Assembly: GCF_013002705.1 (NCBI RefSeq)
Contig: NZ_JABEND010000009.1
Location: forward strand, 62,001 to 126,000
DNA length: 64,000 bases
From: Nakamurella aerolata
GTDB taxonomy: Bacteria > Actinomycetota > Actinomycetes > Mycobacteriales > Nakamurellaceae
Direction: 5' to 3'
In this document: piece after piece, positions 1-64,000 of the stretch
Position numbering within the stretch: position 1 is the first letter of the stretch
Layout of the letters: every line of letters starts with the position of its first letter
Made by a program: the position numbers and the translations under genes
Notes under the pieces: generated by a model
The model's database searches: none
Told to the model about the DNA's origin: nothing
Seen by the model: the letters and a program-made list of their open reading frames with translations, nothing else

Positions 1-1077
1 GGCCTGCTCACCAAGGTCGGGGTGTACTCGATCATCCGCACCCAGACCCTGCTGTTCCCGAACAATCCGCTGTCCGCCCTGTTGATGTGGGCCGCGCTGC
101 TCACCATGGTGATCGGCATTCTGGGGGCGGTGGCGCAGTCGGAGATCAAGCGGATGCTCTCGTTCACCCTGGTGAGCCACATCGGCTACATGATCTTTGG
201 GGTGTCGCTGGGCACCCAGGCCGGGCTGGCCGGGGCGATCTTCTACACCGCGCACCACATCACCATCCAGACAACACTTTTCCTCGTGGTCGGGCTGATC
301 GAGCGCCGCGGCGGCACCACTTCGCTGAACCGGCTGGGCGGCTTGGCGGCGGTGTCACCGTTGCTGGGCATCCTGTTCTTCATCCCGGCGATGAACCTGG
401 CCGGCATCCCGCCGTTATCCGGCTTCATCGGCAAGATCGGCCTGTTCGGCGCCGGCGTCCAGGTCGGTACCCCGCTGGCCTGGCTGCTGGTGGCCGGCTC
501 GGTGGTGACCAGCCTGCTCACGCTGTACGCCATGGCCAAGGTATGGAACCGCGCGTTCTGGCGGGACGTGCCGGAACAGTTGTCGGATCAGCCTTCCGGG
601 CTGACGGTGTCCCGCCGGCACGGCGCCAGGCGTGGCACCCAGCCCACCGACGGCCGCGGCGCCGCTCACCCCGAAGTGCCTGCGGCCGCCGAGCCGACAC
701 CGGGCGGCACCGGGGCATCGCCGACCCGGCCGAGTGCGGCCACCGGCACCCGCCCCGACCCTTCCGAGCTCTGGGAGGAAGCCAACGATTCCGCCGACGG
801 CGGCGTGCTGGAACCGTCAAGAGTGCCGCGGCCGATGGCCGCCACCGCCGGGGTGCTGGTGGTGCTTGGCATCGGGCTGACGGTGATTGCCGGTCCGCTG
901 TACGGCTATTGCGAGCGTGCCGCGGCCGAGCTGTCCTCGCCGGGCAACTATGTGGGTGCGGTGCTGGGCGACGGTGCGCTGCTCGACGGGCCCGTCGGCT
1001 GGAACGGCACCCACGGCGATGCCGGTGACGGCGCCGGCGGCGCTGACAGCACCGACAACCAGGGCGGTGCCGGGTGA
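1..1077 (+). CDS. mrpD: Na+/H+ antiporter subunit D (MrpD), 5' end outside window
   Basis: The gene is partial: the frame is open from base 1 and gives 358 residues to the TGA at 1075-1077. MrpD is a membrane-embedded, proton-pumping-like subunit of the multi-subunit Na+(K+)/H+ antiporter, related to complex I antiporter subunits. The visible part has the family motif GLLTKVGVYSIIR at its start and several membrane helices up to about residue 185. About 80 hydrophilic Pro/Ala/Gly-rich residues (roughly 195-275) follow, then one last helix (MAATAGVLVVLGIGL). Family assignment is supported by mrpE, mrpF and mrpG downstream, each joined by a 4-bp stop/start overlap. The hydrophilic insert is unusual for MrpD and its role is unknown. 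Confidence 0.93.
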   Translation, partial: GLLTKVGVYSIIRTQTLLFPNNPLSALLMWAALLTMVIGILGAVAQSEIKRMLSFTLVSHIGYMIFGVSLGTQAGLAGAIFYTAHHITIQTTLFLVVGLIERRGGTTSLNRLGGLAAVSPLLGILFFIPAMNLAGIPPLSGFIGKIGLFGAGVQVGTPLAWLLVAGSVVTSLLTLYAMAKVWNRAFWRDVPEQLSDQPSGLTVSRRHGARRGTQPTDGRGAAHPEVPAAAEPTPGGTGASPTRPSAATGTRPDPSELWEEANDSADGGVLEPSRVPRPMAATAGVLVVLGIGLTVIAGPLYGYCERAAAELSSPGNYVGAVLGDGALLDGPVGWNGTHGDAGDGAGGADSTDNQGGAG

Positions 1078-1712
1078 GCGAGCCGACCAGCGCCCAGCTG
1101 CCCTTCACCGAAGGGCACGACAGCGTGCCGCCGGAGCCGACCCGACGACACCGCTGGCGGCAGGACCGGCGGCCGCCGGTGCTGATGCTGGTGTCGTGTG
1201 CGGTGGTGTGGTGCCTGTTGTGGGGGCAGTTCTCCATCGCCAACGCCGTCGGCGGATTCGTGCTGGGAGTGTTGGTGTGGCTGGTGTTTCCGCTGCCGCG
1301 GCTGGCGCTGCGCGGCCGGATCAGGCCGCTCGGGTTGCTGCAGCTGCTTGGCAAGCTCGCTGTCGAGTTGATGACCTCAAGCGTGCACGTGCTGTACCTG
1401 GTGCTGCGCCCCGGCCCACCGCCGCGCAGCGTGATTCTGGCTGTGCACCTGCGCTCCCGCTCCGACCTGTACCTGACGCTGACCTGCGAGTTGGTGTCGT
1501 TGATTCCCGGCAGTCTGGTGCTGGAGGCGCGCCGCAACACCGGCACCGTCTACATTCACGTGCTCGGCGTCGACAGCCCGAAAGGCATTGCGGCGGCCCG
1601 TCGTTCGGTGCTGGACGCCGAAGAGATGGTGATCCGGGCGTTCGGGCATCGCAACGAGGTGGCCGCGCTGCGCCGCAACCAGCCCGTACCGACCTGGGAG
1701 GAGATCCCGTGA
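1074..1712 (+). CDS. mrpE: Na+/H+ antiporter subunit E (MrpE)
   Basis: 212 residues from GTG at 1074, overlapping the mrpD stop by 4 bp (GTGA), which indicates translational coupling. MrpE is a small membrane subunit of the Mrp antiporter needed for full activity. A hydrophilic N-terminus of about 35 residues precedes membrane segments around residues 37-75 and 85-110. The family-like stretch LTLTCELVSLIPGS lies near residue 140, and a cytoplasmic tail follows. Position between mrpD and mrpF is the standard order. MnhE is the other name for the same family. Confidence 0.93.
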   Translation: MSEPTSAQLPFTEGHDSVPPEPTRRHRWRQDRRPPVLMLVSCAVVWCLLWGQFSIANAVGGFVLGVLVWLVFPLPRLALRGRIRPLGLLQLLGKLAVELMTSSVHVLYLVLRPGPPPRSVILAVHLRSRSDLYLTLTCELVSLIPGSLVLEARRNTGTVYIHVLGVDSPKGIAAARRSVLDAEEMVIRAFGHRNEVAALRRNQPVPTWEEIP

Positions 1713-2074
1713 CCGGGGTGGTGCTCACCGTCGGCGGCATCGCGATGCTCGGCATCGCCGCCGTGCTCAGCGTGATCCGAATCGCCAAGGGGCCAAGCAC
1801 ATTGGACCGAGTGGCCGGCTCGGACGTATTGGTGGCCGTCATGATCACCGGCATGGCCATCGTCGCGGCCGTCACCAGAACCGGCTACGCGCTGCCGGTG
1901 ATCCTGGTGCTGGCGCTGCTCGGCTTCGCCACCTCGCTGGCCACCGCACGGCTGGTCTCCGCGCGCGACCGCGCCGATCCGTGGGCCGACGTGGACTCCT
2001 CCGCCGGGCGAGCGCTCGACGATCCGGGGCCGCCGGGGCATCTCGGCGAGATGAACGCGGGGAGGCCACGATGA
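1709..2074 (+). CDS. mrpF: Na+/H+ antiporter subunit F (MrpF)
   Basis: 121 residues from GTG at 1709, overlapping the mrpE stop by 4 bp. Three hydrophobic helices (about residues 4-22, 35-55 and 62-80) and the conserved stretch RIAKGPSTLDRVAGSD between helices 1 and 2 are typical of MrpF/PhaF. A larger upstream in-frame reading exists but has no family similarity, so the coupled GTG is chosen. About 35 hydrophilic C-terminal residues exceed the usual short MrpF tail. Confidence 0.93.
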   Translation: MTGVVLTVGGIAMLGIAAVLSVIRIAKGPSTLDRVAGSDVLVAVMITGMAIVAAVTRTGYALPVILVLALLGFATSLATARLVSARDRADPWADVDSSAGRALDDPGPPGHLGEMNAGRPR

Positions 2075-2598
2075 CGACCGCATTGGACATCGCCGGCACC
2101 GTGCTGCTGTTGCTCGGCGCTTTCCTGGCACTCGGTGCGGCGATCGGCCTGATCCGGATGCCGGACGTACTCGACCGGATGCACGCCGCGTCCAAGCCGC
2201 AGAGTCTTGGAATCCTTTTGGTACTCCTGGGTTTGGGGCTGTACCTGCGGGAGCCCGCCGCCATCGGGATGCTGGTGCTGATCGCCGTGCTGCAGGTGCT
2301 CACCGCACCGGTGGCCGCGCACATCGTCTCCCGCACCGCGTACCGCACCCGCCAGCAGCGCAGCGATCTGGTGGTGGTCGACGAACTGGCCCGTGATCTG
2401 GCCAAGGCCGGTTACGAACTCTCCGAGCGGGCCGGCCCGGTCCCGCATGCCAGCCCGGACGAGACCGACGTCGGCGACGAGAGCGACGACGACGAGCTGG
2501 CCGACCCGGACCGCGCCGACGGCGACACCGCAGGCATCGGCGATCCCGGCCACGACGACGCCGGTTTCGATCCGCCGGCGACCATCGGCAAGACCTGA
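2071..2598 (+). CDS. mrpG: Na+/H+ antiporter subunit G (MrpG)
   Basis: 175 residues from ATG at 2071, overlapping the mrpF stop (ATGA). A good ribosome site (GGAGG at 2061) lies 5 nt upstream. The core has three helices and the MrpG signature GLIRMPDVLDRMHAASKPQS (about residues 24-43). The core is about 100 residues. An acidic tail of about 75 residues (many Asp and Glu) follows and is long for the family. It is the last gene of the Mrp operon in this window, and the next gene is convergent. Confidence 0.93.
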   Translation: MTTALDIAGTVLLLLGAFLALGAAIGLIRMPDVLDRMHAASKPQSLGILLVLLGLGLYLREPAAIGMLVLIAVLQVLTAPVAAHIVSRTAYRTRQQRSDLVVVDELARDLAKAGYELSERAGPVPHASPDETDVGDESDDDELADPDRADGDTAGIGDPGHDDAGFDPPATIGKT

Positions 2599-2652
2599 GC
2601 CGGGAATCGGGCCGCTCGCTCCTGCATGGTGTACTGCCGCACGCGGCTGCGG

Positions 2653-4134
2653 TCAGGACGGTTGGTCGTGACCGCGGGCAGCGGTGCGGTCGTGCTCACC
2701 GCCGCCGCGCCGGTCCCGCGGCATCAGCAACACCGCGGCAACGGCGAGCACCGCGGCCACCGTTGCGCCCAGAAACACCGTCCTGGCAGCGGTGCTGATC
2801 TGCTCGGCACTGAACATGCCGGGTTGAATGCCGGAGGCGCCCACCGGCACCGACAGCGCGGCGTTGGCCAGCGCACCGGACATGGCGGCGCCGAGTGCAC
2901 TGCCGATCGACCGGGCGAACATGTTGGCGCCGGTCGCGACGCCGCGGCGCTCCCACGGCACCGCGGATTGCAGCGCCACCATGGTCGGCGGCACCAGCAG
3001 GCCCATGCCGACGCCGGTGACGAAGCACGACACCGCCACCTGCCAGATGGAGCTGCCGGCGCCGAGCAGCAGCAATGACGCGGCGCCGGCGGCGGCGATG
3101 CCGGCACCGATCAGTGCGGTGGAGCGGAAGCCGATCTTCAGGTACAGCCGGCCGGCGTTGGTGGCGGCCAGCGGCCAGCCCATGGTCAGTGCCGCCAGCG
3201 CCAGCCCGGCCACCAGTGCCGAGGTGTGCAGCGCCGACTGGCCGTACAGCGGGATGTAGGTGGTGAGCGAGATCAGCACGATGCCGACCAGCAGGCCGAC
3301 AAGGTTGGCACTGCGCTGAGTCCGGTCGCTGAGCACCCAGCCGGGCAACATCGGTTCTGCCGCATGCCTTTCCACCCAGATGGCGGCCAGCAACGCCACC
3401 AGCGCGCCGCCGAGGACGACACCGCTCTGCCATGACGTCCAGCTCCACCTGGTGCCGCCCTCCAACAGGCCGAGCACCAGCAGCGCACTGCCGATGGCCA
3501 ACAGGGCGGCGCCCGCATAGTCGATGCGGTGCGGCTTGCGGGTCACCTTCTCGGTGAACCGGCGGATCAGCACAACAGCGGCGGCGGCACCGAGCGGGAC
3601 GTTGATCCAGAAGATCCACCGCCAGCCGAGATGATCGGCGAACACCCCGCCGAGCGTCGGTCCGACCACCGACGCCGCCGCCCACACCCCGGCCAGGTAG
3701 CCCTGCACCTTGGCGCGTTCGGCCACCGTGTAGATGTCACCGATGATCGTCATCCCGATCGGCTGCACCGCGCCGGCGCCAAGGCCCTGAATAGCTCGGA
3801 AAACAATGAGAACGGTCATGTTCCAGGCCGAACCGCACAGGATCGAGCCGAGCACGAACATGGCGACGCCGAACAGCATCACCTTCTTGCGGCCGACCAG
3901 GTCGGCGATCTTGCCGTAGATCGGTACCGCAACCGCCTGGCTGAGCAGGTACACCGAGAACAACCACGGGAACTGGGTGAATCCACCGAGATCTCCGACG
4001 ATGGCGTTGACGGCGGTGGCCAGGATGGTGGCGTCGATGGCGACCAGCGCGGTGCTGAGCATCACCGACAGCAGGATCGGCCCGCGTTCGGAGCGCAGGC
4101 CGATGGCGGCGCGCGAGATCGGCTGGTCGCTCAC
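2653..4134 (-). CDS. DHA2-type MFS drug efflux transporter
   Basis: 493 residues from GTG at 4134, in the EmrB/QacA (14-helix) size range. MFS motif A, GKIADLVGRKKV, is at about residues 74-85. Motif C, around GPTLGGVFADHLGWRW, is at about 158-173 and is typical of drug/H+ antiporters. The first helix carries an acidic residue (AIDATI), as in DHA2 proteins. These proteins export hydrophobic cations, antibiotics or metabolites at the cytoplasmic membrane using the proton gradient. The gene is convergent with the mrp operon and has no regulator beside it. The substrate cannot be predicted from sequence. Confidence 0.9.
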   Translation of the reverse strand: MSDQPISRAAIGLRSERGPILLSVMLSTALVAIDATILATAVNAIVGDLGGFTQFPWLFSVYLLSQAVAVPIYGKIADLVGRKKVMLFGVAMFVLGSILCGSAWNMTVLIVFRAIQGLGAGAVQPIGMTIIGDIYTVAERAKVQGYLAGVWAAASVVGPTLGGVFADHLGWRWIFWINVPLGAAAAVVLIRRFTEKVTRKPHRIDYAGAALLAIGSALLVLGLLEGGTRWSWTSWQSGVVLGGALVALLAAIWVERHAAEPMLPGWVLSDRTQRSANLVGLLVGIVLISLTTYIPLYGQSALHTSALVAGLALAALTMGWPLAATNAGRLYLKIGFRSTALIGAGIAAAGAASLLLLGAGSSIWQVAVSCFVTGVGMGLLVPPTMVALQSAVPWERRGVATGANMFARSIGSALGAAMSGALANAALSVPVGASGIQPGMFSAEQISTAARTVFLGATVAAVLAVAAVLLMPRDRRGGGEHDRTAARGHDQPS

Positions 4135-4205
4135 CGCCGGTCCCGCTTCACCCTGCCATCCTGGCAGAGCCGTTCGCCGCCGCTGCCGCCGCGGTGCCCG
4201 CGGAA

Positions 4206-7200
4206 CTACCGCACCGTCAGCGCACCGACTGCGGTGGTGGCGCTGAGCTGCCCGAACGCGGTGCTGGTCAGGTAGCCGTTGGCACCGGCCGGCACCGGCA
4301 CGGAAGCGGAGATCGTCCCGGTGGACGATGCGGTCGCCGTCACCGTCCTGGCTCCGGCAATGTCGATCTTCACCAGCACCGTCTCACCGGGGACAAAGCC
4401 GGACCCGGTCACCGTGACGGCGCTTCCTGCGCTGGCGGCACCGGCTCGTGCCCCGAGATCCTCGGCGGCAGAAGCGTTGCCGCGCAGCGCAATGCGCGGC
4501 AACGCCCGGGCGGAGGCATCGGTAACGGTGACGGGCACCGTGACGCTGCGGCGCACCCCGTCGGCATCGAGCACGGTGACGGTTGCGGTGTAGGCACCGG
4601 CTGCGGCGTAGGTGTGCGTGCCCACCACCCGGTAGTTGCCGTCGGCGGCGGATTGCACCTCGGCGGCGGTGGCAGCGGTGTCGTCACCCCAGTCGACGGT
4701 TGCCGAGTAGCCGGCGCCGTCAGCACCGGAGTTACCACCGGTGATACTCGCGACGTCGGCGGTCAGCTCGCTGCCGGCGACCCCGGCGAGCTGCTGCGCC
4801 CCGGTGACGGTGAGCGGCGGTAGCGGTCGGCTGAGGGTGACGTCGTCGATCCAGCCGCGCAGGTAGCCGTCCTGCTTGCCGGCGGTGGCGGTCTTGTCGC
4901 CGGTGCCGAAGCGCAGCGTGACGGCGGAGATCGTCTTGCCGGCCGCCGCTTGGGGAATGCTCGCCTGCACCACCGTCCATTCGTCGGTGGGCAGCACCGC
5001 GCCCTGCGCCTGCGGTGTCAGCGCCGCGCCGTTGGACGCCTCGACGCCGGTGTCGGACAGCCTGGTGCCGTCGGTGAACAGCAGGTCGACGCTGACGTAC
5101 TGGCTGAGGTTCTGCAGGTAGTCGCCGAACGGGCCGCCCTGTTGCTGTGGCTGCACCGCGTAGCTGAAGGTGTCGCCGGCCTGCACCACCTGACCGGTCT
5201 GAGTGCCGGACAGCAGCACGTTCTCGGCGTGGTTACCCGGCTGCACGGCCCGCGCCGAATAGATGGTCGCCCAGCCGCCGGTGTGCCCGAAGCCGCCCTG
5301 GGCCTTGGACTCGGTGCCGCCGATGCCGCAGCAGTACTCGGCGAACCCGACCGAGTCGCGGCGTTGGTTCGGCGTCGGCTGCGGTTGCTCCGGTTCAAAG
5401 CTGGTCTGCAGCAGGGTCTTTGCGGCCTTGGCCACCACGACGGTGAGGGTGGCGCTGCCCAGTTTCTCGGTGCCGGCCGACCAGCTGACGGTGACCGGGT
5501 AGCTGCCGGGCGCGACATCGTCGTCCACCCTGACCTGGATCGGCACCTCGGCGCTGCCGGTGGCGCCGACCACGACCGACCCGCCGGCCCGCTCCGGGAC
5601 CAGGCCATCCGGCGCCTCGACGGTGAAGCTCAGCGAGCGCGGCGCGCTGCGGCTGGTGTTCAACCGGTAGACCTGCAGGGTGACCGGCCGGGACAGCCCG
5701 CCCGGGACAGCCGTGGTGGTGGGGCTGGAAAGGCTTGCGGTGAAAGGCGTTTCCCCGAACCGCTGTGAGGGCGGGGCATCGGTGGTTGCGGTGCCGCGCT
5801 TGGTGTTGGCAGTGCCGGAGACCTGCACGTCGAGCGCGACGTTGCCCTTCAGCGCCGCGGCCGGCAGGAAGTTCTTGCTGCTCGCCGCACCGTTGACGCT
5901 CAGCGCTGAGATGTACTGCCGGTCCATCGCGGCATCCGGCGCGGTGATGCTGAGCGTCTTACCGTTGGCCCGCTGCACGGTGATGGACGGGAACAGCGGG
6001 GCGGCGAAGGTCAGGTCGGCACGCGACGGGTTCTGCGGGTACAGCCCCATCGCGGCGAACACCAACCAGGAGCTCATCTGGCCGAGGTCATCGTTGCCGG
6101 GAATGCCGTCGGGGCCGCCAGGCACTCCGTCCTTGGTGTCGATCCATAGCTGTTTGATGGTCTGCCGGATGGTCTCCTGGGTCTTCCACGGCGCGCCGGT
6201 GTAGTTGTACAGCCAGGCCGCGCCGATGGACGGCTCGTTGTCCATGTTGGCGTGGGTGGTGCCGTCCCACGGTCCGATCAGCACCCAGTTGCCGTCGGCG
6301 TCCTTGAAGAAGCCGTCCAACCGCTGATTGGCCCGCTTCGGGCCGCCGAGCGCGTCGATCAGCCCGGCCGGGTTGTGCTGCACCATCCACAGGTATTGCG
6401 CGCCGGTGCCTTCCACGAACCCGGACGAGGATCCTGGGTCGAATCCCGACACCCAGGCACCGTTGGCGAGCCGGCTCTGCACGTAGCCGGCGCGATTGCC
6501 GTCGGCGTCGGTCACCGCGGCCGGGTTGAACTGCTGCTGCCAGGCCTGCGATCTGGTGGAGAACTCCCGGTAGGCGCTGCCGTCGCCGAGGTACTGGGCC
6601 AGGCCGGCGAGTCCGGCGTCGGCGGCGGCCATCTCAAGGGTTTCGTTCGGGCAGCCCCAGGCGTTGCAGCCCTCAGGGTAGAACCCGTACTTCAAGAACT
6701 GATCGAGGGACGGCCGCTGGCCGATCACCGCGACGTTCCAACCGGCTCGGGAAAGATCCTGCGCCGTCGGCACTCTCGCGGCCTTGGCAAGTGAGTCGAA
6801 GGCCCGCTGCACCGGGTAGGTGGTTCCGCCGAAGGCGGTGATGCCGGCCAGCGCAACCGCCGACGGATCACCCACCATCACATGGGTGCCGCCGGTGTTG
6901 TGGGTCCAGCGATCCCACACGCCGCCGTTCTGCTCGGCCTGATTCAGCAGGGACGCGGCGATGTCGCTGCCGCGCTGCGGGTCGAGCAGGGTCAGCAGCT
7001 GCACCTGGCTGCGGTAGACGTCCCAACCGGAAAACGTTGCGTACTGCGCATTCTGCGACTTGGGCAACTGATGCGGCTTGCCGTCGAAGCCCGGGTACTG
7101 CCGGTTCACGTCGCTGATCAGGTTCGGGTGCAGCAGCGCGTGATACAGCGCGGTATAGAAGGCGGTCAGTTCGTCGTCGGTACCACCGCCGATCGCGATA

Positions 7201-8387
7201 CGGCCGAGCTCGGCGTTCCAGTCGGCGCGGGTCTCAGCGGCAACGGTGTCGACGCTGCCCGCCGGGTTCTCCGCGGCCAGATTCGCGCCGGCGTTCGCCG
7301 CCGACACATAGCTGATGCCGACGCGCGCGTTCACCGTCGCCCCTGGGGCGAACATCACGTAGCCGCCGGATCCCTTGCCGGCCGGGGCATATCCGTCGGC
7401 GGCCGACCCGTCGGGGTTGAGCCCGCCGATGTAGCCGGTGCCGCCGCTCGCGCTTGTCGACCCCGAGCTGACGGCGGCGTCCTTCCAGGTGCCGACCGTG
7501 CTGAAGGCCTGGTCGAACGCGATGGTGAAGTACAGCGTGTAGTAGCTGCGCTGCAGAATCTTGTCGCCGGTGTACGGGCCGCAGAAGTTGCCGCTGGTCA
7601 CCGAGCCGCTGACGGTTCTGGCCGCAGGGTCGATGGTGACGGTGGCCGCGCTGGATCCGCTGAGCGAATCGGAGCTGCGGATCAGCAGACCGGCCTTGCC
7701 GCCGTCCGGGAACGCGAAACGGGCGCTGCCGGTGCGGGCGGTGGCGGCCAGCTGGGCGTCGACACCGGAGTCCAGCTTGACCCGATAGCTGCCGGGCGTT
7801 GCGGTCTCGTTGGCGTGGCTAAAGGTGCTTTGGTAGCGCGGGGTTCCGGTGGTGCCGGTGTCCGCGGCGTTGGGCGATGCTGTCACATCGGTGGTGATCG
7901 GCATGATCGGGATGTCGGCCGATGCACCGTTGCAGCCCGCGCCGGAGATGTGGGTCAGGCTGAACCCGTTGATGGTGTTGGTGTTGTACTGATAGCCACT
8001 GGGTGACGCCGGCCGTAGCGTGCCGCGGCCGGCGTTGGCTCCGGAAGTTGGTCCGTAATAACGGGTTTGCGTCGGCGAGAAGCTGAACATGCCGAACGGC
8101 GCAACGGCGCCGGGAAAGGTGTTGCCGGCGTTGGCGGTGCCGACCAGCGGGTCGACGTACTGCGCCGGATCGGTGACGGCGGTGGCGCTGCGGGCGGGCT
8201 GTACACCCGCCGACACCGCACCTGACGACACCGCATCTGACAACACCGCACCGGCCGTCAGCGCTGCACCGGCCGTCGGCGCTGCACCGGCCGTCGGCAC
8301 GAACGCCACCGCCAGCGCGGCACCGACGCCCACGGCGAGGCTGCGACGGATAGCTCTGGCATGGACCGGACGGGGAGCAAGACGCAT
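4206..8387 (-). CDS. Secreted GH92 alpha-mannosidase, multidomain
   Basis: 1393 residues. A signal peptide (about 1-36; Arg-rich start, then AVGVGAALAVAFV) shows export. GH92 enzymes remove alpha-linked mannose (often alpha-1,2) from N-glycans or mannans using Ca2+. The N-terminal domain begins at YVDPLVGTANAGNTFPGA (about residues 77-94) and contains FSLTHISGAGC (about 140). The catalytic region has DNEPSIGAAW (about 716) and PGNDDLGQMSSW (about 765). After about 850 follow a NEW3-like beta domain, a jelly-roll domain with paired Cys, a PKD-like domain with the DWGDD motif and a final Ig-like domain, probably for glycan binding. Residues 33-66 are a low-complexity linker encoded by short DNA repeats. 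It lies downstream of the GH29 fucosidase on the same strand. Confidence 0.92.
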   Translation of the reverse strand: MRLAPRPVHARAIRRSLAVGVGAALAVAFVPTAGAAPTAGAALTAGAVLSDAVSSGAVSAGVQPARSATAVTDPAQYVDPLVGTANAGNTFPGAVAPFGMFSFSPTQTRYYGPTSGANAGRGTLRPASPSGYQYNTNTINGFSLTHISGAGCNGASADIPIMPITTDVTASPNAADTGTTGTPRYQSTFSHANETATPGSYRVKLDSGVDAQLAATARTGSARFAFPDGGKAGLLIRSSDSLSGSSAATVTIDPAARTVSGSVTSGNFCGPYTGDKILQRSYYTLYFTIAFDQAFSTVGTWKDAAVSSGSTSASGGTGYIGGLNPDGSAADGYAPAGKGSGGYVMFAPGATVNARVGISYVSAANAGANLAAENPAGSVDTVAAETRADWNAELGRIAIGGGTDDELTAFYTALYHALLHPNLISDVNRQYPGFDGKPHQLPKSQNAQYATFSGWDVYRSQVQLLTLLDPQRGSDIAASLLNQAEQNGGVWDRWTHNTGGTHVMVGDPSAVALAGITAFGGTTYPVQRAFDSLAKAARVPTAQDLSRAGWNVAVIGQRPSLDQFLKYGFYPEGCNAWGCPNETLEMAAADAGLAGLAQYLGDGSAYREFSTRSQAWQQQFNPAAVTDADGNRAGYVQSRLANGAWVSGFDPGSSSGFVEGTGAQYLWMVQHNPAGLIDALGGPKRANQRLDGFFKDADGNWVLIGPWDGTTHANMDNEPSIGAAWLYNYTGAPWKTQETIRQTIKQLWIDTKDGVPGGPDGIPGNDDLGQMSSWLVFAAMGLYPQNPSRADLTFAAPLFPSITVQRANGKTLSITAPDAAMDRQYISALSVNGAASSKNFLPAAALKGNVALDVQVSGTANTKRGTATTDAPPSQRFGETPFTASLSSPTTTAVPGGLSRPVTLQVYRLNTSRSAPRSLSFTVEAPDGLVPERAGGSVVVGATGSAEVPIQVRVDDDVAPGSYPVTVSWSAGTEKLGSATLTVVVAKAAKTLLQTSFEPEQPQPTPNQRRDSVGFAEYCCGIGGTESKAQGGFGHTGGWATIYSARAVQPGNHAENVLLSGTQTGQVVQAGDTFSYAVQPQQQGGPFGDYLQNLSQYVSVDLLFTDGTRLSDTGVEASNGAALTPQAQGAVLPTDEWTVVQASIPQAAAGKTISAVTLRFGTGDKTATAGKQDGYLRGWIDDVTLSRPLPPLTVTGAQQLAGVAGSELTADVASITGGNSGADGAGYSATVDWGDDTAATAAEVQSAADGNYRVVGTHTYAAAGAYTATVTVLDADGVRRSVTVPVTVTDASARALPRIALRGNASAAEDLGARAGAASAGSAVTVTGSGFVPGETVLVKIDIAGARTVTATASSTGTISASVPVPAGANGYLTSTAFGQLSATTAVGALTVR
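8211..8299. repeat. Short tandem repeats in the GH92 N-terminal linker
   Basis: Three 15-nt units of the type CGACACCGCACCTGA (8211-8255) are followed by two 18-nt units of the type CGTCGGCGCTGCACCGGC (8256-8291) and a partial third. They are in frame and encode the Ala/Thr/Ser/Gly-rich linker after the signal peptide. The copies differ at a few bases. Length variation here would only change linker length. Confidence 0.8.
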
Positions 8388-8449
8388 GGGTGGCCTCCGG
8401 GCGCGTCGGCGGTCGCCGCGGCGATGCGGCGAATCAGCGAATGCCTGAG

Positions 8450-8478
8450 AGTGAACACCCTGCCGATCTGGCTGTCAA
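8450..8478 (-). promoter_or_regulatory. Candidate promoter of the GH92 gene
   Basis: Read on the minus strand: TTGACA (8478-8473), a 17-nt spacer, then TTCACT (8455-8450). The hexamer and spacing fit a main-sigma-factor promoter. The predicted start of transcription is about 8443, leaving a leader of about 55 nt before the ATG at 8387. The -35 box lies inside the palindrome annotated at 8472-8487. Confidence 0.55.
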
Positions 8479-8487
8479 CGTTGTCAG
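8472..8487. promoter_or_regulatory. LacI-family-like operator palindrome
   Basis: CTGTCAACGTTGTCAG is a near-perfect palindrome. The central CAACGTTG is exact, and only one base pair (the fourth from each end) breaks symmetry. Many LacI-family sugar repressors bind TGnnAACGTTnnCA-type sites with a central CG. It overlaps the predicted -35 box of the GH92 promoter, which would suit repression. No LacI-type gene is in the window, so the regulator must be elsewhere if this is a real operator. Confidence 0.5.
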
Positions 8488-8502
8488 CAGACCGGCTCGT
8501 GC

Positions 8503-10284
8503 TCAGCGCCCGTCGACGGTGATGGCGGTGACGGTGGCGTCGAGCGGGTCGGCGAAGTAGTCGGGATCGGCCAGTTCGATGCTCACCGGAGTCACCTCCC
8601 CAACCGGATAGCTCAAGCCGGCGACCGGACCGGCGGACAGCTGCGCACCGGTGGCGACGACGCTGGAGTCGCCGACCCGCACCCGGTAGGCGGTGCCGGG
8701 AGCGAAGGTGCCTTCGACCCGCACCGAGGCCTGGCGCCGTTCCGAGCCGTCGGCGGCGGTGTCGGCGAACCAGCCGGTCTGTCGAAGCGCTTGGGCGCCA
8801 GCATCTTTCGGGCTGTACGTTGCGGTCAGCCCGGTCTCGGTGATGGTGAAGAGCTGATCGGCGCCGCGCACCAGGGTCTCGGGGATGACGAGCGGGGCGC
8901 CAACCGTGCTCACCTTGATCACCGGCAGGTCGGGGTCGGTCGGCTGCGACGGCAGGGTGACGACCAACTCGGTGCCGTCGGCGCCCTGCATCCGGTACGG
9001 CAGGGCGGTGCCGGTGCCGTCGACGGTCACCGAGCGGACCGGGCTGCCGACGCCAGGCAGCCGAATGTCGCCACCGCCGGCCGGCCACTTCTGCACCCCG
9101 AGGTAGATGGCGTCGCCCTTGACGGTGCTGTCGCCCCAGGCCTGCCGCCCGTATCGGGTGGCACTCGCATCGAGCACGGCGTCGGGGTGCCGCTGGTTCC
9201 AGGCGCCGATGCCCGAAAACACCGCTGCGTCAAAGGGATCGATGGATCCATCGCCCTTGGGACCGACGTTGAGCAGGTAGTTGCCGCCGCCGGAGATCAC
9301 CGTGAACAGGTGGTTGACCAGCGTGCGCACCTTCACCGGCAGGTTGGCAGCGCTGCGGTCGGCCCGGCTCCAACTGCAGTAGCCCCAGCAGAACGAGAAC
9401 ACCGACTCGGCCGACTGCCACGGGCCTTGCAGCTGCTTCGCGGGGACGAAGTTGTCGCCGCCCACCTCGAAATCGCCCTTGTCGTTCCATACCCTCGAGT
9501 TCACCATCGCGGTCGGTTGGTAGCGGTGCACGGTGGCCGCCATCGCCGCGCTCTGCTCGGCGGTCGGCGCGCCCATGTCGAACCAGATCTCGTCGAGAGT
9601 GCCGTAGCGGGTGAGGATCTCGCGCAATTGCGACTGGATGTACGGCATCATGTCTGCCGGAATCGGGTTGGTGTTGTTGTATGGCTTCGGGGTCTGCTTG
9701 GTCCAGTCGATGATCGAGAAGTACAGGCCGAAGCCGAGTCCCTGGCTACGGCAGGCCCGGCTGAGCTCGGCAATCGGGTCACGCCGCAGCGCCGACGCCG
9801 CGGTGATGTTGTAGTCGGTGGTGTGGGTGTTCCACATCGCGAAGCCGTCGTGGTGCTTTGAGGTGAGCACCAGGTACTTCGCGCCCGCTGCCTTGGCGGT
9901 GGCGCACCACTGCTGCGGGTCGAACTTCTCCGCATCGAACGAGGCGGCGGTGTTCAAGTAGTCCGAGGTCGGGATGTTCATCCAGGCCTTGATCTGTTCC
10001 GGGTAGCCGATCTTCTGCTGCTGGCCCTGGTAGAAGCCGCCGTGGTTGGAGTAGATGCCCCAGTGCACAAACATGCCGAATTGAAGTTTCTGCCAGGCGG
10101 CGATCTTCGGGTCGGCGCTGCGTCCGATCGCAGCCAGGTAGCCTTTGATGCCCTCGCCGGCGGCAGCGACGGGGTGACCGGCGGTGCCGGCGCCGCTGCT
10201 CGGGGCAGCCATCGCGGTTCCTCCCATCACGCCGATCGATACCAGCAACCCGAGTACGGCCAGCACCACCGCGTGCCTTTTCAC
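8503..10284 (-). CDS. Secreted GH29 alpha-L-fucosidase
   Basis: 593 residues with a signal peptide (1-27, ending TAMAA). GH29 enzymes release terminal alpha-L-fucose by a retaining mechanism. Family features are LQFGMFVHWGIYSNHGG (about 67-83), the substrate-binding KHHDGFAMWNT (about 140) and EIWFDMGAP (about 235), whose Asp is the expected nucleophile. A beta-sandwich domain follows from about 370, and an Ig-like C-terminal part reaches the end. The GH92 alpha-mannosidase gene follows on the same strand after a 115-bp gap that holds a separate promoter. The pair suggests growth on fucosylated, mannose-containing glycans. Confidence 0.9.
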   Translation of the reverse strand: MKRHAVVLAVLGLLVSIGVMGGTAMAAPSSGAGTAGHPVAAAGEGIKGYLAAIGRSADPKIAAWQKLQFGMFVHWGIYSNHGGFYQGQQQKIGYPEQIKAWMNIPTSDYLNTAASFDAEKFDPQQWCATAKAAGAKYLVLTSKHHDGFAMWNTHTTDYNITAASALRRDPIAELSRACRSQGLGFGLYFSIIDWTKQTPKPYNNTNPIPADMMPYIQSQLREILTRYGTLDEIWFDMGAPTAEQSAAMAATVHRYQPTAMVNSRVWNDKGDFEVGGDNFVPAKQLQGPWQSAESVFSFCWGYCSWSRADRSAANLPVKVRTLVNHLFTVISGGGNYLLNVGPKGDGSIDPFDAAVFSGIGAWNQRHPDAVLDASATRYGRQAWGDSTVKGDAIYLGVQKWPAGGGDIRLPGVGSPVRSVTVDGTGTALPYRMQGADGTELVVTLPSQPTDPDLPVIKVSTVGAPLVIPETLVRGADQLFTITETGLTATYSPKDAGAQALRQTGWFADTAADGSERRQASVRVEGTFAPGTAYRVRVGDSSVVATGAQLSAGPVAGLSYPVGEVTPVSIELADPDYFADPLDATVTAITVDGR

Positions 10285-10330
10285 GATCTACTCCCCTGGT
10301 TCGCACCGCAGAGACATCGGATCGCTGACC

Positions 10331-10359
10331 ATCCTGGCGCCTGGCCGGACTCCGGTCAA
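10331..10359 (-). promoter_or_regulatory. Candidate promoter of the GH29 gene
   Basis: On the minus strand TTGACC (10359-10354) and CAGGAT (10336-10331) are separated by 17 nt. The start of transcription would be near 10324, about 40 nt before the ATG at 10284. The -10 box differs from TANNNT at its first base, so this is moderate evidence only. Confidence 0.4.
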
Positions 10360-10465
10360 GGCGAGATGACCATCCGACTCCTCGGAGGATTGTCCGCTTC
10401 TCGAAAGGAACGCTCTCGGAGCCGCACATCCGTCGGAGGACTGAACGAGCGAGCATGAGCACTGA

Positions 10466-10495
10466 CGTTCTGGTATCGAGCGTTCTGGTATCGAG
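10466..10495. repeat. 15-bp perfect tandem duplication
   Basis: Two adjacent exact copies of CGTTCTGGTATCGAG (10466-10480 and 10481-10495) lie upstream of the fucosidase promoter candidate. This could be a slippage duplication or a pair of protein-binding sites, and the sequence does not decide. Confidence 0.8.
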
Positions 10496-10508
10496 CTTTG
10501 GCTACTGC

Positions 10509-10576
10509 GCGCACCTTTCGGCACGTCGCACACCTTCCTGCCCTCCGCTGAGTGTGCGACGTGCCAGAAAGTGCGC
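10509..10576. repeat. Long inverted repeat (25-bp arms, 18-nt loop)
   Basis: The arm 10509-10533 pairs with 10552-10576 at 22 of 25 positions, and the inner 14 bp (GGCACGTCGCACAC) are exact. There is no T-run on either side, so it is not a classical terminator. It stands between the divergently placed fucosidase promoter region and the 3' end of tRNA-Ser. It could be a regulatory hairpin, a bidirectional stop, a binding site or a copy of an interspersed repeat. Confidence 0.75.
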
Positions 10577-10656
10577 GATCCAAAGTGCCCTGCCTAGGTT
10601 GTGACTGTGCGTTTGGAGGCGTGGACCCGCCTCCGCGCAGGAACGAAGTGACTGTG

Positions 10657-10741
10657 CGGAGGCGGAGGGATTCGAACCCCCGAGGCTTTTACACCTGGTC
10701 GCTTTCAAGGCGACTTCCTTCGGCCGCTCGGACACGCCTCC
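10657..10741 (-). tRNA. tRNA-Ser(UGA)
   Basis: Read from 10741 to 10657 on the minus strand. The 7-bp acceptor stem pairs GGAGGCG with CGCCTCC, and the discriminator base is G at 10657. The anticodon is TGA (10707-10705) in a loop CTTGAAA. A long variable arm follows, as in serine tRNAs, and the T-loop GGTTCGAATCC is intact. The CCA end is not encoded. It reads UCA/UCG-type serine codons. Confidence 0.95.
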
Positions 10742-10823
10742 TGGTACGGCAAACGATAGCGGACGCCTGCGGGCGGGCGGCCAAAGGCGCAGGTATCGGC
10801 GGGCGGAGCCGGTGTGTGCCCAC

Positions 10824-10829
10824 TAAAAT
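10824..10829 (+). promoter_or_regulatory. Candidate -10 box of the AfsR-like gene
   Basis: TAAAAT at 10824-10829 is the only AT-rich hexamer in this stretch and lies 44 nt before the ATG at 10874. No clear -35 is seen. Confidence 0.4.
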
Positions 10830-10873
10830 CTGAGCCGTCCACAGCGTGGAATCCGACGACGGGGGCGTCCGGC

Positions 10874-13747
10874 ATGCGGGTGCGGGTGTTGGGCCCTATC
10901 GAGGTGCACGACGGCACCTCGTGGGTACCGGCTGGGCCGGCCAAGTGTCGCGCCGTGCTGTTGTGCCTCGTCGCGCACGCACCCGACGTGGTGTCGGTGG
11001 AGCAGCTCATCGACGAGGTCTGGGGACAGACCGCTCCGACGTCGGCGATGACGCAGGTTCACGGGTACACCATGCGGCTGCGCCGGTCGCTGGGCCGCGA
11101 CGGCGACTCCATCGTGCAAACGGCCAAGCCGGGATACCGATTCACCCGTCCCGAAGCCGTTGATGCCAGCGTCTTCGCGAACGAGGTGTCCAAGGGGTCC
11201 GAGCAGCTCCGAGCCGGCGACGTCGATGGTGCACGCGAAATCATCGACCACGCTCTTGCGCTGTGGCGGAGCGCGCCGGACGGAGCACTGCTCGGCAGCC
11301 CGCGGGCCTCGGGCTGGCTTGAGAGTCTGCAAGAACTGCATTGCCGCGCAAGAGAAATGCGGATCGACGGTGCGATCCGTGCCGGCCGGCACGCCGACGT
11401 GATCGCCGATATCCGCGGTCAGCTTGCTGTCGACCCGCTCCGGGAACAGTGGTGGCGGCTGCTTCTGGTGGCGCTGCACCGCAGCGGGCGGCAGGCCGAG
11501 GCGCTCGCCGAGTATCAACGGCTCCGGTTGATGCTTGCCGACGAGCTGGGTACCGAACCAGGGGCGTCGCTGCAATCGGTGCACCAGCAGATCCTGCAGG
11601 GCACCCTGCCGATGCGGGATGAGGCGGAGGCAACGCAGGCGCATGCCGATCAGCGGCCAGCCACGCAGGGTGACCCCGAGCCGGTGCGTCAACTGCCGGC
11701 AGCAACGGCCGACTTCACCGGGCGACGGGATGCCGTGCAGCACATCGTCGATCAACTGTTGTCGGCCGGGCAGCGGGCATCGCCGCCGATCGTGGTGGTG
11801 CACGGTGCTCCGGGCACCGGAAAGACCGCGTTGGCGGTGCAGGCTGCCAGGGCCGCGGCGGACGCATTTCCTGATGCTCAGTTGTATCTGGCGTTGGACG
11901 GGACGGCGGAGCGATGCCGCCAGCCGCACGAGATCCAGGCCGACCTGCTGTTCGCGCTCGGCGTGCACGGCGCCAACCTGCCCCCGACCACCGCCGCGCG
12001 GGCAGCGTTGGTCCGGAGTCGGCTGGCCGGCCGGCGGGCGTTACTGGTGCTGGACGATGCCGGGTCGGAGGAACAGATTCGCTCCGTGCTTCCGCCGGAC
12101 GGCGCCAGCGCGGTTCTGGTCACCACCAGGCGCATCTTCACGATGCTGCCGGGCAGCACGCATGTCGAGCTCGGTCCGCTTCCCGACGATGAGGCGCTTG
12201 AGCTGCTGGCGTCGGTGGTCGGCCGCGACCGGATCGACCGCGAACTGCCGGCGGCGAGGGCTATCGTCGCGGCCTGCGGCAGACTTCCGCTCAGTGTCCG
12301 GATCGCCGGCGGCAAGCTGCTCGCCCGCCCGCGGTGGCCGCTTTCCGTTCTGTGCCAGCGGCTTTCCGACGAGACCAGGCGTTTGCACGAAATGACGCTG
12401 GGCGACCTGGACGTGCGGGCCAGCGTCGAGCTGTCGCTGCGGGCGTTGCCGGAGCCGGCACTGCGCGCGTTCTGTCTGCTCGGATCGCTTGGGCCGCAGA
12501 GCTTTCCCGGCTGGATCATGCGGCCGCTGCTGGATTGCGACGACGCCACCGACATGCTCGAGGTTCTGGTGGATGTGAACCTTGTCCAGCTGATGGATTC
12601 GGATCCGCTCGGGCAACCCCGGTATCAGCTGCACGACCTGCTGGCGGCCTGCGCGGTGGAGCGCGGGCGGGAGCTGGCCGGCGACGACGTCCGCCGCGCC
12701 TTCGAACGTCTGCTCGCCGGGTGGCTGTGGATGGTGCAACAGGCCAACAAACGGTTACCCCCCAGCTTGTTCGAGCCGATCGGCGATGCCGCACCCTTCC
12801 CGGCGGCGCCGGTGCCCGGCGGCGAGCAACTGGTCGCCGATCCCCTTGCCTGGTTCGACGCCGAACGTCGCTGCCTGCTGGCAGCCGTGCGGCTGGCCGC
12901 CGAGCAGCAGCTGCCCGGCGCGTGCATCGCGTTGACCACCCACCTGGTTCCCGGCTACGACCACCGCGCCAGGTTCGACGATTGGCACAGCACGCATCTG
13001 ATCGCGACGCAGGTGAGCGACCCTGGCGGGATCGCTGGTGCCGCAGTGCTTCTGGGCCTGGCGCAGACCCACATGTACCGCGGCCGGATCGACACCGCGT
13101 GGGACCTGCTGCAGAACGCCTTGCAGACCTTCGACAAGGCGGGGCACCGGCGCGGCCGCGCGCATGCCTATGCCGGCATGGTCACCGCGAGCCGGTTGGT
13201 CAACGATCTCGACAGAGCCTCGTACTATCTGACGCCGGCGCTGCAGGACGCCACCGCGGCCGGCGATCTCACCCTGCGAGCCATCCTGCTCTGTGCCCGC
13301 GGCAAGTTGTTGACCTGCCAGGGACGGGTGGCACAGGCCGAACCCTGGTTCCGGCAAGCACTGTCGATGGCCCGCAGCGCGGGTGACACGCACCGGGAGG
13401 CCGTCGTCCTGCGCGAGCAGGCGGTGATGTTGCACGCGCGCGGAGATTCCCGTCAGGCGCTGGCCGGTCTGCACGCCGCCGCCGAAACCCTCGCCGATAT
13501 CGGCGATCATCACTGCAGGGCGCTGGCGCTGCTGTGCATCGCGCAGGTGCACGCCGACCGCGGTGACGAGCGTGATGCCAACGCCGCGGCCCGGCAGGCG
13601 GCGACCGTGATCGACAAGGCCGAGCTGCCGATCGACGGACTGGACATCACCTCGCCGCCGGACTGGCGGCAGTCTGCGTCGTGGGATCTGTTGCAGCGGC
13701 AGGGTTATCCGATTCCGTTGTACCGGAACGGCGCGAAGGTTCCGTGA
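10874..13747 (+). CDS. AfsR/SARP-type transcriptional regulator with NTPase and TPR domains
   Basis: 957 residues from ATG at 10874 (MRVRVLGP, the usual start of this family). An upstream in-frame ATG at 10814 would precede the -10 candidate and is rejected. Domains are an OmpR-type winged helix (1-92), a bacterial transcriptional activation domain (about 95-245), an NB-ARC/STAND ATPase with FTGR (about 280) and P-loop GAPGTGKTA (about 312), and helical repeats of TPR type to the end. Such proteins activate nearby secondary-metabolite or developmental genes in response to NTP and protein partners. Its 3' end overlaps the convergent NlpC/P60-like gene by 43 bp. No biosynthetic cluster adjoins it, so a role for the facing cell-wall genes is only a suggestion. 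Confidence 0.9.
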   Translation: MRVRVLGPIEVHDGTSWVPAGPAKCRAVLLCLVAHAPDVVSVEQLIDEVWGQTAPTSAMTQVHGYTMRLRRSLGRDGDSIVQTAKPGYRFTRPEAVDASVFANEVSKGSEQLRAGDVDGAREIIDHALALWRSAPDGALLGSPRASGWLESLQELHCRAREMRIDGAIRAGRHADVIADIRGQLAVDPLREQWWRLLLVALHRSGRQAEALAEYQRLRLMLADELGTEPGASLQSVHQQILQGTLPMRDEAEATQAHADQRPATQGDPEPVRQLPAATADFTGRRDAVQHIVDQLLSAGQRASPPIVVVHGAPGTGKTALAVQAARAAADAFPDAQLYLALDGTAERCRQPHEIQADLLFALGVHGANLPPTTAARAALVRSRLAGRRALLVLDDAGSEEQIRSVLPPDGASAVLVTTRRIFTMLPGSTHVELGPLPDDEALELLASVVGRDRIDRELPAARAIVAACGRLPLSVRIAGGKLLARPRWPLSVLCQRLSDETRRLHEMTLGDLDVRASVELSLRALPEPALRAFCLLGSLGPQSFPGWIMRPLLDCDDATDMLEVLVDVNLVQLMDSDPLGQPRYQLHDLLAACAVERGRELAGDDVRRAFERLLAGWLWMVQQANKRLPPSLFEPIGDAAPFPAAPVPGGEQLVADPLAWFDAERRCLLAAVRLAAEQQLPGACIALTTHLVPGYDHRARFDDWHSTHLIATQVSDPGGIAGAAVLLGLAQTHMYRGRIDTAWDLLQNALQTFDKAGHRRGRAHAYAGMVTASRLVNDLDRASYYLTPALQDATAAGDLTLRAILLCARGKLLTCQGRVAQAEPWFRQALSMARSAGDTHREAVVLREQAVMLHARGDSRQALAGLHAAAETLADIGDHHCRALALLCIAQVHADRGDERDANAAARQAATVIDKAELPIDGLDITSPPDWRQSASWDLLQRQGYPIPLYRNGAKVP

Positions 13748-14583
13748 CCTGGGAAGTACGGGTAAGAGATCTGCCGGTACTTGGCGCCACTGGGATCGCC
13801 AGGGGTTGACTCGTAACCCCAGTACGCGGTCTGTGCGGCGTCCGCCCACTTCTCGAACAACACCACATGCCCGTCGGCGCCGGCCGCCTTGTTGAGCAGT
13901 ACGTCACCGGCCTGCAGGTCGCTCTTGGCGATGTCGTGGCCGATCCGCCACATTTCGTTGGTCGGGTAGCCAGGTGCCGGCGCGTTCCATGCCATGGAGA
14001 CGTATCCGGAGCAGTCCTGCCGGTAGCCCTGGTAGACCTTGTCCATGCTGTAGGGGACGCGCGGGTTCAACCAGGTCTGGGCCCGCCGGATCACCTCGGC
14101 CCTGCTGATCGCGGCTCCGATGCGGTGGCTGGCGTTGTTGTTCTTCAACGTCGCGTTCAGATTCTGCTTCGCACCAGCAGCGAAACTCTGGGTAGCACCA
14201 CCGAAACCGGTATTGAAGAACACCGTCACCGTCTGACCGGTGCGATTCCACACCGACGCCGCCTCGTTCTTGATACACAACCCCTGCCCAGCACCCGCCC
14301 CCTTGAAGTCGTAACACGACGGCTGCGTCGTCCCGTAATCACCCACCGACTCGGTGAAGTCAGACACCGACCCCTGATGATCACTGTTGTAGAAATAGCA
14401 GAACTCCCCCTCCTCACACACACCATTACGCGGGGTGCCGGCCTGCGCGGCGGAGTCAGTGGCGGCGGACGCGGCGGCGGCGCCAGCAGCCGTGCCAGGT
14501 ATCGCCGTTCCGAGCAGAAGCGTTGGGGCAACGGCGATCAGCGCCAGGCAGCGCCGCGATGTGGTTCGGACGGTCGGGTGCAT
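13705..14583 (-). CDS. Exported I36-type domain fused to NlpC/P60-like hydrolase
   Basis: 292 residues with AGGAG ahead of ATG at 14583. A signal peptide covers about 1-35. Residues 50-156 form a Cys-rich module starting NGVCEEGEFCYFYNS, matching the peptidase-inhibitor I36 (SMPI-like) pattern. Residues about 160-292 look like an NlpC/P60 papain-fold peptidase: DCSGYVSMAW supplies the catalytic Cys (about 191) and DGHVVLFEKW the His (about 240). It is expected to cut peptidoglycan peptides outside the cell. The I36 module is 99% identical in DNA to that of the next gene upstream. The stop lies 43 bp inside the convergent regulator gene. What the I36 module does here (inhibition, wall binding, protection) is unknown. 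Confidence 0.82.
   Translation of the reverse strand: MHPTVRTTSRRCLALIAVAPTLLLGTAIPGTAAGAAAASAATDSAAQAGTPRNGVCEEGEFCYFYNSDHQGSVSDFTESVGDYGTTQPSCYDFKGAGAGQGLCIKNEAASVWNRTGQTVTVFFNTGFGGATQSFAAGAKQNLNATLKNNNASHRIGAAISRAEVIRRAQTWLNPRVPYSMDKVYQGYRQDCSGYVSMAWNAPAPGYPTNEMWRIGHDIAKSDLQAGDVLLNKAAGADGHVVLFEKWADAAQTAYWGYESTPGDPSGAKYRQISYPYFPGHGTFAPFRYNGIG
14117..14436. repeat. 320-bp duplicated I36 module, copy 1
   Basis: This stretch matches 15169-15488 over 320 bp in the same orientation. I see only two differences (G/A and C/T). Similarity stops sharply at both ends, at the junctions with signal-peptide and catalytic-domain sequence. Base composition is visibly less G+C-rich than the neighbours. Confidence 0.95.
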
Positions 14584-14649
14584 GAGGCTCTCCTGGTAAG
14601 GCTCGTTCTGGAACTCGGGTGGCTGCTGGGTCGGGGCTGGGCCGTTCCC

Positions 14650-14694
14650 GGGAGCGCCGGGTGGCCGGCCGCCGACCGGTCACCCGACGCTCCC
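14650..14694 (-). terminator. Hairpin between the two I36 genes
   Basis: GGGAGCGCCGGGTG (14650-14663) pairs with CACCCGACGCTCCC (14681-14694) with one mismatch. The 17-nt loop can fold further (CCGG/CCGG). It lies 24 nt after the stop of the M23-containing gene on the minus strand. There is no T-run, as is common for actinobacterial terminators. Confidence 0.65.
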
Positions 14695-14717
14695 CGTTCA
14701 CGCGAGGTCGGCTGCCA

Positions 14718-15581
14718 TCAAGGGCAGGACGACCGGCGCTGCAGGTTGGTTGTGCCCCAGTACACCGGGTTCCCGTCGACAAAGGTGACGCGCTGCAGGG
14801 CACCGTTGAGCTTCTGCTCGTAGTGCAGGTGCGGCCCGCTGGACTTACCGGTGGTGCCGACCCGCCCGATCATCGTCCGCTCGGTGACGTACTGCCCCCG
14901 TGACACGTTCTGCGCACTCAGGTGCGCGTACAGCGTCTGCCAGCCGCCACCGTGGTCGATCACGATGTACCGCCCGTAAGAGGTGTCCCCCAGGTTGCCG
15001 ACAACAGTCACCGTGCCGGGCTTGGAGGCGTAGACCTTCCAGCCGGCGTCGTCCGGATAGTGGTTGAAGTCAACGGCGTTCGGCGGGCTGTGGTAGCTCC
15101 TGGTCGCGGCTTCCCAGACCTCACCGCACGGGAACGGCAGCAGGAATCCGGATGGCGAGCCGCCACCGCCGATGCGATGGCTGGCGTTGTTGTTCTTCAA
15201 CGTCGCGTTCAGATTCTGCTTCGCACCAGCAGCGAAATTCTGGGTAGCACCACCGAAACCGGTATTGAAGAACACCGTCACCGTCTGACCGGTGCGATTC
15301 CACACCGACGCCGCCTCGTTCTTGATACACAACCCCTGCCCAGCACCCGCCCCCTTGAAGTCGTAACACGACGGCTGCGTCGTCCCGTAATCACCCACCG
15401 ACTCGGTGAAGTCAGACACCGACCCCTGATGATCACTGTTGTAGAAATAGCAGAACTCCCCCTCCTCACACACACCATTACGCGGGGTAGCAGCCTGCGC
15501 CGTCGTGGCGCCGAAACTCATTCCGGCACCGACCATCAGCGCGAGTGTTCCCAGTGCGGCAAGACGCTTCGCCAGTCTCAT
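14718..15581 (-). CDS. Exported I36-type domain fused to M23 metallopeptidase
   Basis: 287 residues from ATG at 15581 (MRLAKRL...), preceded by GGAAAGGA. A longer in-frame reading upstream has no signal peptide and is rejected. The signal peptide is about 1-30, ending TAQAA. The I36-type module is at 32-138 and an M23 (LytM-like) domain follows to the end. Zinc ligands appear as the His of SYHSPPNAVDF, its Asp 7 residues later, and HLH in GPHLHYE. The wide His-to-Asp spacing resembles LasA rather than the usual HxxxD. It likely cleaves peptide bridges in peptidoglycan. A hairpin separates it from the downstream NlpC/P60-like gene. Confidence 0.85.
   Translation of the reverse strand: MRLAKRLAALGTLALMVGAGMSFGATTAQAATPRNGVCEEGEFCYFYNSDHQGSVSDFTESVGDYGTTQPSCYDFKGAGAGQGLCIKNEAASVWNRTGQTVTVFFNTGFGGATQNFAAGAKQNLNATLKNNNASHRIGGGGSPSGFLLPFPCGEVWEAATRSYHSPPNAVDFNHYPDDAGWKVYASKPGTVTVVGNLGDTSYGRYIVIDHGGGWQTLYAHLSAQNVSRGQYVTERTMIGRVGTTGKSSGPHLHYEQKLNGALQRVTFVDGNPVYWGTTNLQRRSSCP
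15169..15488. repeat. 320-bp duplicated I36 module, copy 2
   Basis: Partner of 14117-14436, with two mismatches in 320 bp. The near identity, including silent positions, implies very recent duplication or ongoing gene conversion. Confidence 0.95.
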
Positions 15582-15664
15582 GTCGATCAAATCCTTTCCG
15601 ACTCTCGGATCCCCGGTTCCAGAGATCCTTTGTGATTGATCGCGACGACCCACCCGGGTGCGGG

Positions 15665-16513
15665 TCATCCACGGTTGCGCAGATACTGCTCCCAGGTGAG
15701 CTTCTCCACCTGCGGACCGTCGTCAGGGCCTTGGCCGGACAAGCCGTTGCGGCCGAGGTAGTACTGCCCGATCTGCTGTTGAGCGGGCCGGGCCAGGTCG
15801 GTGTCGTTGCCGGCCACCACGTGCAGGTGATACGGCCACGCCGGGTGTTGCGCCGGTGTCCGCAGCCAGGCGGCGAAGCCGACGCTGCGCAGGGCGACGA
15901 GCGCCGAGGTGCGCTGGGCGCGGGTCAACGCGTCGGCGTCGAGGTCGGCGGTGCCGCCGCCGTCGTGGGTGCCGGCCGAGGTGGGGTCCGTTCCGGGCGA
16001 GTACGAGCCCTGGTCGACAGCGAAGGTCAGGCCGCAGAGACGTTCGGCTTCCAGCAGCATGTCGACGGTGCGGGTGTTGAAGGGGTAGCCACGCCAGCTC
16101 ACCCTGGAACCGGGCCGCACCACCCTGGACAGGGTGAAGCGGCCGGATCCCAGGGTGGTGAGCGACGCGACGCCGGGGAGTCCGTTGGCGGCCAGCCCGC
16201 TGTGGCCCAGCGACTTCTGCCACTGGGCGTAGGCATCGATGCTGGCCGTCCCGAAATGGCCGTCGACATACCGGGCGCGCAGCAGCCCGCGGTCGGCAAG
16301 GGCCTGCTCGACCAGGCGCACGCTCTCGCCGGCACCCGGCCAGATCGGCGTGCCCTGCTGCACCGGGTTGATCTGCGCAGCGAGCAGCAGCAGTTCCATG
16401 TCGACCACCGGGAGCGCAGCCTGCGCCGACGCTGGGCGCAGCCCCGTTGCGGCAGCCGTGCCCACCGCCAGCGCCGAGGCCAGCACTGCTCTGCGGTGCA
16501 TTTGAGCTGCCAT
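15665..16513 (-). CDS. Exported peptidoglycan-binding M15-like peptidase
   Basis: 282 residues from ATG at 16513, with GAGGA about 8 nt upstream; an ATG at 16501 is possible. The N-terminus (HRRAVLASALAVG) looks like a Tat or Sec signal. Residues about 60-110 resemble a peptidoglycan-binding domain (YVDGHFGTASIDAYAQWQK). The C-terminal half has GTHDGGGTADLD and, later, PYHLHVV, which fit the His, Asp and His zinc ligands of M15 carboxypeptidase/endopeptidase-type enzymes. Membership is by motif only. It is the first of three exported wall-hydrolase genes on this strand, 83 bp before the M23 gene. Confidence 0.65.
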   Translation of the reverse strand: MAAQMHRRAVLASALAVGTAAATGLRPASAQAALPVVDMELLLLAAQINPVQQGTPIWPGAGESVRLVEQALADRGLLRARYVDGHFGTASIDAYAQWQKSLGHSGLAANGLPGVASLTTLGSGRFTLSRVVRPGSRVSWRGYPFNTRTVDMLLEAERLCGLTFAVDQGSYSPGTDPTSAGTHDGGGTADLDADALTRAQRTSALVALRSVGFAAWLRTPAQHPAWPYHLHVVAGNDTDLARPAQQQIGQYYLGRNGLSGQGPDDGPQVEKLTWEQYLRNRG

Positions 16514-16577
16514 CGCGGCGTCCTCACCCTCGTCCTGATCTGGTTGATCCTCAGGATGGAGCGGGCGGCTATACCGC

Positions 16578-16597
16578 GACTACATACCGACTACATG
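16578..16597. repeat. Direct repeat CGACTACAT, 11-bp period
   Basis: CGACTACAT occurs at 16578-16586 and 16589-16597, one helical turn apart, about 65 bp upstream of the M15-like gene. This spacing suits two adjacent protein contacts. No known regulator motif was recognised. Confidence 0.5.
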
Positions 16598-16615
16598 GCG
16601 CTCTCTACCCGGCGC

Positions 16616-17488
16616 TCAGGCGCCGTACTTGTCGCGGATGAACGCCCTGGCACCGGTGGCCAGGTCCATCGAGTCGGTCCAGAGGTTGCGCCAGATGCTC
16701 AGCGCCGACGACAGCTGCGGGTTGACCACCTCGGAGGAGAACGATTCGAAGGTGATGGTGCCGTCGTAGCCGACGTCGCGCAGCGCGGTGAAGAACTCGT
16801 CCCACGGGATGGAGCCGGTGCCCAGCTGCCCACGGTGCGACTCGCCGACGTGAACGTAGCCGAGCTTGCCGGCGTCCGCCGCGGCCTTCACCGCGTCGGT
16901 GAAAGATCGCTCTTCGATGTTCATGTGGTAGGTGTCGAGGTGCGCCACCACATTGTCGCGGCCGATCGCCTCGATGAACCTCAGCGTCTGCTCCGTGGTA
17001 TTGATGACGTTGGTCTCGTACCTGTTGCAGAACTCCATGCCGAGGGTGATGCCGGATTCGGCCGCCTTGTCGGCCAGCCACGCCATGGTCTCGACGGAAT
17101 GGCTGTAGCCGCGCTCGGTGACCGGCTGGGTGTAGCGCCCGAGCTTGGAGAAGATCACCCCGCCGAGGTATTGGCAGCCGATGTCACGGGCGACGTTCAC
17201 CGCGGCCTCCAGCCGGCGCCGGCCGGCGGCCACGATGTCGGCGTCGTCGCTGGAGACGTCGGTGTCGTCGGACAGCCCCATCGACATGGTAGGGGTGATG
17301 CCGTACTCCGACAGCAGGTCGGCGGTGAAGCTCATCGCGTCCACCGGTTCCTTCTCCGGCTGCATCAGCGCCAGCTCGATCACGTCGTAGCCGGCCTTCT
17401 TGGTTGACGAGATCGCGGTGCGGGCCTCGTCCTCGCTCCAGCCGCCCACCCATACCAGGGCGTGCACGCCGATCTTGTTGTTGCTCAT
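16616..17488 (-). CDS. Sugar epimerase/isomerase, tagatose/psicose 3-epimerase-like TIM barrel
   Basis: 290 residues from ATG at 17488, with AAGGAGAG about 12 nt upstream. It belongs to the AP-endonuclease-2-like TIM-barrel fold. Likely metal ligands are the Glu in MEFCNRYE, the Asp in HLDTYHMNIEE, the His in VHVGESHRG and the Glu in TFESFSS. The stretch EFCNRYETNVINT is characteristic of ketose 3-epimerases (D-tagatose, D-psicose, L-ribulose). As last gene of the rhamnose operon it may interconvert rhamnulose or a related ketose. The true substrate is not readable from sequence. Confidence 0.8.
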   Translation of the reverse strand: MSNNKIGVHALVWVGGWSEDEARTAISSTKKAGYDVIELALMQPEKEPVDAMSFTADLLSEYGITPTMSMGLSDDTDVSSDDADIVAAGRRRLEAAVNVARDIGCQYLGGVIFSKLGRYTQPVTERGYSHSVETMAWLADKAAESGITLGMEFCNRYETNVINTTEQTLRFIEAIGRDNVVAHLDTYHMNIEERSFTDAVKAAADAGKLGYVHVGESHRGQLGTGSIPWDEFFTALRDVGYDGTITFESFSSEVVNPQLSSALSIWRNLWTDSMDLATGARAFIRDKYGA

Positions 17489-17575
17489 GGTCTTTGCTCT
17501 CTCCTTGAAAGTGCCCGGCGGGGACGTCCGCGACGACGTGCCTACCGGGAAACGCTGACGAGTTTGACAGCGGGG

Positions 17576-19792
17576 CTAACGCAGGAACGCTTGCGGCACA
17601 CCGGAATCGACCGGAATCACCAGACCGGTGGTGATCGGCAACTGGCCGCCGGTGAGCGCCAATACCGCCTGCGCGATGTGTTCGGGCAGCACCTCCTGCT
17701 TCAGCACGGTGCGCTGCGCGTAGTACTTACCGAGGTCTTCCTCCGCCACCCCATAGGTTTTCGCCCTTGAGGCGCCCCAGCCGCCGGCGAAGATGCCGGA
17801 TCCGCGTACCACCCCGTCCGGGTTGATGCCGTTCACCCGCACGCCGATGGCACCCAGTTCGGCGGCCAGCAGCCGCACCATGTGCTCCTGGGCAGCCTTG
17901 GCCGATGAGTAGGCAATGTTGTTGGGACCGGCGAACACCGCGTTCTTGGAACAGACGTTGATGATGTCGCCGCCCAGACCCTGACCGCGCAACGCCGCCT
18001 CGGCGGCCTTGGCCACCAGGAACGATCCGCGCGGCATGATGTCGTACTGCAGATCCCAGTCACGCTCTGTGGTGTCCGCCAGCGACCCGGCCCTGGTGAT
18101 CCCGGCGTTGTTGACGATCAGGTCGATGCCGCCGAAGGCCCTGATGGTTTCGGCAACGCCGTCGGCCACCTGATCGGCGTCGGTGACGTCCATGGTGACG
18201 CCGATCGCCACGTCGGGGCCGCCGAGTTCCGCCGCGATCTCCGCGGTGCGAGCCCCATTCAGGTCGGCGACCGCGACGCAGGCGCCCTGGTCGGCGAGCA
18301 GTTGCACGGTGGAAAGCCCGATGCCGGACGCCCCGCCGGTGACGAGCGCGATCCGGCCGGCCAGTGCCTTCGGCTTCGGGCGCCGCTTGAGCTTGTCCTC
18401 TTCCAGCTGCCAGTACTCGACGGCGAACTTGTCGGCCTCGGCGATCGGCCGGTAGCGGGAAACTGCCTCGGCGCCGTGCATCACGTTGATGGCGTTCACG
18501 TAGAACTCACCCGCCACCCGCGCGGTCTGCTTGTCCGCGCCGAAGGAGAACATCCCGACGCCCGGCACCAGCACGATGGCCGGGTCGGCGCCGCGCATCG
18601 GCGGGGAGTTCTTGTCGGCATGCCGCTGGTAGTACTCGGTGTACTCCTTGCGGTACTCGGCGTGCAGTTCGGCCAGCCGCTCCGTCACCTTTTCGATCGG
18701 GGCCAGCGGCGGGGTGTCCAGCACCAGCGGACGAATCTTGGTGCGCAGGAAGTGATCAGGGCACGAGGTGCCGAGCTCGGCGAGCTTGTTCAGCTTGCGG
18801 CGGGACAGGAAGTCGAGCACCACCGGACTGTCGGTGAAGTGCCCCATCATCCGGCGGTCGGTGGAGGCGATCCCGCGCAGGTACGGCATCAGCTCGGCGG
18901 CGCGCTGCCGCCGCTGCGCCGCCGGCAGCGCCTTACGGGAGGCCACCACGGCACCGAAGGGTTCTGCTTTCCCCTTGCTGGACAAGAACTTCGCCGCGTC
19001 CCTGATGATCTTCAGCGATCGCTTCTCGACCTCGTCGCTGCTGCCTCCCCACGCGGTCATGCCGTGACCGCCGAGAACGGCACCGATCACCTTGGGGTCG
19101 GCGGCGATCTCCCGCATCATCTTGCCGAGTTCCCAGCCGGGGCGTTGCCACGGTACCCACGCAACGGTGCCGCCCCAGATCTGCTGTACCAGCTTCTCGC
19201 CGTCGGCGGCGCAGGCAAGCGCGATCACCGAATCAGGGTGCAGGTGGTCGACGTGCGGCAGGTCAACCAGCGCATGCATCGGGGTATCGATCGACGGGGT
19301 GGCCCCACCGGTGCCGAACGAGCAGTACGGGAACAGCCCGACCATCTCGTCCTCGTGCGCGACGCCGCGGTACACGCCGTCCAGCTCGACCAGCCGGTCG
19401 CGCTCCAACTCGGCAAGACCCTTGGCGGTGAGGGTACCCAGATCGCCGCCGGATCCCTTGACGTACAACACTTCCGTCTCACCGCCGGTGGCCGGGTTGG
19501 GCCGGCGCACCTTGGCCGAGGTGTTGCCGCCACCGTAGTTGGTGACGGTCGGGTCGCTACCCAGCCGGTTCGACCGGCCGATCAGCTCGGCGACAACGTC
19601 GTCGGCCCTGACCCGGCCAGCGGCAGCGGACGCAGACGCCGCCGCCGTGGCCGTGGTTGCCCTGGATCTGCCCGCGGCCTTCTGCGTCTGCCCGGCCCGC
19701 TGTGTTTTCTGGGTTTTCGGTGCCTTCCGGGTCTTCTGGGTCTTCTGGGCCTTCTGTGCCGTCCCGTCGGCGCGGCTCTTGCTCGTTGCCAT
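17576..19792 (-). CDS. rhaD: Bifunctional rhamnulose-1-phosphate aldolase / short-chain dehydrogenase
   Basis: 738 residues from ATG at 19792; a start at 19810 would overlap rhaI. The N-terminal class II aldolase (about 50-420; HLHPDSVIALACA and GGHGMTAWGG) should split L-rhamnulose-1-phosphate into DHAP and L-lactaldehyde. The C-terminal SDR (about 480-735) has the NAD site VTGGASGIGLS, NNAG and the catalytic YSSAK, and should oxidise or reduce the lactaldehyde. This fused layout is known from RhaD/RhaW-type enzymes. The first 50 residues are an odd Lys/Gln/Thr/Ala-rich tail (KAQKTQKTRKAPKTQKTQ). The gene follows rhaI closely. Confidence 0.88.
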   Translation of the reverse strand: MATSKSRADGTAQKAQKTQKTRKAPKTQKTQRAGQTQKAAGRSRATTATAAASASAAAGRVRADDVVAELIGRSNRLGSDPTVTNYGGGNTSAKVRRPNPATGGETEVLYVKGSGGDLGTLTAKGLAELERDRLVELDGVYRGVAHEDEMVGLFPYCSFGTGGATPSIDTPMHALVDLPHVDHLHPDSVIALACAADGEKLVQQIWGGTVAWVPWQRPGWELGKMMREIAADPKVIGAVLGGHGMTAWGGSSDEVEKRSLKIIRDAAKFLSSKGKAEPFGAVVASRKALPAAQRRQRAAELMPYLRGIASTDRRMMGHFTDSPVVLDFLSRRKLNKLAELGTSCPDHFLRTKIRPLVLDTPPLAPIEKVTERLAELHAEYRKEYTEYYQRHADKNSPPMRGADPAIVLVPGVGMFSFGADKQTARVAGEFYVNAINVMHGAEAVSRYRPIAEADKFAVEYWQLEEDKLKRRPKPKALAGRIALVTGGASGIGLSTVQLLADQGACVAVADLNGARTAEIAAELGGPDVAIGVTMDVTDADQVADGVAETIRAFGGIDLIVNNAGITRAGSLADTTERDWDLQYDIMPRGSFLVAKAAEAALRGQGLGGDIINVCSKNAVFAGPNNIAYSSAKAAQEHMVRLLAAELGAIGVRVNGINPDGVVRGSGIFAGGWGASRAKTYGVAEEDLGKYYAQRTVLKQEVLPEHIAQAVLALTGGQLPITTGLVIPVDSGVPQAFLR
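19705..19765. repeat. Short repeats encoding a Lys-rich N-terminal tail
   Basis: Imperfect 9-nt units of the type GTCTTCTGG (plus strand) repeat through this stretch. On the coding strand they give K-T-Q and K-A-P triplets at the start of the aldolase-SDR protein. Confidence 0.7.
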
Positions 19793-19797
19793 GTCTT

Positions 19798-20994
19798 CTA
19801 GGCTCCCCATCCGGCGGCGGTGCCGCCCACTCGTTCTTCGATGATCTTCTGCTGGTAGCCGCTGGCCGCGTAGGCCGCCAGCGGGTCGGGCGCCAAGCCC
19901 ATGTCGGTCCGCACCTGCTCCAGCAGCGGCCGCACATCGGTGTTGTAGGCGTCCATCACAATGCCGTTGGCGCCCAGCACATCTCCGGCCTGCCGCGCCG
20001 TGCCGAGCGCGTCGAGATCGACGGACAGTGCCTTGGCCGTCGCCTCCTGGACGTTCATCACCGAGCGGATCTCCCCGGGAATCTTGGGCTCGAGGTTGTG
20101 CCCCTGGTCCAACATGAACGCCACGCTGTTGTCCGCGGCCGGATCGCCTTCGGCGCTCGGTACCACGGCGCCGGCCTGCACGATCTCCAGCATGATGCGG
20201 AACAGCGCGAACGGGTCGGCGGCGCCGACAATCAGGTCGTCATCTGCGTAGAAGCGGGAGTTGAAGTGGAATCCGCCGAGGCGACCCTCCCGCAGCAGCA
20301 GCGCGACGATCATCTCGATGTTGGTGCCCGGTGCATGATGCCCGGTGTCCACCAAGACCTTTGCCCGCTCGCCCAGGTGCAGGCAGTGCAGCAGCGAGGT
20401 CCCCCAGTCCGGCAGGTCCATGGTGTAGAAGGCCGGCTCGAAGAACTTGTACTCCACCAGCATCGTCATCTCGGGCGCGACATCCGTCATCACCTGGTAG
20501 GTCTGCGCCAAGGCGTCGGCCATCCGGTCCTGGCGGTCGCGGATCGAGTCCTGGCCCGGATAGTTGGTGCCGTCGGCGAACCACAGCGACAGTTGCTTGC
20601 TGCCGGTCTCTGCCCCGATGTGCACACACTCGATCAGGTGGTCGATCGCCTTCCGGCGAATCTTCGGGTCGGGATTGCAGACGCTGCCGAGCCGGTAGTC
20701 GTCCTCCTGAAAGGTGTTCGGGTTGACGGCGCCGATGGCCACCCCCTCGTCCCGCGCGAAGCGGGCGAGGTCGGCATAGTCGTCAACGGTGTCCCACGGG
20801 ATGTGGATGGCGACCGTCGGCGCGACGCCGGTGTAGCGGTGCACCTGGGCGGCGTCGGCGATCTTCTCGTAGGCATCCCGCGGGATGCCCTGCTGGTTGA
20901 ACACCTTGAAGCGGGTGCCGGAGTTGGCGTACGCCCACGACGGCGTCTCGATGTGCTGACGGGCCAGCAACTTTCGTATCTGGTCGGCTTCCAC
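19798..20994 (-). CDS. rhaI: L-rhamnose isomerase (RhaI type)
   Basis: 398 residues from GTG at 20994, chosen because AAGGA stands 8 nt upstream and the extra 29 residues of the longer frame are not family-like. This is the Pseudomonas stutzeri-type isomerase converting L-rhamnose to L-rhamnulose. It is a TIM barrel with metal ligands expected in VEYKFFEPAFY, LVDTGHHAPGTN and GFHFNSRFYADDDL. These enzymes are known for broad substrate use. Gene order rhaI then aldolase-SDR matches rhamnose catabolism. The downstream gene starts 5 nt after the stop. Confidence 0.9.
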   Translation of the reverse strand: MEADQIRKLLARQHIETPSWAYANSGTRFKVFNQQGIPRDAYEKIADAAQVHRYTGVAPTVAIHIPWDTVDDYADLARFARDEGVAIGAVNPNTFQEDDYRLGSVCNPDPKIRRKAIDHLIECVHIGAETGSKQLSLWFADGTNYPGQDSIRDRQDRMADALAQTYQVMTDVAPEMTMLVEYKFFEPAFYTMDLPDWGTSLLHCLHLGERAKVLVDTGHHAPGTNIEMIVALLLREGRLGGFHFNSRFYADDDLIVGAADPFALFRIMLEIVQAGAVVPSAEGDPAADNSVAFMLDQGHNLEPKIPGEIRSVMNVQEATAKALSVDLDALGTARQAGDVLGANGIVMDAYNTDVRPLLEQVRTDMGLAPDPLAAYAASGYQQKIIEERVGGTAAGWGA

Positions 20995-21035
20995 GGTCCA
21001 TCCTTCTTGTCGGCGGTATCCGGGTGGGCGATCGG

Positions 21036-22454
21036 TCAGTGGGCGGCGGCCAGCGCCGAATGCTGTTGCAGGGCTTCGCACCAGGAGCGATAGCTGGCGT
21101 CCAGTGCGGCGATCTGGTCGAGGTCGGGATGCACGATGGTGGGAATCCCGGCCCAGCGCCGGGTCAGCTCGGCCAGCGGCACCTCGAGCAGCGTGGCGGC
21201 CGCCAACGCCGCGGCGCCGTGTCCGCTGCCGGCAGCACCGACCAGCCGCACCGGGCGGCCCAGCACAGTTGCCCTGATCCGGTTCCAGGTGCTGCTGCGG
21301 GTGGCACCGCCGACAATGCGGTGCTCCCCGAGCCGTACCCCCAGAGCCGCAAGGCGTTCCAGGCCAAGGCGTTCGACGAAGGCGACACCTTCAAGAACGG
21401 AACGGTGGGCCTCGACGGCTGTCGTCGGAGTGCCGACGGCCCAGTCCGTCATCGCGGCGTCGGCGACCGGGAACCGTTCACCGACACCAGGCAGCGGATA
21501 CCGCAGCGACCGGGCCGGGCCCAGCTCGGCGGCAGCGGTGTCCAGGGCGGCGAGCTCGCGCTGGGCCACCGTCCCGGCCAGCACACCGGCGCCGGAGTTG
21601 CTGGCACCGCCCGGCCACCAGTGCCCGTCGGGGGCGTAGTGGGAGTAGACGGCCCCGTCCGCGCTCTCCACCCGCGCGTCGGCAACGCCCTTGATCACCA
21701 GTGTGGTGCCGAGCACCCCCATGGTGTCGCCCACATCCACTGCGCCGGCGGCGATCTGGGCGCCGCAGCCGTCTGTCATTCCGCTCACCAACGCGACACC
21801 CGCCGGCAGCGCCAGCGCCGCGGCAACCTCGTCCGCGACGCTGCCCACCCGCCGGCCCGGGTGCATCAACGGGCCCAGCAGCCCGGCCGGCACCAGCCCT
21901 GACTCGGTCAGACCGGCCGGCCAGCTGCGCAGTTGCGGATCGATGCCGGCCTTCAAGGCGTGCGAGGTGTCCGACGGTACCGGGCCACCGGCGAGGTCAC
22001 CCAGCACCACGTCGGGGGTGAAGGCGAGCCGCGCCACACCAGGCAGCTGTGCCAGCATCGCCAGCCGCGCCGCAACGGAACCGGGGCCGGCCGGATACCC
22101 GGCGGCGTCCAGTCGGGCGGCGAAGTCTCCCGCGGACATGTCGTTGTACAGCACCGCATCGCCGACCGGGGCTCCGTCGGCACCCAGCGGCACCACCGTC
22201 CCCGAGGTTCCGGTGACGCTCAGCGCGGCAATGTCGGCGGCCCGCGGGCCGAGCGCCGCGACGGTGTCGGACAGCAGCCGGCGCACCACCGCCGGGTAAT
22301 CGGGGCGCTGCCGCGCGGCAGTCCCGGATGCCGCGTCACGGTTGTGCAGCGGCGCCCCGAGAAACCCCAGCTGCGCACCGGAGTCGGCGTCTACCGCGAC
22401 CACTCGCGCGGCAGAGGTGGCCAGGTCGATGCCGAGCACCACCGGCGCTGTCAT
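21036..22454 (-). CDS. FGGY-family carbohydrate kinase
   Basis: 472 residues from ATG at 22454, overlapping the HAD gene stop by 4 bp (ATGA). An N-terminal actin-like ATPase fold starts VVLGIDLATSAARVVAVD. The C-terminal half has GGATRSSTWNRIRATVLG, as in xylulokinase/gluconokinase-like FGGY kinases. It phosphorylates a sugar or ketose at the cytoplasmic side of the pathway. A clearer rhamnulokinase is encoded upstream (28857-30383), so this second kinase probably has another substrate. It lies just before rhaI. Confidence 0.85.
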   Translation of the reverse strand: MTAPVVLGIDLATSAARVVAVDADSGAQLGFLGAPLHNRDAASGTAARQRPDYPAVVRRLLSDTVAALGPRAADIAALSVTGTSGTVVPLGADGAPVGDAVLYNDMSAGDFAARLDAAGYPAGPGSVAARLAMLAQLPGVARLAFTPDVVLGDLAGGPVPSDTSHALKAGIDPQLRSWPAGLTESGLVPAGLLGPLMHPGRRVGSVADEVAAALALPAGVALVSGMTDGCGAQIAAGAVDVGDTMGVLGTTLVIKGVADARVESADGAVYSHYAPDGHWWPGGASNSGAGVLAGTVAQRELAALDTAAAELGPARSLRYPLPGVGERFPVADAAMTDWAVGTPTTAVEAHRSVLEGVAFVERLGLERLAALGVRLGEHRIVGGATRSSTWNRIRATVLGRPVRLVGAAGSGHGAAALAAATLLEVPLAELTRRWAGIPTIVHPDLDQIAALDASYRSWCEALQQHSALAAAH

Positions 22455-23143
22455 TGCCTGGCCCCGAGCAACCGGTCGGCAAGGCCGTCGAGGTTGTCGA
22501 CGACGAGGTCGGCCTCCGCCCGCTGCTGCGCCGTCGGCGCGTCGGGCGCGTCGCCCCGCAGCACCCACACCGTGCTGAGGCCAAGGGCTTTCGCCGGACG
22601 CACGTCGTTGTCGAGCCGGTTGCCGATGTGCACGGCGCGGTCGGCGCTGGTACCCGCCTCCGCCAGCGACCAGTCGAACAGTTCCCGGCTCGGCTTCTCG
22701 TGCCCGACCACCGCGGAGACGCCCCACACGTCGATCAGCTCGCCCAGACCGTCGCGGCGCAGCGCCTCGATCACCGACGCTTCTTGGTTGGCCAGCACCC
22801 CGACGCGGACCCGACCGTGCAGCGTCCGCAGCAGCGGCAGCACGTCGCGATACATCGAACCGGCCGGATGCCGCCAGTACGGTTCCGTCCTGGCGTGCAG
22901 CTCGCCGCGAAGCACCTTGTCCCCCAACACCTCTGTGGCCAGCGCGGTCCGGAACGAGCCGTTCTGTTCGCGCCGGATCCGGTCGTAGACCGCGCGCACC
23001 TGCTGGCGATCAGCGGGGGGTTGTCCCTGTTCGGCGCGGATGTCGTCGAGCGCATGTGTCACCGCGTCGACAAACGTCTCGTCCGGGTAGATGGGTCCAC
23101 CCACGTCGATGAACACCGCCTCCAGCTGCTCGGGTAGCGCCAT
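22451..23143 (-). CDS. HAD-superfamily hydrolase
   Basis: 230 residues. HAD fold with motif I FIDVGGPIY (nucleophile Asp13), motif II-like VLANQ, Lys in GHEKPSRELF and motif IV HIGNRLDNDVRPAKALG. The second Asp of the usual DxD phosphatase motif is Gly, which is atypical and may alter or weaken phosphatase chemistry. It lies inside the rhamnose operon, 5 bp after the class II aldolase gene and overlapping the FGGY kinase. It might remove a misphosphorylated sugar or act on a side product. The substrate is unknown. Confidence 0.8.
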   Translation of the reverse strand: MALPEQLEAVFIDVGGPIYPDETFVDAVTHALDDIRAEQGQPPADRQQVRAVYDRIRREQNGSFRTALATEVLGDKVLRGELHARTEPYWRHPAGSMYRDVLPLLRTLHGRVRVGVLANQEASVIEALRRDGLGELIDVWGVSAVVGHEKPSRELFDWSLAEAGTSADRAVHIGNRLDNDVRPAKALGLSTVWVLRGDAPDAPTAQQRAEADLVVDNLDGLADRLLGARQ

Positions 23144-23148
23144 CGGAA

Positions 23149-23955
23149 TCAGAGATTCCCGCCGGACAGCCAGCTGCGCCGGTCCGCGATGTCGGTGCGG
23201 GCGAAGAACTTGTCAACCGCCGCGTCGCTGAGCGGCGCAACGTCGCCCACCGAGTAGGCCGCCACCCGCACCCGCGCGCCCTTCACCGCCATGGCCGAGA
23301 TGCCGTCCACCGCTTGCGGTGTCGGTGCGATCGCGACGATGCCGTGATTGCCGAGCAGGATCAGGCTGGGCAACTCGCCTGTCTGCTCGACGCGCTCGGC
23401 CAGCAACCGGTAGGTGAGCTGCCCAAGCTCGATTCCTGGGGCGGCATACGGCACATACAGCGGCCGGCCGATCACCACCGCCTCGTCGGAGTAGGCCAGG
23501 TGCTGGTACGCCTCTTGCGCTTTCGACGACGCCAGCAGTCCGACAACATCGGTCGGGTGGGTGTGTCCGACAAACCGGGCCAGTGCCGGATCCGGCGCAA
23601 CCGCGTGCACCGCAACGTGAACCAGCGCCTCGATCGACCCGCGACGCTTGGTCGCCACCCCGTCGGCGCCGGTGACGGTGCCGGCGTCCAGCAGCTCGGT
23701 GAGCTGCTGCTGGGTGGCGTCGGCGTCGGTCAGCAGCGGCCGCAGCTCGGCAAGGCTGATCACCACGAAATCGTCCGCGGTGGCGGTCTGCATCGATCTG
23801 CCGGAGGCCTTGACCACCACCCGGTCGGAGTCCAACCGCTGAGAGGTGTTGCCCTCAGCCAGAATCACCAGGTCACGTTCGGGCCGGCCGAGTGATCTGG
23901 TGAGCTCAACCAGTTCTGCCTCGACCAGCTCAGGCGCGTGCGCGGTCGCCGTCAT
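23149..23955 (-). CDS. Class II aldolase/adducin-family protein
   Basis: 268 residues from ATG at 23955, overlapping the permease stop (ATGA). Family marks are the phosphate-binding EGNTSQRL and KASG, the zinc ligands in GHTHPTD, and a later His in LLGNHGIV. It could be a fuculose- or rhamnulose-phosphate aldolase or a related epimerase/decarboxylase. The operon already has the aldolase-SDR fusion, so this one may act on a different phospho-ketose. Confidence 0.82.
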   Translation of the reverse strand: MTATAHAPELVEAELVELTRSLGRPERDLVILAEGNTSQRLDSDRVVVKASGRSMQTATADDFVVISLAELRPLLTDADATQQQLTELLDAGTVTGADGVATKRRGSIEALVHVAVHAVAPDPALARFVGHTHPTDVVGLLASSKAQEAYQHLAYSDEAVVIGRPLYVPYAAPGIELGQLTYRLLAERVEQTGELPSLILLGNHGIVAIAPTPQAVDGISAMAVKGARVRVAAYSVGDVAPLSDAAVDKFFARTDIADRRSWLSGGNL

Positions 23956-25070
23956 TGCGTACCTCCGTAGCGTCGGGTGGCCACCCCGTTGAGCAGCGCG
24001 GCGAACACCAGCACAACCCCGAGAGCCAGCAGCTGGTACTGCGAACCGTCGTTGCCCTCGAACGCCTTGAGAATGCCGTCGTTGAGCCAGACGATCAGCA
24101 CGGTCGCCAGCACCACCCCGGCCACCCGGCCGATGCCGCCGGTAATGGCGACGCCACCGAGGACCGCGATGGTGATCGCCGGGAGCGCCATACCGTTGCC
24201 CGCGGTGCCGGCGTCCGGCCGGGCGGAAGCGAACTGCCCGACCGTGACGACGGCGACAAGCCCACAGATCAGGCCGCTGATCACATAGGCCCACAGCCGT
24301 GTCGACTTGACATCGATCGCCGACCAGCGCGCGGCAACGTCGTTGGTACCGATCGCGTACGACCGGCGCCCGAAGGTGGTGCGCGCCAACAGCAACCACA
24401 TCACCACGATGGTGGGGATCAGGAACAGGAAAATGCCGCGCGGCACGTCGGGCAGCTGGCTGCCGATCACCGGCAGCTCGATGGAACGCGCGGTGGAGTT
24501 GTACAGCTGGCTGATCTCCGGGCTGGAGATCGGGCGCTGGTTGTTGATCACCACCGCCAGCGACTTGTACGCGTAGTAGGTGGCAAGGGTGGCAATCAGC
24601 GCGGGAAACCCCAGGTAGGCCACCAGGTATCCGTTGACGAGACCGAGCACCCCGCCGCACACCACCGCGAGCAGGATGGCCAGCCACAGCGGCAGTCCCC
24701 ACTGCGCATAGGCCAGCCCGAACACCATGCCGGACAACGACACGTTGGCGCCGACCGACAGGTCGATGCCGCCCCGGCCGGACAGAATCACGATCAGCTC
24801 GGCGAGGCCGAGCATGGCCAGCGGGACCGCGTTGATCAGCGCAGCGGACATCGAGTCGGAGTCGAACGGCGAGGTCAGGTAGTCGCCGGCGCCCATGATC
24901 ATGAAGGTCACCACGACGGCAACGATCAGCACCACCAGCAGCACGATGCGCTGGGTGAGCAGCGCCCGGATCAGCCTGCCGCCCAAGGAGTTCTCGCTGC
25001 CCCGTGCAGTCGCGGGAGTCGGCGCCGGGTCGGGTGTGCCGGTCTGCTGGTCGTCCACCGGGGCGCTCAT
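23952..25070 (-). CDS. Sugar ABC transporter permease (second permease)
   Basis: 372 residues. About 8-10 hydrophobic helices after a hydrophilic N-terminus of about 30 residues. The loop GRGGIDLSVGANVSLSGMV and the later AIGTNDVAARWSAIDVK are typical of RbsC/RhaP/RhaQ-type (BPD_transp_2) permeases. It forms a heterodimeric channel with the gene at 25067-26101. Its start overlaps the preceding gene by 4 bp and its stop overlaps the aldolase. Confidence 0.9.
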   Translation of the reverse strand: MSAPVDDQQTGTPDPAPTPATARGSENSLGGRLIRALLTQRIVLLVVLIVAVVVTFMIMGAGDYLTSPFDSDSMSAALINAVPLAMLGLAELIVILSGRGGIDLSVGANVSLSGMVFGLAYAQWGLPLWLAILLAVVCGGVLGLVNGYLVAYLGFPALIATLATYYAYKSLAVVINNQRPISSPEISQLYNSTARSIELPVIGSQLPDVPRGIFLFLIPTIVVMWLLLARTTFGRRSYAIGTNDVAARWSAIDVKSTRLWAYVISGLICGLVAVVTVGQFASARPDAGTAGNGMALPAITIAVLGGVAITGGIGRVAGVVLATVLIVWLNDGILKAFEGNDGSQYQLLALGVVLVFAALLNGVATRRYGGTQ

Positions 25071-26101
25071 CTGGCCCTCCTGCGGGCTCGTTCACGGATC
25101 AAGTCGGCGCCGACGGCGACGATGATGGCGATGCCGACGAACAGATCGGACAGCTGGGACGGCCAGCCCAGCTGGGTGACACCGGACGAGACGGTCTGCA
25201 CCAGCAGAGCGCCCAACAGGGTGCCCAGCACCGATCCGCGGCCACCCATGATCGACGTGCCGCCGATCACCACCGCAGCGATCACCGCGAGTTCCTTGCC
25301 GGTGCCGACGTTCTGCGCCAGCGTTGACGACTGCGCGACCAGGAAGCAGGCACCGAGCCCGGCCAGCAAGCCGGTCAGTACGTAGGCGGAGGCGATCCGC
25401 GGCCGCACCCTTACCCCGGCCAGCCGCGCCGCGACCGGGTCGCCGCCGATGGCGAAGTAGTGCCGGCCACCGGCGGTGTGCCGCAGGTACCACCAGGCAA
25501 TGGCCGCCAGCACCACGGTGATGGCGAACGCATGCGGCACGCCCCAGGTGCGGCCGGCCGCGCCGTTGCCGAAAGTGGCCAGCGTGTCAGGGATTCCGCT
25601 GACGGTGTTGCCGCCGAAGATCTGCAGGCCGAGCCACTGGAAGATGTTGGTGGTGCCGAACGTGATGATGATGGCGTGCACCCGCCCGTAGGCGATCAAC
25701 AGGCCGTTGATCAACCCGAGCAGCGCGCCGATGCCGATGGACATCAGCAGTACCACCCAGATCGACGTCTCGTAGTCGACCAGTGTCTTGGCGACAACGA
25801 CGGCGCACACCATGATGATGCCGCTCACCGAGATGTCGATGCCGCCGGTGATGATGACGATCGTCATGCCGATGCCGATGACGGCGATCGGGGCCACCGC
25901 ACCGAGCAGCGGCTGCAGCGAGTTGGCCGTCAGGAACGCCGGCGTCGACAGCCACAACACGATCCACAGCACCGCGATGACGCCGATCAGCACGAGCTCC
26001 TGGCCGGTGACGGGCGAGGGCAGAATGCGTTGCCGCTCGGTGACCTTGCGTCGCTCGCCGGCCGGGGTCGGCGGTGGGCCTGACACGGTCGGTGCGCTCA
26101 T
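25067..26101 (-). CDS. Sugar ABC transporter permease (first permease)
   Basis: 344 residues, BPD_transp_2 family like its neighbour: GGIDISVSGIIMVCAVV in the middle and AIGGDPVAARLAGVRVRP before the last helices. Two dissimilar permeases in a row are the layout of the RhaSTPQ-type rhamnose importer. It starts by a 4-bp overlap with the ATPase gene. Confidence 0.9.
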   Translation of the reverse strand: MSAPTVSGPPPTPAGERRKVTERQRILPSPVTGQELVLIGVIAVLWIVLWLSTPAFLTANSLQPLLGAVAPIAVIGIGMTIVIITGGIDISVSGIIMVCAVVVAKTLVDYETSIWVVLLMSIGIGALLGLINGLLIAYGRVHAIIITFGTTNIFQWLGLQIFGGNTVSGIPDTLATFGNGAAGRTWGVPHAFAITVVLAAIAWWYLRHTAGGRHYFAIGGDPVAARLAGVRVRPRIASAYVLTGLLAGLGACFLVAQSSTLAQNVGTGKELAVIAAVVIGGTSIMGGRGSVLGTLLGALLVQTVSSGVTQLGWPSQLSDLFVGIAIIVAVGADLIRERARRRAR

Positions 26102-27630
26102 GCCGCTCCCTCCGAGGTATCGCCGGCCGCGGCCGCCAGGACTTCAACCTGGGTGGCATCCGGGCCGAACTCGTCCGTGGTGGTGCCGCCGCGCACCACC
26201 TGAACGCGGTCGGCGATGCGCAGTGCCTCCGGCAGGTCCGAGGTCACCACCAGTACCGCCGTGCCTTCATCGGCGAGTTCGGTGATGATGCGGTGGATCT
26301 CTTCCTTGGCACCGACATCGACGCCCTGGGTCGGTTCGGCCAGCACCAACACTCCCGGCCGCTCCACCAGTTGCCTGGCCAGCACCACCTTCTGGGCATT
26401 GCCGCCGGACATGGCACCGATCGGCTGCTTCTCGCTCGGCGTTTTCACCGCCAGCCGCTTGATCAGATCGCGTGCAACGCTGCGTTCTTTCGCGCGCTCC
26501 ATCCAGCCGGCGAAGCCACCGAACAGCGGCAGGTGGCCCGCGGAGATGTTGAAGGCGATCGACTGGAACGAGAACATGCCCTGCGCCTTGCGGTTTGCCG
26601 GCAACAGGCCGATGCCGAGCTTCTGGGCGTGCCGTGGCGATCGCGGTGACACCGCGGCGCCGTCCAGCAGGATCGACCCCGAGTCGTAGCTGTCGATGCC
26701 GTAGATGCAGGCCGCGATCTCAGAGACGCCGGAGCCGACAAGGCCGTACAGCGCGACGATCTCGCCGGGCCGCACCGCGACGTTCACGTCGTGGAACCGG
26801 CCGCGGCGGCCAAGGTCGGACAGCTCCAACCGTGGGGTAAGGCTCTGGTCGACGGTCCGCGCGCCCTCGTTCTCGGTGAGGATGCCGCCGACCATCTTCT
26901 CCACGATGCTGCGAACGGTCAGCTCCGAGATCGGCCAGGTGCCAAGGGTTGCGCCGTCCCGCATCACGGTGACGGTCTCGGCGATCTGGAACAGCTCATC
27001 GAGCCGGTGGGAGATGTAGATCACCGAAACGCCGGTGCTGGTGAGCCGGCGCACCACCCCGAACAGCACCTCGATCTCGGCGTCGGTCAGAATCGCCGAT
27101 GGTTCGTCCAGGATCAACACGGTGGCGTCGCCGGCGAGCGCCTTGGCGATCGACACCTGTTGCTGCTCAGCGATCGACAGGTCGCCGACAACGGCGGTGG
27201 CGTAGCGCCGCGGCAGCCCGAGCAGCTCGAGCAGCTCCACCACTTTGGCGTTCTGCGCCGCCCAGTCGATACGACCACCCTTACGCAGCTCCCGGCCCAA
27301 GAAGATGTTCTCCGAGACCGTGAGCTCCGAGAACAGTTGTGGCTCTTGGTAAACGGTGGCGATGCCGAGCTTGATCGCGTCCTGCGCCGAGGTGATGGAC
27401 ACCGGCGCGCCGTTGAACTCGATGCTGCCGGTGTCGGCCCGCTCCGCACCGGAGAGAATCTTGATCAGCGTCGACTTGCCGGCACCGTTCTCGCCCACCA
27501 GGGCGTGCACGGTGCCGGCTTCGACGTCAAGGTCCGCGTTACGGATGGCCCGGACCGCGCCGTAGCGCTTGCTGATCCCGGACATCCGCAGCCTGAGCTG
27601 AGGCCCTGGCGGTTCGGTAGAAGTGGTCAC
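26098..27630 (-). CDS. rhaT: Sugar ABC transporter ATP-binding protein (double ATPase)
   Basis: 510 residues from GTG at 27630. Two fused ATPase halves as in RbsA/RhaT: the first has Walker A GENGAGKST (46-54) and signature LSIAEQQQVS. The second has a degenerate Walker A (GLVGSGVSE) but an intact MSGGNAQKVVLARQL. The degenerate second site is normal for this subfamily. It powers import through the two downstream permeases. The start is 6 nt after the binding-protein stop, with no clear ribosome site. Confidence 0.9.
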   Translation of the reverse strand: MTTSTEPPGPQLRLRMSGISKRYGAVRAIRNADLDVEAGTVHALVGENGAGKSTLIKILSGAERADTGSIEFNGAPVSITSAQDAIKLGIATVYQEPQLFSELTVSENIFLGRELRKGGRIDWAAQNAKVVELLELLGLPRRYATAVVGDLSIAEQQQVSIAKALAGDATVLILDEPSAILTDAEIEVLFGVVRRLTSTGVSVIYISHRLDELFQIAETVTVMRDGATLGTWPISELTVRSIVEKMVGGILTENEGARTVDQSLTPRLELSDLGRRGRFHDVNVAVRPGEIVALYGLVGSGVSEIAACIYGIDSYDSGSILLDGAAVSPRSPRHAQKLGIGLLPANRKAQGMFSFQSIAFNISAGHLPLFGGFAGWMERAKERSVARDLIKRLAVKTPSEKQPIGAMSGGNAQKVVLARQLVERPGVLVLAEPTQGVDVGAKEEIHRIITELADEGTAVLVVTSDLPEALRIADRVQVVRGGTTTDEFGPDATQVEVLAAAAGDTSEGAA

Positions 27631-27636
27631 AACGGA

Positions 27637-28836
27637 TCAGAAGTTGTAGTTGTCGACGTTGTCCTTGGTCAGCACCAGCGGCGGCCCCAGCAGCAATGTC
27701 TTGGTGGCCGCGTCGTAGCTGACGTCCTTGAGGTTGTCGGTGCCGATCTCCGGCTTTGCCGCAAACTCCTTGCCCTCGGCCATTTGCACACCGGCCCACA
27801 CGGTCAGGTAGCCGAGCGCCTGCACGTCCCACAGCACCGACGCCGACGACGAGCCGTCCTTCAGGTACGGCGCCATGGTCTGCGGAGTGCCGAGGCCGAC
27901 GGTGAAGACCTTGCCGATCTTGCCGGCGTCCTTCACTGCCTGGGCCACCCCTGGCGCCGAGCTGGTGCACTCGCCCACCAGACCGGTCAGGTCGGGGTTG
28001 GCGTTCATCAGGTCGGTGGCCATCTGGGTGGCCTTCGCGACATCCTCACCGGCGTAGACGACGTCGACGATCTCGGCGTCCGGGTACTTCTCCTTGGTGT
28101 AGGCCTGCTGCACCTTGATCCAGGAGTTCAGGTTCTCTGCCGTCTCACCGCACGAGACGATGGCGTACTTGCCCTTGTTGCCCATGGCTTTCATCAACTC
28201 GTCGGTGAGGCCCTGGCCGATGCCCTCGGTGGAGGCCTGCGAGACGAAAACCTGACGCGCCGAGTCGGGGGCATCGGTGTCGGAGGTACCGACCTTGATG
28301 CCGCCGTCGATGCCCTGCTGGATCACCGGAGCCATCGAGCCGGGGTCGTTCGGCGCGATGAACAGCGCATCGACCTTCTGCTGGATGAGGTTCCGGACGA
28401 TGTCGGCCTGCGCCGCGGCGTCGGCCTGGGTCGGCCCCTGGTACAGCCAGGTGACGCCCATGTCGGAGGCGGCCTGCTTGCCGCCGGCGTTCATCGCCTC
28501 GAAGTACGGGATGCCCTGCAGCTTCGGCACGAACGCCACCTTGAAGTTCTTGGAAGCCTTCTCCACGCTGCCAGCACCCGCAGCGCCGGCGGAGCCCGAG
28601 CCGGCGGCCGACCCCTGAGCCGCCGAACCGGCAGCGGATCCCGCACCGCCGGCGGCGGAGGCGCCGGCGGAACCCGCTGCTCCACCGGCGTTCTCGGTGG
28701 TGGTGGCTGCGCCGGTGTCACCGCCGCCGGCACCGGCCGAGGTGTCCGCTTCGTTCTTCTTGGTGCAGCCTGCGAGCACCAGGGCGCCGGCGACGCCGAG
28801 GGTGATCGCTGCGGTGGTGAGGCGAGTGCGTTTCAT
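27637..28836 (-). CDS. rhaS: Sugar-binding lipoprotein of the rhamnose-type ABC importer
   Basis: 399 residues. A lipoprotein signal with lipobox LAGC places the mature N-terminal Cys at 24. Residues about 30-95 are an unusually long Gly/Ala/Ser linker, then a periplasmic-binding-protein fold starts at KNFKVAFVPKLQGIPYFEAM. The closest recognisable type is RhaS/LsrB (peripla_BP_4). It captures the sugar outside the membrane and delivers it to the permeases. Context with RhaI and RhaB supports rhamnose. Confidence 0.88.
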   Translation of the reverse strand: MKRTRLTTAAITLGVAGALVLAGCTKKNEADTSAGAGGGDTGAATTTENAGGAAGSAGASAAGGAGSAAGSAAQGSAAGSGSAGAAGAGSVEKASKNFKVAFVPKLQGIPYFEAMNAGGKQAASDMGVTWLYQGPTQADAAAQADIVRNLIQQKVDALFIAPNDPGSMAPVIQQGIDGGIKVGTSDTDAPDSARQVFVSQASTEGIGQGLTDELMKAMGNKGKYAIVSCGETAENLNSWIKVQQAYTKEKYPDAEIVDVVYAGEDVAKATQMATDLMNANPDLTGLVGECTSSAPGVAQAVKDAGKIGKVFTVGLGTPQTMAPYLKDGSSSASVLWDVQALGYLTVWAGVQMAEGKEFAAKPEIGTDNLKDVSYDAATKTLLLGPPLVLTKDNVDNYNF

Positions 28837-28856
28837 GACTCCTGCTTTCTGTCGGT

Positions 28857-30383
28857 CTACTGTCGGGATTTCGTTGCTGTGCTTGCGCTTTCTTGGCCGG
28901 CCCCGGCTGCTCGCAGACTGGCGAAACGTTGGGCGGCATCGGCGATCTCGGCGCCGGGCCGCGGCTGGTACGACGTCATCTCGGTGCCGGCAGCGATGGC
29001 AGCGCGGATCTCGTCCGGCCCGGCCAGCTCGCCGAGGGTGGCCAGTTGCACGGCCGCGTTGCCGAGCGCCGTCGCTTCCACCGGGCCGCAGTGCACCGGC
29101 AACCCGGTGGCGTCCGCGGTGAGCTGCGCCAGCAGCGCGTGCCGGGAACCGCCGCCCACCACCGAGATCGACGGCGGTCGCTGCCCGGTGACGGCGATCA
29201 GATCGTCGACGACGGCCCGGTAACCGAGCGCCAGCGAGTCCACTACGCAGCGGGCCACCTCGCCGACGCTCGTCGGCACCGGCTGCCCGGTCTCGGCACA
29301 GAACCGCCTGATCCGGCCGGGCATGTCGCCGGGCGCGAGGAACATCGGGTGGTCAGGGTCGATCAGGCTGCGCAGCGGCGGCTCGCCCGCGGCCAGGTCG
29401 GCGATCTGCTGGTAGTCCAGCTCGATGCCCTCGGCACGCCAGGTGGCCCTGCACTGCTGCAGGATCCACAGCCCCATCACGTTGCGCAGCAACCGAATGC
29501 TGCCGCGGTAGCCGCCCTCGTTGGTGAGGTTGGCCAGCCGGGTCGCCTCGTTGATCACGGCGGCTGGGGTCTCGATGCCGACCAGCGACCAGGTGCCTGA
29601 CGAGATGAAGACCGCGCCCCGGTCACGGAACGGGGTGGCGACAACGGCGCTGGCGGTATCGTGCCCCGGCGGCAGGATCACCCTGGCACCGGCAAGCGCG
29701 CCGCCGGCCAGCTCGGGCAGCAGGGCGCCGACGTCGGTGCCGGGCGGCACCACCTCGGGCAGCATGTGGGTGGGAATGCCGAGGTCGTCGAGCAGCTCTG
29801 TGGCCCACCGATTCTCGGCCATGTTGTAGGCACCCGAGGTGGAAACCGCGGTGTACTCGCTGACCCGCGAGCCGGACAACAGGTGGTGGAACACGTCCGG
29901 CATCATCACCAAGGTGTTGGCGGCCGGCAACCGCTCGGGAAGTTCGGTGACATCGGCCAACATCCCGAAAAGGCCGTTGATGGAAAGGATCTGGACCCCG
30001 GTCTCGTCGTACAGACGCTGGGCGCCCACCGTGCCGAGCGCGCGCTGCAGAGCGCGGGCGCCGCGATCGTCCCGGTAGCAGACCGGATCGTCCAGCACCG
30101 CTCCGGACGCGTCCAGCAGCCCGTAGTCGACGCCCCAGGTATCGACCCCGACGGCGGAGATCGGTGTTCCGCCCGCCAATTCTCCCAATCCGGCGCCGAT
30201 GTTGCGCCACAAGGCATTCAGGTCCCAGCGCAGGATGCCGTCGACCATTCTCGGCCGGTTGTCGAACCGGTTGACGATACGCAGCGCGAGTGCGCTGCCG
30301 TCGAAATCGACCGCTGTCACCCGGCCGCTCTCGGCGCCGAGGTCAACAGCGGCAACGGTTCTGGTCGCGGCTGCTTGAGCCAT
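28857..30383 (-). CDS. rhaB: Rhamnulokinase
   Basis: 508 residues from ATG at 30383, whose A is also the last base of the DeoR stop (TGATG). An FGGY kinase: VAAVDLGAESGRVTAVDFDG at the N-terminus, GVDTWGVDYGLLD (typical of rhamnulokinases), and SSGTWSLVGIE and VVGGGSRHALLAQLTADA in the C-terminal half. It phosphorylates L-rhamnulose to rhamnulose-1-phosphate. The importer gene follows after 20 bp. Confidence 0.92.
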   Translation of the reverse strand: MAQAAATRTVAAVDLGAESGRVTAVDFDGSALALRIVNRFDNRPRMVDGILRWDLNALWRNIGAGLGELAGGTPISAVGVDTWGVDYGLLDASGAVLDDPVCYRDDRGARALQRALGTVGAQRLYDETGVQILSINGLFGMLADVTELPERLPAANTLVMMPDVFHHLLSGSRVSEYTAVSTSGAYNMAENRWATELLDDLGIPTHMLPEVVPPGTDVGALLPELAGGALAGARVILPPGHDTASAVVATPFRDRGAVFISSGTWSLVGIETPAAVINEATRLANLTNEGGYRGSIRLLRNVMGLWILQQCRATWRAEGIELDYQQIADLAAGEPPLRSLIDPDHPMFLAPGDMPGRIRRFCAETGQPVPTSVGEVARCVVDSLALGYRAVVDDLIAVTGQRPPSISVVGGGSRHALLAQLTADATGLPVHCGPVEATALGNAAVQLATLGELAGPDEIRAAIAAGTEMTSYQPRPGAEIADAAQRFASLRAAGAGQESASTATKSRQ

Positions 30384-31198
30384 CACGACACCCCGCCGGC
30401 GGCCCTGACGGTGCCGGCGGCCGAGCCGGGCACCGCGACCAGTTCCATCCTGATGCCGCGCTCGCGCCATTGCCCGGCAGCGGATCGGGCGCCCTCGTCG
30501 GTGTACAGCGCGGTCACCCGGTCAAGGGCGGCGAACGGGTGCGGCGCGAACCGTCCGAGCTTGGACGAGTCGAACAGGGCGTACACCTCGTTGCAGGCCG
30601 CCACCATGCCGCTCTTGGCCTGTGCCTCCTCGACCACCATGTCGAGCAGTCCGAGCTCGGGCGACAGCCCGACCACCCCGAAGAAGCCGTGGTCGATGCG
30701 GCCGCGGCCGGCGAGCACGTCGCCGATGGGGCCGACCATCGACTGCGACGACCGGCGCAGCACGCCGCCCGGCATCAGCACCATCGCCGACGACCGTTCC
30801 AGGAACATCTCGGCAACCCGCAGGCCGTTGGTGACCACCACCAGATGCCGGCGGTCGAGCAGTTCTTGAGCGAGGAAGTAGCAGGTGGTCGACGAGTCCA
30901 TCGCGATCACGTCGCCGTGCCGCACCAGCGGGGCGACGGCCTGGGCAATGGCCCGCTTGGCGTTGGTCGAGTGCCGCAGGCGCATGTCGAACGCGCCCTC
31001 GTCGGTGCCGCCGGCGGACACCGCGCCGCCGCGCACCCGGCGCAGCGCCGAGCGCCGCTCCAACTCGTCGAGATCTTTGCGAACGGTGACGGTGGAGACT
31101 CCGAACCGCCTGGCCAGGTCGGCCACCTGCACCCGGCCGAAGCGATCGAGATCGGTGAGGATCGCCTGCGCGCGGTCGAACTCGTCAACGGACGGCAT
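30383..31198 (-). CDS. DeoR-family transcriptional regulator
   Basis: 271 residues. An N-terminal winged HTH (about 8-60; FGRVQVADLARRFGVSTVTV) is followed by a DeoR sensor domain that binds phosphosugars (VIAMDSSTTCYFLA, TNGLRVAEM, DHGFFGVVGLSPELG). As first gene of the rhamnose operon it is probably the local repressor, released by a rhamnose-derived phosphosugar. Upstream DNA has GAAA repeats and direct repeats that could be its operator. Confidence 0.9.
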   Translation of the reverse strand: MPSVDEFDRAQAILTDLDRFGRVQVADLARRFGVSTVTVRKDLDELERRSALRRVRGGAVSAGGTDEGAFDMRLRHSTNAKRAIAQAVAPLVRHGDVIAMDSSTTCYFLAQELLDRRHLVVVTNGLRVAEMFLERSSAMVLMPGGVLRRSSQSMVGPIGDVLAGRGRIDHGFFGVVGLSPELGLLDMVVEEAQAKSGMVAACNEVYALFDSSKLGRFAPHPFAALDRVTALYTDEGARSAAGQWRERGIRMELVAVPGSAAGTVRAAGGVS

Positions 31199-31218
31199 CG
31201 CTCACCTCCACTCGTCGT

Positions 31219-31259
31219 TGAGACCGGCACCCGAGAACGCTGAGACCGGCACTGAGAAC
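31219..31259. repeat. 22-bp-spaced direct repeat in the rhamnose operon leader
   Basis: TGAGACCGGCAC occurs exactly at 31219-31230 and 31241-31252, each followed by a GAGAAC. The 22-bp period equals two helical turns. It lies between the predicted transcription start and the regulator start codon, so it could be an operator or a recent duplication. Confidence 0.7.
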
Positions 31260-31269
31260 TGTTCGCAGA

Positions 31270-31299
31270 ACCGTAAGCAAAACGAAGACTCGTGGTCAA
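31270..31299 (-). promoter_or_regulatory. Candidate promoter of the rhamnose operon
   Basis: On the minus strand: TTGACC (31299-31294), an 18-nt spacer, then TACGGT (31275-31270). This fits a main-sigma promoter (TTGAC, TANNNT). The leader to the DeoR start at 31198 would be about 65 nt. Confidence 0.55.
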
Positions 31300-31308
31300 T
31301 GAACAGCG

Positions 31309-31320
31309 CAGAAACGAAAG
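31309..31320. promoter_or_regulatory. Possible DeoR operator (GAAAcGAAA)
   Basis: GAAACGAAAG at 31311-31320 is a pair of GAAA/CGAA units just upstream of the -35 box. DeoR-family operators are often direct repeats of this type. A similar AAAACGAAG lies at 31279-31287. Tentative. Confidence 0.35.
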
Positions 31321-31430
31321 CGCCGCGGTTACGAACAGACACCCTCGACGCTTCGCGCGTGATGCAGGGCCGGTGACCGCGTCCTCAACTACAGTGAGCC
31401 CGCGGACAGACAGGCCGACCAGCACACCAG

Positions 31431-31466
31431 AAGACCCACACCAAAAGACCCACACCAAAAGACCCA
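31431..31466. repeat. 14-bp tandem repeat upstream of the metallopeptidase
   Basis: AAGACCCACACCAA occurs twice perfectly (31431-31444, 31445-31458), followed by 8 bases of a third unit. It lies in the untranslated leader, about 30-65 nt before the start codon. Confidence 0.85.
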
Positions 31467-31494
31467 GCACACCCCAAGACGAGGAGCAGTCCCG

Positions 31495-32490
31495 ATGGTG
31501 AAGTTCAACGAGGGCGCGCAGCTGGACACCTCGCAGGTGCAGGACAACCGGGGCGCCGGTGGCGGCGGTGGTTTCGGCGGCGGCGGCTTCGGTGGCGGCG
31601 GCTTCGGCGGCGGCGGAATGGGCATCCCGATCGGCAAGGCCGGCGGCGGGCTCGGTCTGATCGTGGTGCTGATCCTGGTCGGCATCCAGCTCTTCGGCGG
31701 CAAGTTCGGCGGCGGCAATGCCAGCGGTTCGCCGATTCCCAGCTCGCTCAGCCAGGCCGCCGACCAGAACGGCGGCGCGGTGGGCAGTGGCTCGCTGGCC
31801 GAGGAGTGCAGGACCGGCGCCGACGCCAACACCAAGGATCCGTGTGCGGTGGTCGCCTTCATCAACTCCACGCAGAACTACTGGGCGGACGAGTTCCAGC
31901 GCAGCGGATCGCAATACCAGGACGCGACGACGGTGTTCTACACCGGTCAGACCGCTACCGGCTGCGGCACCGGCAGCGCCGGGATGGGGCCGTTCTACTG
32001 CCCGGCCGACCAGCGGGTGTACATCGACCTGAGCTTCTGGGACACCTTGAAGAACCAGTTCGGCACCTCGGGCGGCACCTTCGCCGAGGGCTACGTGTTG
32101 GCGCACGAGTACGGACACCACGTGCAAAACCTGCTCGGTACCGAATCGAAGGCGTCCGACGGCAGCACCGGACCCACCTCGAACTCGGTGCGGCTGGAGC
32201 TGCAGGCCGACTGCTACGCCGGCGCCTGGGCCAAGAACGCCACCACCGTTCCGGGCGAGGACGGCCAGATCCTGATCAGCGACATCACCCAGGACGACAT
32301 CAACGCGGCGCTGGACACCGCCTCGAAGATCGGCGACGACTATATCCAGAGCAAGCTGGGCGGCGGCTCCGTCGATCCGTCGCAGTTCACCCACGGCACC
32401 TCGGCGCAGCGCGAGAAGTGGTTCAACGCCGGCTATACCTCGGGTCAACCCGCCAGCTGCGACACCTTCTCCACCGACAACCTGGGTTGA
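31495..32490 (+). CDS. Neutral zinc metallopeptidase (YpfJ-like)
   Basis: 331 residues from ATG at 31495, with GAGGAG upstream. Residues about 18-42 are four Gly/Phe-rich units (GGGGF), followed by one membrane helix (LGLIVVLILVGIQLF, about 55-70). The extracytoplasmic peptidase domain has the zinc motif HEYGHH and downstream ELQADCYAGAW, as in the putative neutral zinc metallopeptidase family. The biological substrate of this family is poorly known. The stop codon is inside a 14-bp tandem repeat. Confidence 0.9.
   Translation: MVKFNEGAQLDTSQVQDNRGAGGGGGFGGGGFGGGGFGGGGMGIPIGKAGGGLGLIVVLILVGIQLFGGKFGGGNASGSPIPSSLSQAADQNGGAVGSGSLAEECRTGADANTKDPCAVVAFINSTQNYWADEFQRSGSQYQDATTVFYTGQTATGCGTGSAGMGPFYCPADQRVYIDLSFWDTLKNQFGTSGGTFAEGYVLAHEYGHHVQNLLGTESKASDGSTGPTSNSVRLELQADCYAGAWAKNATTVPGEDGQILISDITQDDINAALDTASKIGDDYIQSKLGGGSVDPSQFTHGTSAQREKWFNAGYTSGQPASCDTFSTDNLG
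31560..31617. repeat. 15-nt coding repeats (Gly-Gly-Gly-Gly-Phe)
   Basis: About four imperfect 15-nt units of the type GGCGGCGGCTTCGGC encode a Gly/Phe tail before the membrane helix of the metallopeptidase. Confidence 0.8.
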
Positions 32491-32534
32491 TCAGGCTGGG
32501 TTGATCAGGCTGGGTTGATCGGCTGGGCTGATCC
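32483..32534. repeat. 14-bp tandem repeat across the metallopeptidase stop codon
   Basis: TGGGTTGATCAGGC is present at 32483-32496 and 32497-32510, followed by a 13-bp unit and a partial unit. The TGA stop is in the first unit. Located between convergent genes. Confidence 0.85.
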
Positions 32535-32545
32535 AGCTGCGCAGA

Positions 32546-33466
32546 TCAGGATTCCGTCGCGGCGGGCTGCTGCCCCCGTCCGGAGTTGGCCATCGCGATG
32601 GCAAGACAGACCAGCACGGTGCCGATCACCTCGCCGGCGGTGGGTAGCTGATGCAGCATCACCGCCCCGACAACAGCGGCCGAAACCGGTAACAACGCAA
32701 GCAGAATCGCGAACTGCGCCGCCGTCATCCGCGGCAACACCCACTGGTCGATGGTGTATGGCAACACCGAGCTGAACACCGCAACCCCCAGCAGCAGCGC
32801 GACGCTGCGCAACCCACTGGTGCCGTCGGTGAGCGCGGGGAGCGCGCCAAAAGCGAAGGGCAGGAACACGATCGAGCCGGCCGTCATGCCGACGGCGAGC
32901 CCGCTGATGCCGTCGCCACCCACCGCGACCCGCCGGCCCAGCAGGATGTAGCCGGCCCAGAACAACCCGGACGCGGCGATCGCCGCCAGCCCGATCACGG
33001 TTGACGTCGTCCACCCGGTGCCGGCGACGGTGACTCCCGCCAGCAGCACCACCCCGGCGGCCGCCAGCACGATGCCGACCCGTTCCCGCCAGCTGCGGCC
33101 GGTGATCGCGGCGACCGCGACCGGCCCGAGAAACTCGATGGCCACCGCGGTGCCCAGCGGCAGGTGCTCGATCGCCAGGTAGAACGACAGGTTCATCGCC
33201 GCCAGCACCACCCCGAACAGGGCGGCGGTCAGCACGCTGCGGCGGCCGGGGCGGGCTCGCCACGGCCGCCGCCAGGCCAGCAGCACCACCGCGGACAGGC
33301 CGATCCGCCACCACGACACCGACATCGCCGGGATCACGGCGAACAGTCCGACCCCCAGCGCCGCCCCGACGTACTGGCTCACGCCCGACCCGACGAACAG
33401 CAGCGGTGCCGGCACCCGGTCGGTGCCGCGGGGCGCACCTGGCGACTGGGCGGCGGGCTGGTTCAC
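32546..33466 (-). CDS. EamA/DMT-family transporter (RhtA-like)
   Basis: 306 residues from GTG at 33466. About ten hydrophobic helices in two EamA repeats. The motifs YVGAALGVGLFAVIPAMSV and LPLGTAVAIEFLGPVAVA resemble RhtA-type threonine/homoserine exporters. It exports small metabolites across the membrane. Its 5' end is close to the same-strand acetyltransferase gene (40 bp). The substrate is unknown. Confidence 0.85.
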   Translation of the reverse strand: MNQPAAQSPGAPRGTDRVPAPLLFVGSGVSQYVGAALGVGLFAVIPAMSVSWWRIGLSAVVLLAWRRPWRARPGRRSVLTAALFGVVLAAMNLSFYLAIEHLPLGTAVAIEFLGPVAVAAITGRSWRERVGIVLAAAGVVLLAGVTVAGTGWTTSTVIGLAAIAASGLFWAGYILLGRRVAVGGDGISGLAVGMTAGSIVFLPFAFGALPALTDGTSGLRSVALLLGVAVFSSVLPYTIDQWVLPRMTAAQFAILLALLPVSAAVVGAVMLHQLPTAGEVIGTVLVCLAIAMANSGRGQQPAATES

Positions 33467-33505
33467 CGCGCCAGCTTCGCACGGGCGCGCGGCAGGGCCG
33501 ACCGG

Positions 33506-34219
33506 TCACCCGTTCCGTTCGTCGGCAGCCGGCTTCCCCGATGACGATTCCCGGGACCGGTTGCCCAACACCTCCCGGCAGGCCTGGAACCCGTCGACCT
33601 GCAGCGTCCAGTCCGGGCGGTGCAGCTGTTCCGGACGCATCGAGTACAGCTGCTGCAGGCCGGCCTGCCCGCGCTGCTTGTCCGGAAGAACTCCGTTGGG
33701 CTGATAGCCAAGCTTGCGACTGACAGCGTTGGAGGCCGCGTTGTCGACAAAGGCGCCGGTGGTGGCCAACTCCGCCCCGAGGTGGTCGAACGCCAGCAAT
33801 AGCACCGCCGCGCGCATCTCGGTGCCGATGCCCCGGCCCTGCGCCGAGCTGGTGAGCCACGATCCGGTGGACACCGTCCGCAGTATCGGGAAGGAGTCTG
33901 CCATCAGCTCTTGGATGCCGACCACCGCATCATCTGCCCGCACCACGAACGGCAGATGCCAGTTGTCGGGTTGTACCCTGGCGCGCTGACTCCACCAGTA
34001 GCGCAACGCATTTGAGGCGCGTTCGGCAGGTTCACCGTCGGTCCATGGCACCCCGAACGGCATCCGCTCCGGCGGGTGGATGCCGGCGTCGATCGCGGCG
34101 ATGAGGTCGGGAAAGTCGGACTCCCGGATCGGGCGCAGCGACAGTCGCGGGGTGCGCAGCAGCAAACCGTCGGTCGGCCACCACGCCGTCAGATCCGTCT
34201 CATTCGTCCGGTCAGCCAT
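33506..34219 (-). CDS. GNAT-family N-acetyltransferase (RimJ-like)
   Basis: 237 residues from ATG at 34219. A longer frame upstream is antisense to the next gene and is rejected. The start resembles RimJ/RimL-type GNATs (LLRTPRLSLRPIRESDF). Acetyl-CoA binding is supplied by SSAQGRGIGTEMRAAVLLLA, and the later NAASNAVSRKLGYQPNG is the usual C-terminal element. CATGCT stands 6 nt before the ATG, a weak leaderless -10 candidate. The acceptor substrate is unknown. Confidence 0.85.
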   Translation of the reverse strand: MADRTNETDLTAWWPTDGLLLRTPRLSLRPIRESDFPDLIAAIDAGIHPPERMPFGVPWTDGEPAERASNALRYWWSQRARVQPDNWHLPFVVRADDAVVGIQELMADSFPILRTVSTGSWLTSSAQGRGIGTEMRAAVLLLAFDHLGAELATTGAFVDNAASNAVSRKLGYQPNGVLPDKQRGQAGLQQLYSMRPEQLHRPDWTLQVDGFQACREVLGNRSRESSSGKPAADERNG

Positions 34220-34297
34220 CGAACCAGCATGCGGACCCGACGCCGCCGCCGGCAACCGGATTTGCCGTTGCTGGGCGCGGGTTTCAACCCCGGTCGA

Positions 34298-34303
34298 TAG
34301 GCT
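34298..34303 (+). promoter_or_regulatory. Leaderless -10 box (TAGGCT) of the quinone oxidoreductase
   Basis: TAGGCT ends 7 nt before the ATG at 34311, so the transcript should begin at or next to the start codon. The surrounding GATAGGCT recurs before serS, pheA and the PfkB gene at 45149. Confidence 0.7.
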
Positions 34304-34310
34304 GGCCATC

Positions 34311-35351
34311 ATGCGGGCCATCACCGTCACCAACCCCGGCGCCACCCCGACACTCACCTGGGCCGAGGCGCCCGACCCGGTAGCCGGCCCCGACGAGGTG
34401 CTGATCCGGGTGGCAGCCACCGCGGTGAACCGGGCCGATCTGCTGCAGGCCTCCGGCAACTACCCGCCGCCGCCCGGCGCCTCGGAGATCCTTGGCCTCG
34501 AGTGCTCCGGGGTGGTCGCCGCGGTGGGCGATGGCGTTACCGACTGGACGGTCGGCGACGAGTGCTGCGCACTGCTGTCCGGCGGCGGTTACGCCGAACT
34601 GGTTGCGGTGCCGGCGAGCCAGGTGCTGCCGGTGCCGCAAGGAGTTTCGCTGGTGGACGCCGCGGCGCTGCCGGAGGTGGCGTGCACCGTCTGGTCGAAC
34701 CTGGTGCTGACCGCCCACCTGCACGCCGGGCAGAGCGTGCTGTTCCACGGCGGCGGCAGCGGCATCGGCACCATGGGCATCCAGGTGGCAAAAGCCTTGG
34801 GCGCCACCGTGGTGGTGACCGCATCGCACGACGACACCCTGGTGGTCTGCGCCGAGCTGGGCGCCGATCTGACCATCAACTACACCGCAGACGACTTCGT
34901 GCAGGTGGTGCAGGCCGCACTCGGCGGCGTCGACGTGATTCTCGACGTGGTCGGAGCAAAGTACCTGCAACGCAACATTTCCGCCCTGGCCGACGGCGGC
35001 AGGGTCATCATCATCGGAATGCAGGGCGGCACCACCGCCGAGCTGAACATTGCCGACCTGCTCGCCCACCGGCGCGGCGTCATCGGCACCGCCCTGCGCA
35101 GCCGGCCACCGACCGGACCCGGCAGCAAAGCCGAAGTGGTACAAGCGGTTCGCGAACATCTCTGGCCGATGATCGCCGACGGCAAGGTCCGACCGGTGAT
35201 CGATGCGGTACTGGAACTGCCCGACGCCGGCGACGGGCACCGCAGGATGAACCAACGGCACGCCGGCAAGATCGTGCTGACCGTCAACCCTGAGGGCCAC
35301 AACCGAGGCAACCAAGCCATCCGAGGCAACCAACAAGGAGCGTCCCGATGA
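34311..35351 (+). CDS. NAD(P)H-quinone oxidoreductase (zinc-free MDR, PIG3/QOR-like)
   Basis: 346 residues from ATG at 34311. Medium-chain dehydrogenase fold without zinc ligands: NRADLLQASGNYPPPPGASE near the start is typical of the PIG3/QOR branch, and VLFHGGGSGIGTMGIQVAKA is the NADPH site. It reduces quinones in one-electron or two-electron steps in the cytoplasm. The C-terminal 20 residues come from an 18-bp tandem duplication (35303-35338). It overlaps the Bpa gene by 4 bp, so the two are co-translated. Confidence 0.9.
   Translation: MRAITVTNPGATPTLTWAEAPDPVAGPDEVLIRVAATAVNRADLLQASGNYPPPPGASEILGLECSGVVAAVGDGVTDWTVGDECCALLSGGGYAELVAVPASQVLPVPQGVSLVDAAALPEVACTVWSNLVLTAHLHAGQSVLFHGGGSGIGTMGIQVAKALGATVVVTASHDDTLVVCAELGADLTINYTADDFVQVVQAALGGVDVILDVVGAKYLQRNISALADGGRVIIIGMQGGTTAELNIADLLAHRRGVIGTALRSRPPTGPGSKAEVVQAVREHLWPMIADGKVRPVIDAVLELPDAGDGHRRMNQRHAGKIVLTVNPEGHNRGNQAIRGNQQGASR
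35303..35338. repeat. 18-bp tandem duplication at the end of the oxidoreductase gene
   Basis: Two units beginning CCGAGGCAACCAA (35303-35320 and 35321-35338), identical over 13 bases. Encodes a repetitive Arg-Gly-Asn-Gln tail. Confidence 0.75.
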
Positions 35352-35860
35352 CCGAACCCACCCAGCAGCCGGCGGGCGACCAGCCGGGCGGACCGCAGCC
35401 GGTGGTGGTGATCGGCCCGGACGGCGAGGCGAAGGCCAGCCCGGCGGACCTGATCGGCGAGCCGGCGAAGGTGATGCGGATCGGCACCATGATCAAGCAG
35501 CTGCTCGAGGAGGTACGGCAGGCGCCGATGGACGAGGCCAGCAGGGCCAGGCTGAAGGAGATTCATGCCAGATCGATCGCCGAGCTGGAAGAAGGGCTGA
35601 CGCCGGAGCTGCGCGACGAGCTGGAGCGGCTGTCGCTGCCGTTCACCGACGACTCGGTGCCGTCCGACGCGGAGCTGCGGGTGGCGCAGGCCCAGCTCGT
35701 CGGCTGGCTGGAGGGCGTGTTCCACGGACTGCAGACGGCGCTGTTCGCGCAGCAGATGGCGGCCCGCAACCAGCTGGAGCAGATGCGCAGGGGCCTGCCG
35801 CCCGGCAGTGCCGATCAGGGCATGGAGACCAATCGCCCCGGTACCGGGCAGTATCTCTAG
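35348..35860 (+). CDS. bpa: Bacterial proteasome activator Bpa
   Basis: 170 residues from ATG at 35348 (ATGA overlap with the oxidoreductase; AAGGAG upstream). Bpa (DUF2587, also PafE) forms a dodecameric ring that docks on the 20S proteasome and opens its gate without ATP, feeding in unfolded proteins. The sequence has the helical core (VMRIGTMIKQLLEEVRQAPM, about 43-62; later AQLVGWLEGVFHGLQTALFA) and ends in GQYL, the proteasome-docking motif. This implies that the genome encodes a 20S proteasome elsewhere. Confidence 0.93.
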   Translation: MTEPTQQPAGDQPGGPQPVVVIGPDGEAKASPADLIGEPAKVMRIGTMIKQLLEEVRQAPMDEASRARLKEIHARSIAELEEGLTPELRDELERLSLPFTDDSVPSDAELRVAQAQLVGWLEGVFHGLQTALFAQQMAARNQLEQMRRGLPPGSADQGMETNRPGTGQYL

Positions 35861-36046
35861 ATCTCCAGGACCCGATACCGCTGGCAGCCGGCAACCGTTG
35901 GCAGCTCGCCACTGCTGGCAGGTCCCACCGACGCTGGGTGACGGTCGATGCCCTCGGATTGATGACCGACCATGACAGACGAGTGAATGTCGCGCGGGAA
36001 CCAGTAGTTATTGCCGTCGAGTAGTTGAGGTTTCACAGATCGCCCG

Positions 36047-36052
36047 TACCGT
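36047..36052 (+). promoter_or_regulatory. Leaderless -10 box (TACCGT) of the DoxX gene
   Basis: TACCGT ends 7 nt before ATG at 36060. The 199 bp between bpa and this gene otherwise show only short CTGGCAG repeats. Confidence 0.65.
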
Positions 36053-36059
36053 CGATCTC

Positions 36060-36527
36060 ATGAGCGCAACAGATCTCGATAGAACGACCTCTCGCACGCT
36101 CACCCCGCTGGGGATGCGCGGTGTTGACCTGGGCCTGCTGCTGGCCCGGCTCGGGCTCGGGGTGGTGATGTTCGTCCACGGCTGGCAGAAGGTGGTGACC
36201 AACGGGCTCGGCGCCACCACCGACGGGTTCCGCGGCATGGGCGCGCCGCTGCCTGAGGTGTCCGCGGTGTTCGCCTCCTTCGTGGAGTTGATCGGCGGCG
36301 CGCTGCTGATCGCCGGCATCGGCGTCCGGATCGTCGGCGTGCTGATGGTGGTGGACATGGTCGGCGCGATCTTCATCGTGCATGCCGAGAACGGCTTCTT
36401 CGCCACCAACGGTGGTTACGAGTTCGTGCTGATGCTCGCCGTGGTAGCCGGTGCGCTGGCACTCACCGGCGGCGGTCGGTACTCCGTCGACCGGTTGATC
36501 AACGCCGGGCGGCGGGCCCGCGCTTGA
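36060..36527 (+). CDS. DoxX-family membrane protein
   Basis: 155 residues with four predicted helices. LLLARLGLGVVMFVHGWQKV (about 23-42) and the central FASFVELIGGALLIAGIGVR are the DoxX signature. Family members sit in the cytoplasmic membrane and have been linked to redox or thiol stress complexes in mycobacteria. The exact role here is unknown. The gene has its own leaderless promoter candidate. Confidence 0.88.
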   Translation: MSATDLDRTTSRTLTPLGMRGVDLGLLLARLGLGVVMFVHGWQKVVTNGLGATTDGFRGMGAPLPEVSAVFASFVELIGGALLIAGIGVRIVGVLMVVDMVGAIFIVHAENGFFATNGGYEFVLMLAVVAGALALTGGGRYSVDRLINAGRRARA

Positions 36528-36571
36528 CAGTGACACGATAGGGGCACCGCATCGAACCAGGAGGGCCCCTC

Positions 36572-37930
36572 GTGAGCAATACCGACCATCTGTGGCTGCA
36601 CTTTTCCAAGATGTCCGCGTTCGACCCGGCCGCCGGTGGCACCGAGGTCCGGGTGATGGAGCGGGGCGAGGGTCCCTACGTCTACGACACCGACGGCAAG
36701 CGGTACCTGGACGCGCTGTCCGGCCTGTTCGTGGTGCAGGCGGGCTACGGACGCAAGGAACTGGCAGCAGCAGCCGCCGAACAGGCCGAGAAGCTGGCGT
36801 TCTTCCCGGTATGGGGATACGCCCATCCGCCGGCCATCGAGCTGGCTGACCGGTTGGCCGAGCTGGCGCCGGGCGAGAACAACAAGGTGTTCTTCTCGTC
36901 CGGCGGCGGCGAGGCCGTCGAGACCGCCTGGAAGATTGCCAAGCAATACTTCAAGCTGAGGGGGAAACCCAGCAAGCACAAGGTGATCAGCCGGGCGACG
37001 GCGTATCACGGCACCACGGCGGGGGCACTGTCGATCACCTCGGTTCCCGGCTTCAAGAAGGACTTCGAGCCGCTGGTGCCCGGCGCGGTGAAGGTGCCCA
37101 ACACCAACTTCTACCGGGCGCCGGAGTACTTCGCCGACGACGAGAAGGCCTTCGGCCGCTGGGCCGCCGACCAGGTGGACTGGGCGATCCGCACCGAGGG
37201 ACCGGACACGGTGGCCGCGGTGTTCGTCGAGCCGGTGCAGAACGCCGGCGGCTGCTTCCCGCCGCCGCCCGGTTACTTCGACCGGTTGGCGGAGATCTGC
37301 CGCGAGCACGACGTGCTGCTGGTGTCGGACGAGGTGATCTGCGCCTACGGCCGGCTCGGCACCATGTTCGGCGCGCAGAAGTACGGCTACCAGCCCGACA
37401 TCATCACCACCGCAAAGGGTTTGACCAGTGGCTACGCGCCGGCGGGCGCGACCATCGTCAGCGAGCGGGTGTACCAACCGTTCGGCGAGGGTGACGCGAT
37501 GTTCGCGCACGGCTACACCTTCGGCGGCCATCCGGTGTCGTCAGCGGTGGCGCTGGCGAACCTGGACCTGTTCGAGCGCGAAGACCTGTTGGGCAACGTG
37601 CTGCGCAACGAGAACGCGTTCAGGCAGTCGCTGGAGCGGCTCAAGGACATTCCGATTGTCGGCGATGTCCGCGGCGACGGCTACTTCCTTGCCATCGAGC
37701 TGGTGCGCGACCAGGCCACCAAGGAGCAGTTCGCGCCCGGCGACGGCACCAGGATTCTCAAGGGTTTCATCGCGCCGGCACTGATGGAGGCCGGGCTGTA
37801 CTGCCGCGCCGACGACCGCGGCGACCCGGTGCTGCAGTTCTCCCCGCCACTGGTCTGTGGCGAAGAGGAGTTCGACTTCATCGAGCGGACGCTGCGCGAG
37901 GTGTTGACCAAGGCGGTCAGCAAAATCTAG
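36572..37930 (+). CDS. Class III aminotransferase (omega-aminotransferase type)
   Basis: 452 residues from GTG at 36572 behind a good AGGAGGG site. PLP-dependent fold type I: SSGGGEAVETAWKIAKQY binds phosphate, LLVSDEVICAYGRLG has the Asp contacting the PLP ring nitrogen, and TTAKGLTSGYAP carries the PLP lysine. The family includes beta-alanine/pyruvate, putrescine and diamine transaminases. The amine substrate cannot be assigned. Its TAG stop shares the CTAG at 37927-37930 with the stop of the convergent HAD gene. Confidence 0.9.
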   Translation: MSNTDHLWLHFSKMSAFDPAAGGTEVRVMERGEGPYVYDTDGKRYLDALSGLFVVQAGYGRKELAAAAAEQAEKLAFFPVWGYAHPPAIELADRLAELAPGENNKVFFSSGGGEAVETAWKIAKQYFKLRGKPSKHKVISRATAYHGTTAGALSITSVPGFKKDFEPLVPGAVKVPNTNFYRAPEYFADDEKAFGRWAADQVDWAIRTEGPDTVAAVFVEPVQNAGGCFPPPPGYFDRLAEICREHDVLLVSDEVICAYGRLGTMFGAQKYGYQPDIITTAKGLTSGYAPAGATIVSERVYQPFGEGDAMFAHGYTFGGHPVSSAVALANLDLFEREDLLGNVLRNENAFRQSLERLKDIPIVGDVRGDGYFLAIELVRDQATKEQFAPGDGTRILKGFIAPALMEAGLYCRADDRGDPVLQFSPPLVCGEEEFDFIERTLREVLTKAVSKI

Positions 37931-38757
37931 GGCCGGAACCACTTCTCGACGATCTGGGCGACGCCGTCGTCGTCGTGGTCGGGTGCGCGGTGCTTGGCGG
38001 CCGCGATCGCCGCGTCGTGCGCCGTGCCCATGGCGTAGCTGTGACCGGCCCAGGCGAGCATCTCGGCATCGTTCGGCATGTCGCCGAATGCGACGACGTC
38101 GGCGGCGTCGATCCCGTTGTCGGCGGCCAGCTTTGCCACCGCCACACCTTTGTTGACGCCGGCGGCGGCCACCTCGATGAGGCCGTCGTCGGAGGAGAAG
38201 GTGACCGAAACGTCGTCAGCCCCGGTGTCGCGGGCGATCGTGGCGAGCGCGTCGGAGTCGTGGCCGTAGCGCACCATCAACTTCATCGCCGGCTCGGCCA
38301 AAAGGTGCTCGCGGTCGGTGATCCGGAACCGGCCGCCCTCCTTGGCCAGAAACTCTTCCTCGGCCCAGGGATGGTCGTAGCGGTCCTCGGCGAAACTGGC
38401 GGGGTGTTGCACGCCAACGCGTTCCACCGCAACGGCGTAGCCGGAGATCTGAGAATCCAGACCGGCCAAGAACTTTCGCATCGTCTCGGGCAGCAGCGGG
38501 ATGGTGCTGAGCACCTCGCCGGTGCCGACGTCGCACACCATGGCACCGTTGAGACAGATCGCCTTTCCCTGGTACCCGCAGTCGATCAGCGGGTGCAGCC
38601 ACCACGCCGGCCGCCCGGTCGCCACCGCCACCAGCGCACCATCGGCCTGAGCCCGGCGGAGCGCCGCCGCGTTGCGCTCCGACACCGCCCCCTGCGCGTT
38701 GAGCAGGGTGCCGTCCAGGTCGGTGACGATCATTCTTGGCTTGCCGGTTCCGCTCAC
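37927..38757 (-). CDS. HAD-superfamily hydrolase, Cof type
   Basis: 276 residues from GTG at 38757; GTG 38760 and ATG 38733 are alternatives. Motif I IVTDLDGTLLN is complete (DxDGT). The large C2-type cap in the middle and GDMPNDAEMLAWAG at the end place it with Cof/YbiV-type sugar-phosphate or flavin phosphatases. Substrate unknown. Stops tail to tail with the aminotransferase through a shared CTAG. Confidence 0.87.
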   Translation of the reverse strand: MSGTGKPRMIVTDLDGTLLNAQGAVSERNAAALRRAQADGALVAVATGRPAWWLHPLIDCGYQGKAICLNGAMVCDVGTGEVLSTIPLLPETMRKFLAGLDSQISGYAVAVERVGVQHPASFAEDRYDHPWAEEEFLAKEGGRFRITDREHLLAEPAMKLMVRYGHDSDALATIARDTGADDVSVTFSSDDGLIEVAAAGVNKGVAVAKLAADNGIDAADVVAFGDMPNDAEMLAWAGHSYAMGTAHDAAIAAAKHRAPDHDDDGVAQIVEKWFRP

Positions 38758-39157
38758 CACTCCAGTGTCCCAGCGGCGGCTCCGACCGCCCGGAGCGGGT
38801 GGCTGCTGTCCCGGAGCGGATCGGTGCTGTCCCAGCAGCGACAGTGCGCACCGCCGCTGCGCCAGGTGGTCGGCGCAGCGGAACATGCGCTCTCATTCAT
38901 CCTTCGGGACCCTACGAGGCGCTGGTCGCACTTTCTTGTGTTTCGGCTGAGTCGCGACCGCCACCCACACCGTCGGGGCCGGCGAAGCGCGATGGGCTTA
39001 CCCGCTTGGGCCATCAACGGGATGTGTATGGCGCGTCGACGGGATCCCGTCCGCTCGTACACGCGCCTGCGCCGTCCCGACAGCCGCTCGAACATTGATT
39101 CGAAAAAGTTCAGATTGGCTCTTGCGGATTACCGAACAGACGTACTAGTATTGATGG
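38758..39157. other. 400-bp intergenic region without a gene
   Basis: No coding frame has family similarity or a plausible start. It holds a 21-bp imperfect tandem duplication (38791-38811 and 38812-38832, 18 of 21 identical) and, at the right end, the promoter of the DUF222 gene. The part around 39090-39157 is clearly more A+T-rich. Confidence 0.6.
39122..39151 (+). promoter_or_regulatory. Promoter of the DUF222 gene, leaderless
   Basis: TTGCGG (39122-39127), an 18-nt spacer and TAGTAT (39146-39151). The -10 box ends 6 nt before ATG at 39158, so the message should start at the AUG. Confidence 0.65.
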
Positions 39158-41009
39158 ATGAGCACAGTCGTCAGCGGTGACGGGTCGGTCGATCCGCTGC
39201 GCCGGTTGTGCGAAGAAGTCATCGTGGCGCTCGACTCCGGCGAGATGGCCCGCGATGCGGCGGCGGGCATCGACCGCATCGCAGCGTTGGAGCAACTGTG
39301 CGGCGCCGCCGCAGGGATGATCGCGGCCCAGTCACTCGCGTTCGAACGCGCGGAACGGGCTCGGCAACGGGCCGCCGGCGTGCGGTCGCGCGAGGTGGGG
39401 CGCGGCGCCGCCGAGCAGATCGGCTTTGCCCGGCGCATGTCACCCGCCGGAAGCGCTCGTCAACTCGGTGTCGCCCGATCACTGTCGACGCGCTGGCCGA
39501 TACTGTTCGCCCAGCTGCGCGCGGGACGGGTGTCGTGGACGCAATGCCAGATCGTCTGCCGCGAGTCGCGCCAACTCGACGACGATCAGGCGCGGCTGCT
39601 CGACGCCGGCATGTCGGAACGGGTGTGCGGCTGGAGCCCGGCCGACACCGAACGGGCCGTCCGCAAGGCGGTGTACACCATCGACCCGCACGGCTCGGTC
39701 GACAAGCGCGCCCACGCCGAGTCCGAACGCCGGGTCACCCTGCGTCCCCTGCCCGACGCGATGGCCATGGTGTCCGCGCTGCTCCCGGTCGAACAGGGCG
39801 TCGCGATCTACACCGCGCTCACCGGCGCCGCCAAGAACACCAAAACGATCGGCGACCAGCGCACCCTCGACCAACTCCGCGCCGACGCGCTGATTCACCG
39901 ATTGAGCTCAGCCGACCCTCGCTCAGCCGACCCGCACTCAGCCGATCCGCGCTCAGCTGATCCGCGCGGCGCTGCGCCGCCGGGAACAAGCGCGTTCGGC
40001 GCAGAATCTGCCGACCCCGCAACGCATCCGGTGCCGTCAGCGCCTTCCGACCCAACAACCCCGGATACGGAAAACACCGGCCTGGTGCCCCACCCGGCGC
40101 CCCCACCGATCCTGGTGAACATGACGATCTCTGCGAACACGTTGCTGGCCAACAGCAACGAGCCCGCGATACTGGCCGGCTACGGCCCGATCCCCGCGGA
40201 GCTCGGCCGCGCGCTGGCCGCGGGTGAACCGCTCACCCGGCCCGAACCAGCACCACCCGACCTATCGGCCGACCAGCACCGCCAGACCAATCGGCTGAAC
40301 CAAGCTCAACTGTCGGCCGTGCGCTTGGCGACAGCCCTGCCCCAGTATCCGGCCGCGCACTGATCACCACCGATGGACTGATCACCAGCGGCCGCTTACG
40401 GGGCAGCCCCGCCGAGCCTGCTGGCCGGCTCCCAGATGAGACCGCCGCACACCGCAACACCACCAGCGAAAACGCCAGCAGCGAAGATCCCGACAAACAC
40501 CGCAACGCCACCAGCGATGAGGCCGCCGAACACCACAACACCAGCAGCCAAAACGCCGGTAAACGTCCCGATACCACCAGCAAGGCCACCCTCGCCCCAG
40601 CGCGTTGGCCAACCCGAGCCGTCCTCAACCCGAAGCGCGCAAGAGTCTGACTGCAACGGCTGCTGGTCGACCCGGTCACCGGGATACCCACCAACATCGA
40701 CCCACGCCGACGCGAGTTCACCGGGTGCTGCGGCAACTGCTGCTGGCACGCGACCCGCACTGCACCCAACCGTTCTGCAGCGCACCGACCCGGCACGCCG
40801 ACCACATCAGGCCATACGCGGTCGGCGGCGACACCACACTGCCCAACGGCCAAGGCCTATGCGCCTCCGGCAACTACGCCAAGGAGATCCCCGGCTGGAA
40901 ACTCCGCACCACCGGCGACTCGTTCACCGTCACCACACCGACCGGACACCGCTACCGCACCAACCGAAGCGACCCACTAGGACTGCCAGCCATCACCACA
41001 CCGGTCTAA
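39158..41009 (+). pseudogene. DUF222/HNH endonuclease (13E12 family), broken by stop codon and frameshifts
   Basis: The first 401 codons (39158-40363) encode an intact-looking DUF222 domain (GEMARDAAAGIDRIAALEQL; later PAILAGYGPIPAELGRALA), then hit TGA. The C-terminal HNH part continues in other frames: QRLLVDPVTGIPTNIDPRR around 40654-40712, then VLRQLLLARDPHC and HADHIRPYAVGGDTTLPNG up to the stop at 41009. Single missing bases near 40652 and near 40720 would explain both shifts. A Pro/Thr/Ser-rich stretch separates the parts. A 15-nt repeat (39907-39966) encodes SADPR units. Sequencing error cannot be excluded, but the early TGA plus two shifts favour a dead gene. Confidence 0.75.
39907..39966. 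repeat. Four 15-nt coding repeats (SADPR)
   Basis: Units of the type CTCAGCCGACCCTCG at 39907, 39922, 39937 and 39952 encode Ser-Ala-Asp-Pro-Arg/His in the DUF222 protein. They differ at one to three bases. Confidence 0.85.
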
Positions 41010-41256
41010 GCCCGCACCGCGACCGTCGGCGAAACGCCAACAGGATCAAGGACTGCCCGAGTTGCCAGGGTCGATCAACTCGGCAAGCACTGCCCCGGCG
41101 CGAAGTAGCGCCAGCATGCGTCGGGCAATGTCCCCCAGCCGAGCGTCGAGCGCGGCGCGCGAGCTGGCGACATCGGCAAGGTGAGGTGATAGCCGTCCGG
41201 CTGGTGCGCGAGGTCCATCAGGCGGCCCGGCGCCGGGCGGAGCAACGGCGCCGCCC

Positions 41257-41760
41257 CTAGTAGCGGGTGCGCTCCTGATCGGACGTCCAGCGCGCGAAGG
41301 GTGCCCCGGCGCCAGGCAGCGCGAGCTGGCGAATCGGCAGCGACCGTTGGGCCAGCGGCAGTGAAAGTTGTTGGTAGATCAGCGAATCGTCGAACCCGGC
41401 GGCGGCAGCATCGTCACGCGAGGCGGCGAAGAACACCGCCGCGGGCCGGGACCAGTACAGCGCGCCGAGGCACATCGGGCAGGGCTCGCACGAGGAGTAC
41501 ACCGCCGCACCGGTCAGCTGGAAGTCGCCGATCGCCGCGCAGGCCCGCCGGATCGCGACCACCTCGGCGTGAGCGGTCGGGTCGTTGTCGGCCGTCACCT
41601 GGTTCCAGCCCTCGCCCAACACCTCGCCGTCCCGCACCACGACGGCGCCGAACGGCCCACCGACGCCACTCGCCACACCCTGCTCGGCAAGGGCGACGGC
41701 ACGCCGCAGGTACTCAAGGTGCTCGCCGTCGGACACTGCATCGGAAACGCGATCGGACAT
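41257..41760 (-). CDS. Nucleoside/guanine deaminase-like protein
   Basis: 167 residues from ATG at 41760. A cytidine-deaminase-fold enzyme with zinc motifs HAEVVAIRRAC and PCPMCLGALYW. The later SRDDAAAAGFDDSLIYQQLS is typical of bacterial guanine deaminases rather than TadA. It would convert guanine to xanthine in purine salvage. TAGCTT lies 7 nt before the start. The 247 bp between it and the HNH remnant contain no clear gene. Confidence 0.8.
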   Translation of the reverse strand: MSDRVSDAVSDGEHLEYLRRAVALAEQGVASGVGGPFGAVVVRDGEVLGEGWNQVTADNDPTAHAEVVAIRRACAAIGDFQLTGAAVYSSCEPCPMCLGALYWSRPAAVFFAASRDDAAAAGFDDSLIYQQLSLPLAQRSLPIRQLALPGAGAPFARWTSDQERTRY

Positions 41761-41767
41761 GACGACG

Positions 41768-41773
41768 AAGCTA
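41768..41773 (-). promoter_or_regulatory. Leaderless -10 box (TAGCTT) of the deaminase
   Basis: On the minus strand TAGCTT ends 7 nt before ATG at 41760. Confidence 0.6.
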
Positions 41774-42307
41774 CCCGTCCGCCAACAGGCCGAACTCCCG
41801 GACAATCTGCTGGGCAAGCTCGTCCGGCGAGCGCTGGCCCACCGCGATGGTCACATCCTCCAGCGCCGCCGCGCGCTGCTTGGCCTGCAGCACCGGCCCG
41901 CGCTCCAAATACCAGCCGAGCGTCTGCTCGCTCTCCCGAGCCCGCAGCCGCCGCGCCAGCTGCTGCTCGTCAACGTCCAGCCGGACCACCGACAGCGGTG
42001 CCGGCGCCACCGCCCGGGCCAGCGCGGCCCTGCTCTCGGCGTCCTCGACCACATCGGCAATCAGCAGCACCCGCACCCCGACCGACAGATAGCGGGCAGC
42101 GACGTCCGCCGCATTCGCCAGACCGACCGCAACACCGAATGGATCATCCGGCGGCCGGGGAAAGAACAGCCGCAACTCGTCGGCATCGATCGCGGCGTTC
42201 GACACCCCCGCGGCCGTCAACCGCCCGGAGAGCGCCTGAATGGTGGTGGATTTGCCGGCACCAACTGTCCCGGTCACCACCACTGCGGCAGGAGCGCTGC
42301 CGCTCAC
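41771..42307 (-). CDS. P-loop kinase/ATPase, small
   Basis: 178 residues from GTG at 42307, overlapping the serS stop (GTGA). Walker [10 protein letters not shown] is near residue 15, and [11 protein letters not shown] and LLIADVVED resemble the second site of adenylylsulfate-kinase/zeta-type P-loop kinases. It probably phosphorylates a small molecule. Its substrate is unknown. Tight coupling with serS is positional only. Confidence 0.75.
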
Positions 42308-43566
42308 TGCTTGGGCAGCAAGACATCCGTGCCCAGCAGCGGCTGAAGTGCCTGCGGCACAACAACACTGCCGTCTTCCTGTTGATGATTCTCCAAGATG
42401 GCCACCAGCCAGCGAGTGGTGGCCAGCGTCCCGTTCAAGGTGGCGGCCACCTGCGGCTTGCCGTTCTCGTCGCGGTAGCGGATGCCGAGCCGGCGGGCCT
42501 GGAAGGTGGTGCAGTTGGAGGTTGAGGTCAGTTCGCGGTAAGCGTTCTGCGTCGGCACCCAGGCCTCGCAATCGAACTTCCGGGCCGCCGACGTGCCAAG
42601 GTCGCCCGCCGCCACATCGATCACCCGGTACGGAATCTCCATGGCCTGCAACATGTCTTCCTCGAACGCCAGCAGCTGCTCGTGCTGCGCCGCCGCGTCC
42701 TCCGGCCGGGCGTAGACGAACATCTCGACCTTGTCGAACTGGTGCACCCTGATGATCCCGCGGGTGTCCTTGCCGTAGCTGCCGGCCTCCCTCCGGAAGC
42801 ACGAGGACCAGCCCGCGTAACGGATCGGCCCGTCATTCAGGTCGATGATCTCGCCGGCGTGGTAACCGGCCAGCGGCACCTCCGAGGTGCCAACCAGGTA
42901 CAGGTCGTCGTCGCCAAGGTGGTACACCTCGGCAGCGTGCTCACCGAGAAAACCGGTGCCCTCCATGGTTTCCGGCTTCACCAGCACCGGCGGCACCATC
43001 GGGGTGAACCCATGCGCCAGCGCCTTGCCGATGGCCAGGTTGAGCAGCGCCAGCTGCAGCCGGGCGCCGACCCCGCGCAAGAAGTAGAACCGGGCACCGG
43101 ACACCTTGGCGCCGCGCTCCATGTCGATGGCGCCGAGCTTCTCGCCCAGCTCAAGGTGATCCAGCGGCTGGAAGTCGAACTGCCGCGGCTCGCCCACCGT
43201 CTTCAGCGTGACGAAATCGTCCTCGCCGCCGGCCGGCACCCCATCGATGATCAGGTTGGGGATCGCCTTGTGCGCAGCGGTCAGCGCCTCGTTCGCCGCC
43301 GTCTCCGCCGCCGCTGCCGCCTTCACCTCGGCGGCCAGCTCCTTGCCGCGCTCCAGCAGCGCCGGCCGTTCCTCTTTCGGGGCCTTACCGACCGTGCGGC
43401 CGAACGCCTTCTGCTCGGCCCGCAGCTCGTCGGCACGCGACACCGCCGCGCGCCGGTCGGCGTCGGCAGAGAGCAGGGAATCGACCAGCGACTCGTCGGC
43501 GCCGCGGGCGCGCTGGCTGGCCCGGACCACGTCCGGATGTTCCCTGAGTTCTCGCAGGTCGATCAC
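42304..43566 (-). CDS. serS: Seryl-tRNA synthetase
   Basis: 420 residues from GTG at 43566. Class II synthetase: an N-terminal coiled-coil arm (about 30-105) grips the long variable arm of tRNA-Ser. Motif 2 is in [18 protein letters not shown] and motif 3 in [33 protein letters not shown] is also family-typical. Full length for a bacterial SerRS. TAGGCT stands 6 nt before the GTG, so the message is probably leaderless. No T-box leader is present. Confidence 0.96.
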
Positions 43567-43572
43567 CCGGTC

Positions 43573-43578
43573 AGCCTA
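43573..43578 (-). promoter_or_regulatory. Leaderless -10 box (TAGGCT) of serS
   Basis: On the minus strand GATAGGCT, then 6 nt, then GTG at 43566. Confidence 0.7.
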
Positions 43579-43596
43579 TCCAGCGGCGCGACCGGG

Positions 43597-43625
43597 TTGA
43601 CACGCACCGGCGGCCCTGCCATCAT
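43597..43625 (+). promoter_or_regulatory. Candidate promoter of the HTH-SRPBCC gene
   Basis: TTGACA (43597-43602), a 17-nt spacer and CATCAT (43620-43625). The start of transcription would fall inside the palindrome at 43627-43650. Confidence 0.5.
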
Positions 43626-43626
43626 C

Positions 43627-43650
43627 ATGTGTGCGGTTTAGCGCACATAT
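43627..43650. promoter_or_regulatory. Operator-like palindrome before the HTH-SRPBCC gene
   Basis: TGTGCG-N6-CGCACA is a perfect inverted repeat (43630-43647), extended by one further mismatch to 9-bp arms. It covers the predicted transcription start, which suits repression by the ArsR-type protein encoded just downstream. Operators of this family are commonly palindromes of similar size. Confidence 0.6.
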
Positions 43651-43669
43651 TTGAGGGGAGGTTGCTCGC

Positions 43670-44482
43670 ATGGTCGACCACAACGCCGTCTGGAGCGCCC
43701 TGTCCCATCCCGCCCGCCGCCGCCTGCTGGAACGACTGCGGGACGGGCCCGCCCTGACCGGCGAGTTGCATGCCCACCTCGCGACGTCCGGCGACTCGCC
43801 CAGTCGGTTCGCCACCCAGCGCCACCTGCAGACGCTGCGCGAGGCCGGACTGGTATCGGTCACCGAGCGCGGGCGGGAACGGGTCAACGTGCTGAACGGT
43901 TCGACGCTGTACCGCGCGACCGTCGGCTGGCTCGACCCTGCGTCCCGCTCGGTCGCCGAAAGTCTCGACACCATCAGGCATCTCGCTGAAAAACCCATCG
44001 CCGACACCCGGAAGGAATCCACCATGACCCAGCCACCGATCCGACACCTGCTCGTCGAGCAGTCCACCGACATCGCCGCGCCGCCCGACCGCGCCTGGCA
44101 GGCTCTGACCACCGATACCCGGCGCTGGTGGCGTCCCCCGTTCACGCTGCTGTCCGACGCCGATGACGTCGATCTCGAGATCCCGGCCGAGGTCGGCGCC
44201 CCGGTGCTGGAACGCGCCGGCGACCGGACGGCGCTCTGGGGCACCCTGATCGAACGGCAGGACGGCCACGCGCTCGCCTGGTCCAGCCGGATCTGTGGCG
44301 CCGACGCCGCGATCGGCACCGTCCGGGTCCGGGTCGAGCCGACTCCCGCCGGCTGCACGGTGACGTTCCGTCAGGAGGCCATCGGCGCCTTCGACACCCA
44401 GACCGACGACGACGTCGCCCTCGGCTGGCGGACCAAGCTCGACGACCTGGGCGTGCTGCTGACCGGGGCGCTCGTGGGCTGA
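43670..44482 (+). CDS. ArsR-type HTH fused to SRPBCC (AHSA1-like) domain
   Basis: 270 residues from ATG at 43670 behind GGGGAGG. Residues about 1-90 are a winged helix of ArsR type (HNAVWSALSHPARRRLLERL, then RHLQTLREAGLVSV). Residues about 125-270 form an SRPBCC/AHSA1-like ligand cavity (STDIAAPPDRAWQALTTDTR, WWRP). In many actinobacteria these two are separate neighbouring genes. Here they share one frame, and a second ribosome site and ATG occur at the junction. The fused protein could be a one-component sensor; the short product could also be made. Confidence 0.85.
   Translation: MVDHNAVWSALSHPARRRLLERLRDGPALTGELHAHLATSGDSPSRFATQRHLQTLREAGLVSVTERGRERVNVLNGSTLYRATVGWLDPASRSVAESLDTIRHLAEKPIADTRKESTMTQPPIRHLLVEQSTDIAAPPDRAWQALTTDTRRWWRPPFTLLSDADDVDLEIPAEVGAPVLERAGDRTALWGTLIERQDGHALAWSSRICGADAAIGTVRVRVEPTPAGCTVTFRQEAIGAFDTQTDDDVALGWRTKLDDLGVLLTGALVG
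44011..44026 (+). promoter_or_regulatory. Internal ribosome-binding site and ATG at the domain junction
   Basis: GGAAGGA (44010-44016) lies 7 nt before an in-frame ATG at 44024 (MTQPPIRHLL...), exactly where the SRPBCC domain begins. This looks like the leftover start of a formerly separate gene and could still produce a 152-residue SRPBCC protein. Confidence 0.6.
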
Positions 44483-44489
44483 CCGCCGG

Positions 44490-44705
44490 CTACCGCTGGT
44501 CCGGACGCGGTTGCGGATCAACGACGCCGCGCACCGACTCCCGCAGGCAGCCGGGGCACAGGCACCCGGCGCCGGCGGCGGTGGGCACCGCCAAGCGCAG
44601 CTCCAGCTTCGCGCACCAGCAACCGGCGCCGGAGTCGCCGCCGGCGGCCAGCTGCTCGGGATGGCAGTCGAACGCCGCACCGCAGTTGCCGCAGGTTTCC
44701 CGCAT
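44490..44705 (-). CDS. Small cysteine-rich CWC-family protein
   Basis: 71 residues from ATG at 44705. Cys pairs in ETCGNCGAAFDCHPEQ, GAGCWCAKL and CLCPGCLRE match the cysteine-rich CWC family, thought to bind metal. Convergent with the HTH-SRPBCC gene (8 bp apart). Function unknown. Confidence 0.75.
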   Translation of the reverse strand: MRETCGNCGAAFDCHPEQLAAGGDSGAGCWCAKLELRLAVPTAAGAGCLCPGCLRESVRGVVDPQPRPDQR

Positions 44706-44778
44706 CGGGCCATTGTTCCCGGTCTCGCTGGCAGCGAACCGGCTGCCCGGCCCGCGGCCGGACCGGCAGACTGGAGGG

Positions 44779-45126
44779 GTGCCGGTACACATGTCCGACG
44801 AAGCCTTCGAAGAGCTGGTCTCCGAGGCGCTCGATCTGGTGCCAGAGCAGTTCCAGCGGGCGATGAGCAATGTGGTGGTGCTGGTCGAACCCCGGCATCC
44901 GACCCGCAACCTGTACGGGCTGTACCACGGCGTCGCGCTCACCAACCGCAGCAGCAACTATTCGTGGGCACTGCCGGACACCATCACGATCTATCGGGAT
45001 CCGATCCTCGCGCACGCCGTCGACGCCGACGCGGCAAAGCACCAGGTGGCCACCACCGTGATCCACGAGATCGCCCACCACTTCGGCATCGACGACGACC
45101 GGCTCGATGAACTCGGCTGGGGCTGA
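44779..45126 (+). CDS. Small zinicin-like metallopeptidase-family protein
   Basis: 115 residues from GTG at 44779; ATG at 44791 is the alternative. The GTG is chosen because CAGACT stands exactly 6 nt upstream in the leaderless arrangement used by neighbours. It carries HEIAHHFGIDD, the zinc motif of the DUF1025/zinicin-like family, and FEELVSEALDLVPEQF at the start. Proteolysis has not been shown for this family to my knowledge. Confidence 0.82.
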   Translation: MPVHMSDEAFEELVSEALDLVPEQFQRAMSNVVVLVEPRHPTRNLYGLYHGVALTNRSSNYSWALPDTITIYRDPILAHAVDADAAKHQVATTVIHEIAHHFGIDDDRLDELGWG

Positions 45127-45136
45127 GCCGGCTCGA

Positions 45137-45142
45137 TAGGCT
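45137..45142 (+). promoter_or_regulatory. Leaderless -10 box (TAGGCT) of the PfkB-family kinase
   Basis: GATAGGCT ends 6 nt before GTG at 45149. Confidence 0.7.
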
Positions 45143-45148
45143 CCCCCG

Positions 45149-46120
45149 GTGACCACCATTGCTGTGGTCGGCGAGATCGTCGCCGACGCCGTGCTGCCCA
45201 CCGACGGCATCTCGGACGGGGCCGCCCATCTCACCGTGCATCCCGGCGGCGGACCGGCCAACTTCGCCGTCGCGGTGGCCCGGCTGGGCAGCACCGCCCG
45301 GTACGCCGGACGCATCTCCACCGGCTCGCTCGGTCAGCTCGCCAAGGCCAAGCTGTTGGGGTCCGGCGTCGACCTGACCGCGAGTCAGGACGCCACGGAA
45401 CCGCAGACCCTGGCCATCGCCAAGCTCTCCCCCTCCGGCGCGGCGAGCTACGAGTTCTACACCGACGGCACCGCCGACTGGGCCTGGACCGACGCCGGGC
45501 TGCTGCCGCTGATCGACGGCCCGTTCGCCGTCGGCGGCCCGCCGGTCGCGATCCACACCGGGACGCTGGCGCTGGCGCTGCAGCCGTCCGGCGCGGTGAT
45601 CGAACGGCTGCTGGCCAAGGCCCGCCCGGCGATGACGGTCTCCATCGACCCGAACCTGCGCACCGCCCTTGTCCCGGCGCAGCACTACCGCGAGGTGATC
45701 ACCCGCTGGGCGTCGCTGGCCGACATCGTCCGGCTCTCGTACGACGACCTGATCGAGCTGTGGCCGAACTTCACGCCAGAGCAGGCCGCCGAACACCTGC
45801 ACAGCCACGGCGTCGCGCTGGTGGTGGTTTCCCTCGGTGAGGACGGTGCGTTCGCCTCGATCCGCGGCGCCGAGGTGCGGGTGCCGATCGCCCCGACCAA
45901 CCTGGTGGATACCGTCGGCGCCGGCGACTCGTTCCACGGCGGGTTGCTGCATTTCCTTGCGCAGCAAGGCTTTCTGGGCGGACGGCTGGACTCGCTCACC
46001 GACGACGGTCTGCGCGAGGCGCTGGAGTTCGCGGCGCGGGTGGCGGCCATCACGGTGTCACGGCCGGGCGCCGATCCACCGTGGGCCCGCGAGCTAGACC
46101 AGCCGGCCAGCGACCGCTGA
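45149..46120 (+). CDS. PfkB-family carbohydrate kinase (ribokinase/fructokinase-like)
   Basis: 323 residues from GTG at 45149. N-terminal HPGGGPANFAVAVARLG and C-terminal VDTVGAGDSFHGG (catalytic Asp, anion hole) define the family. NPNLRTALVP-like SIDPNLRTALV supports a fructokinase/ribokinase role. The exact sugar is open. Its own leaderless promoter indicates separate control. Confidence 0.88.
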   Translation: MTTIAVVGEIVADAVLPTDGISDGAAHLTVHPGGGPANFAVAVARLGSTARYAGRISTGSLGQLAKAKLLGSGVDLTASQDATEPQTLAIAKLSPSGAASYEFYTDGTADWAWTDAGLLPLIDGPFAVGGPPVAIHTGTLALALQPSGAVIERLLAKARPAMTVSIDPNLRTALVPAQHYREVITRWASLADIVRLSYDDLIELWPNFTPEQAAEHLHSHGVALVVVSLGEDGAFASIRGAEVRVPIAPTNLVDTVGAGDSFHGGLLHFLAQQGFLGGRLDSLTDDGLREALEFAARVAAITVSRPGADPPWARELDQPASDR

Positions 46121-46161
46121 ACACGTCCGAAACGTCCATGACGGCTCGACGAAGCGGGCCG

Positions 46162-46167
46162 TACCGT
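46162..46167 (+). promoter_or_regulatory. Leaderless -10 box (TACCGT) of the VOC gene
   Basis: TACCGT ends 6 nt before ATG at 46174 and supports that start over upstream in-frame codons. Confidence 0.65.
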
Positions 46168-46173
46168 TCCGGC

Positions 46174-46569
46174 ATGGCACAACCCATTCTCAACGTCGTC
46201 GGGATCGTCGTCGCCGACATGCCGGCAGCGCTGGCCTTCTACCGAGCCTGCGGACTACAGATCGATCCCAGTGCTGACACCGAAAACCACGCCGCCGCGG
46301 CGCCGGTCAATGGCTTCACCCTCATGTTCGACACCCACCAGGTGATGCTGTCGATGGACCCGGACTGGGTGCCCGGCAGCGGCGGGCATCGGATGGCGCT
46401 GGCCTTCGACTGCGGCGATCCCGCCGGCGTCGACCGGCAGTACCAGGCGCTGATCGCGGCGGGGCACACCAGCGTCTCCGCACCCTTCGATGCGTTCTGG
46501 GGACAGCGCTATGCCACTGTTCGCGACCCCGACGGCAATCCGGTCGACTTCTTCGCCCCGCTCGCCTGA
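46174..46569 (+). CDS. VOC-family (glyoxalase/bleomycin-resistance-like) protein
   Basis: 131 residues in two beta-alpha-beta halves: VVGIVVADMPAALAFYRACG at the start and YATVRDPDGNPVDFFAPL at the end. The family includes glyoxalases, dioxygenases and drug-binding proteins; no specific activity can be assigned. Followed by a 15-bp tandem repeat and the convergent AraC gene. Confidence 0.85.
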   Translation: MAQPILNVVGIVVADMPAALAFYRACGLQIDPSADTENHAAAAPVNGFTLMFDTHQVMLSMDPDWVPGSGGHRMALAFDCGDPAGVDRQYQALIAAGHTSVSAPFDAFWGQRYATVRDPDGNPVDFFAPLA

Positions 46570-46575
46570 CCGGCC

Positions 46576-46620
46576 GCTCGGGGTCAAGCAGCTCGGGGTG
46601 AAGCAGCTCGAGGTCAGGCA
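46576..46620. repeat. Three 15-bp tandem repeats between convergent genes
   Basis: GCTCGGGGTCAAGCA and two close variants at 46576, 46591 and 46606. The last unit overlaps the end of the AraC-type gene. Confidence 0.85.
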
Positions 46621-47297
46621 GGACGAAAGTCGGCAGGGCGGTGCCCGGCAACGGCTCGCACCTCGCGGTACAGGTGCGAATAGTCGGCAAAACCTGCCTG
46701 GGCCGCGACGGACGACAGCGCCGCGCCCGCTCGGATGAGTTCGGCGGCGGTCTGCACCCGCAGAATCCGCTGCAGTTGTTTGGGGCCGTAGCCGAACGCA
46801 TGGGTGCTGCGCCGCAACAACTGTCGCGGCGCCAGGGCGCACTCGGCGGCGATCCGGTCGATGCTCACCCCCGCCCGCACGGCGCGGGTCACCGCCAGCG
46901 CCCACCCCACCTGACGGCGGTCGGTGAGCAGCCTGGCTGCGGCGGCCTCCAACGTCCGCGTCGGATGCGGTGCGGGGTCGAGCTGTTCGGTGAACGCCCT
47001 TGCCCGTCTTTCGCCCCACAGGTCGGCAAGGTCGACCCTGCTGTCGAGCAGCTCGCTGGCCGGTATGCCGAGCGCGACGGGGGCAACGCCGGGATCGAAG
47101 CGGACAGCGGTGAATCGCTGCCACCCCGTGCACAGATGCCGGTAGGGCCTGCGGTCAGGCCCGGCGACCATCATCCGGCTGCCGTCCCAGATCAGATCCA
47201 TCGACCCGTCGGGAATGATCGCGCGCTCCCCCGGGCCGGAACGGCTGGTCCACATGGTTGCCGGGAGCAGCACCGCCCTGCGCTCGGCATAACTCAC
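46614..47297 (-). CDS. AraC-family transcriptional regulator
   Basis: 227 residues, overlapping the pheA stop by 4 bp. An N-terminal cupin-like half (MWTSRSGPGERAIIPDGSMD) and a C-terminal double HTH (about 130-225; VSIDRIAAECALAPRQLLRR, then VAAQAGFADYSHLYREVRAV) are seen. Co-transcription with pheA is likely. The regulated genes are unknown. Confidence 0.87.
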   Translation of the reverse strand: MSYAERRAVLLPATMWTSRSGPGERAIIPDGSMDLIWDGSRMMVAGPDRRPYRHLCTGWQRFTAVRFDPGVAPVALGIPASELLDSRVDLADLWGERRARAFTEQLDPAPHPTRTLEAAAARLLTDRRQVGWALAVTRAVRAGVSIDRIAAECALAPRQLLRRSTHAFGYGPKQLQRILRVQTAAELIRAGAALSSVAAQAGFADYSHLYREVRAVAGHRPADFRPA

Positions 47298-48157
47298 CGG
47301 CGGTCCGCCTTCGGGTAGCTGCCCAGGAAGCGGAAAAGGCTGCCGCGCCCGCGCAGCGCGGCGACGGTGGCAGCCATCGCGGGTTGGTCGACGTGTCCGT
47401 CGGCATCCAGCAGGAACAGGTACTCGCCCATCACCTCGCGGGTGGGCCGGGACTCCAAGCGGGTGAGATTGACGCCGCGGTCGGCGATCTCGGCCAGCAC
47501 CGCCAGCAGGGTGCCCGGCTGGTTGGGGACGTGCGCCACCAGGCTGGTCCGGTCGTTGCCGCTCGGCGGCGGCACCGGGCCGGGGCTGCCGACCAGCGCG
47601 AACCTGGTGACCGCATCGGAAGACAGCCCGATGTCGCCGGCCAGCGCGGTCAGCCCGTTCCGCCGGCCCGCGATGGCCGCCGCGGCGGCCGCGTCCAGTT
47701 CACCTGCTGCCACCGCCTGCGCCGCCGCGGCTGTCGAGGTGGTGACGACGGCTTCGGCCTGCGGGAAGTGCGCCGCCAGGTAGTCGCGGACCTGCGCGTG
47801 GCCGTGCGGGTGCGACCCGATGCGGCGTACCTGCGCGGCGTCGGTGCCCGGTCGCACCAACAACTCGAACCGGACGGCGACGTACGCCTCGCCGTAGATC
47901 TGCAGGTCGCCACCGTGAATCAGCTCGTCCTGCGCCAGCGCCACCGCGCCTTCGACCGAGTTCTCCAGCGGCACCACCGCCCTTTGCACAGATCCGGAGC
48001 GCACCGCGGCCACCGCAGCGCTCAGATCGGTTGCCGGAATCAGTTGCGGTGCAAGGCTTTCGCCGGACGCCAACGCCTGCGCCGCCTGCTCGGTGAAGGT
48101 GCCCTCCGGCCCCAGATAGGTCCACTGTGGACGCTGCGGCGACCCGGTCGGCTGCAT
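47294..48157 (-). CDS. pheA: Prephenate dehydratase
   Basis: 287 residues from ATG at 48157. The catalytic domain has YLGPEGTFTEQAA, VPLENSVEGAV and the TRF motif (AVTRFALVG). The ACT domain (about 190-280) has the ESRP phenylalanine-binding motif (NLTRLESRPTREVMGEY). It makes phenylpyruvate in phenylalanine synthesis and is inhibited by phenylalanine. Monofunctional, as in other actinobacteria. GATAGGCT precedes the start by 6 nt, indicating a leaderless message. Confidence 0.94.
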   Translation of the reverse strand: MQPTGSPQRPQWTYLGPEGTFTEQAAQALASGESLAPQLIPATDLSAAVAAVRSGSVQRAVVPLENSVEGAVALAQDELIHGGDLQIYGEAYVAVRFELLVRPGTDAAQVRRIGSHPHGHAQVRDYLAAHFPQAEAVVTTSTAAAAQAVAAGELDAAAAAAIAGRRNGLTALAGDIGLSSDAVTRFALVGSPGPVPPPSGNDRTSLVAHVPNQPGTLLAVLAEIADRGVNLTRLESRPTREVMGEYLFLLDADGHVDQPAMAATVAALRGRGSLFRFLGSYPKADRR

Positions 48158-48163
48158 GCAGTC

Positions 48164-48169
48164 AGCCTA
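48164..48169 (-). promoter_or_regulatory. Leaderless -10 box (TAGGCT) of pheA
   Basis: On the minus strand GATAGGCT, 6 nt, then ATG at 48157. It lies between the damaged VapC stop and pheA. Confidence 0.7.
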
Positions 48170-48185
48170 TCGCCGGCTCGGCCGA

Positions 48186-48350
48186 TCAGTCGCCCGCTCG
48201 GGTCAGCCGTCGCAACACCGAAATCACTTCAAGATAGGCAAGATTGGGCAACCAAAGACGGTCCGATCGCAGCAGGGCTCTGGCCCTCTCGCCGTCGCCG
48301 TCCCGATCAACCAGAGCGGGTACCAGGACGCTCGCGTCAACGACCAGCAC
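48186..48350 (-). pseudogene. vapC: Truncated VapC-type PIN toxin
   Basis: 54 codons from GTG at 48350, overlapping the antitoxin end by 14 bp in another frame. VLVVDASVLVPALVD and LPNLAYLEVISVLRRL match the first third of a PIN-domain RNase, with two acidic active-site residues. It then stops at TGA (48186), only 28 bp before pheA, so about 75 residues including the remaining acidic residues are missing. It is almost surely inactive as a nuclease. Confidence 0.75.
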
Positions 48351-48567
48351 GCTCGGCGCTCACCGCCGCTACGGCGTCAGCAAAGCTCAGCCGAGTTCCC
48401 GGCCCCGACTCGATCCGGTCCAGCACCTCATCCATGCTCGGCTGCGCGGCCTCGTCGATCAGGCGGCCACGCAGGTACTCCTGGAGCGACTGATGCGCGG
48501 CCGCTGCCCGTGCCCGGAGGCGACGGTGGGTCTCCTCTGGCACGTTCTTGATCTGAATGGTCGCCAT
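48337..48567 (-). CDS. vapB: VapB/FitA-type antitoxin
   Basis: 76 residues from ATG at 48567. A ribbon-helix-helix N-terminus (TIQIKNVPEETHRRLRARAA) binds DNA and a C-terminal tail would wrap the toxin. The partner toxin downstream is truncated. A perfect 19-nt palindrome covers its start codon and -10 box, pointing to autoregulation that may persist although the toxin is broken. Confidence 0.85.
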   Translation of the reverse strand: MATIQIKNVPEETHRRLRARAAAAHQSLQEYLRGRLIDEAAQPSMDEVLDRIESGPGTRLSFADAVAAVSAERAGR

Positions 48568-48585
48568 GGCGCCATTATGGCGCCA
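48567..48585. promoter_or_regulatory. Perfect palindrome on the vapB -10 box and start codon
   Basis: TGGCGCCATTATGGCGCCA is a perfect 9-bp inverted repeat with one central base. On the minus strand it contains CATAAT (48579-48574), 6 nt before the ATG at 48567, i.e. a leaderless promoter. An antitoxin bound here would block transcription directly. Confidence 0.8.
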
Positions 48586-48629
48586 GAACGGTGGAGCTGG
48601 CTAGTAGCGGCCTGCGTCTGCAGGTGTTC

Positions 48630-48635
48630 TACCGT
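48630..48635 (+). promoter_or_regulatory. Leaderless -10 box (TACCGT) of the 1-phosphofructokinase-like gene
   Basis: TACCGT ends 7 nt before ATG at 48643 and decides for this start over the GTG at 48634. Confidence 0.65.
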
Positions 48636-48642
48636 GACGAAC

Positions 48643-49659
48643 ATGCGCGACAACATCCTGCTGGTGTGCCCGAATCTCGGCATCGATCACACGGTTCGGC
48701 TGGCCCGGCTGGAACCGGGGACGGTGACCCGCACCGGTCCGGGCTGGACGGTCGCCGGCGGCAAGGGTGCGAATGTGGCACGGGCACTGTCCACCGGCGC
48801 CGACCGGCAGGCCACAACGCTCGGTTTCGCCGGCACCGCCGGCGGGCCCTACCTGGAGTCGCTGTTCGCCGCAGAATCGTTGCCGCTCAGCACCATCGGC
48901 GTCGACGGCGCGGTGCGCACCACCACCGCGCTGATCGAGGATTCCGGTCGAGTCACGTTGCTCAACGAGCCGGGGCCGGCGGTGGGACCGGCGCAGTGGG
49001 CGTCGCTGCTGGCGGCCGCCACCAGACTGCTGACGAGCACCGTCCGGATCGGATGGTCGGTCGCCGGCAGCGGCAGCCTGCCCCCGGGTTCACCCGCGGA
49101 CAGCTACGCCCGGTTGGTCGAGGCCGCACATCGCGCCGAGGCGTTCTGCGCGATCGACTCCACCGGCGAGCCGCTCCGGCTCGCCGCGGCGGCGGGCGCA
49201 GACCTGGTGTGCCCCAACCTGTCCGAGGCGGAAACCCTGATCGGCGGCACCGCCGCTGAACAGGTGGACGAGCAGGCACCCGACGTCCCCGACCGGGCGC
49301 TGCGGGCCGCGGAGTCGCTGGTGCGGCTGGGCGCCGGCGCCGCCACCGTCACCGCGGGGGCGTCGGGGGTCGGGGTGGCCTGGCGGGCCGCCGACCGGCC
49401 GCGCTCGCAGTGGTTGGTGACGCCGCGCGTCGACGCCGTCAACCCGATCGGCGCCGGCGACAGCTTTCTCGCCGGGCTGCTCGCTGCCGTCGGCACAGCC
49501 AGCGTCGGCACAGTCGGCGGCGGCAGCGAGAACGCCGGCGACACCACCGACTGGCCGGCGGCCACCCAGCAGGCCATGGCGTTCGCCGCGTCGTCGGTGG
49601 AGAACGAGCGGGCCGGCATTGTCGACCCGGTCCGGGTGGCTCAGCTGCTGGCCGGCTGA
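48643..49659 (+). CDS. PfkB-family hexose kinase, 1-phosphofructokinase-like
   Basis: 338 residues from ATG at 48643. VCPNLGIDHTVRLARLEPG and VAGGKGANVARAL match the FruK/tagatose-6-phosphate kinase branch, and NPIGAGDSFLAG holds the catalytic Asp. It phosphorylates a hexose phosphate at C6 or C1. No PTS genes are nearby. Its 3' end overlaps the convergent GNAT gene by 19 bp. Confidence 0.86.
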   Translation: MRDNILLVCPNLGIDHTVRLARLEPGTVTRTGPGWTVAGGKGANVARALSTGADRQATTLGFAGTAGGPYLESLFAAESLPLSTIGVDGAVRTTTALIEDSGRVTLLNEPGPAVGPAQWASLLAAATRLLTSTVRIGWSVAGSGSLPPGSPADSYARLVEAAHRAEAFCAIDSTGEPLRLAAAAGADLVCPNLSEAETLIGGTAAEQVDEQAPDVPDRALRAAESLVRLGAGAATVTAGASGVGVAWRAADRPRSQWLVTPRVDAVNPIGAGDSFLAGLLAAVGTASVGTVGGGSENAGDTTDWPAATQQAMAFAASSVENERAGIVDPVRVAQLLAG

Positions 49660-50828
49660 GCCTGCGCTGTCTGGTCCAGCTTCTTCTGCCAGGCACCCTC
49701 TGTGCTGGCCGGACGGAACCCCATCGCCTCGTTGATGGCCAGCATCCACCGGTTCTCCCCGGCGTTCGAGGTGTGGATCCGCTCGGTGTCGGGGCGTTCG
49801 GCCAGCAACCGCGCAAGGTTCGCCAGCTTGACCGCCAGCCCGAGCCGATGCCCGCGATGGTCGCCGTGCACCAGGGTGTCGTCCTGCCAGACCGCGGACG
49901 TGTCCTGTCGGCCGCCGATCACCGTGTACGCCACCAGCTCTCCGGTCTGCTCGTGCTGCGCCGCGGTGGTCAACGCGAAGCGTCCCATCTTGACCGTGGT
50001 CGCGTCCGCGTTCCGGATCCGTTCGGCGTCCCAGGCCTCCTCCTCAAGATCGAGGTCGCCGGACGGCACATCGACGCTCATCCGGTTGTGCAGCACCGCC
50101 ATCCGGTCCAGGTACTCCTCCGGCGTCGGACCGACCCACTGCACCATCCGGTAGCCGGCCGACCTTGCGCCCGCCTCGGATTGCAAGCGGGACAACACCT
50201 CCGGCGGTACCGGCAGGGCGAGTTCGCTGTGCCGCTCGGTCTGCTCCAGCGAGAACCCTTGCCGCAGCATGAAAGCCGCGAACGGGTCGGTCCTGGACAG
50301 CGCGCCGACGCCGGTCGGCGCGGCGAGCGCGTCCGGCCCGGTCACGGGCCCGGTCTGCCGGTGCCCGGTATAGCCGACCAGCGTGCCACGGCCCTCCGCG
50401 GCGGCAATGCGCTCCGCCGCCCGATACAACTCGGAGCCGATACCGCGGCCGCGGTGCGCCGGCGGTACCGCGACGTCCAGCTCGGACAGGTGCAGGTTGT
50501 CGTGCACCGACAGCCCGACGTTCGCAAAGCCCACCACCTCCGCGTCCGGCGGCGCGTCCAGCACCGGCACCACCTCCCCGGCGACACCGTCGACGGTGAA
50601 CCGGCCCGATCCAGCCTGCACCGGACCGTCAACAGCCAGCACCAGCACCCCGCGGTGGTTCTTCCGCTCGCTGTACCGCACCCGGCGTGCCGCGGCGGAA
50701 TCGACCAGGTCGGTGTGGCCGAGCAGGTCGAGATGGTTGGCCTGCTCGATCGCCGCGAAGGCATCGAACAGCGGCGCGAAGGCCGGGTCGTCGGTGACCG
50801 GTAGCACAGCGAGGGACAGCGCACTCAT
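49641..50828 (-). CDS. Tandem-domain GNAT acetyltransferase
   Basis: 395 residues from ATG at 50828. Two GNAT domains: the first with VPPAHRGRGIGSELYRAAER (about 145-165), the second with HGDHRGHRLGLAVKLANLAR (about 330). Both contain the acetyl-CoA loop. The last part, ENRWMLAINEAMGFRP, is typical of the second domain. Such double GNATs often acetylate antibiotics or small metabolites. Substrate unknown. Confidence 0.85.
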   Translation of the reverse strand: MSALSLAVLPVTDDPAFAPLFDAFAAIEQANHLDLLGHTDLVDSAAARRVRYSERKNHRGVLVLAVDGPVQAGSGRFTVDGVAGEVVPVLDAPPDAEVVGFANVGLSVHDNLHLSELDVAVPPAHRGRGIGSELYRAAERIAAAEGRGTLVGYTGHRQTGPVTGPDALAAPTGVGALSRTDPFAAFMLRQGFSLEQTERHSELALPVPPEVLSRLQSEAGARSAGYRMVQWVGPTPEEYLDRMAVLHNRMSVDVPSGDLDLEEEAWDAERIRNADATTVKMGRFALTTAAQHEQTGELVAYTVIGGRQDTSAVWQDDTLVHGDHRGHRLGLAVKLANLARLLAERPDTERIHTSNAGENRWMLAINEAMGFRPASTEGAWQKKLDQTAQAQPASS

Positions 50829-50896
50829 GACGCGTAGCTTGGCAAAGCCGCGCTGCACACCGCCACCGGTTTTCCACCGCATACGCTGGCGGCACC

Positions 50897-51667
50897 ATGA
50901 CGACAGCGCGCATCATCACCGATCCAACAGAACGCCGCGCGGTGTGGTTCGAGATCGTCCTGGTCTTCACCATCACGCTCGGCATGTCAGGGCTGCGCAG
51001 CCTGATCAGCCTGCTCGACGACCTGCTGGCGCCGACGCCGCTCAAGGACCAGACCGCCACCATCGTGGTGCCGCAGGCCAGGGCCAGCACCCTCGATCTG
51101 TTGGCCCAGCTGCTGTCGGTGGTCTCCGGCATAGCCTGGGGCACGCTGGGGCTGTATCTGCTGTGGCGGGCCGGGGTGAACCTGCGGCAACGCATCGGCG
51201 CGGTACCCAGTTGGCGAGATGTGTTGCCCGGCTTGGGGTTGGCCGCACTGATCGGCATTCCCGGACTGGGGCTGTACCTGTTGGCGCAGAGCGTCGGCGC
51301 CAACCTCACCGTCGCCCCCACCGCGCTCAACGACACCTGGTGGCGGGTGCCCGTGCTGATCCTGCAGGCCTTCGAGAACGGCTTTCTCGAAGAGTTTCTG
51401 GTGCTCGGCTACCTGATCACCCGGCTCAGTCAGCTGGGGCTGCGCTGGCCGGCGATCGTGGCGATCAGCGCGGTGCTGCGCGGCAGCTACCACCTGTACC
51501 AGGGCTTCGGCGGTTTCGTCGGCAACGTTGCGATGGGCATCGTCTTCGCGATCGCATTCCTGCGCTGGCACCGGGTGTGGCCGATGATCATCGCGCACAC
51601 CACCATCAACATCGTCGCTTTCGTCGGCTACCCGTTGCTGCACGGCAGGGTCAGCTGGTTGCCCTGA
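50897..51667 (+). CDS. CPBP-family intramembrane metalloprotease
   Basis: 256 residues, about 7 membrane helices. Conserved EE motif in ENGFLEEFLVLGYLITRL (about 155-172), His in YHLYQGFGGF and AHTTINIVAF near the C-terminus form the putative active site of the CAAX-protease/bacteriocin-processing family. Targets are unknown. TACGCT lies 9 nt before the ATG, so the leader would be at most a few nt. Confidence 0.87.
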   Translation: MTTARIITDPTERRAVWFEIVLVFTITLGMSGLRSLISLLDDLLAPTPLKDQTATIVVPQARASTLDLLAQLLSVVSGIAWGTLGLYLLWRAGVNLRQRIGAVPSWRDVLPGLGLAALIGIPGLGLYLLAQSVGANLTVAPTALNDTWWRVPVLILQAFENGFLEEFLVLGYLITRLSQLGLRWPAIVAISAVLRGSYHLYQGFGGFVGNVAMGIVFAIAFLRWHRVWPMIIAHTTINIVAFVGYPLLHGRVSWLP

Positions 51668-51686
51668 CCAGCCCCGCCGCCAGCAC

Positions 51687-52532
51687 TCAGGTGGCCGAGA
51701 TGACCTTGGTGGCCAGCAGCAGCAGCAAAACGGTGCCGACCACGACCCGCCACACGATGAACACCGAGTAGGTGTGCCGTGCCACGAACTTGAGCAACCA
51801 GTTCACCGCGAGGTAGGCGACGACGAACGACACCGCGGTGGCCAACAGCGTTGGGCCCCAACCGATCCCGGTGGAAATCTCGTCGTACCGGGTGACGGTC
51901 TGCAGCACCGCGGCAGCGGTCAGCGCCGGAATCGACAGGAAGAAGGACAGCCGGGTGACGGCCACCCGGTTCAGCCCGCGCAGCAGACCGGCAGACATGG
52001 TGGCGCCGGAGCGGGAAACGCCGGGAATCAGCGCAAGACACTGCGCGAGGCCGATCACCAGCGTGTCTTTCCAGGTGGCCTCCCGCTCGGTGCGGTCCTG
52101 TTTGCCGTACCTGTCGGCGAACCACATCACCGCGGAGAAGCCGATCAGCGTCCCGCCGACGATCCACAGGCTGCGCAGCGTCGTCTCGATCTGGTCCTGG
52201 AACAGGAACCCGACAATGCCGATCGGGATGCAGCCGAGAATCACCGCCCAGCCGAACTTGTAGTCCGCGCCGCGGTCGTCCCGGTGCAGCAGCCCGCGCC
52301 ACCAGGCGGTGACCACCCTGACGATGTCCTTCCACAGGTAGATCAGCGTCGCCAGCACCGCACCCGCCTGGATGATCGCGGTGAATGCGGTGATCTCGGG
52401 GGCGTCGATCGGATAGCCGAGCAGCTTCTCCAGGATCGTCAGATGGCCGGTGGACGAGACCGGGAGGAACTCGGTGAGACCCTCGAGCGCGCCGAAAAGG
52501 ACGGCGTGCCACCACGGCATGTCGGTGATCAT
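51687..52532 (-). CDS. uppP: Undecaprenyl-diphosphate phosphatase
   Basis: 281 residues, about 8 helices. The two family motifs EGLTEFLPVSSTGHL (about 17-31) and PGVSRSGATMSAGLLRG (about 165-181) provide the Glu, Ser and Arg residues of the active site. It recycles the C55 lipid carrier for peptidoglycan and confers bacitracin tolerance. The stop of the upstream SEC-C gene is 10 bp away, so the two are probably one operon. Confidence 0.95.
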   Translation of the reverse strand: MITDMPWWHAVLFGALEGLTEFLPVSSTGHLTILEKLLGYPIDAPEITAFTAIIQAGAVLATLIYLWKDIVRVVTAWWRGLLHRDDRGADYKFGWAVILGCIPIGIVGFLFQDQIETTLRSLWIVGGTLIGFSAVMWFADRYGKQDRTEREATWKDTLVIGLAQCLALIPGVSRSGATMSAGLLRGLNRVAVTRLSFFLSIPALTAAAVLQTVTRYDEISTGIGWGPTLLATAVSFVVAYLAVNWLLKFVARHTYSVFIVWRVVVGTVLLLLLATKVISAT

Positions 52533-52542
52533 GGACCGGTCC

Positions 52543-53544
52543 TCAGCGCAGGGTGAATTGGCGGCCGAGGATGCCGTCGCGGGCGCGGCGCTGCTCGGCG
52601 GTCAGCGGTGAGTCGTCGGCCAGCGCGGCTTCGTAGCGCTGCGCGAACGCCGCGACCGGCTCGGCCCACTCGCTGGGGTGCGCCTCCCGGTCCAGGTCCC
52701 ACACCGGCACCAGCCGGCCGTGCGCCCGGAACGAGCCGACATAGCGGGAGCCATCGCCAAGGTCGAGTTCGCCGGCGGCCGCCAGCCTGGCCAGCGCGGC
52801 CATCACCTTCGGTTCGTCCTCGGCGCGGACCCAGCGCAGGTGCGCCTTCTCACCGGCGTCCACCCAGTAGGCGCCGGCCTGCTCGCCGACGCGCGCCGTC
52901 GGCAGCACCGCCGCATTGGCCTGCTCCAGCGAGGCCGCGACCTCGCTGCCCGGTTCGGCCGGGCTCTCCAGCCACCAGCCGAAATCGTCGTGAACGGTGA
53001 CGTCGAGCGGCTCGTCCACGATCAGCTCGCCGATCTTGGGGACCGGCGACCCGGCGTCGTCGGTGCGCGGCGCGACCGACAGCACCTGGCTGGGACCGGC
53101 CGCCAGCGCCCACTGCAGGCTGCCGCCGAGATCGCGGGCCAGATCGCCGGAGTGCACCTGGGTCTGCATGCCGAGCAGGATGGAGCCGTCGCTGCGGGTG
53201 AGCGCGGCGGCCGCGCCCGGCAGCACCGTCGTCACCATGACCGACGGCGCCTCGTCGCCGGAATGCTTGGCCCGCGCGGCTTTCGACAGGGTGAGCGGCG
53301 CGGTCGCCGACGGCACGAACTCGCGCATGGCGATCAGCTCGACCTCGCCGGCCAACCCCTCGAAGGGACGGGCGACGATCAGATCGGCGCCGGCATCGGC
53401 CGCACCGTGACAGTTCTTCCAGCGCCGGCCGGAACCGCATTCGCAGGGCCGCCGCGGGTTGCCGCCGCCGGCCTTGGTGTTCGCCGACGGGGTGTTATCC
53501 GACGGTGCCGACTCGGGCGTCAGCGTGCTCGTTTTTTTCGCCAC
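52543..53544 (-). CDS. DUF5926-family protein with SEC-C zinc motif
   Basis: 333 residues from GTG at 53544. SEC-C motif RRPCECGSGRRWKNCHG at about 32-48 binds zinc. The rest (PFEGLAGEVELIAMREFVPS and onward) is the actinobacterial DUF5926 domain of unknown function. TACCGT lies 6 nt before the start, inside the upstream gene. The first 50 bp overlap the end of the DUF4328-type gene on the same strand. Confidence 0.85.
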   Translation of the reverse strand: MAKKTSTLTPESAPSDNTPSANTKAGGGNPRRPCECGSGRRWKNCHGAADAGADLIVARPFEGLAGEVELIAMREFVPSATAPLTLSKAARAKHSGDEAPSVMVTTVLPGAAAALTRSDGSILLGMQTQVHSGDLARDLGGSLQWALAAGPSQVLSVAPRTDDAGSPVPKIGELIVDEPLDVTVHDDFGWWLESPAEPGSEVAASLEQANAAVLPTARVGEQAGAYWVDAGEKAHLRWVRAEDEPKVMAALARLAAAGELDLGDGSRYVGSFRAHGRLVPVWDLDREAHPSEWAEPVAAFAQRYEAALADDSPLTAEQRRARDGILGRQFTLR

Positions 53545-54667
53545 GCGGACACGGTACGCGACGGTCGCTGGTGGGTTCCGGCGCCGCGACCACCCATCCG
53601 GTGGCGGCCGTACGGGGGACGTCGACCAGGCGAGACCAACGCCACAGCAACACCGTCAGCAGCACCCCCAGCAGCCCGGCCAACGCGTCGGCCGCGATGC
53701 GCAACTGCACCCCGTCGGCTCTGGCCTGATCACCGCTGCCGAACATCCGGATCACCACAAGTACCGCCAGTACCCCGCCAACGGTCCACAGCGCCCACAC
53801 CGCCCAGACCAGCAGCGACGACGACCCGCCACGGGCCCGGCTCGGATCGGTGCCGGCGCCGCGGTCCGGGTCGGACCAGCGCAATTGCCGATCGGTCTCG
53901 GTGACGACGATGCCCGCCCCGTAGATGTTCCACACCGGCACCAGCAGGTACTGCCACAGCTGCCGCACCGGCCGGGCCGCCGCCCGGCCGAGCAGCGTGG
54001 CTGACAGCTGATGGGCGGTAATGATCGCCGGCACGGTGAGCACCGCCGCCAGCACCGATAGTCCCAAGGTCCACCAGCCGGCGATACCGACGAAAAGGTC
54101 GCTGGCCCGCACCGTCCCGCCGTCCAGCACCTCGGTCCGGCCGCGCAGCAGCAGCGCCAACCGCCAACTCTCGGCAACGGCGGCGGCCAGCGCCGACAGG
54201 GCCGTCACGGCAACCACCACCGCGGCGTACCGCAGTCGCTGCGCGGTCCGCCGTCGCTGCCTGTCGACGGGCTTGGCGTCGGTGTCGTCCTGATCCGGCC
54301 AACGCCAGCTGCCGGGCCGGAACCCGCCGCGGGGGTGGCGGTCGCCGTAGCTGGGCGGACCGGTGTACGGGCCCGATCGCCAGCTACGGCGCTGCGCGGT
54401 GCGGTGACGCTGCGCCGGCAGCACCGGCGTGTGCGCCACCCAGCGGCGCAGCGCCGGCGCCGGCCGGCCAAGACCGGGTCGGTTCCAGTCGCCGTACTGC
54501 CGGGCCCCGGCTCCGCCGGACCCCGCGGACGTGTTGCCCGCCCGCGCGACCAGTCGGGTGCCGCAGTACAGGCACTCGAGGGTGGGACCGGCGAAGGGCG
54601 GTTGCCGCCGGCCGCATCGCGGGCAGTCAGCGGCCGCGGCTGCGGTGTCGGGTCGCGGCTGGTTCAC
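53495..54667 (-). CDS. DUF4328-type membrane protein with N-terminal zinc ribbon
   Basis: 390 residues from GTG at 54667. CPRCGRRQPP and CLYCGTRL (about 15-40) form a zinc ribbon. A proline/arginine-rich linker follows to about 140. Then come about six helices, with LLVPVWNIYGAGIVVTETDR matching the DUF4328 pattern of Trp, Pro, Asn and a following acidic-polar segment. Function unknown. The final 50 bp overlap the downstream SEC-C gene. Confidence 0.75.
   Translation of the reverse strand: MNQPRPDTAAAAADCPRCGRRQPPFAGPTLECLYCGTRLVARAGNTSAGSGGAGARQYGDWNRPGLGRPAPALRRWVAHTPVLPAQRHRTAQRRSWRSGPYTGPPSYGDRHPRGGFRPGSWRWPDQDDTDAKPVDRQRRRTAQRLRYAAVVVAVTALSALAAAVAESWRLALLLRGRTEVLDGGTVRASDLFVGIAGWWTLGLSVLAAVLTVPAIITAHQLSATLLGRAAARPVRQLWQYLLVPVWNIYGAGIVVTETDRQLRWSDPDRGAGTDPSRARGGSSSLLVWAVWALWTVGGVLAVLVVIRMFGSGDQARADGVQLRIAADALAGLLGVLLTVLLWRWSRLVDVPRTAATGWVVAAPEPTSDRRVPCPRGEKNEHADARVGTVG
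53551..53556 (-). promoter_or_regulatory. Leaderless -10 box (TACCGT) of the SEC-C gene
   Basis: On the minus strand TACCGT ends 6 nt before GTG at 53544. It lies within the 3' coding part of the upstream gene. Confidence 0.6.
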
Positions 54668-54711
54668 GGCGTGGTGGTCGGTGCGCTCGGTGTTCGGTGT
54701 TCTTGCCGCGC

Positions 54712-55074
54712 TCAGATGACGGTCGGTTCGGCGTCGGCGGAATCGGCGGTCAGCGGGCGGCCGGCCGCGGCCCATGCCGACATGCCACCGGCGACGTTGA
54801 CCGCGTCCCAGCCGTTGGCGTTGAGGAAGGCGGTGGCCCGCGCGGAGCGGCCACCGGAACGGCACACCACGTACACCGGGTCGCCCTCGGGGACCTCGTC
54901 CAGCCGTTCGGCCAGCTGCGGCAGGGGGATGTGCACGGCCTGCGGGGCGTGACCGGCCTGCCATTCGTCGTCCTCGCGGACGTCGAGCAGGGCCGCGCCC
55001 GCTGGCAGGTCGGTGGGCAGATCAGCCAGCGCGATCTCAGCGGGCTGGTGCTGGCCGTTGACGGAAGATGCCAT
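54712..55074 (-). CDS. Rhodanese-like domain protein
   Basis: 120 residues from ATG at 55074 (ATG at 55089 is possible). The rhodanese fold has LLDVREDDEWQAGHAPQAVH and the active-site loop CRSGGRSA with the sulfur-carrying Cys. It may transfer sulfane sulfur or act in redox handling. Standalone single-domain form. Confidence 0.88.
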   Translation of the reverse strand: MASSVNGQHQPAEIALADLPTDLPAGAALLDVREDDEWQAGHAPQAVHIPLPQLAERLDEVPEGDPVYVVCRSGGRSARATAFLNANGWDAVNVAGGMSAWAAAGRPLTADSADAEPTVI

Positions 55075-55119
55075 GGCCCCAGTATCCACCGCGGCGCGGC
55101 GGCCCGGGAGCTGATGCCG

Positions 55120-55989
55120 TTACCGCAGCAGTCGGCTCAGCCGTCGGTCGGCGAGCTTCTTGCCGCCGGTCTGGCAGGTGGGGCAGTACTGGAACGAGCG
55201 ATCGGCGAAGCTGACCTCGGCGATGGTGTCGCCGCACACCGGGCACGGCAGGCCGGTGCGGGCGTGCACCCGAAGGCCGCTGCGCTTCTCGCCCTTGAGC
55301 CGGGCCGCCTGCCCGCCGACCGAGCGCTCGACCGCGTCGGTGAGCACGTCGTGCATGACTGCGGACAGCCGGTCAAGCTCGTCGGCGTTCAGCTTGCCGG
55401 CGGTGGCGAACGGCGAAAGCTTTGCGGTGTGCAGGATCTCGTCCGAGTAGGCGTTACCGATGCCGGCGATCACGCTCTGCTCGGTGATGGTGGTTTTCAG
55501 CCGTCCGGTGCGTCCGGCGAGAATCTCGGCGAGCTCGTCGCGGCCCAGGCTGAGCGCGTCAGGGCCCAGCCGCGCCACCCCTGGCACCTGCTGCGGGTCT
55601 GCCACAAGAGCAGCGGTGACGCTCTTTTTTGTGCCGGCCTCGGTGACATCGAAGCCACCCGGCTCCGGGTGAGCGTCGTTGGCGTCGAACAGGATGCGCA
55701 GCGCGATCGGCCCGCCCATCTTCGGCGGCTTCGCGGCCGGGTTGTCGGTCCAGCGCAGCCACCCGGCCCTGGCCAGGTGCAGCACCAGATGCAGATCGCC
55801 GAAGGTCAGGTCGAGGAACTTGCCGTGCCGGCCGGTGCCGTCGAGCGTGCGGCCGACGATGGTGTCCATCGGCGGGTGGTACGTGGTGAGCACGTTGAGC
55901 GAGGTGACCATCGCGCTGCGCACCCTGCGGCCGACCGCATGCTGCTGCAAGAACGCGGCGAGCGCGGTGATCTCGGGTAGCTCCGGCAC
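55120..55989 (-). CDS. Fpg/Nei-family DNA glycosylase
   Basis: 289 residues from GTG at 55989 behind AGGGAG. Mature N-terminus PELPEI supplies the catalytic proline and Glu. The helix-two-turn-helix region (IAGIGNAYSDEILHTAKLSP) and the C-terminal zinc finger (CPVCGDT and YCPTCQTGG) are intact. It excises oxidised bases. The second residue pattern (ITALAAFL) differs from classic MutM, so it is an Fpg/Nei paralogue. Confidence 0.9.
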   Translation of the reverse strand: MPELPEITALAAFLQQHAVGRRVRSAMVTSLNVLTTYHPPMDTIVGRTLDGTGRHGKFLDLTFGDLHLVLHLARAGWLRWTDNPAAKPPKMGGPIALRILFDANDAHPEPGGFDVTEAGTKKSVTAALVADPQQVPGVARLGPDALSLGRDELAEILAGRTGRLKTTITEQSVIAGIGNAYSDEILHTAKLSPFATAGKLNADELDRLSAVMHDVLTDAVERSVGGQAARLKGEKRSGLRVHARTGLPCPVCGDTIAEVSFADRSFQYCPTCQTGGKKLADRRLSRLLR

Positions 55990-56039
55990 TGTTGCTCCCT
56001 TGCCTCGGGTCCACGTCTCGGGTCCGCCCGATTATGCCC

Positions 56040-56409
56040 GGGATTGCCGACACCAGACCGATGAGCGCCTGACCCTCGGCGGAGGCTCACGATGCTCCCA
56101 CTGGATCGAACCGGCCAACAGCGCGTGCGCCAACGAGACCGGCAACACCGACGCGCCGAGCCTGACCAGATACGCGGGAAGCGCGTCGAGCACGGCCTCT
56201 GCCCGCGGCATTTTCCCTCACCGGTGCTTGGTCGCAATCTCCCACCCTGACGCGGCGGACACCAGTAGCTCTGCTGTTGGATCAGAGATCGCGGCGATGG
56301 CGGCCGGTCCGAGTGCGTCAGGTTCTGTCAGCGCCCACACCAACGCGTGGGTGTCCAGCAAATATGTTGCGGGCACCGATATCTCGGCTGTCTCGCCACG
56401 TTCGCTCAT
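56040..56409 (-). pseudogene. vapC: VapC-type PIN toxin with in-frame stop
   Basis: Starts with ATG at 56409 (overlapping the antitoxin stop) and reads YLLDTHALVWALTEPDALGP and VSAASGWEIATKHR, then TGA at 56218. The same frame continues as a PIN domain, GKMPRAEAVLDALPAYLVRL and SLAHALLAGSIQWEHR, so the TGA replaces a codon usually for Leu. After WEHR the expected active-site stretch is lost; a possible remnant in another frame runs to about 56040. The toxin is therefore nonfunctional unless read through. Confidence 0.75.
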
Positions 56410-56633
56410 CTTTCCCAGGCGGCAAGCTCGTTATCGTCGAGCGGTTCGAAGAAGGTGTCCGGCAAGCGGTACGAGACGAAACCGAGAGGACGCGGAGCAC
56501 GCGGGTTGACCGGCACGAGGCGCGCCACCTGACGATCGCCTCGCGCAATCACAATCTCTTCCCCCGCCTCGACGCGAGCCAGCAGCGCGGAGAGATGCGT
56601 CTTTGCGTGCTGCACTTTCACGGTCGCGGCCAT
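56406..56633 (-). CDS. Phd/YefM-type antitoxin
   Basis: 75 residues from ATG at 56633. KVQHAKTHLSALLARVEAGE and VIARGDRQVARLVPV match the Phd/YefM fold, which binds operator DNA and neutralises a toxin through its C-terminus. The toxin gene downstream overlaps by 4 bp but is broken. Confidence 0.85.
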   Translation of the reverse strand: MAATVKVQHAKTHLSALLARVEAGEEIVIARGDRQVARLVPVNPRAPRPLGFVSYRLPDTFFEPLDDNELAAWER

Positions 56634-56671
56634 GACTTCAGAGTAAGGTTGACCAACCCGGCCCACCAACC

Positions 56672-57316
56672 TCAGTTTCGCAGGTAGGCGAGCACGGCGA
56701 GGACGCGGCGGTTGTCGGAGTCGTCGGGCTCGAGGCCGAGCTTGCCGAAGATCCGCTGGATGTGCTTGGCGATCGCCCCCTCGGTGACGACCATCGCCTC
56801 TGCGATGGCGGCGTTGGAGCGGCCCTCGGCCATCAGCGTGAGCACTTCCTTCTCGCGCGGGGTGAGCGACTCCACCGGGTCGTTGCGCCGTCTGGCGCCC
56901 ATCACCTGCGCCACCACCTGGGGGTCGAGGACGGTGCCGCCGCCGGCCACCCGCGCCACCGAGTCGACGAAATCGTCGATGTCGGACACCCGGTCTTTGA
57001 GCAGATACCCGACGGCACCGCCGCCGGTCGCCAGCAGTTCGTCGGCATAGGACAGCTCCACATACTGCGAGAGCACCAGAATCGGTGCGGTCGGCCAACT
57101 TTCCCGAACCTCGACGGCGGCCCGCATGCCCTCGTCGGAGTGCGACGGCGGCATTCTTACATCGACAATCGATACATCAGGTCGTTCGACGAGCACCGCC
57201 CTGACGAACGACGGCCCGTCACCCACGGCCGCCACCACCTGATGCCCTGACTCGATCAGCAGCCGCTCGAGACCTTCGCGCAGCAGCAACGAGTCGTCGG
57301 CCAGCACAATCCGCAT
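56672..57316 (-). CDS. NarL/LuxR-family response regulator
   Basis: 214 residues from ATG at 57316. Receiver domain with acidic pocket LADDS and phosphorylation site Asp52 (IVDVRMPP); LuxR HTH from about 150 (SLTPREKEVLTLMAEGRSNA). Partner of the histidine kinase encoded 80 bp upstream. TAGCGT stands 7 nt before the ATG, so it can also be made from its own leaderless message. Confidence 0.92.
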   Translation of the reverse strand: MRIVLADDSLLLREGLERLLIESGHQVVAAVGDGPSFVRAVLVERPDVSIVDVRMPPSHSDEGMRAAVEVRESWPTAPILVLSQYVELSYADELLATGGGAVGYLLKDRVSDIDDFVDSVARVAGGGTVLDPQVVAQVMGARRRNDPVESLTPREKEVLTLMAEGRSNAAIAEAMVVTEGAIAKHIQRIFGKLGLEPDDSDNRRVLAVLAYLRN

Positions 57317-57323
57317 GGGCTGA

Positions 57324-57329
57324 ACGCTA
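57324..57329 (-). promoter_or_regulatory. Leaderless -10 box (TAGCGT) of the response regulator
   Basis: On the minus strand TAGCGT ends 7 nt before ATG at 57316, in the gap after the kinase gene. Confidence 0.65.
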
Positions 57330-57396
57330 TCGGGCGCCGACGCCGTTGCCGGCCCTCGCTCCCGGCCGACAACGACAGCCCGCGCGCGGCGCCGGC

Positions 57397-58836
57397 TCAG
57401 CACGGGATCTCGGCGACCAGATCGGTGGGACCACCGGTCGGTGAGGTCAGGTTCAGCACACCGTCGACCCCTCGCACCCGGTCGGCAAGGCCGACAAGAC
57501 CGTGCCCCTTGGACAGTTGCGCACCGCCGACACCGTTGTCCGAGACCGTGATGGTCAACACTCGCCCGGCCGGGCTGTCGTGCACCGTGAGGTCGACCAG
57601 GGCGTACTCGGCGCCGGCGTGCTTGGCGACGTTGGTCAGCGCCTCGCTGACGACGAAGTAGGCGGCGGTCTCGACGTGCTCCGGCATCTTGGCCGGCACC
57701 TGCATGGTCAGATGCACCGGAATCGTCGACCGCGCAACCACTTCCTCCAGCGCAGCGGTCAGGCCGCGGTCGGCCAGCACCGGCGGCGCGATCCCGCGGG
57801 ACAGCGCGCGCAGTTCGTCAAGGGTGGCCCTGGTCTGGCCGATGGCTTCCTGCAACGTCGCCCTTGCCTGTTCCGGGTCCGCGTCCACCTGCTTGCGGGC
57901 CCGGCCCAGATCCATCGACAGTCGAACCAACCGTTGCTGGGGGCCGTCGTGGATGTCACGCTCCAGCTTGCGCAGCGAGCTGGCCTCCGCTGTGCGGGCG
58001 GCCTGCCGACCCTGCACCTGGTACTCGATCTCGGCCTGCAGGTGCGCCCGGGAAGACAGCAGCAACAGCGCCGGCCCTGCCGTGATCCAGGCCGCTGCCC
58101 GCACCACCCAGGGCAGGGTGAGCAACGCCAGCAGCCCGATGGTGGTGTACCAGGCGAGCTTGATCAGGTAGCTGTCACCGAGACCGATCAGCTCAGGAAC
58201 GTCCTGGTCGTTGGGGCCGTTGGGCAGCGACCATCCCCACAGCACCCAGCTCAGTCCGCCGAGGGTGAGCGTCCACCACACCACCGTCAGCACAAAGGAA
58301 ATGGTGGCGAGGATGAAGCCGAAGAGGCCGTAGAGAATGTCGAGCCAGGTCTGCGGATCGCCGAGGGTGGTCAGCGCCCTGCGTAGCAAGCCGCGCTCGT
58401 CGCGGCGGTACACCGGGGAGGCCGCGTCGGCCTGCAGCGTGTTGCGGATCAACCGCCGGTTGATCAACGCGAAAGTACGGGCGACGTAACCGGCCAGCGC
58501 CAGCAGCGGCAACCCGATCACCGTCACCGACAGCCCGAGCCCGACGGAGAACATGGCGGCGACGATGGGCAGTGCCAGCAGCGACAGCGGGAAAGCCGCC
58601 AGCACATAACCGGTCTCGCCCAGCACTCGGGCCGGCAGCGAGCGGCGTGGACGCGCGGCCGCCCCCGTACGCTGCGGCTCCGGCCGCTTCCGCAGCGGCT
58701 CACCGGTGGTACTGATGCTCATGCTGCTCATCCGATCCGGTGCCAGGTTCAGCGCCCAGTCGGCGCCGTGATGCTGGGCCGATCCAGTCTCCCCCATCGC
58801 GGCCGGCACCGGGAAGGTCGGCTCCGCGGTGCTCAT
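57397..58836 (-). CDS. Sensor histidine kinase (HisKA_3 type)
   Basis: 479 residues from ATG at 58836, overlapping the upstream gene by 4 bp. A membrane sensor domain (about 70-265, helix pairs around 75-115 and 165-260) contains GGLSWVLWGWSLPNGPNDQD. The DHp motif LERDIHDGPQQRL gives the phosphorylated His at about 296. The ATPase domain has EALTNVAKHAGA, SDNGVGGA and GHGLVGLADRV. The signal is unknown. The same sensor domain occurs alone in the gene before it. Confidence 0.92.
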   Translation of the reverse strand: MSTAEPTFPVPAAMGETGSAQHHGADWALNLAPDRMSSMSISTTGEPLRKRPEPQRTGAAARPRRSLPARVLGETGYVLAAFPLSLLALPIVAAMFSVGLGLSVTVIGLPLLALAGYVARTFALINRRLIRNTLQADAASPVYRRDERGLLRRALTTLGDPQTWLDILYGLFGFILATISFVLTVVWWTLTLGGLSWVLWGWSLPNGPNDQDVPELIGLGDSYLIKLAWYTTIGLLALLTLPWVVRAAAWITAGPALLLLSSRAHLQAEIEYQVQGRQAARTAEASSLRKLERDIHDGPQQRLVRLSMDLGRARKQVDADPEQARATLQEAIGQTRATLDELRALSRGIAPPVLADRGLTAALEEVVARSTIPVHLTMQVPAKMPEHVETAAYFVVSEALTNVAKHAGAEYALVDLTVHDSPAGRVLTITVSDNGVGGAQLSKGHGLVGLADRVRGVDGVLNLTSPTGGPTDLVAEIPC

Positions 58837-59480
58837 TGCTGCCCCGCAGGGACGGCGCCGAGCAGGGCGCGGGCAGTGCGGGTGGTGAGCCGGGTCATCG
58901 CGCTGGTGACGGCCGGCAGGCTGACGACAGCGGCGGCACCGACAACCAGGTAGCAGCCGGCCGCGACCAGGTAATTGTCGCCGAGCCCCAACAGCTCGGG
59001 CAGGTTCTGATCGTCCTTGCCGTTCGGCAGCGCCCAGCCCCACAGGCTCCAGCTGAGCCCGCCGGCCGCCGCGGCCCACCAGGTCAGTGCGACACCGGCC
59101 GGGATCCAGCCGAGCAGCGGCTGCAGCAGTACGTACCGCACCCCGCGCCAGGTCGCCGGGTCGGCGAGCGCGCCGCGGGCGCCCGGCCGTGGTGTTGCGG
59201 GCGTCGGCGGGTCCAGCCCGATGCCGCGCTGCCTGGCGATCTCGGCCTGCCCCTGACGACGAGCAAGGCCGGCCGCCAGCAGCACCAGCGGAACGCCGAT
59301 CCACAGCACGGCCAGCGTCAACCCCACCGTCAGCAGGGCGGCGACGGCAAGTCCGGCCGCCATGGTGCAGACGAAAGCCGAAACCAGGTAACGAGTTTCG
59401 GCGGCAAGACGTCCGCGAGTGCTGAGCAGGCCCGGGGCGGCGGCCGGCCCGGTCAGCGGTTTCAGCGAGGTGGTGGTCAT
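58833..59480 (-). CDS. Stand-alone sensor-domain membrane protein
   Basis: 215 residues from ATG at 59480. Four helices and GGLSWSLWGWALPNGKDDQN show it is a paralogue of the N-terminal domain of the next-encoded histidine kinase, without kinase parts. Overlaps that gene by 4 bp. It may modulate or bind the kinase, or compete for its signal. TAGCGT precedes the ATG by 7 nt. Confidence 0.85.
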   Translation of the reverse strand: MTTTSLKPLTGPAAAPGLLSTRGRLAAETRYLVSAFVCTMAAGLAVAALLTVGLTLAVLWIGVPLVLLAAGLARRQGQAEIARQRGIGLDPPTPATPRPGARGALADPATWRGVRYVLLQPLLGWIPAGVALTWWAAAAGGLSWSLWGWALPNGKDDQNLPELLGLGDNYLVAAGCYLVVGAAAVVSLPAVTSAMTRLTTRTARALLGAVPAGQQ

Positions 59481-59487
59481 GTCGACA

Positions 59488-59493
59488 ACGCTA
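59488..59493 (-). promoter_or_regulatory. Leaderless -10 box (TAGCGT) of the sensor operon
   Basis: On the minus strand TAGCGT ends 7 nt before ATG at 59480. The same hexamer and spacing occur before the response regulator. Confidence 0.65.
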
Positions 59494-59563
59494 GGAACCA
59501 CTGACCGGGCCGGACAGCCAGCGAACTGGCGGAACCGGGGTACAGCTAGGTGGACAGTCCCGG

Positions 59564-62356
59564 CTACTTCACCAGGACGGTGGCGTGGCCGGTGGAGCGC
59601 TGCACGCTCGGATCGTCCGGCAGCCAGGTCACCACCACGTTCACCCTGCCCCTGGTGACTGGAATCGGGTCGGTGACGGCGCGGCCGGTGCCGTCGGCAC
59701 CGGTGTTCAGCGGCACCGATGCCACTTTCTTGCCGGCGACGTTCACGTTCGCGGTGCCGGCGACCGCGACCGGCGTGCTCAGCTTCACCGTGGTGGTGAC
59801 CACCAGGTTGCGCTTGCCCTTCACCTTGACGACGTCGGCGGTGACGGTGGTGGTGGACAGCACCATCGCCACCTGCAGTTTCTGGCTGGTGGTGGTGGCG
59901 GGCAGCGCGGTCCGCGGGTCGGCCGGGACGAAGGTGGCGGTGACGGCCATGACGCCGGCCGGGGTGGTTGCCGGGATCGGCAGGGTTGCGGTGCCGTCGG
60001 CGCCCACCTCGGACTGGCTCAACGTTGAGCGCCCGGAACGCAGCACCACCGTGCCGTGCGGCCGGCCGCCGCCCGGCAGCGTGACCGTTGCGGTGGCGGC
60101 AACCGGCTTGTCGGTGCCATAGACCGGTACGTCGGTGGGCAGCCGCAGGCTGATGGCCGACTGCACCGGCGCTGCCGGGGTGGCCGCACCCCAGCTGGAA
60201 GCGTTGCTGCCCAACGTGTATCGCAGCGTCTGCGCCGATGCCAGCTGAGCCACCGTCATCTCGGTACCGGTGTGCTGCGCACCGTCGACCGTCATGGACT
60301 GGATGAACGGTGCGCCGGCGGCGTCGGCGCTGGTCTCGATCCGCAGCGGCGGCTCGCCGGCGGCGCGGTGCACGGTGATGCCGGGGAACTGCGGCGTCGA
60401 CAGCTGCAGCGCACCCTCGGAGGCGACGGTCGGGAACATGCCGAGCGCGGCGAAGACGTACCAGCTGGAGGTGGCGCCCATGTCGTCGTTGCCCGGCAAC
60501 CCGGCCCGGCCGGTGGTGAACGCAATGTCCATCAGTTTGGCAACGATGTACTGGGTGGCCGCCGGCTTGCCGGCAGCGTTGTAGGCCCACGGCGCCGGAA
60601 AGCCCATCTCGTTGCCCATATAGAAGCCTTGCGACTCCTGGCCGCCGTTGAGCTGCTTGGCGGTGGGCGTCACGGTGAGGGCGTTGTCGATGGAGAACAG
60701 CCGGTTCAGCCGCTCGACGGCGGCGGCCGGTCCGCCGATCGCGGTGATCAGCTGCGGCCAGGACTGGCCGAACGAGAAGAAGTAGTTGGGCTCGGTCGAC
60801 TCGTGGAACGAGCCTGGCACCAGCGGCCCCGGCTGCCCCGGCGCCGCCGGCTTGCTGCGCGCGGCAATGGTGGTGGTGGCCGGGTCGAAGATGCTCGTCC
60901 ACCACTGCGCCCTGCCCTGCAGCTGGGCGGTGTCGGCCGCGGTGATTCCGGCGCTGTTCTTGACGGATTCGGGCAGGCCGGCCAGCAGTTGCGCTGCCGC
61001 CCAGTCGCTGTTGTACCGCTCGATGTTCGCCGAGGAGGCGTCCGGGTAGTAGCCGTCGGCCAGATAGTCGTCGAAGCCGGGGAAACTGGCGTTGCCGTTG
61101 CAGCTGCTGGCCGCGTCGTAGCCGGACTGCAGGGTGAGCCTGGCCGCGGCGTTCAGGTCGAAGTTGTTGGCGCCGAAGGCGTATGCGCCGGCCAACATCG
61201 GCGGCGCGTTGTCGCCGGCCATCGGTGTCGAGTCGTCGCTGGCGTCCACCCAGTGCGGGAAGGCGCCGCACTGCAGCCCATCGACCACCAGCGACTGGTT
61301 CACCTCGCTGGCGACGTCCGGCGCCAGTAGCGCCAGCAGCTGAGCCTGGGAGCGGTAGGTGTCCCACATCGACAGCCCGCTGTAGTGGGTGCGGTAGCCG
61401 CCGGTGGAACCGTCCGGCCGGCGGAACGGGTAATCGGCGACGTTCGCGGTTGGCCGGTCCAGCACCGTCCCGGTGACGTCGACGTCGGCCGGGTAGGGCT
61501 TGGCTGCGGCCATGCTGCGGAAGTCGCCGTTCACGTCGGAGTAGACCGTCGGCGAGCCGAACACCCGGTACAGCGCGGTGTAGAACTTGGTGAGCTGCTC
61601 CCGCTGCCGGGTGGTCAGCGCGGCCGGGTCGGCGGCCCGGTCGACCTGGATGCTGTTCAGTCTGGTGTTCCAGGCGGCGTCGGTCGCCTGGCGTACCTGG
61701 TCGAAAGTGCTTGCGGCGTTTTCGGTCTGCAGGTTGAGTTTGGCGTTCTGCTGGCTGACGGCGGAGATGCCGACCCGCATGGTGAGCGTCGGGTCGTCGG
61801 CCGGCAACTGGTACTGCAGCACCGCTGCTCCGTCCTGCACGGTATTGACGGTGCCGCCGCTCTGCGCCTTGAGCGATCGATTGAGCTCGGCGTAGAAGTA
61901 CACCGGCGAGTTGAACTTGGTGCCGTACGGCGTGCAGAACGCCGGCGCCACCGCCGTCCCGCTGAGCGTGCGCCCGTCGTCGCCGATGGTGAGCTGGGTG
62001 TTGGCTGCCGAGATCTTGTTGCCGGCACCGGAATTGCTGTTGCCGTTGAGCTTGGTGTCGAGCGCGAGGTAGCCGGCGCCGGCATTCGGGTAGCTGAACT
62101 GTGCCATCCCGGTCCGGGTGGTGGCCGTCAACTCCACCGTCACCTTGTTGTCCAGCTGCACCGAGTACAGGCCGGGTTTGGCGGTCTCCGTCGCGGTCTT
62201 GAAGGTGACGCCGGTCGGCCTGGCACCGCTGGCCACCGGTTGCGGGGTGGACGCCGGCATCAGCCCGACGGCGCCCTGACCGGGGCAGCCGACACCGTTC
62301 AAGTGGGTGAGGCTGATGGTGCTGACATCGTTGTCAGGATGCTGCCAGCGTAATGG
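59564..62356 (-). pseudogene. GH92 alpha-mannosidase, 5' truncated
   Basis: The frame is open over the GH92 body: STISLTHLNGVGC near the start, WDTYRSQAQLLALLAP, FYMGNEMGFPAPWAYN and PGNDDMGATSSWYVFAALG, then two Ig-like domains to the stop at 59564. What is missing is the beginning. There is no signal peptide and no YVDPxxGT...FPGA domain (about 100-130 residues). Upstream of about 62356 the frame runs antisense into the FUSC gene. No convincing start codon or promoter is seen. It is probably a dead or deleted copy; an assembly join is an alternative. Confidence 0.75.
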
Positions 62357-62414
62357 ACGGCGCCAGCACCGGTCTGTTCCGGTGCCAGTGCCGATGCCGC
62401 CGTCGGCGCCGGTG

Positions 62415-62420
62415 CATGAT
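62415..62420 (+). promoter_or_regulatory. Leaderless -10 candidate (CATGAT) of the FUSC gene
   Basis: CATGAT ends 6 nt before GTG at 62427, the same geometry as elsewhere in the window. One mismatch to TANNNT. Confidence 0.45.
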
Positions 62421-62426
62421 CGTCGG

Positions 62427-64000
62427 GTGAGCCTTCCGGTCAGCCCCGGCGCCCAATGGCGTCGAGAGATGCTACGGCGCGGGCGCACTCGGGTGCAGGT
62501 GGAGCGCCGCGACCTGAAGGATCGGATCGGCGCCGCAGACCCCGGTGGGGTCCGGCTGCACATGGCGTTCCGGGTGGTCGTCGCGATCGCCGCGGCGCTG
62601 GCGCTGGAGCGGCTGTGGTCCGCCGTCACCGGCATCGGTGCCGCGCCGGTGATGCTGCTCGGCGCGGTGGTTGCCATGCTGACCGCGTCCGGTATCAGGG
62701 AGAACACCAGGCAACGGACGTTCAACGCCGCCTGGCCGGTACTGCCGGCGGCGGTGCTCGGCGGCGGCGCCGCCACCCTGACCAGCGGCGTGAAGTGGTT
62801 GACGCTGGTGCTGTTCGTCGTGGTGTCGTTTGTTGCGGTATGGATCCGCCGGTTCGGTCCGGCCTGGCTCACCTACGGGATGGTCGGCTGGCAGAGCTAC
62901 TTCTTCATTCTCTTTCTCGGCCCGCCGATACATCAGTTTCCTATCATTATCGGCGCGCTCGCGCTGTCGGCCGTCAGTACCACCCTGCTGCTGTGCACGG
63001 TGCTGTATCAAGACCCGGCAAAGCGCTTGCGCCGCACCATCGCCGCCTACCGGGCGCGGGCCCGCGCGGTGATCTCGGCCGCCCTCGACGTGTTGGCCGA
63101 GCCGGACGATCGGGCACCGGTCAAGGTGCTCCGTACTCAGCTGGTGCAGCTCTCCGAGATCGTGCTGTTGCTGGACGGGCAGCTCTCGGAAGACCGGGTG
63201 CTGCCGCCCGACGTCAGCCCATGGGCGTTGCGCCGCTGGGTGGTCGACGTCGAGATCGGCATGGACGAGCTGGTCTCTGCGGTGTTGAACTACACCGAGA
63301 TCGCCCACCAGCAGCCCTTCACCCTCACCCGCAGGGTGCGGGAGGTGCTGCAGGCGGTCGGCTGGGCCGACTCCGATCGCGCCGCCGCACTCGCACTGCA
63401 GCTCGCCGACGACCCGGACGCGCCCGCCCCCGCCCGGCAGCTGGGTCGCGGCGCCGACTTTCTGATCGACACGGTGGCGCGCTGGACGTCGGGCGAGCTG
63501 CTGCAGCCGGCCACCGGTGAGGCCAAGGCAGCGCTGTCGGAGTTCGAATCGGTGCTGGCGCTGCGCGCCGGACGATTGCCCGGCACTGCGCCGCTGGCCG
63601 AAAAGGCCGTGAAGGACGCCGATGCGCCGGCGTGGTCGCCGGCCCGGCTGCGGTTGACCACCCGCCAGGCGGTACAGGCCTCGGTCGCGGCCGCGCTGGC
63701 GATCTGGATCGGGCACCTGATCTCACCGCAGCGGTACTACTGGGCGGTGATCGCAGCCTTCATCGCGTTCACCGGGACCGCGACGGCCAGCGACACCGTG
63801 CGGCGCAGCCTGGGCCGGGTGGTGGGCACGACGCTCGGGCTGCTGGCCGCCGTTGGACTGTCCGGATTGACGGCCGGGCACACCCCGTGGACGTACGTCG
63901 TGCTGCTGATCAGCCTTGGCCTGGCCTGGTACCTGTTCCCGATCAGCTACGGCGCGATGATCTTCTTCCTGACGGTCGCGCTCGGCCAGCTGTACGGGCT
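62427..64000 (+). CDS. FUSC-family membrane protein, 3' end outside window
   Basis: At least 524 residues from GTG at 62427; the frame is still open at the window edge. A first set of helices (about 45-190; VVVAIAAALALERLWSAVTG, then GMVGWQSYFFILFLGPP) is followed by a cytoplasmic helical region (about 195-410) and a second membrane block (RLTTRQAVQASVAAALAIWI, then RYYWAVIAAFIAFTGT). The second block is the FUSC-like domain of aromatic-acid/fusaric-acid-type exporters. Substrate unknown. It is divergent from the truncated GH92 gene. Confidence 0.85.
   Translation, partial: MSLPVSPGAQWRREMLRRGRTRVQVERRDLKDRIGAADPGGVRLHMAFRVVVAIAAALALERLWSAVTGIGAAPVMLLGAVVAMLTASGIRENTRQRTFNAAWPVLPAAVLGGGAATLTSGVKWLTLVLFVVVSFVAVWIRRFGPAWLTYGMVGWQSYFFILFLGPPIHQFPIIIGALALSAVSTTLLLCTVLYQDPAKRLRRTIAAYRARARAVISAALDVLAEPDDRAPVKVLRTQLVQLSEIVLLLDGQLSEDRVLPPDVSPWALRRWVVDVEIGMDELVSAVLNYTEIAHQQPFTLTRRVREVLQAVGWADSDRAAALALQLADDPDAPAPARQLGRGADFLIDTVARWTSGELLQPATGEAKAALSEFESVLALRAGRLPGTAPLAEKAVKDADAPAWSPARLRLTTRQAVQASVAAALAIWIGHLISPQRYYWAVIAAFIAFTGTATASDTVRRSLGRVVGTTLGLLAAVGLSGLTAGHTPWTYVVLLISLGLAWYLFPISYGAMIFFLTVALGQLYG

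Follow-up and report, generated by a model that had tools for sequence, protein, structure and literature searches.

The I36 family (Pfam PF03995) is named after a protease inhibitor, and microbial βγ-crystallins include protein S, spherulin 3a, clostrillin and vibrillin. One source on the latter (PMC3551895) gives N/D-N/D-X-X-S/T-S as the canonical calcium motif. PG_binding_1, SH3 and LysM are non-catalytic domains that sit on different types of catalytic domain and occur in several copies in some enzymes. Polymorphic toxins combine constant N-terminal parts with variable C-terminal parts. In the 64,000-nucleotide stretch of Nakamurella aerolata DNA analyzed here (the window), two adjacent genes share a secreted module that can be compared with all of these. 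Both copies match the I36 family at twice its curated cut-off (45.4 and 45.3 bits against 21.1), but modules of this kind are fused to wall hydrolases, often in tandem, and some proteins have several. In contrast to the microbial βγ-crystallins, the module serves as part of an enzyme, has four invariant cysteines in an alignment of 145 modules, and carries the canonical calcium motif in none of the 145; a relaxed motif without the last serine is found in 131 of them, and identity as a calcium-binding crystallin was rejected because of the missing canonical form. The module resembles PG_binding_1, SH3 and LysM in the three traits named above, and PG_binding_1 or SH3-like parts replace it on related catalytic domains; however, its fold is unrelated to theirs, it is N-terminal in the proteins read, and its binding to the wall is something that we infer. 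A constant front module with varying catalytic ends is also the layout of polymorphic toxin systems, whereas no delivery domains and, among the conserved neighbors, no immunity genes were recognized. We propose that it is a crystallin-type wall-targeting module common to actinobacterial hydrolases, homogenized and partner-swapped by recombination, a reading to which we would give a probability of about 0.62. The features of the locus are given below.

10814-13747, plus strand: SARP/AfsR-type regulator (BTAD, NB-ARC, TPR; Pfam), convergent with the cluster
13705-14583, minus strand: secreted protein of 292 aa with an I36 module and an NlpC/P60-like cysteine peptidase part (Pfam, motifs)
14117-14436, minus strand: copy 1 of the shared 320-bp module (direct-repeat comparison)
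14718-15581, minus strand: secreted protein of 287 aa, from the ATG at 15581, with an I36 module and an M23 metallopeptidase (Pfam, motifs)
15169-15488, minus strand: copy 2 of the shared 320-bp module (direct-repeat comparison; AlphaFold2 model of 15177-15485)
15665-16513, minus strand: secreted protein with a PG_binding_1-like domain and a LAS-type (M15/VanY-like) peptidase-like part, directly 5' of the pair

The two copies lie in the same orientation at an offset of 1052, and base-by-base alignment confirms the near-identity claimed in the initial annotation: of the 320 positions only 14125 and 14186 differ, one change being silent and the other exchanging Ser and Asn. Beyond the block the identity is 15-60% per 20 bp, the background level on both sides, which agrees with the claim that the flanks are unrelated and that the segment ends at domain borders. 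The block comprises the Pfam I36 module and a few extra residues, corresponding to residues about 50-156 of the NlpC/P60-like protein and about 32-138 of the M23 protein if the latter starts at the ATG at 15581 (its longest open reading frame begins at 15668). In both proteins the module is N-terminal, behind different signal peptides that look unrelated. Outside the pair, recurring 24-mers on the plus strand of the window are limited to two overlapping ones at 32481-32496, where a short direct repeat has an offset of 14 bases; inverted 24-mers are absent from the whole window. Chance is excluded, since the pair is almost the only source of repeated 24-mers.

An assembly artefact would be a further source of such identity, and the ends of some contigs do fall within or near a module (L075, L117 and the one behind L128). 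Here, however, a single contig contains both copies, which have different flanks and differ from each other at two positions, and collapse of repeats would delete a copy and never add one. A Nonomuraea gerenzanensis replicon deposited as complete has a similarly arranged pair, identical over 327 bp except for two mismatches. We consider an artefact extremely improbable on account of the single contig with different flanks and of this independent replicon. With contigs ending in modules, assemblies may undercount tandem pairs.

The M23 domain scores 84.5 bits (Pfam cut-off 28.7) and has the metal-ligand motifs H..D and HLH. NLPC_P60 stays below its cut-off of 23 bits in the neighboring protein (19.6 bits over the full length, 21.2 when the catalytic part is scored by itself), although both the Cys (DCSG) and His (GHV) motifs are there; three scanned relatives of this part score 22.3, 24.3 and 27.0 bits, two of them above the cut-off, and one of the three carries PG_binding_1. 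The three minus-strand genes between 13705 and 16513 are separated by gaps of 83 and 134 bp, and the last 43 bp of the NlpC/P60-like gene overlap with the SARP-type gene.

The AlphaFold2 model of copy 2 (pLDDT 97.2) has the predicted fold of a two-Greek-key βγ-crystallin domain, and the structural matches listed are crystallins and crystallin-like domains. Greek-key signatures were found in both halves of the module, in 145 of 145 cases for each of two patterns, which had been fitted to these modules and so provide no independent evidence. Among solved structures, the module profile found just two entries, both of protein S (E 0.06 and 0.6), and a profile of stand-alone I36 proteins found ten sequences, with protein S first (E 0.008) and a 3hzb crystallin chain at E 1.9; one stand-alone I36 protein used as the sole query matched antibody-type chains. 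No solved I36-type inhibitor was matched by sequence or appeared among the fold matches listed, although such an absence excludes nothing. Mean amino-acid identity is higher in the module than in the attached part in all five classes, which does not hold for every species pair (93 of 153 CHAP and 70 of 105 NlpC-like pairs). Two tandem modules are carried by a single enzyme in L192 (VanY-like by eye) and four in L189 (NlpC/P60 by eye).

These properties bear on the possibility that the module acts as a true I36 protease inhibitor, shielding the secreted lysins or the cell. Besides the family scores, it is consistent with the pair at positions 53-54, which is Cys followed by Val (94 modules) or Ile (51) in 145 of 145 modules and may correspond to the reactive bond in SMPI, a Streptomyces inhibitor. 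The residues around this pair are nearly fixed, except at position 52, whereas contact loops of inhibitors usually vary. The crystallin matches and the lack of a sequence match to any solved I36-type inhibitor also argue against inhibition, as do four copies on one enzyme, though some inhibitor families repeat too, and we regard it as rather improbable. Reading the function from the I36 name, as the initial annotation had done, is not supported, given the predicted crystallin fold, the on average higher conservation of the module than of the enzymes, and the multi-copy enzymes. It had offered protection, inhibition and anchoring together; for the same reasons anchoring fits better than inhibition, and the other two are kept as rivals.

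The module might also be a folding helper, a stabilizer or an auto-inhibitory pro-part and not a binding module. Its place beside the signal peptide in the proteins read would suit such a role, and βγ-crystallin domains are known as stable. Yet the module serves unrelated catalytic folds, related M23 domains exist without it, and a single plug would have to suit metallo-, cysteine- and glycan-cutting sites alike, all of which makes this quite an improbable account.

A protein search of the window's own genome and 100 related genomes found two more genomes with tandem modules, on other catalytic domains. In a class sample of 296 genomes, which had not been picked for tandem copies, 40 had a match and 10 a strong one (E ≤ 1e-40). 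Five of the ten, including that of the window, have two whole modules within about 1.1 kb, and in a sixth the second module is cut near a contig end. A contig scan with the module alignment as query yielded 76 named loci, which come from the 80 best of 248 confirmed relatives. Counts below refer to 145 modules in 89 loci. Of 160 hits, 15 had been removed: seven because their four loci (L034, L120, L124, L129) duplicate others, two because they fall in a masked stretch of L076, four because the reading frame is truncated where a contig or fetched stretch ends (L075, L117, L125, L128), and two (L081, L083) as chance matches. It should be mentioned that loci were fetched by likeness to the window module, so that the sample is biased towards hydrolase-type modules.

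A further part follows the module in 142 of 145 cases, and these parts fall into 11 clusters. The partners are SpoIID (57), M23 type a (42), CHAP (18), an NlpC-like part (15), M23 type b (3) and GH25 (2), with single cases of the window's NlpC/P60, Phage_lysozyme2, a weakly VanY-like part (14.6 bits against 25) and one part without a Pfam match. SpoIID, M23, CHAP, GH25 and Phage_lysozyme2 exceed their Pfam cut-offs, and NLPC_P60 and VanY stay below theirs; the pattern of catalytic residues is absent from 3 of 18 CHAP, 1 of 15 NlpC-like, 1 of 3 M23 type b and 1 of 2 GH25 parts. The check proposed in the initial annotation, whether related genomes carry the module on other catalytic domains, thus had a positive outcome for several unrelated wall hydrolases. 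One module sits on a long protein that by its appearance is not a hydrolase (L083, Rugosimonospora africana), and three secreted modules have no further domain (L038, L039, L040). These cases imply that wall targeting is not the sole possible use. The window pair is one example of a wider pattern of modular wall hydrolases with exchangeable accessory domains, which is of a known kind; what makes it unusual is the crystallin fold, along with the clustering in tandem and the homogenization of modules. In L195 a gene with the module and M23 is broken by an in-frame stop, and in L201 a ricin-type lectin-like domain follows the module (by eye).

At least two modules are present in 55 of the 89 loci, and SpoIID, a lytic transglycosylase, in 52 of these 55. 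M23 type a precedes SpoIID in 30, the NlpC-like part precedes it in 13 and CHAP in 8, next to four other combinations, among them that of the window, the only one of the 89 loci to combine M23 with NlpC/P60. Directly upstream, 60 of 75 loci have a peptidase-like gene with a wall-binding-like domain. A gene with HTH and N_BRCA1_IG domains, as assigned from L044:3023-3859 alone, lies close to the cluster in 49 of 75 loci, with either orientation, and is possibly a regulator.

The constant N-terminal module, the varied catalytic C-terminal parts and the complementary bonds that they cut would also suit a secreted bacteriolytic set directed against other bacteria by a logic like that of polymorphic toxins, which is compatible with wall targeting. 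However, the conserved neighbors are the peptidase-like gene and the HTH and N_BRCA1_IG gene (one example scanned), no immunity gene was recognized among them, and self-remodeling during growth or spore release fits equally. Such a use in attack is unlikely in our assessment.

In the reading that we prefer, the 320-bp segment would encode a secreted βγ-crystallin-type domain acting as the common wall-targeting module of several peptidoglycan hydrolases, by binding a wall ligand. The genes form a side-by-side set, in which a LAS-type peptidase-like protein is followed by module-bearing cutters of other bonds, namely M23, CHAP or NlpC/P60 peptidases and mostly also SpoIID, and the enzymes presumably act together. 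Module copies in direct orientation would allow homologous recombination and with it recurrent homogenization within a genome, and recombination at the module may be the means by which catalytic domains are exchanged behind a constant module. If this is true, a domain named after a protease inhibitor becomes a wall-targeting part and a candidate targeting module for lysins, a gene cluster present in several actinobacterial families would be explained, and the loci would show, with unusual clarity, gene conversion acting in nature on a single domain of genes that are unrelated in other respects. A bolder form, tentative and on the doubtful side, is that the modules constitute an undescribed crystallin-fold family binding a wall ligand, in polymorphic lysin loci where gene conversion would keep the module uniform within each genome and thereby direct an entire set of complementary cutters to one receptor, while catalytic domains are swapped.

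Concerted evolution is shown in about half of the multi-module loci. Among 57 pairs, the median within-locus identity of modules is 0.90, with 15 pairs at 0.95 or more and one at 1.00, and the window pair is the second highest. The nearest relative of 111 modules in multi-copy loci is the own partner for 53, the same catalytic type elsewhere for 49 and another module for 9. In a quick, midpoint-rooted tree, the modules form exclusive sister groups in 27 of the 55 loci (SH-aLRT ≥ 87 for 25 of these) and do not in the other 28. At third codon positions, the pair is more similar than both modules are to those of the nearest species in 31 of 53 comparisons (L053 counted twice), comprising 19 of 31 for M23/SpoIID, 5 of 8 for CHAP/SpoIID and 7 of 14 for NlpC-like/SpoIID; it exceeds both catalytic domains of the nearest species in 14 of 31, 3 of 8 and 8 of 14, respectively. 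Where catalytic genes and gene order are common to species, the pair should be older than the similarity of its modules, and this indicates concerted evolution there. The median within-pair dN of 0.064 against a dS of 0.24 points to purifying selection on the modules. Directly 3' of the module the identity of the 57 pairs is at background at once, and on the 5' side its mean fades gradually through the signal peptide (0.61, 0.55, 0.47, then 0.29 and 0.28), so that the 5' boundary is less well defined over all pairs than it is in the window.

Homogenization is episodic, since modules track the catalytic type in ten Micromonospora M23a/SpoIID loci, being 81-86% identical within a locus and 92-98% to the best orthologue. 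The cassette-like exchange or conversion suggested in the initial annotation is thus supported in many genomes, and these ten loci supply the diverged orthologous modules named there as a refuting case. For the window itself, gene conversion is as good an explanation as a recent event in which a duplicated module captured the NlpC/P60 domain. One recent duplication before that domain, without continuing conversion, has close to an even chance: a fusion with the window's NlpC/P60 type occurs once in 145, none of seven translated relatives of this part (46 genomes matched in the sample of 296) has a module by eye, the signal peptides differ, and the module pair is absent from the 16 other genus genomes searched. 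Against it, homogenized pairs are frequent among species that share the catalytic genes and their order. As no second species with the window's two genes was found, the age of the identity cannot be dated.

Within the genus, the module itself is present in two of the 16 other genomes, G014 (with a different C-terminal part) and G016 (stand-alone), and 27 genomes in an order sample of 298 have it at E ≤ 1e-20. A viral contig scan gave 33 pattern matches, none of them confirmed, and 1 of 50,697 phage records matched, an unverified 5.9-kb faecal contig (L174, MT837995.1) with the module and an M23-like protein, which may well be a bacterial contig labelled as phage; a phage origin was rejected on these grounds. 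Plasmid-borne spread was likewise rejected, with the module in 6 of 72,556 plasmid records, one of them an 11.85-Mb replicon labelled as plasmid. GC3 is 0.73-0.74 in the window modules against a mean of 0.94 (lowest 0.35) in other modules, and among the 15 window genes listed it is 0.80 in the two module genes and 0.80-0.94 in the others except 0.63 and 0.66. Horizontal gain of the window cluster was set aside, as this contrast is suggestive at best. No paper pairing the module with wall hydrolases was among the literature matches listed, in a search that lay outside most subscription journals and possibly missed spelling variants.

Some further observations concern the same genome and the M23 enzymes. 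A third, weak I36 match (L003, C17:79043-79249, 23 bits) in the window's genome has no match with the module model at E 1e-5 or by tblastn. An alpha-L-fucosidase (Pfam) is encoded at 8503-10284 on the minus strand, and the fold matches of the module include two fungal GH29 fucosidase structures, which is probably a coincidence. M23 relatives without the module have SH3-like or unnamed C-terminal parts instead (by eye). Contig 1 of the same genome encodes a paralogue of the window M23 catalytic domain (L043, 59% identity) without the module and with proline-rich and repeated parts on its C-terminal side. Seven window-type M23 enzymes (L010, L017, L018, L019, L020, L022, L173) have in common an unnamed C-terminal module of ~90 residues with conserved Cys and a VKWGGSVG-like end (by eye).
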